This document shows positions 1-36,265 of a DNA stretch of 36,265 nucleotides, one piece after another. Source of the DNA: Syntrophaceae bacterium (GTDB lineage: Bacteria; Desulfobacterota; Syntrophia; Syntrophales; Smithellaceae); assembly GCA_003142535.1 (NCBI GenBank), contig PLMQ01000060.1:35879-72143 (forward strand), written 5' to 3'. The notes under the pieces are model-generated. The model was not told the DNA's origin. It saw only the letters and a list, made by a program, of their open reading frames with translations, and searched no databases. Made by a program: the position numbers and the translations under genes. The first letter of the stretch is position 1. Every line of letters begins with the position of its first letter.

Positions 1-60
1 CCCGCGCCGTTGGCCGTTGAGTTCAAGCTTTATAAATAATATTTAAATACTTAGGAAAAA

Positions 61-100
61 ATTGGGAACAATTCTAATTAATTGACAGAACAAGGAAGGT
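61..100 (+). repeat. Dispersed 40-bp repeat, copy 1
   Basis: The last 29 bases (72-100) are identical to 5116-5144. The match extends upstream if the insertion sequence at 3822-5111 is removed: 3810-3821 joined to 5117-5144 matches 61-100 at 36 of 40 positions by eye. The core is an imperfect palindrome (TTCT, AATTAATT, then GACAGAA) and contains a TTGACA hexamer. It lies in non-coding DNA. I do not recognise the family; it could be the end of a larger mobile or repeat unit. Confidence 0.75.
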
Positions 101-126
101 TTCAGTTATACCTCATTGATTGCGCG

Positions 127-255
127 CTATCCGATATTCACCAAGCCCTTGCAGTTGGTCCACACAGGCGAATCACCTGCTCGACATAAGGGCGCCAGAA
201 CCCATACTGCGATAAATTCGATCAGGACCGCTATTTTCTGCATCTTTTTATTCAT
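127..255 (-). CDS. Possible 42-aa small secreted or membrane peptide
   Basis: An ATG at 253-255 opens a 42-codon frame ending in TAG at 127-129. The start overlaps the stop of the preceding small gene (ATGAATAA), the kind of overlap seen in translationally coupled pairs. The peptide begins with a lysine-rich stretch (MNKKMQK), then a hydrophobic segment of about 17 residues, then a polar tail with two cysteines, so it looks like a signal peptide or single membrane anchor followed by a short tail. No strong ribosome binding site is seen. It could be a truncated gene remnant. No function is assigned. Confidence 0.25.
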   Translation of the reverse strand: MNKKMQKIAVLIEFIAVWVLAPLCRAGDSPVWTNCKGLVNIG

Positions 256-481
256 GATTAACCAGCCTTTTTATTGAAGGACGTATAGGTAAATCCGTGC
301 TTTCAACAATGTCCTCCGCGAGTACTGGTTCAGCTATATCTGAGTCTGCGTTTGGCGGGCTCGTCTTTATATATGCCTTCTTCTGCCTGGCCAACATGCG
401 CTTTGATGCCTTATCTGTTTGCTTCTGCTGCCTTGCTCTTTCTTTTACCTGTGTTCCATTGCTATACCTGGACTTTCCCAT
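248..481 (-). CDS. Small basic hypothetical protein (77 aa)
   Basis: This 77-aa protein has a strongly basic first half, rich in Lys, Arg and Gln (for example KERARQQKQ and RMLARQKKA), and a more acidic second half. That composition suggests nucleic-acid or ribosome contact, but no domain is recognised. The ATG at 479-481 is chosen because AGGAG lies 7 bases upstream; the TTG two codons earlier sits almost on that site. The gene follows cspA on the same strand, beyond a probable terminator (531-578), so it may be expressed by read-through or from its own promoter. It is probably a real gene because of its good ribosome binding site and codon style. Confidence 0.6.
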   Translation of the reverse strand: MGKSRYSNGTQVKERARQQKQTDKASKRMLARQKKAYIKTSPPNADSDIAEPVLAEDIVESTDLPIRPSIKRLVNHE

Positions 482-530
482 TTTCAAACTCCTATTTTTT
501 ATCTTTCCTGCAAATGTAAAAGAATATGCT

Positions 531-578
531 GAAAAAAGAGAGGCGCGCCAAGATAGTATACCTTCATGGAGCGCCTCT
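531..578 (-). terminator. Rho-independent terminator after cspA
   Basis: The arms AGAGGCGC (539-546) and GCGCCTCT (571-578) form an 8-bp stem. Read on the minus strand it is followed by TCTTTTTTC. It lies about 20 bases after the cspA stop codon. The loop is long (24 bases), so strength is uncertain. On the plus strand the stem is also followed by a T-rich stretch. Confidence 0.65.
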
Positions 579-600
579 TTCTTCTTTACCTAACGTTTAA

Positions 601-801
601 TTAACAGGCTTTAACGTTTTCTGCTGAAGGGCCTTTCGGGCCCTGGACAACATCGAAGCTGACAGCCTGGCCCTCGGTTAGCGTCTTGAAACCAGCAGCT
701 TGAATGGCACTGAAATGGACGAAAACATCCCCACCATCGCTCTTCTCGATAAACCCAAAGCCTTTACTCTCGTTGAACCATTTTACTTTACCTTCTGACA
801 T
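601..801 (-). CDS. cspA: Cold-shock domain protein, CspA family
   Basis: This 66-aa single cold-shock-domain protein folds as an OB barrel that binds single-stranded RNA or DNA and melts RNA structure in the cytoplasm. Both RNA-binding motifs are present: RNP1 KGFGFI (about residues 13-18) and RNP2 VFVHF (about 26-30). The N-terminus GKVKWFN and a C-terminal GPSAENV-type ending are typical, and the length is the family norm. GGAGG precedes the ATG at good spacing. It is flanked by terminator-like hairpins upstream (858-894) and downstream (531-578), so it is probably a monocistronic unit. The paralogue name (cspA, B, C and so on) cannot be fixed from sequence alone. Confidence 0.93.
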
Positions 802-857
802 AATTAGGATCCTCCTTTCCTAAAATTTATCTAAAGTCGAATGCCTATATGACAGAA

Positions 858-894
858 ATAAAAAAGCCACCAAGACTCTAAAGAGCATGGTGGC
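858..894 (-). terminator. Rho-independent terminator or cspA leader hairpin
   Basis: The arms GCCACCA (866-872) and TGGTGGC (888-894) form a 7-bp stem whose loop can form a smaller CTCT/AGAG stem. On the minus strand it is followed directly by TTTTTTATT (plus-strand A-run 860-865). It lies between the unknown gene ending at 1072 and cspA, so it probably ends the uup-region transcript. Because cspA genes often have long structured leaders, a role in cspA attenuation is also possible. The rest of the gap (802-1071) shows nothing I can name. Confidence 0.6.
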
Positions 895-1071
895 CGCCTT
901 TGCACTTCAAATTGTCATAACTCAACTTTTACTGTACCCTACCGACAAAAGACCAGCGAACAGTACAGGATATGATTGGATCCTACTTTACTTATGACTC
1001 AATGTCAAACCCTTATATTTATATAATTTATTCACAACTGGACAGATTTCAGACCCTGGTGTCAATTAGCG

Positions 1072-1605
1072 TCAGCGCCGATGCAGGTCTTTTGATAATG
1101 GTATAACAACAAGAGCTCGTAAAACGCCGGAGACAACATCCTTATGTTCAGCCATAACGATTTTTATTACCCCTTCTTTGCCTGTTATCAAATGACCCAG
1201 AGCGCCGCCGTCAATATCCAGAAAGCAGCCGAGCAATCTGGGTGCATGCGCCTGCAGGGCCTGTTCGATATGGCGATAGAAACGCTCCGCGCCATCATTC
1301 GAAAATAAAAGCAGTCGCGAAATCCGGTCTCCATAGGGGGCATCTGTTTGCCTCCGAACATTGGCAATTCCTCTTTTTTCACTGGCGAGTTTCTCAAAGA
1401 TCGGCTCGAAGCCATAGCGAATCCGTCCCTGAAGTCTTGCCTTCTGCAGTGCCATTTTCAGCGGTTCACTCAAAGTAATGACCGGCACATCAATTTTGCT
1501 GCCAGTCCAGAGCTTTGTGGTACGCGCCATTAACTCCCGGCGAATAGTTTCGGCAGAGCCGTCTGCTTCCAACTGACGGGGGAAGCGCATATCGGATACG
1601 TTCAT
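1072..1605 (-). CDS. Conserved-looking hypothetical protein (177 aa)
   Basis: This 177-aa soluble protein has no membrane segment or signal peptide. I do not recognise its family. It is mixed-charge, with an SAETIRRELMARTTKLWTG segment near residues 17-35 and a hydrophobic C-terminal half (LLGCFLDIDGGALGHL). The ATG at 1603-1605 is chosen because AAGGAG lies just upstream, overlapping the stop codon of the ABC-F pseudogene (TAA at 1616-1618). It was therefore probably co-transcribed, and perhaps translationally coupled, with that gene. The reading frame is intact although the gene upstream is broken, so it may still be under selection. No function is claimed. Confidence 0.7.
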   Translation of the reverse strand: MNVSDMRFPRQLEADGSAETIRRELMARTTKLWTGSKIDVPVITLSEPLKMALQKARLQGRIRYGFEPIFEKLASEKRGIANVRRQTDAPYGDRISRLLLFSNDGAERFYRHIEQALQAHAPRLLGCFLDIDGGALGHLITGKEGVIKIVMAEHKDVVSGVLRALVVIPLSKDLHRR

Positions 1606-1615
1606 CTTCTTCTCC

Positions 1616-3528
1616 TTATGATCGATTGCCAAAACTTGCGGCAAGTTCTTCGAGCTCGTTCCAGCGGGTATACGCCACCGTTAAATCCGCCTCCATTACC
1701 TCCAGCTTTGTATTGACGGCCATCACTTGGGCGGGATTATTAGTTTTATAGAAATCCGGGGAATTCAACAATTCCAGCAGTTCTGATTTCGCTTGTTCCA
1801 TCTTTTCAATTTTTTGCGGCAACTCTTCTCGTTCCTGCGTTTCCTTGAAAGACAGTTTGCTTTTTTCTCTTGGTTGCTTTTCCCGTTTGGCCTTAGCTTC
1901 TTTGGGTACTGCCTTAGATGTTTCCTTTATTGCAACGCGCTGCCTCAGCCAGTCATCATAACCGCCGATGTATTCCTGCAACCGCCCTTCCCCTTCCAGA
2001 ACAATGGTGGAGGTGACAACGTTATTGAGAAATGTGCGATCATGGCTGACAAGCAAAATAGTGCCAGTATATTCCAGAAGACGATCCTCCAGCAGTTCCA
2101 GCGTTTCCGCATCGAGGTCGTTGGTTGGTTCGTCCAGCACCAGAACATTGGATGGCGTGGCAAAGAGCCTGGCCAGAAGCAGACGGTTTCGTTCGCCGCC
2201 GGAAAGAGACGATACAGATGCTAGAATCTGTGCGGGCGGGAAAAGGAAATCTTGCAGATAACCGACGATATGGCGGGGTGCGCCGTTGATGAAGACCGTA
2301 TCATTGCCGCCGGCGATATTGTCTCTCACGGATTTGCTCTCGTCGAATTGCGCGCGCAGCTGATCGAAGTAGGCAATCGCAATCCCTGTGCCCAGTTTTA
2401 TTTTCCCGCCGGAGATGGGAAGTTCGCCTAGCAGAACCTTGAGCAGGGTGGTCTTGCCGGAGCCATTCGGGCCGATAATTCCGACCCTGTCTCCGCGTAG
2501 AATTGTGGTGGAAAAAGAAGCGATAATTTTCTTATCACCGTAAGCAAAGCTGATTTTTTCGGCATTGGCCACCAGCCTGCCGGTGCGCTGGGCCTCCGAG
2601 ATGGTGAACCGGGCGTTTCCTTCCCGCTCCCTTCTTTCGGCGCGCTCCTCGCGCAAGGCCATGAGCGCGCGCACCCGGCCTTCATTGCGCGTGCGGCGGC
2701 CTTTGACTCCCTGCCGGATCCAGATTTCCTCCTGGGCTAATTTCTTGCCGAAGGTTTGCCACTGCTTTTCTTCCGCATCCTGCATCGCCTGACGCCGCGT
2801 CGAGGTATGTCGTGTAATTACACGAAAAGGAAAAAAGCTTGCCGCGGTCTATTTCCACAATGCGCGTAGCGATTTTTTGCAGAAACGCCCGGTCGTGCGT
2901 GACAAATATCAGTGTTTTATCAAAGCTTTGCAGAAAGGCTTCCAGCCAGAGGATAGAATCAATATCCAGATGGTTGGTGGGTTCATCCAGAAGCAGAATA
3001 TCAGGCTCTGCTAACAAGAGCTCGTGCCAGTAATACCCGCCGTTTTAGTCCTGCTGATAAAAACCGAAACTCGGCGCGTTCATTGAGAGAAGTGCGGGAA
3101 ATCACGGCTTCGACTTTTTGGAAGTATTGCCAGGCACCCGCAGCTTCCAACTGATGCTGAACTTGTTCTATTTTATTGAGCAGTATTTGATCATCGCTTT
3201 TTGCCATCTGCATGCTCAGATCATGATACTCACGCAGCAAATCCAAATGTTTTTGACCGCCGGAGGCGACCACATCATAGACAGTGCCGGGAAGATTCTC
3301 AATGTCCTGGGGCATTAGAGCCACACAAACTTCACCCGCGCAAACAATTTCGCCCGTATCGGGGACAATATCCTTATGCAGCAGTTTCATCAAGGATGGA
3401 CTTGCCCGAGCCATTTCGTCCCAGAAGCCCGATTCGTTCACCCGCTTCCATCTGGAGCGACGCGCCGTCCAAGCAGCTGCGGCCCGCCGAAAGCTCACAG
3501 AAATATTATTGATCCATAGTAATGACAT
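1616..3528 (-). pseudogene. uup: ABC-F ATPase (Uup-like), disrupted by five +1 insertions
   Basis: ABC-F proteins are soluble twin-ATPase translation factors that act on the ribosome. Pieces of a roughly 635-aa Uup-type protein are all present but in different frames. By eye the homologous reading requires skipping one base near 3489, 3470 and 3397 (these flank Walker A, GRNGSGKS, and together restore frame), 3015 (before LAEPDILLLDEPTNHLD) and 2798. From there the second ABC domain is open: Walker A GPNGSGKTT, signature LSGGER, Walker B VLVLDEPTNDLD, then a charged coiled-coil C-terminal domain as in Uup. All five lesions are single-base insertions. An intact protein cannot be made without frameshifting. 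A MITE-like repeat ends 12 bp upstream of the ATG. Sequencing error is the main alternative. Confidence 0.85.
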
Positions 3529-3540
3529 AACTTCTCACTT

Positions 3541-3709
3541 ATACCAATTCGCATTCATTCGTCTACCTTTGTTGGTGAACAGCCTACCCGACAAATGCCT
3601 GGGTCGTCGGCTCCTCAACTTATTAGTAATACGCTGGATGCCTGCCCGGCGCATGCCGGGTCGCCTCCTCCTTGCCGCCTCAATATCATCTTTGATTTAG
3701 AAATGGTAT
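3541..3709 (-). repeat. MITE-like element, copy A (169 bp)
   Basis: On the minus strand it begins ATACCATTTC and ends GAATTGGTAT, an imperfect terminal inverted repeat. It shares with copy B (30060-30203) a 19-base identical block (3663-3681 here), plus a CGTAT-ACTAA block, a GTTGAGGA-GCCGAC block and a CCAACAAAG block in the same order. Copy A carries an extra internal hairpin (CCCGGC, GCAT, GCCGGG) that copy B lacks. It encodes no protein. It sits 12 bp upstream of the broken ABC-F gene. Confidence 0.75.
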
Positions 3710-3821
3710 TCCTTCTATACGCGCTCTCGCCCGAGTAGTAAATATTCAGACTCGTCACTGAATATTTATTGTAATGATAATGTCTAATACCATTTCAAAA
3801 TATTGAAATATTGGGGATGGT
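3710..3821. other. Non-coding spacer with hairpin and a stray MITE end
   Basis: This gene-free stretch lies between MITE copy A and the insertion sequence. It contains an 11-bp perfect stem (TAAATATTCAG at 3739-3749 with CTGAATATTTA at 3758-3768). It also has AATACCATTTC at 3786-3796, an exact inverted match to the MITE end at 3700-3710. The latter may be the start of a third, truncated element. 3810-3821 is the left part of the 40-bp dispersed repeat that the insertion sequence split. No gene is seen. Confidence 0.55.
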
Positions 3822-3848
3822 GGGGCTGTTGAAAAACATTGATTTCGT

Positions 3849-4957
3849 TTATGCTTCCCCATACGAACTCCTTATTAAAAAATGATATTTTTCAACAAAG
3901 GTTGATAAATCTTTATAAATATCCGAAGCAAAACATTTCGTAATGTAAAAACAATGGCGAAATGGCCTGATAGAAGCTTTAGCCAGCCTCTTGAGATTCG
4001 TCACCGCAGCTGTGAGATATACTTGAATCGCCGGATAGATAAACTTCCCTTCCCATGATTAGAATCACGCTGAGGGGGAATGATCGCATCAGTACCTCGT
4101 TGCTCCAACGCCTTATAGTTTACAGAATGAGCATAACCCTTATCTGCTGTTACGTGTTTGATCGTTTTGTCTGTAATGATCTCAATCCGTTCGATGACTT
4201 CTACCAGTTTCGTTCCTTCATTGATTTCTCCTGTCGTCAAATCAATGTCAACCAATATCCCTGCCTTGTCGTCCACAGCCGTATGCTGTTTGTAGGTCGG
4301 CTCCAGATGGTAATTACCACTGGAAGTAGCCATCGTCGCCTCGGGATCGGTCAGGCTGACCTTCTTCGGTTTGTGGTCTCTCGTCCGTGGACGACCAAGT
4401 TTGTTAGGTGGAACATCAGGCATCTTATCATCAGCATTATCTTCTTTGTTCTCTCTTATAACATCGTTTGCATGATTCTCTACAATGCTTTCCCATGAAA
4501 CATCAGCACGGATTAAGGTCGAATCGAGATGGACTGTCTCGCCGCCTACCAAGCCCGCATCAATGCAAGCCTGAACTGTCCTAGTAAATATTGCTCTAAA
4601 CTTATCTGCGCCCCAGCGCTCCCTGATTCTGCTTAAGCTCGAATGATCTGGAAGCGTTTCTTCCAGTTCGTAACCCGCAAACCAGCGGATCGCTATATTT
4701 ACCTGGGCTTCACGCATTAGTTTACGATCATGAACGATCCCCTGAAAGAAACCGGCGAGCATGAGCCGGACAGCTGCCTCAGGATCAATACTCGGGCGTC
4801 CGTTGTCCTGACAATAGCAATCCTTTACAGCTTTGTGTAACCAGCTTAAATCTAGGACATGGTCGACGCGCTTTAATATGTGATCATCAGGAATAAATTG
4901 TTCGATATCCCCTGCAATGAAAAGACTTCGTTTGTTCCTATCTCTCCTTCCAATCAT
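3849..4957 (-). pseudogene. IS1182-family transposase, C-terminal deletion and frameshift
   Basis: The open frame runs 318 aa from ATG 4957 to TGA 4001. It has the family N-terminus (FIPDDHILKRVD, SIDPEAAVRLMLAGFF) and the first two probable catalytic aspartates (HLDSTLIRADVS; VTADKGYAHSVN). It then ends abruptly after SIRRFKY. In another frame the true C-terminus appears (AIQVYLTAAVTNLKRLAKA), ending at 3849-3851. The segment normally between them, with the third catalytic acidic residue, is missing. RRFKY and AIQVYL are read in two frames from the same bases around 4018-4033, consistent with deletion between short direct repeats. A GGAG lies 7 bases before the ATG. Confidence 0.85.
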
Positions 4958-4986
4958 CTGAACTCTCCATGAAAAGTTATGGAGAT

Positions 4987-5015
4987 ACTATAGCATAAAA
5001 ATAACTAAATGTCAA
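4987..5015 (-). promoter_or_regulatory. Sigma-70-type promoter of the transposase gene
   Basis: On the minus strand TTGACA (5010-5015) and TATAGT (4987-4992) are separated by exactly 17 bases, about 30 bp upstream of the transposase ATG. Both hexamers and the spacing are near consensus. The same hexamer pair with the same spacing occurs upstream of mraZ. Confidence 0.75.
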
Positions 5016-5115
5016 TTAATATCATATACTTATTACTGTTTTTACATTGATTTATTGAAGTTTCCTGCTGTCTCATCGTCAAATACTGGATAGATGTTTT
5101 TCAACAGCCCCATGG

Positions 5116-5144
5116 TTCTAATTAATTGACAGAACAAGGAAGGT
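5116..5144 (+). repeat. Dispersed repeat, copy 2, right part after IS insertion
   Basis: These 29 bases are identical to 72-100. Its left part (3810-3821) is on the other side of the insertion sequence. Rejoining the two gives a 40-bp unit 90 percent identical to 61-100. So the insertion sequence landed inside an existing repeat copy. Confidence 0.8.
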
Positions 5145-5551
5145 AACAAAATCACGGCCCCCCAAGCAAGCTTTGGAAAGCCATTCCGCAGCAAACTGTT
5201 GGGTATTATATCCCTCCTTATACGGAACAATGATATAGCCCCGCTAAGCTTCGCACGTGGGATTAATTCAGCTTGCAGATATTACTGCACTGCGCTTATA
5301 ATATCCGAGTTTCATTAATTCGGCTAACAAACTTCAATTCGCTCCGCCCAGCATCCCCATGCATTCGCCGGAGTTCCCTGCCGGGCTTTGCTTTTGGAAT
5401 TGGAGTTTCACGACCACCGCGTATGCGGGATTGTTCAACTAGCCAATTCCAATGCACTACGTTTTTGGAATTGGAGTTTCACGAATAAATCTCAGTTGGG
5501 GATGAATTATGAATAACATCCCCAACTGAGAAGTGGTATCTGTTGTTATAG
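5145..5551. repeat. Gene-free repeat-rich region
   Basis: No credible gene is seen. A 22-base direct repeat occurs at 5392-5413 and 5463-5484 (TTTTGGAATTGGAGTTTCAC then GA). Between the copies, CCAATTCCAA at 5443-5452 can pair with TTGGAATTGG at 5465-5474. Short open frames here (one of 71 codons, 5273-5488) have low-complexity, repeat-derived translations and no clear ribosome binding site, so I do not call them. The stretch ends with the hairpin at 5491-5530. Confidence 0.5.
5491..5530 (-). terminator. Perfect 14-bp stem-loop after the VIT-vWA gene
   Basis: CTCAGTTGGGGATG (5491-5504) pairs perfectly with CATCCCCAACTGAG (5517-5530), leaving a 12-base A/T-rich loop. It starts 21 bp after the stop codon of the minus-strand VIT-vWA gene. 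On the minus strand it is followed by ATTTATTC, only a weak U-tract, so it may be a terminator, an mRNA-stabilising hairpin or a block to antisense reading. Confidence 0.6.
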
Positions 5552-7903
5552 TTAAATTTTAAACTTTACAGTTACTTTCGCCTTCTTGCCGGTTGTCACC
5601 TGAGGCAAGAGCCACTTCTTCATCTGCTCAACAATGCACTGCTGGGCGTTCGCGTCCTTAAGCGTACTGGACACGGCATTAATATTCTTTACCGTACCTT
5701 CGGCATTAATTGTCAGCTCCAACGTAATTTCACCCTGCACAGTTTTATCTGTCAAACATTTTCCCAACTCGGCCAAATGTGCCTGGACAACTTTTTGCAC
5801 ATCACTTTTTGTTAAACCTTTTGGCACGATTATATCGTAAAGCGTAATCGCGGCTTCCTTTTCTTTCTTTTCTTCAGCCGCATAGCCGCCTCCGCCGGAT
5901 GCGCTCATATCATATGCCAGATGCGGGCAGCTCTTTGCTTTCTTAGAATACATCGGCGCGTAACTTCTTTGCGCGGACATTGCCGACGGATAATTGCCGT
6001 AGCCTCCCACCGCATAGTCGGAAACGCCCTGAGGTAAAGGCAACGGCTGTTTCACTGTTGTTAATTTACCATCCTTATTGCGCACTTCATTATCCACAGC
6101 AACAAATGATGTATAAGCGGTTAAAAGATTATAGCTGAGGCCCAGATCAGTAACTTCCTTGATACGCTTATCGTCACTGCGAAGCTTGTTATAGTCGGAC
6201 AGAATCAATATCCGATGACGCGCCCAAAGATATTTCAGGGCGGCATTGTTTTTTTCCGGCTTATAATTTCCAACATTCATGGTTTCTGAATATTTCTCCT
6301 CGCCCGCAATGCCGCGCAACGTAATTGTTCCCTGCGGTTTTCCGCGCCATTTACCGAACACCAACACCGGCCTCTCCGCCAGGACATCGGGGATGGCAAT
6401 CGGTTCGACATCGTAGGTTTGGAAGCCGTCAAAATCAATTTTCACCTGCGTCAACACTGGTGACTGAATCATGTTGCGAAATCGCGCAGCCTGAACTTCC
6501 GCCACTTCCTGCTTTTCAATAACAAACGCCTCGCCCATACCGACATGCGCCATTCCTTCGATTATGTGACGATTAACAGCGGTTCCAATGCCGAAGGTAA
6601 ACATATTGGCATTGCCCAGATTTTTGCGGATCAGATCAAAAGCTTCTTCTTCCACTGTAACATAACCGTCTGTGGAAATAACGATTGTCCGTGCAAAATT
6701 TTCCGGCTTTTTCAACGACAGGGCACGTTTGAGCGCCGGCAGCAGTTCCGTACCTCCCCCACCTTGCTGATGCTCAATCATACTAATCGCTCTTTGAATA
6801 TTTGCCGATGTTGCCGGAATTGATTCTTCCGCCATTATCGAAGAGCCACCCGAAAAGAGCAGAATATTGAAACAATCAGTAGGGCGCAGGCCGCCAATCA
6901 GATTTTTCACCAGCTTTTTAGAAATTTCCAGAGGGAATCCATACATCGAACCGGATACATCAACGATAAAAATATACTCCCGCCCGGGTATATTGGCATT
7001 GGTAATCCTTTTGGGAGGCTGCATCATCAGGACAAAGAAATTCTCTTTTTCGCCCTCAGCCAGAAGCAGACCTGTTTGAATTTTATCACCGTCCAATCTG
7101 TAGCGCAGAATATAATCGCGATTGCCGCTATTTGTTTCCGCCTTATCCAGAGCAACTTTCACAGCGGAAAGATTGCTAAAGGTAAAATTAGCTTTATGGG
7201 AAGTGCAGTTCAAATCCCTGATCGGCATACCTCCAGCTATGGTAACTGCTATATCAAATGTAGTTGCCGATAATTCGTCCTGATGCAAATAAGGATTTTC
7301 CACCCACTTTTCCGCAGACAAGGCAGTTGCTGCAGGTGTATTGGAGTAACGCGGCCCCACAACAGTGGGATAAACAAACTCATAGATTTTGTCTGTCGGC
7401 ACTAACAGCTCTGTATATTTCATCTCCACTTTGATTTCATCGCCGGGCATGATATTCGCCACATTCATCTGAAAGACATTGGGGCGCTGCTGCTCCAGAA
7501 GAGAAGCGCTTTTGCCGGCTTCTTTCGCCTGTTCATAATCCTTACGCGCCTCATCGCGTTTTTTGATCTGTGCCTCGATCACTCTTTTGCCGATGGTCAT
7601 TTTCATCCCGTAAACAGCGGCACGGGTGGAAGCAGGGAAAATGTAGATTGCCTCGAGCGCCTTTTTCCCTTCATTCTTATAGACCTGTGTCACCAGCACA
7701 TCCGCAATGACGCCGGAAATATTTACTGCTGCCGTTGTGGCTTTCAGCGGCAGCCTATCGGTGCCCGGATCATCGCTATTGACGAAAAAATAAGGTGAGA
7801 GAGTTTTGTCCGCCGTATTCGGCGCCTGAGAAAACGCGTTCGTCCAAAATAATATCGCGACCGCCGCGATAACTACTACCAAACATTTGTTAACCTTTTT
7901 CAT
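5552..7903 (-). CDS. Exported VIT / von Willebrand A protein with AgmX-PglI-like C-terminus
   Basis: This 783-aa exported protein has a Lys-rich, hydrophobic signal peptide (about residues 1-25). A VIT domain follows (about 35-170; LPLKATTAAVNISGVIADV, VFQMNVANIMPGDEI). Next comes a von Willebrand A domain (about 305-480) with a complete metal-binding MIDAS (DVSGS at 315-319, a Thr in GGGGTE, Asp in STDG). A Gly/Ser/Tyr-rich linker leads to a C-terminal domain (about 690-783) resembling the AgmX/PglI family: two cysteines (GKC, QQC), VQGEITLELTINAEGTVKNI and a WLLPQ ending. VIT-vWA proteins such as inter-alpha-trypsin-inhibitor relatives bind protein ligands through metal; the bacterial role is mostly unknown. 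AGGAGG precedes the ATG. It is a single-gene unit, divergent from the methyltransferase gene. Confidence 0.85.
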   Translation of the reverse strand: MKKVNKCLVVVIAAVAILFWTNAFSQAPNTADKTLSPYFFVNSDDPGTDRLPLKATTAAVNISGVIADVLVTQVYKNEGKKALEAIYIFPASTRAAVYGMKMTIGKRVIEAQIKKRDEARKDYEQAKEAGKSASLLEQQRPNVFQMNVANIMPGDEIKVEMKYTELLVPTDKIYEFVYPTVVGPRYSNTPAATALSAEKWVENPYLHQDELSATTFDIAVTIAGGMPIRDLNCTSHKANFTFSNLSAVKVALDKAETNSGNRDYILRYRLDGDKIQTGLLLAEGEKENFFVLMMQPPKRITNANIPGREYIFIVDVSGSMYGFPLEISKKLVKNLIGGLRPTDCFNILLFSGGSSIMAEESIPATSANIQRAISMIEHQQGGGGTELLPALKRALSLKKPENFARTIVISTDGYVTVEEEAFDLIRKNLGNANMFTFGIGTAVNRHIIEGMAHVGMGEAFVIEKQEVAEVQAARFRNMIQSPVLTQVKIDFDGFQTYDVEPIAIPDVLAERPVLVFGKWRGKPQGTITLRGIAGEEKYSETMNVGNYKPEKNNAALKYLWARHRILILSDYNKLRSDDKRIKEVTDLGLSYNLLTAYTSFVAVDNEVRNKDGKLTTVKQPLPLPQGVSDYAVGGYGNYPSAMSAQRSYAPMYSKKAKSCPHLAYDMSASGGGGYAAEEKKEKEAAITLYDIIVPKGLTKSDVQKVVQAHLAELGKCLTDKTVQGEITLELTINAEGTVKNINAVSSTLKDANAQQCIVEQMKKWLLPQVTTGKKAKVTVKFKI

Positions 7904-7948
7904 AAAGAACCTCCTTTTTCTGTTTTTGCCTTTTAGACGTTAGACAAA

Positions 7949-7976
7949 GGAAGCGTTCCAAAAGTTCCCAACTTTT
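7949..7976. promoter_or_regulatory. Inverted repeats in divergent promoter region
   Basis: The 114-bp gap between the divergent VIT-vWA and methyltransferase genes contains GGAAGCGTTCC (7949-7959) and, directly after it, AAAAGTTCCCAACTTTT (7960-7976). Both are palindromes with a 3-base centre, and GTTCC is repeated. They could be operator half-sites or a weak hairpin. No regulator is identified. Confidence 0.3.
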
Positions 7977-8038
7977 TTGTCCATGTTAATCATTAGATAT
8001 TCCTTATCAAAATCAAGATGCTATGCTACAAGAGCATC

Positions 8039-9220
8039 ATGACCATCTGGAAAAAGAAAAGCAAAATTTTGGTAACCTGCCCCAAAGGCGTTGTGCCATA
8101 CTTGAAGACAGAAATTGAGACCTTGGGATTTCCCGTACTGTATGAATTGGACACGGCAATTCAGACAGAAGGAAGTCTCGCAGATACGATGATCCTCAAT
8201 TTGCACCTGCGCACCACCCAGCGTGTCCTTTACCTTCTCGAAACACTCCCCGCCGATACACCCGGCGCTCTTTACGCGCGTATGAATGCGCTGCCCTGGG
8301 AGGAGCTGCTTCATGAATCAGGCAAGGACGCTTATCTTTGTGTAACTTCGATTGTTGATAATTCTTCCATCACCGATACCCGTTTTGTCAATGTAAAAGC
8401 AAAGGATGCGATAGTGGACAGGATTCGCGATAAATGCGGCCTGCGGCCTGATTCCGGCCCGGAAAAAGACAAGGCAGTCATTCACGTTTACTGGAAGAAT
8501 GATCGGGCTGAAGTTTATCTGGATACTTCCGGCGAAAGATTGGCGCGGCGCGGCTACCGCAAAATTCCTTTGGAAGCGCCGATGCAGGAAACGCTGGCCG
8601 CGGCAGTCATTATGGCAACAGGCTGGAAACCGGAAGAGCCTTTGGTCAATCCGATGTGCGGCAGCGGAACAATAGCCATTGAAACCGCATTAATTGCGCT
8701 GGGACGTGCTCCTGGATTGCTCCGCAACAATTATGGATTCATGTATATAAAAGGTTTTTCTGACACTCTCTGGCAGGAAACGCGCAAAAAGGCCAAAGAT
8801 AAAGCTATTAAGAAATTGCCCGGAAAAATTATCGCCACCGACATCAGCAAATCCGCAGTCATTGCCGCGCGGCAAAATGCACAGACCGCAGGAGTGGATC
8901 ATCTCATCGAATTTGTTGTCTGTCCCTGTGAAAAAACAGCCATACCCGAACAAAGCGGTGTGATTATACTTAACCCGCCTTATGGCGAGCGTATGGGTGA
9001 TATTAAAAAACTGGAAACAACATATCAGGGAATCGGTGATTTTTTTAAAAAAACAGGCGGCGGTTATCGAGGCTATATCTTTACCGGCAATCTTGATCTG
9101 GCAAAGAAAGTCGGCTTAAGAACAAAAAGAAGAATTATACTTTATAACGGCGATATCGAATGCCGCCTGCTGGAATATGAGCTTTATGCGGGTAGCAGAA
9201 AAAATTCAGAAGAAAAATAA
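8039..9220 (+). CDS. THUMP-domain class I rRNA guanine-N2 methyltransferase (RlmL N-half type)
   Basis: The protein is 393 aa from ATG 8039. An ATG at 8018 would add 7 residues, but neither start has a clear ribosome binding site and family members start near KKSKILVTCPKG. The N-terminal part (about 1-160) is a ferredoxin-like/THUMP RNA-binding region. The C-terminal Rossmann methyltransferase has NPMCGSGTIAIE (SAM site, about residue 205) and the NPPYGER target-base motif (about 317). These match the m2G2445 methyltransferase half of RlmL and the Bacillus YpsC family, which modify 23S rRNA with S-adenosylmethionine. It lacks the second RlmK half of the E. coli fusion. It stands 89 bp upstream of menG on the same strand. 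Confidence 0.85.
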   Translation: MTIWKKKSKILVTCPKGVVPYLKTEIETLGFPVLYELDTAIQTEGSLADTMILNLHLRTTQRVLYLLETLPADTPGALYARMNALPWEELLHESGKDAYLCVTSIVDNSSITDTRFVNVKAKDAIVDRIRDKCGLRPDSGPEKDKAVIHVYWKNDRAEVYLDTSGERLARRGYRKIPLEAPMQETLAAAVIMATGWKPEEPLVNPMCGSGTIAIETALIALGRAPGLLRNNYGFMYIKGFSDTLWQETRKKAKDKAIKKLPGKIIATDISKSAVIAARQNAQTAGVDHLIEFVVCPCEKTAIPEQSGVIILNPPYGERMGDIKKLETTYQGIGDFFKKTGGGYRGYIFTGNLDLAKKVGLRTKRRIILYNGDIECRLLEYELYAGSRKNSEEK

Positions 9221-9309
9221 TACAGGATATTTAGCGCTGCCGGTTTTGTAATTTGCCTACACATCAGACGTTTCGTGTAACATGATCTTGTGGAAAGGAA
9301 ATTCTGTAA

Positions 9310-10074
9310 ATGGAAAAACGAGTAGAGGGAAAATATCCTTCGGTAACAACCATAAGCGATCAAGAGCGTATAGGCCTGGTCAAGGATATTTTCTCCACCA
9401 TAACCCGCAAATATGATTTTTTAAACCATTTGCTTAGTGCTCGCCGCGATATTGCCTGGCGGAATTTTGCTATCAAAAAGATGCGTTTTTTTCAGACCAA
9501 CAAATTTCTTGACGTTGCTTGCGGCACGGCCGATTTAGCAATTGGCGCCGCTTTGCAACACCGGCATATTACCGTTACAGGTATCGATTTTGTTTCAGAA
9601 ATGGTAAAAGCGGGAAAAGACAAAATAGAAGAAAAACATCTTTCCTCGCGCATCAACATCATACAGGGCGATGCTGTCCATCTCCCCTTTAATGATAATT
9701 CCTTTGACGTAACAGGGATTGCCTTTGGCATCCGGAATATTCCAGATAGATTGAAAGCGCTAAACGAAATGCTGCGCGTTACTGTACCCGGAGGCCAGGT
9801 CATGGTGCTGGAAATGACCTTTACTCAAAACCGGCTTTTCCAATTAATTTACCATGTTTATTTGAATCATATCCTTCCGGCACTGGCCCGGCGTTTTTCT
9901 TCCAACTCCGCCGCCTACTATTATTTGGCCGATTCGATTATGAACTTTCCCGCACCGGATGCGTTTGCTAAACTCATGGAAGAAGCCGGTATGGTCGGCA
10001 TCGAGAAATACCCTCTTACCTTCGGCATTACCTATCTCTATATCGGGAAAAAACCGGGAGTATCTGGTAAATGA
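9310..10074 (+). CDS. menG: Demethylmenaquinone methyltransferase
   Basis: This 254-aa UbiE/MenG-family enzyme makes the C-methylation that converts demethylmenaquinone to menaquinone using S-adenosylmethionine. The family signatures are present: YDFLNHLLS near residue 35, the SAM-binding LDVACGTADLA (67-77), an acidic GIDFVSEMV strand end, and the diagnostic IAFGIRNIPDR. The length is typical. AAGGAAA precedes the ATG. Its TGA overlaps the menA ATG (ATGA at 10071-10074), so the two are translationally coupled. Because the partner is menA and no ubiquinone genes are present, menaquinone is the likely product and menG is preferred over ubiE. Confidence 0.92.
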   Translation: MEKRVEGKYPSVTTISDQERIGLVKDIFSTITRKYDFLNHLLSARRDIAWRNFAIKKMRFFQTNKFLDVACGTADLAIGAALQHRHITVTGIDFVSEMVKAGKDKIEEKHLSSRINIIQGDAVHLPFNDNSFDVTGIAFGIRNIPDRLKALNEMLRVTVPGGQVMVLEMTFTQNRLFQLIYHVYLNHILPALARRFSSNSAAYYYLADSIMNFPAPDAFAKLMEEAGMVGIEKYPLTFGITYLYIGKKPGVSGK

Positions 10075-10961
10075 ATAAAGACAATCTGAAAGCCTGGCTG
10101 CAAGCGAGCCGTCTCCCTTTTTTTGTCGCTACTTTCATTCCACTCTTTATCGGCTGGTTTCTGGCCATCAGACAAACAGGACAAATAAATCCGGTCAGGT
10201 TTACCCTTGTTCTAATCGCTTCACTCATTGTCCATCTAATCACAAACCTTGCCAATGACTATTTTGATCACTCGGTAGGAACCGATGCCGGAAAATCCAT
10301 TGGTGGTTCCCGCGTCATTCAGGAAGGGAAAATATCGCCGGAAGTCATGTTGAAAGTTATTGTCATTCTTTATGCTATCGCTTTTGTTATTTCTGTTGTC
10401 ATCGTTCTGGGCTTCCAGCTTTACCTGCTTGCGATTCCTGTTTTGTTTGCCGCCTTCAGTAGTTATTGTTACGTTGCCCCGCCGATAAGATACGGCTATC
10501 ACGGTCTGGGCGAACTTTTTGTCGGAATAAATATGGGTCCGATTATGGTCGCCGGCACTTACTGGGTCATAGCAGGGCAACCATCCTGTCTATCTGCGCT
10601 TGTCTCCATTCCGGTGGGGCTTATGGTTGCACTAATACTATTTTACCAAAGCCTGCCGGATATGCAGACTGATTTGGCCGCTAAAAAATATACTCTCGCC
10701 GTGAAGCTGGGGGAAAAAAATGCATTGTATGTGCTTATTCTTTTCTTTATCTTCATTTATCTGAGCATCTCTGCTCTCATAATAATAAAAGCCCTCTCGT
10801 TATTCGGTCTTTTATTTTGTTTCAGCATTCCACTTTGTATCAAACTTATCCGTATCGTCTTTACGACGGAGGATTTTCTCCTGCTTGACCAGTACGGGAA
10901 ATATGTCCGTATTATTTATTTCATTTGCGGACTCGCCATCATTGCCGGAATATTATTATAG
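10071..10961 (+). CDS. menA: UbiA-family prenyltransferase, probable 1,4-dihydroxy-2-naphthoate prenyltransferase
   Basis: This 296-aa polytopic membrane protein has about eight or nine hydrophobic segments. UbiA-family enzymes transfer a polyprenyl chain from its diphosphate to an aromatic acceptor; MenA makes demethylmenaquinone from 1,4-dihydroxy-2-naphthoate. Both Mg-diphosphate binding motifs are visible: NDYFDHSVGTD (62-72) and DMQTD (197-201). The SRLPFF start and GGSRVIQEGKIS are MenA-like. Its ATG overlaps the menG stop by 4 bases, so product and next methylation step are coupled. The acceptor is inferred from this neighbour; another UbiA specificity is possible. It converges with the radical SAM gene across a 74-bp gap in which I see no clear terminator. 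Confidence 0.85.
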   Translation: MNKDNLKAWLQASRLPFFVATFIPLFIGWFLAIRQTGQINPVRFTLVLIASLIVHLITNLANDYFDHSVGTDAGKSIGGSRVIQEGKISPEVMLKVIVILYAIAFVISVVIVLGFQLYLLAIPVLFAAFSSYCYVAPPIRYGYHGLGELFVGINMGPIMVAGTYWVIAGQPSCLSALVSIPVGLMVALILFYQSLPDMQTDLAAKKYTLAVKLGEKNALYVLILFFIFIYLSISALIIIKALSLFGLLFCFSIPLCIKLIRIVFTTEDFLLLDQYGKYVRIIYFICGLAIIAGILL

Positions 10962-11035
10962 TATCGATTAATAATGAAATCTTATGCCACCTGCTGGAAT
11001 ATGGGTTTTGCGTCGGCAGCCGGAAGAAGTAATTA

Positions 11036-12730
11036 TCAATTGGTTTCCAGTGCTTTTTTATACTCACTGATTAGCGCTTTCTTGGAAGTGCCGAGGTCAA
11101 TAATATCCCACGGCATAATTTCATCATATTGCTTTTGCCGGTAAACATAAAAATCGGGATTGATGTTTACTTCTTTCATTGCCTGTGACCAATTTCCGTC
11201 AAGACGATGGACAGCCAGCAATATTTCGCCTACACGGCGGTCACCCAATGAAAGCAGCGCCTGAACATAATTCCATTTCGGCACATCATGAATAACTTTG
11301 AATTGTTTTTCGCGGCCAAAAGCATTTACTATCTTCTTGATCTTCTTGCCGACTATCCTGACATCGGCCAGGGCAGACCATTGCAGAGGAGTTGCCGGTT
11401 TGGGAATAAACTGGTTTATGCTGAGCGTTATACTCCGGAATATTTTTTTGCCGCAGGTCCGCTGCAAGACGTGATGCTGCATTTTTTTGGCCAGATCAAT
11501 GATCGCATCAATATCTTTATCCTCTTCTGTCGGCAGACCGAGCATAAAGTATAAACGCAAATTAGGTATTTCATTTTCTATCAAAAGTTCCGCTGCGTGC
11601 ATTATATCTTCTTCGTTTATTCCTTTACGCAATAAATTGCGCAGCCGCTGGCTGCCCGCCTCCGGTGCCATCGCGACTGTTTCGATTCCATTGGCCTTGA
11701 TCAGTCTGACAATATCAGCATTAATTTGATCAACTCTCAATGAACCAATTCCGGCCTGCCCGTTTTTTGCCAAAATATACTCACAGATTTTCAAAAGTTC
11801 GGGATGATCGGACACTGCTGTCCCGACTAAACCTATTTTTTTCTTTTCCTGCAAGCCGCGGTCTATTGACTCAAATATTTGTTCGGCGTTACGAAAGCGC
11901 ACTGGTTTATAAACATAGCTGGCCGCGCAAAACCGGCAATAGCGCGCACAGCCTCTGTTTACTTCGACCAGATACATCTCCTGCATTTCCGTTTCCGGCG
12001 TGCTGATGACTTCTTCGGTGCAAAATGAATTTATATTTTTTGCCGGATGAATTTTAATTCTTTTCGGCAAATCAGAGATTAGAGGACTGACAGATTTAAT
12101 CTTGCTATCCTCAGCATATTTTACTTCATATAGTCCGGGAACGTAGGCATTGCGGAGTTTGCGCTGCAAATTTATAAGCAGGTCATTGCGGCTGATGCCT
12201 GATTTACGCGCCTCATCAAACATACGGCAAAACTCCGGCAAAATTTCTTCGGCCTCGCCCAGAATAAACAAATCAAAAAAATCGGCCAGCGGTTCGGGAT
12301 TAAGTGTTGCCGCGATGCCCCCGCCGATAATAAGCGGGTGAGCATCATTACGATCTTTAGCCAAGAGCGGGATATAGGCTCGATCGAGCATTTTTAATAT
12401 ATGGGGGTAATCGTTTTCAAAAGACAGGGAAAAAGCCAGAATGTCAAAATCAGCAAGGGTTTTTTGGTTTTCCAGACTGAAAAAATCCGCCCGCCCGGTG
12501 ACGAATTCGGCGTCATCACCGGCTGCGGGCAAAAACACTCTTTCACAAAGAAAGGAAGGTTGTTTGTTGAATATTTTATAAACTGTCTGAAAGCCCAGAT
12601 TAGACATGCCCGTCCGGTAATGATTTGGATAGGCCAGACATACCGTGTTATATGTGCCCCAGACTTTCTTTACATAGCCCCTTTCCTGCTCCAAAACGAG
12701 GGCATATCTATTTTTTAATTTCCATTTCAT
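11036..12730 (-). CDS. B12-binding-domain radical SAM protein (TIGR03960-like)
   Basis: This 564-aa cytosolic protein has a B12-binding-like Rossmann region (about 28-170; YPNHYRTGMSNLG, PLIIGGGIAATLNPEPL, FILGEAEE). A radical SAM core follows with C261-x3-C265-x2-C268 (RGCARYCRFCAAS), which binds the 4Fe-4S cluster that cleaves S-adenosylmethionine. VAMAPEAGSQRLRN and YFMLGLPTEEDKDI are typical of the core. It matches the style of the uncharacterised radical SAM family often encoded near rodA or division genes in delta-type bacteria. It is the last gene after ftsZ, 59 bp downstream, on the same strand. The substrate is unknown. Methylthiotransferase is less likely because there is no TRAM or UPF0004 region. 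Confidence 0.85.
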   Translation of the reverse strand: MKWKLKNRYALVLEQERGYVKKVWGTYNTVCLAYPNHYRTGMSNLGFQTVYKIFNKQPSFLCERVFLPAAGDDAEFVTGRADFFSLENQKTLADFDILAFSLSFENDYPHILKMLDRAYIPLLAKDRNDAHPLIIGGGIAATLNPEPLADFFDLFILGEAEEILPEFCRMFDEARKSGISRNDLLINLQRKLRNAYVPGLYEVKYAEDSKIKSVSPLISDLPKRIKIHPAKNINSFCTEEVISTPETEMQEMYLVEVNRGCARYCRFCAASYVYKPVRFRNAEQIFESIDRGLQEKKKIGLVGTAVSDHPELLKICEYILAKNGQAGIGSLRVDQINADIVRLIKANGIETVAMAPEAGSQRLRNLLRKGINEEDIMHAAELLIENEIPNLRLYFMLGLPTEEDKDIDAIIDLAKKMQHHVLQRTCGKKIFRSITLSINQFIPKPATPLQWSALADVRIVGKKIKKIVNAFGREKQFKVIHDVPKWNYVQALLSLGDRRVGEILLAVHRLDGNWSQAMKEVNINPDFYVYRQKQYDEIMPWDIIDLGTSKKALISEYKKALETN

Positions 12731-12789
12731 ATGGCTTCCATCAGGCTTTCACAAAATGCCAAGCCGGGATGCCACAATTTCACCGGCAT

Positions 12790-13947
12790 TTAATCGGCCT
12801 GTCTGCGTAAAAATGTCGGTATCTCAATATCAACATTTTCCGTCTCGTCGTTAATGCCCATTGTCACAACATTGGCTGCTTCTCTTGTTTTCGTCTGGCG
12901 CATAAAAGTCGGCGTGGATAAATCTTCACGCTTGAAACCGCCAAATTGTGACGCATTGGCTGGAACCTGCTTTTTTCTTACTGTATCTGCAAATCCCGTA
13001 GCAATAACCGTAATACGAATTTCATCCCCCATGCTTTCATCAATGACGGTGCCGAAGATGATATTGGCGTCTTCATGCGCCTCCGCCTGAATCAGCGAGG
13101 ACGCTTCATTGACTTCGTAAAGACTCAAATCCGGCCCGCCGGTAATATTCAGCAGGATACCGCGGGCACCTTCAATAGTATTGTCTTCCAGAAGCGGTGA
13201 TGAAATTGCCCTCTGTGCAGCCTCAACCGCCCGGTTTTCCCCCTTACCAACACCTGTACCCATCAGGGCCATACCCATTGTGCTCATGATATTCCGGACA
13301 TCGGCAAAATCAAGATTGATCAACCCCGGAATTATAATCAAATCGGAAATTCCCTTGACTGCCTGATAAAGAATATCGTCCGCTTTTTTGAAAGCATCCA
13401 AAAGCGACAGATTACGGCCGCCTAAACTAAGCAGTCGCTGGTTGGGGACAACAATCAGCGTATCGACAACTTCGCGCAACTGAGCAATGCCTTCTTCCGC
13501 CTGCGTATTGCGCTTTTTCCCCTCAAACTGGAAAGGCTTAGTCACCACGGCCACTGTCAGTGCGCCGCATTCACGGGCGGCTTCCGCAATAATCGGTGCA
13601 GCGCCCGTTCCCGTTCCACCGCCCAATCCTGCAGTTACAAATATCATATCCGAATTCTCCAGATAGCGGCGAATCTGGTCGCGGGATTCCAGAGCCGATT
13701 TCTTGCCGATTTCCGGATTGGAACCGGCCCCCAGGCCTTTCGTTATCTCCACACCAAGTTGGATTTTGATCGGCGCACTCGATGCCTCCAAAGCCTGGGC
13801 ATCGGTGTTAGCAATCATGAAATCGACTCCTCTCAGGAAGTAGGAAATCATGGTATTGACGGCGTTTCCCCCGCCACCACCTACGCCGATCACCTTAATT
13901 CTCGCCGAATTTTCAGTACAAACATCAGTTAGTTCAAACATGGGCAT
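12790..13947 (-). CDS. ftsZ: Cell division GTPase FtsZ
   Basis: This 385-aa tubulin homologue polymerises with GTP into the Z-ring that recruits the divisome. The GTP-binding [11 protein letters not shown] (21-31) and the tubulin signature [10 protein letters not shown] (108-117) are present. The catalytic T7 loop is NLDFADV (211-217). A variable linker ends in the conserved C-terminal peptide [10 protein letters not shown] (373-382), which binds FtsA. The second ATG (13939-13941) has AAGGAAGG at 7-base spacing, better than the first ATG (13945-13947), so the protein may start MFELTD. It follows ftsA by 9 bp. It is the last classical dcw gene. Confidence 0.97.
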
Positions 13948-13956
13948 CCCTTCCTT

Positions 13957-15183
13957 TCAAAAAAATTCGAAAAACCATTTTTTAATAGCCTTTATTATAT
14001 TGCCGAATAAACCGCTTGTTCTCCTGTAAACAGAATCACTCGATAATTCTTTACTGCCGTAAACTATTAATCCAACCCCTGTAGTATAAGCCGGTGAGTT
14101 CACGACATCACAGAGACCGCCAACACCCGTCGGTCTTCCTGTACGCACCGGCATATCAAAAATCTGCTCCGCCAGTTCATTGATTCCGGTCAAAAGAGCA
14201 GTCCCGCCGGTCAGGACGATTCCCGCCGCCAGCAGGTCTTCATATCCCGAACGGACAATTTCCTTCGATGCCATACTTAATATTTCTTCCATGCGCGGCT
14301 CAATTATCCGGCCCAGAATCTGCCGCGATACTTCGCGCGCTTCCCGTCCACCGACACTGGGAACTTCAATTATATCTTCCTTGGGAATCATTAATGTAAC
14401 CGCACAACCGTATTTTATCTTAATTTTTTCCGCTTCATTAAACGGCGTGCGCATACCGGTAGCGATATCCGAAGTCAGGTAGTTGCCGCCGACAGGCAGG
14501 ATGGCCGTATGTTTAATGCTGCCCTCGGAAAAAATGGCAATGCCGGTATTGGATCCGCCGATGTCGATCAGAGCAACTCCCAGATCTTTTTCATCCGAGC
14601 TCAATACTGCTTCACTAGCCGCCAGTTGCTCCAGAGCAATATCGTCTATATCGAGCCCGACTCTGTTTACGGACTTCACAATATTCTGGATGGACGCAAC
14701 ATTGCCTGTAACGATATGGACTTTCGCCTCCAGACGTACCCCGGACATACCTACCGGATCTCTGATTCCATCCTGGCCGTCCACAACATAATTCTGCGGC
14801 AGCGTATGGATAATTTCTCTGTCAATGGGAATGGCAATGGCCCTGGCCGCTTCGACCGCCCTTTGCACGTCGCCTTCGTCCACTTCCCTGCCCTTAATGG
14901 CAACGATGCCCAACGAGTTTTGTCCCTTGATGTGGCTGCCGGCAATACCGACATAAACCGAATTGATGCGGCATCCCGACATATGCTCGGCTTCATCCAC
15001 CGCTTTCTTTATGGCTTCCACAGTGCTCTCAATATTGACAACAACACCTTTGCGTAATTCTTTGGCCGGCGATATGCCGATGCCGATAATGTCAATACCG
15101 GTATCGGTAACCTCGCCGACGATTGCAGTTGTCTTTGTCGTTCCAATATCAAGCCCGACCAGAACATTGCTTTTTCTGCTCAT
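13957..15183 (-). CDS. ftsA: Cell division protein FtsA
   Basis: This 408-aa actin-fold ATPase tethers FtsZ filaments to the inner membrane and signals to the septal synthases. The first phosphate loop is GLDIGTTKT (about 10-18), the second is LIDIGGSNTGIAIF (about 206-219), and an adenosine motif LTGGTALL lies near 323-330. The last residues (NIIKAIKKWFFEFF) form the amphipathic helix expected to insert in the membrane. GGAG lies upstream of the ATG. ftsQ ends 46 bp before it and ftsZ starts 9 bp after it. Confidence 0.96.
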   Translation of the reverse strand: MSRKSNVLVGLDIGTTKTTAIVGEVTDTGIDIIGIGISPAKELRKGVVVNIESTVEAIKKAVDEAEHMSGCRINSVYVGIAGSHIKGQNSLGIVAIKGREVDEGDVQRAVEAARAIAIPIDREIIHTLPQNYVVDGQDGIRDPVGMSGVRLEAKVHIVTGNVASIQNIVKSVNRVGLDIDDIALEQLAASEAVLSSDEKDLGVALIDIGGSNTGIAIFSEGSIKHTAILPVGGNYLTSDIATGMRTPFNEAEKIKIKYGCAVTLMIPKEDIIEVPSVGGREAREVSRQILGRIIEPRMEEILSMASKEIVRSGYEDLLAAGIVLTGGTALLTGINELAEQIFDMPVRTGRPTGVGGLCDVVNSPAYTTGVGLIVYGSKELSSDSVYRRTSGLFGNIIKAIKKWFFEFF

Positions 15184-15229
15184 TAGTCTCTTTCTCCATC
15201 CTCTTTTTTATAAAACCTCTGGATGCTTT

Positions 15230-16075
15230 CTACGTACGGTATTTCTTGCCTTTTTTCAGTGGCTCTGAACGTCCCAGAGCATCTTTGCGCTGAACGGTAA
15301 TTTTTGCGGCATCACACAAATCAATATAGAGATAACCGTTTTTCAATCCCCTTTTTTCCATATCCGCCATAACAACTTTCAATTGCGTCAATTTATTTTC
15401 AAAGCCATCCATGCCTAGCTTCAAATACAGCCCGGAATCAGTGAGCACTGATAATCCGAACAAATCATCCACATTAACTTCCGAGATCAATCCCAAATAG
15501 GCATATTGTTTGGAAGCGGCAATATTTTTCAGCAAATTGAGCGAACTCAATAAAAGTCTGGCTTTAGTTATATCTTCCCCTTCAGTACTTGTAAGAACGG
15601 GCAAATCCACTTCATCGTTCTTCGCCAATTTTTTAAAAATATTTCCCTCAATATCTATCAGATAGAAATCTTCCTCTTGTTTGACGAGAGCAATGGGAAT
15701 TCTTTCCCACACTTCCAGCACAATCCTGTTGGGAAGTTCTTTTCCCACATAGACATTTTTTACCCAGGGGTTAGACGATACTCGGCGCACCAGTGTTTCC
15801 GTATTCAGTGCCAGCAGGTTTTGCTGTGTCTTAATTCCGGCAAGCGCCAAAACGTCTTTTTCCGTCAATTCCTTTATGCCGCGCACGGAAGTTTCCTTAA
15901 TTTCAAAAAAAGAAGTGCTCAATAAAAATCCGTAAACATAAATAAAAGAAAGCGCCAGTACAGCAGCTGAAAGGAGTATGCCCGTCGCTTTGAATAATTC
16001 AACGATACCGTCCACAAAACGGCGGCGCAAACGGTTCTTTTTAGCTTTAATGCTTGTTTTTAATTTATTTGCCAT
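15230..16075 (-). CDS. ftsQ: Cell division protein FtsQ
   Basis: This 281-aa bitopic protein links cytoplasmic and periplasmic divisome parts through FtsB and FtsL. A basic cytoplasmic N-terminus (KAKKNRLRRR) is followed by one membrane helix (about 33-55). Next come a POTRA domain (FEIKETSVRGIKELTEKDVLALAGI) and the FtsQ/DivIB beta domain (NPWVKNVYVGKELPNRIVLEVWERIPIAL). The start is ATG at 16073-16075, forming TGATG with the murB stop; a TTG one codon earlier is less likely. There is no ddl gene between murB and ftsQ. Confidence 0.93.
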   Translation of the reverse strand: MANKLKTSIKAKKNRLRRRFVDGIVELFKATGILLSAAVLALSFIYVYGFLLSTSFFEIKETSVRGIKELTEKDVLALAGIKTQQNLLALNTETLVRRVSSNPWVKNVYVGKELPNRIVLEVWERIPIALVKQEEDFYLIDIEGNIFKKLAKNDEVDLPVLTSTEGEDITKARLLLSSLNLLKNIAASKQYAYLGLISEVNVDDLFGLSVLTDSGLYLKLGMDGFENKLTQLKVVMADMEKRGLKNGYLYIDLCDAAKITVQRKDALGRSEPLKKGKKYRT

Positions 16076-16995
16076 CAATTCTCACCGATAATGACAACTT
16101 CTGTTTCTAAATTAATCCCTTTTTCCTTTTTTGCCATATCCTGAATCAGACTAATCAGCGTCAGAATATCGGCTGCCGTGGCCCGGCTTTTATTCACTAT
16201 GAAATTGGCGTGTTTGAGCGAAACTTGCGCATCTCCGCAACACTTTCCTTTTAATCCCAATTCTTCAATTATTCTGCCTGCGGGCATTCCGGGTAGATTC
16301 TTAAAAATTGACCCGGCATTGGGATATTCCAGCGGGTGTTTATCCTGCCGCAAGCGCATAATTTCGCCGATCTTCTCCTTTATTTGCCCGCTTACGCCTT
16401 TTTCCAGTTTAAACTCACCGCTCAAAATTATCGCGTCAGCTGGCAATATTGCACGGCGGTAGCTAAAAGAAATATCTTGCCTCTTCATATTTATTTTTCT
16501 GCCTTCCGCAGTGAGCAGCGATAAACTGGACACAACATCTTTCATTTCCTTTCCATAAGCTCCGGCATTCATCCAGAGCGCACCGCCGACACTGCCCGGA
16601 ATGCCTGTACAAAATTCCAGCCCGGTCAGTTCGTTGGTCAGAGTCAGCCCCACCAATTTCGACAGAGCGGCGCCGGCCTCTGCTCTGATATAGTGGCCGC
16701 CATCCGGCAATTGTTTGTAGCGTATTTCCGTGAGCCCTTTCATCAGTAAAATTACCCCGCGGTATCCGCCGTCACGCACAATGATATTGGTCAAGTTTCC
16801 CACAGGCAGATAATTTATTTTTCCCTCACTCAAACCTCCGACAATCTGCGTCAGTTGATCTTCATCCTCGATCATAACCAAGGCGTCTGCCCGCCCGCCT
16901 ACGCAGAGCGATGTGTGGCACGACATCGGCTCATCAAAGAGTACCTTACCTTTAAATTTACCCAGCACTTCTTTAATTGCATTATTACCGGCCAT
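16075..16995 (-). CDS. murB: UDP-N-acetylenolpyruvoylglucosamine reductase
   Basis: This 306-aa FAD enzyme reduces UDP-GlcNAc-enolpyruvate to UDP-MurNAc with NADPH. The FAD-binding CVGGRADALVMIED, LPVGNLTNIIVRDGGYRG and GIPGSVGGALWMNAGAYGKE segments are clear. The catalytic serine lies in NAGSIFKN and the C-terminal Glu in NLETEVVIIGE. Its size and insert pattern fit the short type II MurB. The ATG at 16993-16995 shares TGATG with the murC stop; a GTG one codon earlier is the alternative. The tight overlaps on both sides indicate translational coupling. Confidence 0.96.
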   Translation of the reverse strand: MAGNNAIKEVLGKFKGKVLFDEPMSCHTSLCVGGRADALVMIEDEDQLTQIVGGLSEGKINYLPVGNLTNIIVRDGGYRGVILLMKGLTEIRYKQLPDGGHYIRAEAGAALSKLVGLTLTNELTGLEFCTGIPGSVGGALWMNAGAYGKEMKDVVSSLSLLTAEGRKINMKRQDISFSYRRAILPADAIILSGEFKLEKGVSGQIKEKIGEIMRLRQDKHPLEYPNAGSIFKNLPGMPAGRIIEELGLKGKCCGDAQVSLKHANFIVNKSRATAADILTLISLIQDMAKKEKGINLETEVVIIGEN

Positions 16996-18380
16996 CACCC
17001 TTTTACTTTCCTTGCCGCCAGTTGTTTTAATAAAGTTTCACCAATTTTATAGACGCTGCCTGCTCCCAGCGTCAATACTGTGTCCTTAGGTTTAATTGTC
17101 TTTAGTAAATATTCAACCGTATCTTCCGCCTTCGCGATATATTCCACATGCGGATGCCCTGCTTTTTTAATTGCCGCACTCAGAGCGGCCGAGTTTACTC
17201 CGGCAATCGGCTCCTCGCTGGCCGGATAAATATCATTCAGAATCAAAATATCGGCATCAGTGAAGGCTGTCGTAAATTCAGTAAAAAGAGCTTTCGTCCG
17301 TGTAAAACGATGCGGCTGAAAAATGACAATACGCCTTTCTTGCCAAACCTGACGCGCCGCGGCCAGAGTTTCTTTGACTTCGGTCGGATGGTGGCCGTAA
17401 TCATCAACAACAGTTATATTGCCGATTCGGCCTTTAACTTCCAGACGGCGCTGCACGCCGGAAAAACTCAGCAAGCCTTCTTTGATTGTGGCCATGTCGA
17501 GCTCAAGTTCCCGGCTAACAGCTATCGCCGCCAGGGAATTATAGACGTTGAACATACCGGGTACGAGAAGCTCCAGCTCACCCAGTTCATCATCTTTATA
17601 AAATAGCGAATAAGTCGTTTTGCGATTTGTAAATTTTATTTCCCGGGCACAATAATCCGCAGGCTTTTCAATCCCGTATGTTATAGTGCGGCGTTTGATC
17701 AATGGCGCAATTTCCCGCACATGTTCATTATCACTGCACATGACCGTACAGCCGTAAAAAGGGACAATGTTGGCGAACTGGAGAAATGCATTTTTTATTT
17801 CGGTTATACCCGGGTAATAGTCGAGATGTTCACGATCGATATTAGTAATCACTGCAATTGTCGGGGAAAGTTTCAGAAACGATCCGTCGCTTTCGTCGGC
17901 TTCAGCAACAATTATTTCGCCGCTACCTAGTCTGGCATTGCTTCCGATACTCGCCAGCTTCCCGCCGATGACCAATGTAGGATCAAGACCGCCTTTTGCA
18001 AGAATCGTGGAAACCATGGACGTTGTTGTAGTCTTGCCATGGCTTCCCGAAACGGCTACGGAAAATTTCATTTTCAAAAGTTCGGCCAGCATTTCCGCAC
18101 GGGGAATGACGGGAATATTGCGACTATGGGCGGCAACAACTTCCGGGTTATTTGCCTTCACCGCCGTTGATGTCACGACAACGTCGGCATTACCAATATT
18201 TTGCGCACTGTGGCCGACAGCGATCATTGCCCCCAGCTTCTGCAAGCGAAATGTTGTATCCGATTGCTGGGCATCGGAGCCACTGATTTTATAACCGAGG
18301 TTGAGCAACACTTCGGCAATGCCGCTCATACCGATACCGCCTATCCCCACAAAGTGGATACATTTTACTTTACGCTGCAT
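16995..18380 (-). CDS. murC: UDP-N-acetylmuramate--L-alanine ligase
   Basis: This Mur ligase adds L-alanine to UDP-MurNAc with ATP in the cytoplasm. The N-terminal Rossmann motif HFVGIGGIGMSG lies near residue 9, the P-loop GSHGKTTTTSM near 111, the EADESDGSF and NIDREHLDYY metal-site motifs follow, and DDYGHHPTEV marks the C-terminal domain. The protein is 461 aa from ATG 18378-18380, whose N-terminus MQRKVKCIHFVGIG fits the family; an in-frame ATG at 18405-18407 would add nine residues but has no ribosome binding site. It follows murG by about 50 bp. Confidence 0.96.
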   Translation of the reverse strand: MQRKVKCIHFVGIGGIGMSGIAEVLLNLGYKISGSDAQQSDTTFRLQKLGAMIAVGHSAQNIGNADVVVTSTAVKANNPEVVAAHSRNIPVIPRAEMLAELLKMKFSVAVSGSHGKTTTTSMVSTILAKGGLDPTLVIGGKLASIGSNARLGSGEIIVAEADESDGSFLKLSPTIAVITNIDREHLDYYPGITEIKNAFLQFANIVPFYGCTVMCSDNEHVREIAPLIKRRTITYGIEKPADYCAREIKFTNRKTTYSLFYKDDELGELELLVPGMFNVYNSLAAIAVSRELELDMATIKEGLLSFSGVQRRLEVKGRIGNITVVDDYGHHPTEVKETLAAARQVWQERRIVIFQPHRFTRTKALFTEFTTAFTDADILILNDIYPASEEPIAGVNSAALSAAIKKAGHPHVEYIAKAEDTVEYLLKTIKPKDTVLTLGAGSVYKIGETLLKQLAARKVKG

Positions 18381-18431
18381 TAATCCTGTTTCTTTATCTG
18401 TTCCCATCTGCTTTTTATATTCCTTTTCACT

Positions 18432-19562
18432 TTAACTGATATTTTTATGGCTGCTTTTGCCCGCAATTAATTCTATGCAGACATCAGCTATATTCGCCGC
18501 AGCTCTGATATTCCCGAGGCTTGCTGACCTCTGGGCCATTTCCCCCAGTTTGTTTTCATCTGTCAGAAGACTCTCTATTACGCTAAATAACCTGCTGCCG
18601 CTCAGGTCCCTTTCGTTAATCAGGACTGCTGCACCAGCCTCAACCAAAGCCTGAGCGTTTTTCGTTTGATGGTCATTGGCTGCCCAGGGGAAAGGAATTA
18701 GGACAGGTACCTTTCCCGCTGCCGTTATTTCCGCAAGCGACGTGGCACCGGCACGGCAGACAATCAAATCGGCCTGTGCATATGCTCCCGCCATATCTTC
18801 GATGAAGGGAGTAACCTCGGCTGAAATGCCATACTGCCGGTATGCCTGACGAACTGCCTTCAATTCCCTGACTCCCGACTGGTGTAATACCCGCAATTTA
18901 TTTTTCAGCGGCTCTAGAAGGGGCATCATTTCTACAACACTTTTATTTATCGCCGCCGCACCTTGAGATCCGCCAAAAATCAGCAAATTCCAGATGTCGC
19001 TTTTCTCTTTCTTTTTATCCCGCACAACCGTAAGCACCGACCGCACAGGGTTGCCGCTGACCATAACTTTGGAGCGGGAAAACCAGTCCTGAGTCTGTGC
19101 ATACGTTACAAATATTTTATTGACAAATTTGCCCAGAATCCTGTTGGTGATACCGGGCACAGCATTTTGTTCGGCTATAACCGCCGGTATTCCCATTAAG
19201 CAAGCTGTCAGTATCGCCGGTCCGGAAGCATAGCCGCCCACACCAATTGCAATTTGCGGGCGAAACTGCCTCAAGATGCACCCGGACTGCCACATGCTTT
19301 GCGGAATCTGATAAGCACCTTTTAACAAAGCTCCCAACCCCCGTCCTTTAACTCCTTCAATATCAATCGTCCCTAATTCATAGCCCAACTGCCCCAGCAA
19401 TTTACCTTCAATGCCTCTTTGCGTTCCGATAAAAAGAATTTTTGTATCACCATCCCTTTTTAAAAATTCCTCAGCAATGGCAATACCGGGAAACAAGTGA
19501 CCTCCTGTACCTCCTCCCGCAATTATAATGCGCACTTTGGGATCCTCATCCGACACAGACAT
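18432..19562 (-). CDS. murG: Undecaprenyl-diphospho-muramoylpentapeptide GlcNAc transferase
   Basis: This membrane-associated GT-B glycosyltransferase adds GlcNAc to lipid I to give lipid II. IIAGGGTGGHLFPGIA (about 13-28) binds the lipid phosphate. IGVGGYASGPA, IFGGSQGAAAIN and the nucleotide-sugar site CRAGATSLAEITA with PFPWAANDHQTKNA are all typical. It is 376 aa from ATG 19560-19562. Many MurG proteins begin just before the first glycine loop, and a GTG at 19533-19535 preceded by GAGG is a reasonable alternative start nine residues in. It lies between ftsW and murC. Confidence 0.95.
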   Translation of the reverse strand: MSVSDEDPKVRIIIAGGGTGGHLFPGIAIAEEFLKRDGDTKILFIGTQRGIEGKLLGQLGYELGTIDIEGVKGRGLGALLKGAYQIPQSMWQSGCILRQFRPQIAIGVGGYASGPAILTACLMGIPAVIAEQNAVPGITNRILGKFVNKIFVTYAQTQDWFSRSKVMVSGNPVRSVLTVVRDKKKEKSDIWNLLIFGGSQGAAAINKSVVEMMPLLEPLKNKLRVLHQSGVRELKAVRQAYRQYGISAEVTPFIEDMAGAYAQADLIVCRAGATSLAEITAAGKVPVLIPFPWAANDHQTKNAQALVEAGAAVLINERDLSGSRLFSVIESLLTDENKLGEMAQRSASLGNIRAAANIADVCIELIAGKSSHKNIS

Positions 19563-19599
19563 TTTATATTCATTCCACCGGTAATTGTTCTCATCTTTT

Positions 19600-20709
19600 T
19601 CACACCCTCTGGGTGGAAATGTTCAGCAAAATGCCGACCGCCGTCATACTCATGACAAATGATGTCCCGCCATAGCTCAAAAAAGGCAGAGCCAGTCCCT
19701 TCAGCGGTATAATACCCATCACCCCGGCGATATTAATAAATGATTCCAGAGCTATTACCATGGTCAACCCCGCCGCCAGAAGCGTCCCAAAAAGGTCTGG
19801 AGCTTTCAGCGAAATTATAAACCCGCGTAAAGCAAAAAGTATAAACATGACTATTACGATGGCGACACCGATAAAACCGCTTTCTTCAGCGATAATGGCC
19901 AGGATAAAGTCCGTATGCGGTTCCGGCAGGTAAAACAATTTCTGCATTCCATCGCCAATTCCCACGCCAAACGCGCCTCCTGAGCCAAAGGACAAAAGTG
20001 ATTGAATGATTTGAAACCCGGTATTGCCGGCATCTTTCCAAGGATCCAGAAATGCCGTGAGACGCGCCAACCGATAGCCCTTATACCAGATGAGCAGGGC
20101 ACCAATGAGAATAAACGCCGCCGCCAGAATCAGCAGGTGCCTGATTTTTGATCCGGCCAGACACAACATCAAAAACATAATTGTTGCTATGATTACTGCT
20201 GTACCGAAATCCGGCTCCAGCAATATTAAAGCAATCAAACCTGAAGTAATTGCCGTCGGAATGAGCACTCCTCTGGTAAATAGTTTCAACTGAGAAGCCT
20301 TGCGTGATAATAAATGTGCCAGAAAGACCACCATCGCAATTTTAACCATTTCCGAAACCTGAAAGGAGAAAAACCCCATATTCAACCAACGGGTAGCCCC
20401 GCCGCGCCTAAGACCGACATGAGGAATAAAAAGTAGCGCCAACAAAATAAAAGATAACACTAAACCGGGATAAGCGAATTTTTTTAATTGTGTATAAGGA
20501 ATTTTCGTCATCAGCACCATAGAAACCATGCCTATAAAAACGAAAAGAATTTGTTTTTTCAAAAAATACTGTCCGTCTTTAAAGCGCTCCAGCGCAATAA
20601 TTGAACTGGACGAATAAATCATTGCCGTCCCCACAGTCACCAGAATCATGGTTACCAAAAGTAAAATAATATCTGGAGACTTATCTTCTCTATTAACGGC
20701 CACATTCAT
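19600..20709 (-). CDS. ftsW: Septal peptidoglycan glycosyltransferase FtsW
   Basis: This 369-aa SEDS-family protein has about ten membrane helices and polymerises lipid II at the septum together with FtsI. The conserved periplasmic loop has TRWLNMGFFSFQVSEMVKIAM and LLEPDFGTAVI. The region LPEPHTDFILAIIAEESGFIG and the C-terminal GLALPFLSYGGTSFV are diagnostic of FtsW/RodA. Its ATG overlaps the murD stop by one base (TAATG), with GGAG upstream. Assignment to FtsW rather than RodA comes from its place in the dcw cluster. Confidence 0.95.
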   Translation of the reverse strand: MNVAVNREDKSPDIILLLVTMILVTVGTAMIYSSSSIIALERFKDGQYFLKKQILFVFIGMVSMVLMTKIPYTQLKKFAYPGLVLSFILLALLFIPHVGLRRGGATRWLNMGFFSFQVSEMVKIAMVVFLAHLLSRKASQLKLFTRGVLIPTAITSGLIALILLEPDFGTAVIIATIMFLMLCLAGSKIRHLLILAAAFILIGALLIWYKGYRLARLTAFLDPWKDAGNTGFQIIQSLLSFGSGGAFGVGIGDGMQKLFYLPEPHTDFILAIIAEESGFIGVAIVIVMFILFALRGFIISLKAPDLFGTLLAAGLTMVIALESFINIAGVMGIIPLKGLALPFLSYGGTSFVMSMTAVGILLNISTQRV

Positions 20710-22052
20710 TAGAGTTTCTCCACCACGTTTTTAAAAAAATTGCCCCGTTCCTTATAATTCTTGAATTCATCGAAACTGGCACAACCGGGAGAAAGCAAAA
20801 CAACGTCTCCGGAAATCGCATTATTATATGCACTGGCAATGGCTTCCGCCAGAGTCGTCTTTTTCTCCGACGGCACATCATTGCCAATCAGCGAGCTAAT
20901 GCGGTCGCGCGCCTCACCGAATAAAATTACCCTCTTGGCCTTTTTTATCAGCAACTCCCGCAGAGTATCGAAATCACCATCTTTATCCCTGCCGCCTAAG
21001 AGTAAAATAACCGGCTCGGGAAAGGTGTCCAGTGCCCTCACAACAGACCCGACATTAGTCCCCTTGGAATCATCATAAAACCGGACACCTTTTTTCTCGC
21101 CGGAAAATTCAATCCGGTGCGGCAACCCGGAAAAATTACTGGCAGCTTCAATTATACTATCCCGGTTACAACCGCAAAAGCGCGCAGCCAGTACTGCTGC
21201 CATTATATTTTCCACATTATGCAAACCGGGAATTTTAATCATACTCAAAGGATATTGTTCTTCTCCGCCGTCAAAATTTCTATAAATAAGAGCATTGCCT
21301 TTTAAAAATATTCCCCGTTTCACCTCAGCGGCTGAACTAAAAAAGGCAACTTTCGCCCGAATGATATCAGCCAGCTTATCCTGTTCCCTGTCTTCCGAAT
21401 TGAGAATAGCATAATCATCACTGGTTTGATTGGCGAAAACTCTTGCTTTGATACGCCGGTATTCATCAAACGAACCGTGATAATTTATGTGATCGCAGGT
21501 AATATTCAAAAGCATAGCTATGAAGGGACGAAACTTATCAATCCATTGCAACTGGAAACTGCTGATTTCCGCAACAATAAAATCATCTTTCTGCGGAGTC
21601 TCCGCATATTCGATTAACGGATTGCCGATATTGCCGCCGACAAATACTTTCTTTCCGGCACGCACCATAATTTCTCCCAGGAGGCTTGTCGTTGTCGTTT
21701 TTCCGTTCGTACCGGTAACTGCAATAACAGGAACTTTCAAATACCGGTAAGCCAGCTCTATTTCACTGACCACCGGAATATTTAATTTGATTGCCGCAAC
21801 CAGAATATCATTATGTGGCGGAACCCCGGGTGACGGAATAACCATGCTTGCACTTTCCAGGACTCCGGCATTATAAGCTCCTGTTTCCAGCCATTCTTTA
21901 TTCGCTATCCGGCCAAACTTCTTACCCCACTGCGATGGTGATTTTTCATCAACCGCAACAACACGGGCACCCTGCGATCCCAGGAATCGGGCGCTGGCAA
22001 TGCCTGTTTTGCCCATGCCGATGACAACAATTTTTTTGCCTTTTAAATTCAT
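20709..22052 (-). CDS. murD: UDP-N-acetylmuramoyl-L-alanine--D-glutamate ligase
   Basis: This 447-aa cytoplasmic Mur ligase adds D-glutamate to UDP-MurNAc-L-Ala. It has an N-terminal Rossmann motif VIGMGKTGIASARFL, the P-loop VTGTNGKTTTT, NITCDHINYHGSFDEY for the metal and carbamyl-lysine region, FYDDSKGTNVGS, and LLLGGRDKDGDF in the C-terminal domain, with a final LSPGCASFDEFKNYKERG signature. GAGG precedes the ATG. It begins 7 bp after mraY and overlaps ftsW by one base. Confidence 0.97.
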   Translation of the reverse strand: MNLKGKKIVVIGMGKTGIASARFLGSQGARVVAVDEKSPSQWGKKFGRIANKEWLETGAYNAGVLESASMVIPSPGVPPHNDILVAAIKLNIPVVSEIELAYRYLKVPVIAVTGTNGKTTTTSLLGEIMVRAGKKVFVGGNIGNPLIEYAETPQKDDFIVAEISSFQLQWIDKFRPFIAMLLNITCDHINYHGSFDEYRRIKARVFANQTSDDYAILNSEDREQDKLADIIRAKVAFFSSAAEVKRGIFLKGNALIYRNFDGGEEQYPLSMIKIPGLHNVENIMAAVLAARFCGCNRDSIIEAASNFSGLPHRIEFSGEKKGVRFYDDSKGTNVGSVVRALDTFPEPVILLLGGRDKDGDFDTLRELLIKKAKRVILFGEARDRISSLIGNDVPSEKKTTLAEAIASAYNNAISGDVVLLSPGCASFDEFKNYKERGNFFKNVVEKL

Positions 22053-22059
22053 GCAACCT

Positions 22060-23139
22060 CTAACGCAACTTCAGCGTGCTTATAGCCATCAAAGCCAGCA
22101 ATATGGAGATAACCCAGAAACGCACAATCACTTTTGGTTCCGCCCATCCTTTCAGTTCAAAGTGGTGGTGCAGCGGCGCCATCCGAAAAATTCGTTTCCC
22201 CTTGGTGAGTTTAAAATAGCCGACCTGAAAGATAACGGAAAATGTTTCCAGAACAAAAATGCCGCCGACAATTGCCAGCAGAAATTCCTGCTTGGTAATA
22301 ATCGCCACTGTACCTAACGCTCCGCCCAGTGATAGCGAACCGACATCGCCCATAAATACTTCTGCGGGATAGGAATTAAACCAGAGGAAACCAAGGGCTG
22401 CACCAACTAATGCCCCGCAAAAGACAGCCAGTTCACCGGAGCCGGCAACGTACGTTATCTGCAAGTAGGAAGCGACCTTAACGTTTCCGGCAAAATAGGC
22501 AAACAGAACATAAGTGGCAAAACAGATGATTGCCGGACCGATAGCTAATCCGTCCAATCCATCGGTCAGATTTACGGCATTAGCCGCGCCGACAATAATA
22601 AACGTAGATAAAATTACATAACCCCATCCGAGATTAGGTACTACTGTTTTAAAAAAGGGAATGGTCACTTGCGAATTGAAACCAGGCTTCAAATAAAGAA
22701 TAATGCTCACAAAAAGAGCGATCAGTATTTCGCAGGATAACCTTACCCTCCCGGATATACCCTTGGAGTTTTTCCCAATAAGTTTGCGGTAATCATCAAT
22801 AAAACCAATCAGCCCGTAGCCGACTGTTACGAGCAAGGCGAGCCAGACATAATCGACAGCAAGATTGGCCCAGAGCAATGTTGATATCACTACGGCAAAA
22901 ATAATCAAAATTCCACCCATCGTGGGTGTGCCTTTTTTGGTCAAGTGGCTTTTCGGCCCATCTTCTCTGATTTGCTGACCGATTTGCATGTTCTGCAATT
23001 TTCTAATAAGCCAGGGGCCGATCACGAAACAAATTATCAGTGCCGTAATACTCGCGTAAATCGTCCGGAAAGTAATGTAACGAAATACGTTAAAGAAAGA
23101 GAATGCTGTATGTAAAGGATATAATAAATGGTAAATCAA
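22060..23139 (-). CDS. mraY: Phospho-N-acetylmuramoyl-pentapeptide transferase
   Basis: This 359-aa protein with about ten membrane helices transfers phospho-MurNAc-pentapeptide to undecaprenyl phosphate, giving lipid I. Visible signatures are [13 protein letters not shown], the Mg-site [32 protein letters not shown] and the C-terminal [13 protein letters not shown]. The start is a TTG at 23137-23139 that overlaps the murF TGA (TTGA), with GGAGTGA seven bases upstream. A non-ATG coupled start like this probably keeps its level tied to murF. Confidence 0.97.
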
Positions 23140-24611
23140 TTTTCATTCACTCCTGCGCAATGAGTTATTATCTGGTTCTTTCCTTCGTTTTTATCTCTGC
23201 CAAAAACTTCACAAATTTGCTCTACTATTTTCTCCATCTTCATCCGCCGTGATCCCTTTACCAGAATCCAATCACCCTTTTTTAAATTTTTTTTCAAGTA
23301 GGATAAACCGTCTTCAGTTTCCGACAAAAAGAAAATGTTTTGCGGCGGCATGCCGCCTTCTGCTGCCCCCGCCGCCGTCACTAACGCAAAATTTCCTTTG
23401 AGAAATACGGCATGGATACCAATTGTCGCCATTAGTATTCCGATTTTCCGATGCATTTCATCGGCTGCATCACCCAACTCCAGCATGTCCCCCAGAAACA
23501 CATAGCCGCAGTGATGGTTTTTTAAATCTTTCAACGTCATCAGTGCTTCACGGACAGACGCCGGGTTGGCATTATAAGTATCATCCAAAACAAAAGCACA
23601 GTTCTGGAGTTTGATCATTTGCATACGTCCGCTCACCGGCTGAAACCGGGTTAATCCTTCGGCAATCATTGTGCAGTCAATACCCACAGCCCAGGCCGCA
23701 GCTGCCGCTGCCAGTGCATTATATACATGATGGATACCGGCGATTTTCATTTCAATCCTCCGGGATTTATCCCCGATAACCAGATTAAAACGCACCCCCC
23801 TTGCTCCGCTTTTCTCAATGTCTTTTGCCGTTACATCGGCATCAAGGCTCATCCCGAAAGTAACCCGCTTCCCTTTCCATCTTTCGGCAATATTTTTTAC
23901 TGCTTCATCATCAAGATTAACAACAGCAATACATCCTGAGGCCATATTCAAAAACAGATCGCCTTTTTCCTGTGCTACAACATTTACAGAACCAAATCCC
24001 GCCAGATGTGCCGGACCGACATTAGTAATCAAACCAATATCCGGCGCCGCTATCTCGGTTAACCGCTTGATTTCTCCGCGTGTATTTGTCCCCATTTCCA
24101 GAATTGCCAGCTCATGTTCTTTTCGTAAGCCAAATATCGTCTGCGGCAATCCGATCAGATTGTTTAGATTCCCTTCCGTTCTTAATATGTTTTTACTTCG
24201 CCCTAAAATTGCCGCCAGCATTTCTTTCGTGGTCGTTTTTCCGGAAGAACCGGTTATGGCGATCACCGGAATGGAAAACCGTTTCCGGAAGCTGTGCGCC
24301 ATATCGCCCAGCGCCCACAATGTATCGGCAACTTTAATTATAGCAGCGTTCTTATCAATCTTAACCTTGTTCAATTTCGCTTCATCATGCACCAGCACGC
24401 CGGCTGCACCCTCTGCCATTGCTGCCTGTAAAAAATCATGCCCATCAAAATTATCCCCTTGGAGGGCAATAAAAAGATCCCCTTTGTTTACCTTTCTGGA
24501 ATCTGTCGTAATTCCCGAGAAAATATTTTCCGCTCCTCCGGATATCAATATTCCGGTTGTTGCTTTCAATACCTCCTCTAATTTAAATATGGGCAAATCA
24601 ATGTTCATCAA
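23136..24611 (-). CDS. murF: UDP-N-acetylmuramoyl-tripeptide--D-alanyl-D-alanine ligase
   Basis: This 491-aa cytoplasmic Mur ligase adds D-Ala-D-Ala to the UDP-MurNAc tripeptide. [17 protein letters not shown] lies in the N-terminal domain, [13 protein letters not shown] is the P-loop (Ser-Ser in place of the usual Thr-Asn), [11 protein letters not shown] and NVGPAHL follow, and [16 protein letters not shown] is the MurF-specific C-terminal motif. The start is TTG 24611 or, more likely, ATG 24606-24608. It lies about 10 bp after murE and overlaps mraY by 4 bp. Its D-Ala-D-Ala substrate needs a Ddl that is not encoded in this window. Confidence 0.96.
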
Positions 24612-24621
24612 TATAATTTAT

Positions 24622-26142
24622 CTATCTCCTCATCTTAATAGTCTGGGCGGCAACAACACGATCATCAAAAGGCATTTTGCTGCTGCCCATAATCTGATAA
24701 TCTTCATGACCTTTACCAGCAATCAAAACAATATCGTCTATTTGCGCAAAATTTATCGCCGTTTCGATTGCCGTTTTCCGGTCGGGAATTACCGAATAAC
24801 TATGAGTACCCTTCGCAGAGCCGAGTTCATCCGGCGTAACTTTTTTAATCTTGCTTTTATCAATACCCGCTTCTATTTCCGCAATTATTTCCAGAGGGTC
24901 TTCCAGCCGTGGATTATCGGAAGTGACAATAGTTAAATCACTAAAGCTTGTTGACGTATCACCCATCAGCGGTCTTTTGCCGCGATCGCGATTGCCGCCG
25001 CAACCGAAAACCGTGATAATTCTTTTTTTCTTGAATTCCGTTAGATTTTGCAACACCTGCTTTAAAGCATCCGGTTTGTGCGCGTAATCAACCAGAACGG
25101 TAAAACCGAAAGAAGAATCGATCCTTTCCAAACGTCCCGGCACGTAGGAGAGATTTTCTATTCCTCCCTTAATTGCCGCTTCCGGAATTTGCAAAGCTTT
25201 CGCCGCGGCAGCAGCAGCCAGAATGTTGTAAATATTGAACTTGCCGACAAGCGGCGTCTGAATCGAAATAGTAACTCCGGCCAAATCAATCTCTGCTTTT
25301 ATTCCAGCCAGTGACAATTTATAGCTCACCGTTTTGACAGCATTGTTTTTTTCCATACCGTAGCTCAAAGACGGCAACGCCAAATCCTTCAAAATGATTT
25401 GTCCCCACTGATCGTCGCCGTTAATAATCATTTTTTGTGGATGAGCTTTTTTGCTATGCGGTAACACTTCGGTAAAAAATAGTTTCTTCGCCTGAAAGTA
25501 ATTTTCCATGGTCAAATGATAATCAAGATGTTCATGAGTGAGATTGGTAAACACGCCCAGATCAAAATCGCAATCGTCAACCCTTTTCAAGTCAATGGCG
25601 TGAGAAGAAACTTCGGCAATGACATGAGTGACGCCATCATCAGCCATCGCCCGGAGTATCTTTTGCATTTCATATGATTCCGGAGTTGTGTTGGGCGCGG
25701 GATATATTTTATTATTGTAACGGTAATTTACCGTGCCTAAAACTCCGCACTTGAAGCCTGCCTGTGCCAGTATTGATTCCAGAATATATGTCGTTGTTGT
25801 TTTACCGTTTGTTCCCGTAACACCAACGAGACATAAGCGGGCAGAGGGATTACCAAAATAATTTTTAGCGAGCTCTCCTAATGCCCGCCTGCTGCTCATC
25901 ACCTTAATTGCTATTACCCCAGATGGAATCTGAATATCTTTTTCATGAACAATATAACGTGCGCCGCGATTTACCGCATCCACAATAAAATCATGACCGT
26001 CATACGCTAAGCCCCGAACAGCAACAAACATTGAACCATTCGCACATTTATCCGCCGCATAACAGAGAGTGGTTACCTCGCCTGAGAAATCACCGGAAAT
26101 ATTGATGGTGTCTATTCCTTCGAGCAATTGCCCCAGTTTCAT
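24622..26142 (-). CDS. murE: UDP-N-acetylmuramoyl-tripeptide synthetase, meso-diaminopimelate type
   Basis: This 506-aa cytoplasmic Mur ligase adds the third peptide residue. The P-loop GTNGKT is at 110-115, EVSSHAIDLKRV near 177-188, NLTHEHLDYH near 200-209. DNPR at 409-412 is the motif typical of enzymes that use meso-diaminopimelate rather than lysine, as expected for a Gram-negative wall. VDYAHKPDAL starts the C-terminal domain. GAGG is 5 bases before the ATG. It follows ftsI by 7 bp. Confidence 0.97.
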   Translation of the reverse strand: MKLGQLLEGIDTINISGDFSGEVTTLCYAADKCANGSMFVAVRGLAYDGHDFIVDAVNRGARYIVHEKDIQIPSGVIAIKVMSSRRALGELAKNYFGNPSARLCLVGVTGTNGKTTTTYILESILAQAGFKCGVLGTVNYRYNNKIYPAPNTTPESYEMQKILRAMADDGVTHVIAEVSSHAIDLKRVDDCDFDLGVFTNLTHEHLDYHLTMENYFQAKKLFFTEVLPHSKKAHPQKMIINGDDQWGQIILKDLALPSLSYGMEKNNAVKTVSYKLSLAGIKAEIDLAGVTISIQTPLVGKFNIYNILAAAAAAKALQIPEAAIKGGIENLSYVPGRLERIDSSFGFTVLVDYAHKPDALKQVLQNLTEFKKKRIITVFGCGGNRDRGKRPLMGDTSTSFSDLTIVTSDNPRLEDPLEIIAEIEAGIDKSKIKKVTPDELGSAKGTHSYSVIPDRKTAIETAINFAQIDDIVLIAGKGHEDYQIMGSSKMPFDDRVVAAQTIKMRR

Positions 26143-26149
26143 ATCTGCC

Positions 26150-28126
26150 TCAGTTGCTTAACTCAAACTTAACGCTGCATATCCGCTCTTCACCCAACGG
26201 ACGGCCTGCCTGCGGATACTGGCGCGCTACCCAGCCACTGCCGGATATCTTCAAATCTATTGATCTTGCTTTCGCTTTTTTCATTGCTTCCCTGATCGTC
26301 AAACCGAGAAAATCAGGCATGGTTGATTCATCATCCGTCGCGGCATTCTCCGCGTCCAGTGTTTGTTGGGCTGACACAAGCTGCACCTTAGTCGCTTTAG
26401 GCCCGTCAAAAACAGGTGTTTCACGAATGCTGGTCTTGAAACAGTTTAATATTTGTTCGCTGATATTTTTGAAAACCGGTGCGGCAGCCACACCTCCCCA
26501 TTTATCCCGTTGCGGTTCATCCAGAATCACCAGAATAGCAACCTGCGGATCGGCCGCCGGAAAAAATCCCATGAAAGATGTCCTCACTTTTTCCGACGAA
26601 TAAATACCGCGGACAAAATCAAATTTTTGGGAGGTTCCCGTTTTGCCGGCAACGGCAACATTGACAATGCGCGCATTTTTACCGGTGCCGTCGACAGCAC
26701 CGACAACTTCCGTCAGCATGTTGGTGAGACGCTTCGCCACGTCGGGAGAAATAACTTTACGCACTACTGTTGGTGTATACAGTTTAATGAGGCGATTATC
26801 TTTATCTGCAAAGCCTCGCACAATGTAAGGCTTCATTAAAACTCCGTTGTTGGCAATGGCCGACACGGCGGCAATTAATTGAATTGCCGTAACCGAAACA
26901 CCCTGGCCAAAACCGATCATCGCTGTATCAACGGGCACCCAATTTTTTACCGGCCTTACCAACCCCGCGGACTCGCCGGGCAGATCTATACCCGTCTTCG
27001 CCCCAAAACCAAAACGTTCGATATAATCGTGGAACTTTTCTTTTCCCATCTTTTGCGCAATTTTTGCAGCACCGATATTGCTGGAATATTTTAATATATC
27101 AGGGACTGCTAACACTCCGTGACGTTTCTTGTTTGCTTCATGAATAACACGATTTGCTACTTTATAATTTCCATTTTCACAGAAAAACTTATCTGATTCC
27201 TTAATAATCTTTTCTTCCAGTGCGCCAGCCACTAAAAAAGGTTTGAAGGTTGATCCCGGGTCAAAATAATCGGTAATCGCCCGGTTGCGCCATCTTTCCG
27301 GCAGCACACCGCTGATGTTATTCGGATTAAAGCGGCCCTCATTGGCCAGCGCCAGAATTTCTCCGGTTTTGGGGTCCATGACAATGGCGAGTCCGCCTTT
27401 TGCCCCCTTGCTGGATACAGCTTCTTTGAGGTGAGTTTCTACCAGGTACTGAATACGGCTATCAATGGTAAGAACAATATTTACATTTTCATCTTTCTTT
27501 GTTTCATTTTTCTCTACCCGCAAAAACAGCTTTTTGCCTTTGGCATCACGCGCCCAGGTTAGCTTTTCGGGCTTTCCTTTCAAGGAATCATCATACTTAT
27601 ATTCCACGCCTTCCAGTCCGTTAGCATCGGCGCCGACAAATCCCAGCACATGAGCGGCGAGTTCCCCATTGGGATAAAAGCGTTTCGGCTCTTTGACTAA
27701 AATAATTCCCTCGATATTCGCATTCTCTACACTCGCGGCCTGATCCGGTGAAATTCGTCTGGCCAGCCAGCAGAAACTTTTCGGTTCCGACAATTTTTTG
27801 TAAACAAGATTGCGGTCAAGATTGAGCATGGACGATATTTGCTGAGATGCCCGCACCGGATCGGTAATTTTGGAGGGATCCGCACAAACCGAGTCCGCCA
27901 TAACTGACGCCGCCAGCTTCTCACCATTGCGGTCATAAATAATTCCTCTTTCCGGATGGAGTTGTAGCGTGGTCATATGCTGCTTCTGAGCAAGCGTTTT
28001 CAACTTTTGTCCGGAGAGAACCTGTAACTGGAAGGCACGGGATAAGAGCGCAATAAATAGCACCAGAAAAATTATCAAGCCGCTGACAATCCTGACTTTG
28101 AGCCACTTTTTTGTATTAACGGCCAT
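26150..28126 (-). CDS. ftsI: Septal transpeptidase FtsI (PBP3-type) with PASTA domain
   Basis: This 658-aa class B penicillin-binding protein cross-links septal peptidoglycan. It has a short cytoplasmic N-terminus, one membrane helix (about 12-32), a pedestal region starting RGIIYDRNGEKLA, and the transpeptidase domain with S292-TFK295, S348-SN350 and K495-TGT498, all intact. A C-terminal PASTA domain (from about 597, TMPDFLGLTIREAMKKA) follows; this is usual in delta-type and Gram-positive FtsI relatives but absent from E. coli FtsI. GGGAG precedes the ATG. The ftsL stop is one base away. Confidence 0.95.
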   Translation of the reverse strand: MAVNTKKWLKVRIVSGLIIFLVLFIALLSRAFQLQVLSGQKLKTLAQKQHMTTLQLHPERGIIYDRNGEKLAASVMADSVCADPSKITDPVRASQQISSMLNLDRNLVYKKLSEPKSFCWLARRISPDQAASVENANIEGIILVKEPKRFYPNGELAAHVLGFVGADANGLEGVEYKYDDSLKGKPEKLTWARDAKGKKLFLRVEKNETKKDENVNIVLTIDSRIQYLVETHLKEAVSSKGAKGGLAIVMDPKTGEILALANEGRFNPNNISGVLPERWRNRAITDYFDPGSTFKPFLVAGALEEKIIKESDKFFCENGNYKVANRVIHEANKKRHGVLAVPDILKYSSNIGAAKIAQKMGKEKFHDYIERFGFGAKTGIDLPGESAGLVRPVKNWVPVDTAMIGFGQGVSVTAIQLIAAVSAIANNGVLMKPYIVRGFADKDNRLIKLYTPTVVRKVISPDVAKRLTNMLTEVVGAVDGTGKNARIVNVAVAGKTGTSQKFDFVRGIYSSEKVRTSFMGFFPAADPQVAILVILDEPQRDKWGGVAAAPVFKNISEQILNCFKTSIRETPVFDGPKATKVQLVSAQQTLDAENAATDDESTMPDFLGLTIREAMKKAKARSIDLKISGSGWVARQYPQAGRPLGEERICSVKFELSN

Positions 28127-28127
28127 A

Positions 28128-28469
28128 TCACTCTCCCGAATTTTTCAAGACAATTACTTGATCTCTTTCAGGATAGGACATTTGCAACTTGCTGCTAGCT
28201 ATGCTTTCAATTCGCTGCGGCGATTTAAGCATTGCATATTCGAGCTTAAGTTTCTTTTGTTCTTCTAAATTCTGTTCTTTGGCATTTAATACCGCGGCAA
28301 CTTTGTATTCCAGTTCCGTCATGTGAATGTGTGACCCGACATAGATGAGAGCAACGAAGATCAGCATTATAGTGACAAAGATAAAAGTGGAATATCCGAC
28401 GCCGGAAGAAGCTTTCTTTTCTTCCCGGACATGCTGAGGCATAATTTGTGTTCCAACAACCTGTGCCAT
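28128..28469 (-). CDS. ftsL: Cell division protein FtsL
   Basis: This 113-aa bitopic membrane protein has a cytoplasmic N-terminus (about 1-26), one membrane helix (about 27-48; FIFVTIMLIFVALIYVG), then a heptad-rich coiled coil (about 52-90; YKVAAVLNAKEQNLEEQKKL). FtsL with FtsB and FtsQ activates FtsWI. Sequence conservation in this family is low, so the call rests mainly on topology, size and its place between rsmH and ftsI. It starts 2 bp after the rsmH stop. Confidence 0.88.
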   Translation of the reverse strand: MAQVVGTQIMPQHVREEKKASSGVGYSTFIFVTIMLIFVALIYVGSHIHMTELEYKVAAVLNAKEQNLEEQKKLKLEYAMLKSPQRIESIASSKLQMSYPERDQVIVLKNSGE

Positions 28470-28471
28470 AC

Positions 28472-29407
28472 TTAAACCCTCTGGGCCACGCGCAATTTCG
28501 CACTGCGGGCGCGCGGATTATTTTCCGTTTCCATAGATGAAGGGATTAGTGCTTTCCGCGTCAGAACTTTGAGTTTAGTTTCCCTGCGGCAAATACAAAT
28601 CGGCACATCTCTGGGGCAGGTACAACCGCCCTCCAGAGAGCGAAATTCATTTTTTACCAGACGATCTTCCAGCGAATGAAAAGAAATAATACAGAGGCGT
28701 CCGCCGGGTTTCAGCACATCAACAGCAGCGCTGATTGCCAGTTTGATATTGTCGAGCTCATTATTAACGGCAATTCTAATAGCCTGAAAAGTTCTCGTGG
28801 CGGGGTGAATTTTTTGGTGGCGAAATTTCGGAGGCATTGCCCCGGCGGCAATGACGGCAAGATCCATCGTCGTCTTGATCGGAGACAACCGTCTTTTTTG
28901 CGATATTGCCCTTGCTATTCTTCCTGCCATCTTTTCTTCCCCGAAATCACGAATAATCTTTTCCAAATCTTTCTGGGCAAAGCTGTTGACAATATCATAA
29001 GCGCTGAACTTCAAACTGCGATCCATCCGCATGTCGAGCGGCGCCTGTTGACTGAAACTAAAACCCCTCTCGGCCGAATCCAGTTGATGTGAGGAAACGC
29101 CCAAATCCAGAAGAATGCCATCAACTTTTTTTATATTTAATTTTTCTAATACATTCCCCAAGTCAGCAAAATTGCTTTTTACCAAAACCTTGCTGGAGCC
29201 AAACTCGGCGAGCTTTTTTTCCGCCGCCTGCAGAGCTTCATCGTCACAATCTATACCGACTAAAAAGCCTTCCGTTTTTTTCAGTATCGCTTGAGCATGG
29301 CCTGCGCCGCCCAAAGTACCATCCACATAAACACCATTCTTGTTTATGCAAAGCCTATCAATTACTTCTTTCAGCATTACCGGCTCATGATAAAAGTCGG
29401 TAACCAT
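28472..29407 (-). CDS. rsmH: 16S rRNA m4C1402 methyltransferase
   Basis: This 311-aa SAM-dependent enzyme (MraW) methylates N4 of C1402 in 16S rRNA. HEPVMLKEVIDRL is the family N-terminus, YVDGTLGGAGHAQAIL the SAM-binding loop, DGILLDLGVSSHQLD and ERGFSF the core, NELDNI and IISFHSLEDRLVKN the C-terminal signatures. A four-cysteine cluster (GGCTCPRDVPICICRR) near the end is seen in some homologues. It lies 3 bp after mraZ. Confidence 0.97.
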   Translation of the reverse strand: MVTDFYHEPVMLKEVIDRLCINKNGVYVDGTLGGAGHAQAILKKTEGFLVGIDCDDEALQAAEKKLAEFGSSKVLVKSNFADLGNVLEKLNIKKVDGILLDLGVSSHQLDSAERGFSFSQQAPLDMRMDRSLKFSAYDIVNSFAQKDLEKIIRDFGEEKMAGRIARAISQKRRLSPIKTTMDLAVIAAGAMPPKFRHQKIHPATRTFQAIRIAVNNELDNIKLAISAAVDVLKPGGRLCIISFHSLEDRLVKNEFRSLEGGCTCPRDVPICICRRETKLKVLTRKALIPSSMETENNPRARSAKLRVAQRV

Positions 29408-29410
29408 TCT

Positions 29411-29857
29411 CTATATCCCCAAATCAGCTATGAAGTTAGTGGACTTGTCAATATCACCGCCGGCCTTTTTCATTTCCTCTTCAAAGCGATCTTTCGACCA
29501 GATTTCGATTACTTTCAGCATACCGGCCAGAACAATATCTTTTTCCAATTTGGCATATTCGCGCAGAGTCGGCGGGATAAGCACACGTCCCTGTCCATCA
29601 AGATTGCAATCAACCGCCCCGGACATAAAGAAGCGCTGAAACGACCGCACTTCTTTGCGCAATATGGATTGATGGGCTACTTTTTCTTCAATTACCCGCC
29701 ATTCATCGTAAGGGAAAACCATTAAGTACCCATCCCAGTTGGTAATCACCATCCGGTTGTCGTACTCCTCCGCAAAGACCTCGCGGAATTTGGCTGGGAA
29801 GATTATTCTTCCCTTTTCATCGATATTGTGATGATATTGACCCCGAAATACAGACAT
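29411..29857 (-). CDS. mraZ: Transcriptional regulator MraZ
   Basis: This 148-aa DNA-binding protein has two AbrB/SpoVT-like swapped-hairpin repeats: [21 protein letters not shown] (about 3-23) and [20 protein letters not shown] (about 80-99). In E. coli and Mycoplasma MraZ binds direct repeats upstream of its own gene and controls the dcw operon. The start is ATG 29855-29857, with GGAGG at good spacing and the normal family N-terminus; an upstream in-frame TTG at 29872 lies inside the operator and is rejected. It is the first gene of the long minus-strand cluster. Confidence 0.95.
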
Positions 29858-29866
29858 TAGTTCCCT

Positions 29867-29889
29867 CCACAATAAACCACTTTACTCCA
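29867..29889 (-). promoter_or_regulatory. Candidate MraZ-box operator
   Basis: On the minus strand, TGG triplets occur at exactly 10-base intervals: TGGAGTAAAG, TGGTTTATTG, TGGAGG (complements of CCA at 29887-29889, 29877-29879 and 29867-29869). Direct TGG-type repeats with 10-bp period just upstream of mraZ are the known MraZ target in other bacteria. The repeats begin right after the -10 element, near the expected transcription start, where binding would repress. The third box overlaps the mraZ ribosome binding site. Confidence 0.7.
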
Positions 29890-29897
29890 CATGGCCA

Positions 29898-29926
29898 ACT
29901 ATAGAGGTGGTATTTGCCTTTGTCAA
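29898..29926 (-). promoter_or_regulatory. Main promoter of the dcw cluster
   Basis: On the minus strand TTGACA (29921-29926) and TATAGT (29898-29903) are separated by exactly 17 bases, a near-perfect sigma-70 promoter. The expected start of transcription is about 29890-29892, giving a leader of roughly 35 bases before the mraZ ATG. Confidence 0.8.
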
Positions 29927-30059
29927 GCAAAAAATTTAACTTTTTTTCGATTAACTGACTTAAAATCACTAAGAAAACAGGTAAAACAAGACAGAAAAAA
30001 TTTGATGGAATTTAAACTGGCCACCGCTGGAGATTTTTATGCCGATAAAATGGCTGTTG
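29927..30059. other. Non-coding spacer between mraZ promoter and MITE copy B
   Basis: This stretch is A/T-rich, including a seven-T run at 29941-29947. I see no gene, terminator or named element in it. A plus-strand open frame crossing it (29891-30130) runs from the mraZ promoter into the MITE and has no ribosome binding site. Confidence 0.5.
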
Positions 30060-30203
30060 ATACCATTTCGCTTTCAAAGGATAACGAGGCGGCAAGGAGG
30101 AGGCTCCGCAGGCGTATCACTAACCCGTGACCTTCAGGTTATACGTTGAGGAAGCCGACAATGCTGCCAACAAAGAAGTTAGCCTGCGAGCGCGAAATGG
30201 TAT
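30060..30203 (+). repeat. MITE-like element, copy B (144 bp)
   Basis: It has perfect 12-bp terminal inverted repeats: ATACCATTTCGC at 30060-30071 and GCGAAATGGTAT at 30192-30203. Internal blocks match copy A at 3541-3709 in order, including a 19-base identity (30086-30104). It has no coding capacity. Flanking TA dinucleotides fall within the termini, so a TA target duplication of the IS630/Tc1 kind is possible but unproven. It separates mltG-ruvX from the dcw promoter. Confidence 0.75.
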
Positions 30204-30256
30204 GACCACCTGATAATTACTATATCTGCCTGTATCTTGCATCGGACAGAGATAAC

Positions 30257-31279
30257 CTATTTATTCTTTTTGCCCTTATTCATGCGATAATTGTTAATAG
30301 CCTGATTGTGCATATCCAGAGTAGCAGAAAAATAATGGGACCCGTCGCGTTTAGATACGAAATAAAGATAATTAACGGAGGCTGGATGAAGAGCCGCATT
30401 CAACGAATCAATACCAGGGTTGGTAATCGGCCCGGGGGGTAAACCATTAATAATATAAGTATTATACGGGGAATTCCTTTTCAAATGCCGTCGCCTCACT
30501 TTACCGTCGAAATTCTCTAAATCATATACGGCTGTCGGGTCGCTTTGCAGTTTCATTTTTCTTTTCAATCTATTGTGAAATACAGCCGAGATCAGTGGTT
30601 TTTCGGAACTATTTCCCGATTCTTTACCGATTATTGAGGCCAGAGTAACAAAGTCCTGCATGTTGAAGCCGAGATCTTTTGCCCTCTTCTGCATTTCCGG
30701 TGTAACTTTTTTCCAAAACTGGGTCACCATCATTCTCATAATTTGACGTGTGCTCATCGAACGGTCAAAAAGATATGTCTCCGGGAAGAGATAACCTTCG
30801 ATAGACTCAGCTTGAACTCCCACACTATTTAAGAATTCTTCATCTATTGTCAGATTAGAAAAATCTTTTTCATCAATTAACTTATTTTCAGCCAAACGGA
30901 AGGCAATCTCTTTAACGGTAAAATCTTCAGGTATGGTAATGCGATAGGTCTTGATTTCTCCGCGCAACAGTTTATCCATCACTGTAGCCGGAGACATCGA
31001 AGTGTTGAATTCATATTCGCCGGCACGGATGGAACGAGTTGCCTGCCTGGTAAAAGCCAGAGAGTAAAACAAAAAACGGCTTTTTACCAAACCCGCCTTA
31101 TGAAGAATTTCCGTAACTTTCAGAAAGCTGGAACCGGTAGGTATATCTACCCCTACAGTAGTATTCTTCTTATCGATGGAGCTGGCGGCATAATTTAACA
31201 GCACCAGGAAAAAGATAATCACGCAGCCAACAAACAGCAGGATAACGTAATATGCTTTTTTATTTTTTAATTTTTTCAT
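30257..31279 (-). CDS. mltG: Endolytic peptidoglycan transglycosylase MltG
   Basis: This 340-aa inner-membrane enzyme cuts nascent glycan strands and sets their length. A basic N-terminus is followed by one membrane helix (about 10-30), a LysM-like region (VGVDIPTGSSFLKVTEIL) and the YceG catalytic domain. ASIIGKES (214-221) holds the catalytic glutamate E220, matching E218 of the E. coli protein. The usual first Glu of the EKE motif is Gly here. HNRL, LQSDPTAVY, SPYNTY and GLPPGPITNPG are all conserved. There is no obvious ribosome binding site before the ATG; it starts 19 bp after ruvX and may be coupled to it. Confidence 0.94.
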   Translation of the reverse strand: MKKLKNKKAYYVILLFVGCVIIFFLVLLNYAASSIDKKNTTVGVDIPTGSSFLKVTEILHKAGLVKSRFLFYSLAFTRQATRSIRAGEYEFNTSMSPATVMDKLLRGEIKTYRITIPEDFTVKEIAFRLAENKLIDEKDFSNLTIDEEFLNSVGVQAESIEGYLFPETYLFDRSMSTRQIMRMMVTQFWKKVTPEMQKRAKDLGFNMQDFVTLASIIGKESGNSSEKPLISAVFHNRLKRKMKLQSDPTAVYDLENFDGKVRRRHLKRNSPYNTYIINGLPPGPITNPGIDSLNAALHPASVNYLYFVSKRDGSHYFSATLDMHNQAINNYRMNKGKKNK

Positions 31280-31298
31280 AATATTTTTAATTGATTGT

Positions 31299-31724
31299 TT
31301 AGTTGTCAGTAATCTTATCGGCGTTATCCAGATAATTCTGAAGAATGATGCAGGCAGCCAGTTTATCTACCATTTTTTTCCTTTTGCGCCAACGCATCCC
31401 GGAATTAATCAATATTTCCTCAGCCTCTTTTGTGGAAAGCGTCTCTTGCCATTTAATTACGGATACGCAAAAAGTCTTTTCCAACATCGCGGCAAAACGG
31501 TTGACTTTTTCGCATTGGATGCCTTCCGAACCATCAAGCCGGATCGGATAACCAATGACAATTTTTTCAACCTTGTAGTCAGTGTTCAGTTTTTTTAAAA
31601 TCTCCAAATCATTTTTTTTTGTTTTTCTGATAATCGTCGGCAAGCCCTGAGCGGTAAATCCCAACTCGTCACAAACAGCAACGCCGATTCTCTTTTCACC
31701 ATAATCCAAGCCAAGTATTCGCAA
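31299..31724 (-). CDS. ruvX: Holliday junction resolvase-like nuclease RuvX/YqgF
   Basis: This 141-aa RNase H-fold protein belongs to the YqgF family, linked to Holliday-junction cleavage and 16S rRNA 5'-end maturation. The catalytic motifs are visible: ILGLDYGEKRIGVA, the Glu in KWQETLSTKEAEE, and the final Asp in VDKLAACIILQNYLD. The TTG at 31722-31724 is preferred as start because GAGGT lies about 5 bases upstream and the protein then begins MRILGLDYG, the family norm; the longer TTG start at 31754 adds 10 atypical residues. It is divergent from selB. Confidence 0.9.
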   Translation of the reverse strand: MRILGLDYGEKRIGVAVCDELGFTAQGLPTIIRKTKKNDLEILKKLNTDYKVEKIVIGYPIRLDGSEGIQCEKVNRFAAMLEKTFCVSVIKWQETLSTKEAEEILINSGMRWRKRKKMVDKLAACIILQNYLDNADKITDN

Positions 31725-31834
31725 ATAAGACCTCGTGCGAACTGCTTCTAACAATATACTGCGGTATTTTCAAGTTTTATTAGCAATTCCCAAACAGTCT
31801 CTTTATCTTTATATATTTAATTTTGTTAGGCAAA

Positions 31835-31840
31835 TATAAT
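31835..31840 (+). promoter_or_regulatory. Possible -10 element upstream of selB
   Basis: A perfect TATAAT lies 38 bp upstream of the selB ATG in the A/T-rich divergent gap between ruvX and selB. No convincing -35 hexamer stands at 16-18 bp, so this is tentative. Confidence 0.35.
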
Positions 31841-31877
31841 GTTGTGAAAAAGTCCGGAGTTTGTTATTTTCCCAGAC

Positions 31878-33791
31878 ATGAAATATTTTGTTCTCGGCAC
31901 CGCCGGACATGTTGATCATGGCAAAACAGCTTTAATCAAAGCGCTCACCGGCATTGATACCGACCGCTTAAAAGAGGAAAAAGAAAGGGGCATTACTATT
32001 GAACTGGGCTTTGCCTCGCTGACCTTGCCTTCCGGCCAGACGATCGGCATTGTTGATGTCCCCGGCCACGAAAGATTTATCAAAAACATGGTTTCCGGCG
32101 CGGCGGGAATTGATCTGGTAATGCTGGTTATTGCCGCTGACGAAGGCATTATGCCGCAGACAAAAGAACACCTGAACATCTGCTCACTCCTTGGAATCAC
32201 CTGCGGCCTTATCGCCCTGACTAAAATTGACCTTGTCGAAAAAGACTGGCTGGAACTCGTTAAATCGGAAATAGCCGAATTTCTGCAGGGCTCTTTTTTG
32301 GAAGGTGCGCCAATTATCCCTGTCTCCGCCGTTAAACAAGAAAATCTAACCGATCTTATAAAAGCTATTGATGAGACCGTGAACCAAATCACCATAAAAG
32401 CGGATGACGGCATCTTCCGCCTGCCCGTGGACCGCGTGTTTACGATGAAAGGTTTCGGCACAGTTGTCACGGGAACGCTTATTTCCGACCACATCAAAGT
32501 AGGGGAAGAAATTCAAATTCTTCCCGTGGAGATTAGTTCCCGCATCAGAGGCATTCAAGTACACAATCTACCGGTGGACGAAGCTTTGTCGGGACAACGC
32601 ACGGCCATCAACCTTCAGGGCATTGAAAAATCAAGCGCCAACCGCGGCGATGTCCTGGTTCGCCCGCAAACAGCCTGGTCTTCACAGCGCTTGGATATTT
32701 TTGTCGAATATCTATCAACGAATACTAAAAATCTGAAAAACAGGACGCTGGTGCGTCTGCATACCGGAACAAGTGAAATAATTGCCCGTATCGTTTTGCT
32801 GGATGCTGATGAGCTTAAACCGGGAGAAAAAACATTTGCTCAACTGGTTCTGGCCAAAAAAGATGTTATCGTTGCTGGTGATCACTTTGTTTTGCGCAGC
32901 TATTCACCGGTGACAACAATCGGCGGCGGTCTGATAATTGATCCGCTTCCTTTAAAGCACAAAAGACAAAACAGCAAAGTCCTCAGCGATTTGAATACAT
33001 TACAAAACGGAGCATTACCGGAGAGAATTTCTGTAATTATGGAAAGAACGGGATTTACAGGCATTAATCTTCGCGGGCTGGCTTTCCGTCTAGGCGTCAA
33101 TGCCAAAAAAATTAAAGAGGCTCTGGAAAATTTATTTTCCTGCAAGAAGGCAATTTTACTGGATAGCGAAGATACAACGGTAATTTCTGCATATTATTAC
33201 AATCAGCTCGAAGAGCTCATCACTAATAACGTTGCTGCCTATCACAAGAAAAACGCTTTGCAGGACGGCATCTCCAAAGAAGAGCTAAAAGAAACACTAG
33301 GCCGGGCAATATCACCTAAGTTATTTAATATGGCGCTGCGCAGCCTGAGCAAGAAAGAATCCATTGTCACGGATAAAGATAATGTCCGTCTGGCCAGGCA
33401 CCAGGTTAAGATTGGTGGAGAGCTTGATTCTTTACGCGGTGCAATTGCCGAAAAATACCGGGGAGCCGGACTGAATGTCCCTTCCCTTACCGATGTCATC
33501 AATGATTTTAAAGACCAAAGGGCAAAAGCGCAAAGCATTATCAAATTAATGCTCAAGGATGGCGAATTAATCAAAATCAATGAAGAGCTTTGTTTTGCCC
33601 GCGATACCATTAACAAATTGCGGGAAGATTATAAAGCAATGCTGATAAAAGACGGCAAAGCCACGCCCGCCAGCTTTAAAGAATTAACCAACCTGTCGCG
33701 CAAATATTTGATACCGCTGATGGAATATTTTGATATGAATAAACTAACTGTGCGTGTCGGCGATCACCGCATTTTGAGGGAAAAATTATGA
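31878..33791 (+). CDS. selB: Selenocysteine-specific translation elongation factor SelB
   Basis: This 637-aa GTPase carries selenocysteinyl-tRNA to UGA codons marked by a SECIS hairpin. The N-terminal G domain has [11 protein letters not shown] (7-17), the effector loop [21 protein letters not shown] typical of SelB, DVPGHERF and TKIDL. Beta-barrel domains II and III follow ([18 protein letters not shown]). The C-terminal third carries winged-helix repeats that bind the SECIS RNA, which separates it from EF-Tu. selA, selD and tRNA-Sec are not in this window. The ribosome binding site is poor (GGAG about 18 bases away). Confidence 0.96.
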
Positions 33792-33852
33792 GCATCACCA
33801 ACACCAATAAACTATTGCTGGATATTAATTTCAGGAAAGGCAGGTAAATAAT

Positions 33853-34812
33853 TTGAAAACAAAAGAAATTTATCTCAAAAACATCAAGCAGGGAGAAAAA
33901 GTATCCTCTTCATTTTTGGTCGCGGAAAAAAACATGGCCTTTTCACAAAAGGGCGCTCCCTATTTGAATTTAAAACTAAAAGATAAAACCGGCGAGCTCG
34001 ACGGCAAGGTTTGGGATAACGCCTTGGAATTCGATCAACAATTTAAAAAAGGCGACATCATTACCATTGAAGGCAGAGCGGCCAATTATAAAAACGCCAT
34101 TCAAATATCCATTGTCGGTATTAAGAAATGCAACTGGGATGATATCGAGCCAACGGATTACCTGCCGGGCACTAAAGGCAATGTCAAAGCCATGTATAGT
34201 GAAGTGTTGACCTATGTGGAAAAAGTTCAGAACAAACCCCTCCAGGATTTGCTTTACGCTTTCTTTCAGGATGAGAAGACAGCGGAACTTTTTCAGAGGG
34301 CGCCTGCCGCCAAAGGGTTTCATCATATTTATCTGGGTGGTCTTCTGGAACATACTCTTTCCGTTGTACGTTTGCTTACAACAACCGCCGAGCATTACCC
34401 GAATCTGGACAGAGACATGCTGATTGCCGGAGGATTGCTTCACGACATCGGTAAGATTTACGAATTTTCTTATGACCAGTTGATTGAATACAGCGACGAG
34501 GGCAGGTTGATCGGCCACATTGTCATGGGTGTGGAGATGATTAACAAGAAGATCGCCGCCATTGACGATTTTCCGCCGCAGATCGCACTTAAACTGCGTC
34601 ATATCATTTTAAGCCACCACGGTGAATTTGAATACGGCTCGCCCAAACGCCCGAAAACACCGGAAGCGCTGGTTGTCCATTACATTGACGATCTTGACGC
34701 AAAACTTAACGCCTTTCAGACGTTTATCGCTGATTCTACCAATGCCAATCCCGATTCCGACTGGACAGCCTATAACCGTTTTCTGGAGAGGTTCCTTTAT
34801 AAGGGAAAATAG
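33853..34812 (+). CDS. YhaM-like 3'-5' exoribonuclease (OB fold plus HD domain)
   Basis: The protein is 319 aa from a TTG at 33853-33855; AGGAAAGGCAGG lies upstream and no other start is available before an in-frame stop. Residues about 8-95 form an OB-fold nucleic-acid-binding domain (VSSSFLVAEKNMAFSQKGAPY, LKDKTGELDGKVWD). About 150-300 form a metal-dependent HD phosphohydrolase domain: HHIYLGGLLEHT with H157/H158 and H167, then LHDIGK with HD 197-198, and ILSHHGEFEYGSP. This architecture matches YhaM/CBF1, which degrades RNA or single-stranded DNA from the 3' end. It follows selB by 61 bp, probably in one transcript. Confidence 0.88.
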   Translation: MKTKEIYLKNIKQGEKVSSSFLVAEKNMAFSQKGAPYLNLKLKDKTGELDGKVWDNALEFDQQFKKGDIITIEGRAANYKNAIQISIVGIKKCNWDDIEPTDYLPGTKGNVKAMYSEVLTYVEKVQNKPLQDLLYAFFQDEKTAELFQRAPAAKGFHHIYLGGLLEHTLSVVRLLTTTAEHYPNLDRDMLIAGGLLHDIGKIYEFSYDQLIEYSDEGRLIGHIVMGVEMINKKIAAIDDFPPQIALKLRHIILSHHGEFEYGSPKRPKTPEALVVHYIDDLDAKLNAFQTFIADSTNANPDSDWTAYNRFLERFLYKGK

Positions 34813-34838
34813 ATACCAGATCATGGAAGGGTAAATTA

Positions 34839-36129
34839 ATGATTGATGCAATCATAATCGGAGCTGGTTACGCCGGAATGAGCGCTGCGGCGCTGCTGGC
34901 CCAAGCAGGCAGAAAAGTTATCGTTCCTGGAAGCATCGGGCATGATAGGCGGCAGGGCGCACTCTTACACGGACGAGGAAGGCTATGTCTGGGAGTACGG
35001 CGCGCATTCGCACAGGCTTGCGCACATGGGCATCGCCAACGATGTCTTTAAAAGGCTCGGCGAAAAAATCGATTGCCTGCCCGAGGCCAAAGACGTCAAG
35101 CTGATATTCAAAGGCAGGCTCTGGGAAAGGCCCGAAGGCTCTTTAGGTTTTTTACAGACGCATATGCTTTCATTCCGGGCAAGGCTCGCGCTTCTCGCTC
35201 TGCTGATAAAAATTAAAAAGGCCGATCCTATAGCATAGTATGACAAAACCCTGCTCGATTTTTATAAAACATCATTTCAGAGTCACGAAGTAGAGGCGTT
35301 CCTGCCCTTCCTCGGCATGACCATCATGTGCCCAACGCCTAATAAAGTCAGCGCGGGCGAAGTGATTGAATTCCTGCAAAGGGCATTCAAGGCCAAGATC
35401 GGCATAGGCAAACCCAGAGGCGGCTCCGCCCAGCTATTCTCCAAGCTGAAAAAACAGATCGATAAAAACGGCGAAATACATCTCAACGAAAAAGCGCAAA
35501 AGATAATTATTGAGAACGGCATAGTGACCAATATTAAAACAGACAAGGCAACATACTGCGCCCAAAACATAATCTTTGCCGCCAGCCTGCCGCTTGTGCT
35601 GGATCTGCTGGGCAACCTTCTCCTGCCCAAGGCCACGCTCGATTATGCAAATAATATCGAGAACAGCTCCAGCCTCACCATCGACTTTATCACAGACAGG
35701 CCGGTTACAAATATACGCTCTAGCACACTCGGTGTTGATATACCTATCTGGGCACGCTTCCAGTCCAATACCGATGATTCGTTTACGCCGCACGGCAAAT
35801 ATATCTCGACCTGGGGCATAATGCTTCCGTGGTATTTTGACGGCGATACGAAAACCGTCGAGCAGACGGAAAAAAGACTCAAAGACACAATCACCACCAT
35901 CTTCCCGGATTTTCTGCCGATGGTAATCAAAGAAAGAAAGACAGTTGTGCCGGTAATGAACGGCAATGTCCTAACAACAGCCCAATCCAAACCGCACAGG
36001 CCGAACATCGAATGCCCTACAATTAAGGGACTTTATTTTATTGACGACACGGTTAAAGGCGATGGCTGTTCCGGCGACATCAGCTTTTCTTCAGCTATGA
36101 TCGCGGCGGATAAAATATTGGGGGTATAG
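34839..36129 (+). pseudogene. FAD/NAD(P)-dependent oxidoreductase, one +1 insertion and one in-frame TAG
   Basis: The reconstructed protein is about 429 aa and resembles phytoene-desaturase/amine-oxidase-type FAD enzymes. The N-terminal dinucleotide motif is IIIGAGYAGMSAA, then GMIGGRAHSY after the frameshift. The C-terminal FAD motif is GLYFIDDTVKGDGCSGDISFSSAMIAADKIL. A one-base insertion (C at about 34926) shifts the frame after RKVIV; the homologous reading continues LEASGMIGGRAHS. A TAG at 35236-35238 interrupts the same frame between ADPIA and YDKTLL; the frame is then open to 36129. GGAAGG precedes the ATG, 26 bp after the exonuclease gene. Substrate unknown. Few lesions suggest recent decay or sequence error. 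Confidence 0.85.
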
Positions 36130-36146
36130 GAAGGTGAAGCATGGAC

Positions 36147-36162
36147 AGGGGAAGCCCCTTTT
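36147..36162 (+). terminator. Weak terminator-like hairpin
   Basis: AGGGG (36147-36151) and CCCCT (36155-36159) form a 5-bp stem with a 3-base loop, followed by TTT, 18 bp after the oxidoreductase stop. The stem is short, so the call is tentative. The remaining bases to the window end show no gene. Confidence 0.35.
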
Positions 36163-36265
36163 GTACTTGTTAAAATCCATATACCGATTCTTTTTCCCTT
36201 CTACCATCCAACATACAAGGCATTGATGACCCTTCGTTGCTCCCGGGTTCATGCAGGCCGATCCA

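Follow-up and report, generated by a model that had tools for sequence, protein, structure and literature searches.

The two copies in the window

The window, i.e., the whole stretch of 36,265 bp analyzed here, corresponds to C52:35879-72143 in a 2.93-Mb Syntrophaceae genome assembled into 70 contigs. A first-pass annotation had reported a MITE-like repeat family with copies at 30060-30203 (copy B) and 3541-3709 (copy A); both are present as described, and the family lies far above chance. The two copies contain the following parts.

30061..30202, + strand: MITE copy B, 142 bp, TACC...GGTA (from the terminal inverted repeats, 41 matches in its own genome, and boundaries derived from the target-site duplication)
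30058..30060, + strand: left target-site duplication TGA of copy B (from the duplication analysis)
30203..30205, + strand: right target-site duplication TGA of copy B (from the same analysis)
30086..30104, + strand: conserved left-arm block GAGGCGGCAAGGAGGAGGC of copy B
30113..30145, + strand: central host hairpin CGTA...TACG, empty form CGTATCACTAATACG, split by the 18-bp unit
30124..30141, + strand: 18-bp hairpin unit CCCGTGACCTTCAGGTTA
3542..3708, - strand: MITE copy A, 167 bp, flanks TTA/TTC
3663..3681, - strand: conserved left-arm block of copy A
3645..3660, no strand: GC-rich palindromic module CCCGGCGCATGCCGGG of copy A
3587..3603, - strand: second GC-rich hairpin module CCCAGGCATTTGTCGGG of copy A

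The perfect 12-bp ends of copy B, ATACCATTTCGC and GCGAAATGGTAT, do exist, although the outermost A/T of each belongs to the target-site duplication. The 19-base block common to both copies is GAGGCGGCAAGGAGGAGGC, which lies in opposite orientation in the two; the extra GC-rich palindrome of copy A was located at 3645-3660, and the extra segment of copy B (30124-30141) is present but exactly 18 bp long, not about 19. The TTA/TTC flanks of copy A are a decayed duplication.

Other repeats are found near copy A. An IS1182-like insertion sequence occupies 3822-5111 and has the ends GGGGCTGTTGAAAAACATTGATT; its transposase match spans one in-frame TGA. A solitary TAATACCATTTC beside it (3786-3796) is perhaps a remnant MITE end, or a chance occurrence. 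An array of a second, unrelated palindromic repeat extends over ~5190-5490, with the hairpins AACTTC..GAAGTT and CCAATTCC..GGAATTGGAGTTTCAC.

A MITE family with 3-bp target duplications

With each copy as a query, the search of its own genome returned 41 scored matches among ~150 to 180 candidates. Copies beyond the two in the window are thus numerous, and their limits fall at the inverted repeats. Two types of MITE ends were distinguished, type B (TACCATTTCGCTTTCAAAGG, as in copy B) and type A (TACCAWTTCTAAATCAAAG, as in copy A). With up to 3 mismatches, the type-A end occurs at 59 + 62 = 121 places in the genome, compared with 1 + 2 = 3 for the reversed control. Most copies are ~120 to 170 bp long, within an overall range of ~29 to 290 bp that includes truncated copies of 29 to 76 bp; the element is multicopy, dispersed, and too short to encode a transposase. 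A minimal form, at L193:12563-12607, is a 44-bp perfect palindrome that consists of both type-A ends only. It is probably a duplicated, internally deleted copy, because its left flank is the same as that of the copy at L193:7556.

On either side of the MITE, a single free base lies between a conserved T and a conserved A, and of the 97 copies in which both flanks read T-N-A, 77 have the same N left and right. Of 102 copies collected separately, 63 are flanked by identical 3-mers, in all cases TNA; 1,000 shuffles averaged 23.9 such copies and never exceeded 36. Because the flanking 3-mers match between sides, the element is delimited as TACC...GGTA with a 3-bp TNA duplication. When the flanks were joined, seven aligned empty sites were recovered in other species. 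Only 9 of the 102 insertion points fall within an ORF of at least 120 amino acids, where 77% would be expected; the MITE strongly avoids genes and is dispersed in the gaps between them. The repeat is a true MITE, and the earlier proposal of a mobilized nonautonomous element is borne out by its inverted repeats, TNA duplications, aligned empty sites, and dispersal in gene gaps.

Matches were found in 21 of the 40 genomes searched (its own included), nearly all within its own family; the named records are Smithella, Syntrophaceae, and related “Deltaproteobacteria” MAGs. The MITE is almost confined to this one family of the Syntrophales (Smithella/Syntrophaceae), across which the core block GGCGGCAAGGAGGAGGC varies from 0 to 82 copies per genome. 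Matches in Halomonas, Methylobacterium, Methylorubrum, Microvirga, and Antarcticirhabdus are probably due to chance and involve a purine-rich 19-mer. Searches of plasmids and phages gave no match.

Modular make-up of the MITE

Module-free copies (116 to 130 bp) form one long imperfect hairpin from both arms. Changes that compensate each other on both sides occur at several arm positions; their counts are indicative, because the subtypes are offset by one base in the alignment. Beyond this common fold, MITE copies differ by whole modules, the commonest being the 18-bp unit, as seen in the empty CGTATTACTAATACG versus the filled CGTATTACTAA[CCCGTGACCTTCAGGTTA]TACG. The pattern of conserved blocks separated by variable palindromes, noted from the two copies in the window, therefore holds for the family and is partly explained by short modules inserted at hairpin tips. 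For the central host hairpin of copy B, 43 empty-site matches were found, including a 98% ungapped match in L116.

In type A MITEs, a variant of the 18-bp unit occupies the other, symmetric half of this central hairpin and points the other way. The variants follow the subtypes, being mainly CCC..TTC in type B and mainly CGC..TTT in type A. Within each subtype the unit is mostly a passenger, and most units in the MITE probably go back to one insertion per subtype rather than to independent events. Hairpins related to the GC-rich module CCCGGCGCATGCCGGG of copy A also hold the 18-bp unit in their loops in other MITE copies.

An 18-bp hairpin unit with unrelated hosts

The consensus of the unit is CNYGTGACCTTYAGGTTA, which follows the scheme CNY + GTGACC-TTYA-GGTTA. 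Its 14-mer core, GTGACCTTYAGGTT, has 183 exact places in the genome against none in the control. A 15-mer of the unit is present in 46 of 51 genomes of the family and, elsewhere in the order, in 4 of 104; the control matched once overall. The numbers of units and MITEs are decoupled in places, and the unit occurs in genomes that lack the MITE: G010 combines 82 MITE core blocks with 17 units, and G009 has no core block and 5 to 6 units.

The hosts of the unit have no common sequence outside it. Besides the MITE center, they comprise CCAATTCCGA..TCGGAATTGG, CTTCAG..CTGAAG, CATTCCGGT..CCGGAATC, GGTCATTCCGGG..CCCGGAATGACC, and GTAGGGAACGGT..ACCGTTCCCTAC. In the second repeat, the abundant family that also forms the array at ~5190-5490 and whose 15-mer GAATTGGAGTTTCAC is matched exactly 122 times across the genome (control, 0), the unit is found in the hairpins CCAATTCCGA^TGCGCT...TCGGAATTGGAGTTTCAC and AACTTCAG^CGCAC...CTGAAGTT, where the caret marks the unit. 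Further contexts are the REP-like CGTCATTCCGGT^CGAAAGCCGGAATC, GGCA^TGCGCC loops, and, in G009, GTAGGGAACGGT^TCGCGACCGTTCCCTAC.

Exact tandems of 2 to 4 units have an 18-bp period, and the unit is also nested in its own loop, ACCT[CGCGTGACCTTTAGGTTA]TTAGGT. As boundaries cannot shift there, the self-nested unit must be 18 bp long and cannot have produced a target duplication. The stem is paired at all four tested positions in 110 of 124 pattern-matched units, with the alternatives T-A/T-G/C-G, G-T/C-G/A-T, and A-T/C-G/G-C (for example, CTTGTGACCTTTAGGTTA, CTTGCCACCTTTAGGTGG, and CTTGTGCCCTTTAGGGTA). What is conserved in the unit is its hairpin, beyond its letters. At L196, L279, and L296, variant units of the GTGACC, GCCACC, and GTGCCC types are stacked inside one another to a depth of several levels.

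Location of the unit at apical loops

Joining the flanks of the unit gave an ungapped match for 85 of 105 units in the genome, tandem cases included. Among the 20 nontandem site classes, 10 have an empty counterpart at another locus, and the other half have none among the loci examined.

The position of these sites relative to loops was first assessed within the genome itself, where the test is weak and suggestive only (mean stem of 4.0 versus 3.55 at other offsets) and MFE folding of the empty sites is too noisy for locating loops. The cross-species test is clear. Around 25 distinct non-self insertion points, nearly all from other genomes but including two loci of its own genome (L235 and L256), the perfect host stem has a mean of 5.36 bp, compared with means of 3.57 for control offsets (maximum, 4.08) and 3.19 for shuffles (maximum, 3.76). 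Stems of at least 6 bp surround 9 of the 25 host sites, while 1.85 are expected from the offsets. The unit sits in or beside the apical loops of palindromes.

Two probable nested layers of mobile DNA

Two nested, nonautonomous layers of mobile DNA, the MITE and the 18-bp hairpin unit, probably underlie these repeats. The copies, target-site duplications, empty sites, precise 18-bp difference, unrelated hosts, and compensatory stem changes are direct observations on the two layers. In the first layer, a MITE with the ends TACCAWTTC...GAAWTGGTA would insert at TNA and duplicate those 3 bp; a DDE transposase acting in trans, either no longer present or not recognized as such, would have moved it. 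Cut-and-paste movement of this kind is likely, given the duplications and empty sites, with the enzyme as its putative part. In the second layer, the unit would insert precisely within apical loops or at their margins and leave no target duplication, its targets being the central hairpin of the MITE, other repeat families, and its own loop. An inserted unit would then ride along on MITE transposition and give rise to one class of block-sized indels, the remainder arising from other palindromic modules.

As to how the second layer moves, precise and duplication-free insertion at exposed loops is compatible with an HUH/IS200-like single-stranded DNA event, and the unit may travel as a single-stranded hairpin by means of an equally putative enzyme. 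A bolder reading, less likely than not, is that the 18-bp hairpin is mobile in its own right and moves single-stranded into loops exposed by other hairpins or by its own kind, perhaps through a new hairpin-loop integrase. It would then rank with the smallest known units of mobile DNA. Strain-level polymorphism of the unit was not observed; this counts against the two-layer explanation and leaves present-day mobility of the unit putative.

It is rather unlikely that the unit is not self-mobile and has spread only as a passenger of host repeats and through similar hairpins that recombine or undergo gene conversion. This account gains from the finding that nearly all units within one MITE subtype are one variant and from the correlation of unit and MITE counts across genomes (Spearman 0.77). 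It is at odds with hosts that share no sequence outside the unit, with self-nested units and exact 18-bp tandems, and with units in genomes devoid of the MITE core block.

A RAYT-like Y1 (HUH) transposase, as proposed for REPs/REPINs, would likewise move the unit single-stranded, precisely, and without target duplication, but we consider its involvement doubtful. The unit has a 3-nt 5′ lead ahead of its hairpin and its insertion leaves no duplication, in keeping with such an enzyme, but the GTAG/CGTC tags that define the REP superfamilies are absent from it. Y1 genes occur in 18 of the 24 family genomes, and their number is weakly correlated with unit counts (Spearman 0.46, p 0.03), but no Y1 match was found in G012 or G015, which have 44 and 14 units, respectively. 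One Y1 locus in the genome has two tandem units ~0.5 kb away; the other 11 loci examined are without a nearby unit (1 of 12 in total).

The partner transposase of the MITE

The first-pass annotation had proposed a search for a complete, transposase-encoding element that shares the MITE ends. None was found in 24 family genomes, whose draft assemblies may be missing such an element and in which no DDE match to PF01609, PF13586, or PF13359 is flanked by TACC-type ends, and pairing of solitary MITE ends did not reveal an autonomous element. In the genome studied here, PF13359 and PF13586 gave no match, and the one DDE_Tnp_1 gene belongs to the IS1182-like copy inside the window (~3822-5111), which was rejected as the partner since its own ends, GGGGCTGTTGAAAAA, are unrelated to the MITE. 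A 1.4-kb candidate interval, L105:2512-3961, has no transposase-like ORF as judged by eye. At L192:6929-9562, a priA-like gene lies between solitary type-A ends 2.6 kb apart that are complementary at 22 of 25 positions; the duplications differ (TAA/TTA), and we do not claim a mobilized gene there.

IS5 elements of the IS1031 type duplicate 3-bp TNA upon insertion. Judged by the TNA duplication alone, the most likely enzyme for the MITE is IS5/IS1031-like. The MITE resembles the IS1031 group in this duplication and differs in that no IS5-type transposase was found between TACC ends here. An IS630/Tc1-like (TA) or other non-IS5 transposase is an improbable alternative, under which the T and A around N would be bases of the element. 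The outer T and A are indeed conserved nearly like the end bases, and no IS5-type gene with MITE ends was found, but the match of the middle N on both sides (77 of 97) is unexpected for a TA-only duplication. It is very improbable that the family is a selected structured RNA element (a regulatory or processing site) whose repeat nature is secondary: the long imperfect MITE hairpin with compensatory pairs, the G-T pairs in the stem of the unit, and the location of copies between genes would suit such an element, but transposition-required inverted repeats also yield compensatory pairs, and the TNA duplications, empty sites, large copy number differences among relatives, copies truncated to 29 to 76 bp, and lack of an Rfam match at gathering scores all speak against it.

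Relation to known repeats

In the open literature, which does not cover all journals, we found no description of either the MITE or the 18-bp unit family. The MITE is like other bacterial MITEs (PMC10969869) in being short, bounded by inverted repeats, flanked by target-site duplications, located between genes, and nonautonomous. It differs from them in that no partner transposase was found and in that its hairpin tips accept palindromic modules, so that copies differ by whole modules.

Small dispersed repeats (SDR) of cyanobacteria are cited in PMC3116915. They are likewise very small repeats of a bacterial chromosome and presumably mobile. Their sequence and hosts are different, and the 18-bp unit is distinguished from them by hairpin-loop targeting and self-nesting. 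The nearest published parallels of the unit are the nested organelle palindromes of Volvox and bacterial REPs. REPs/REPINs and palindromes tagged with GTAG/CGTC are also short, high-copy hairpins in gene gaps (PMC3116915, PMC3733652), whereas the unit described here has 18 bp, lacks the tag, and is recursive in its own loop. Some REPs sit within larger palindromes, although no palindromes unlinked to REPs were found in A. variabilis or H. neapolitanus (PMC3733652); in contrast, empty host palindromes are plentiful around the 18-bp unit. The palindromes of Volvox carteri organelles are 11 to 79 nt long, with a TTTA or TAAA loop and the plastid motif TCCCCTTTAGGGA, and are often inserted into one another (PMC2670323). 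The likeness to our unit in size, loop, and nesting is striking but one of kind only, as the unit has a fixed length of 18 bp and resides in the chromosome of an unrelated bacterium; we claim no common origin.

Dozens of related genomes offer copies of this fixed-length unit to count and align, together with exact empty sites for comparison, and the copying of a hairpin into another hairpin's loop thereby becomes a testable question. Its nesting also helps to explain the whole-block differences between MITE copies. Another palindromic module, AGTCCGCCGCAGGCGGATT, was observed in the second repeat family (L274, L276, L288, and others), and a variant of it replaces the central hairpin in some MITE copies (L051 and L188); this module may behave like the 18-bp unit.
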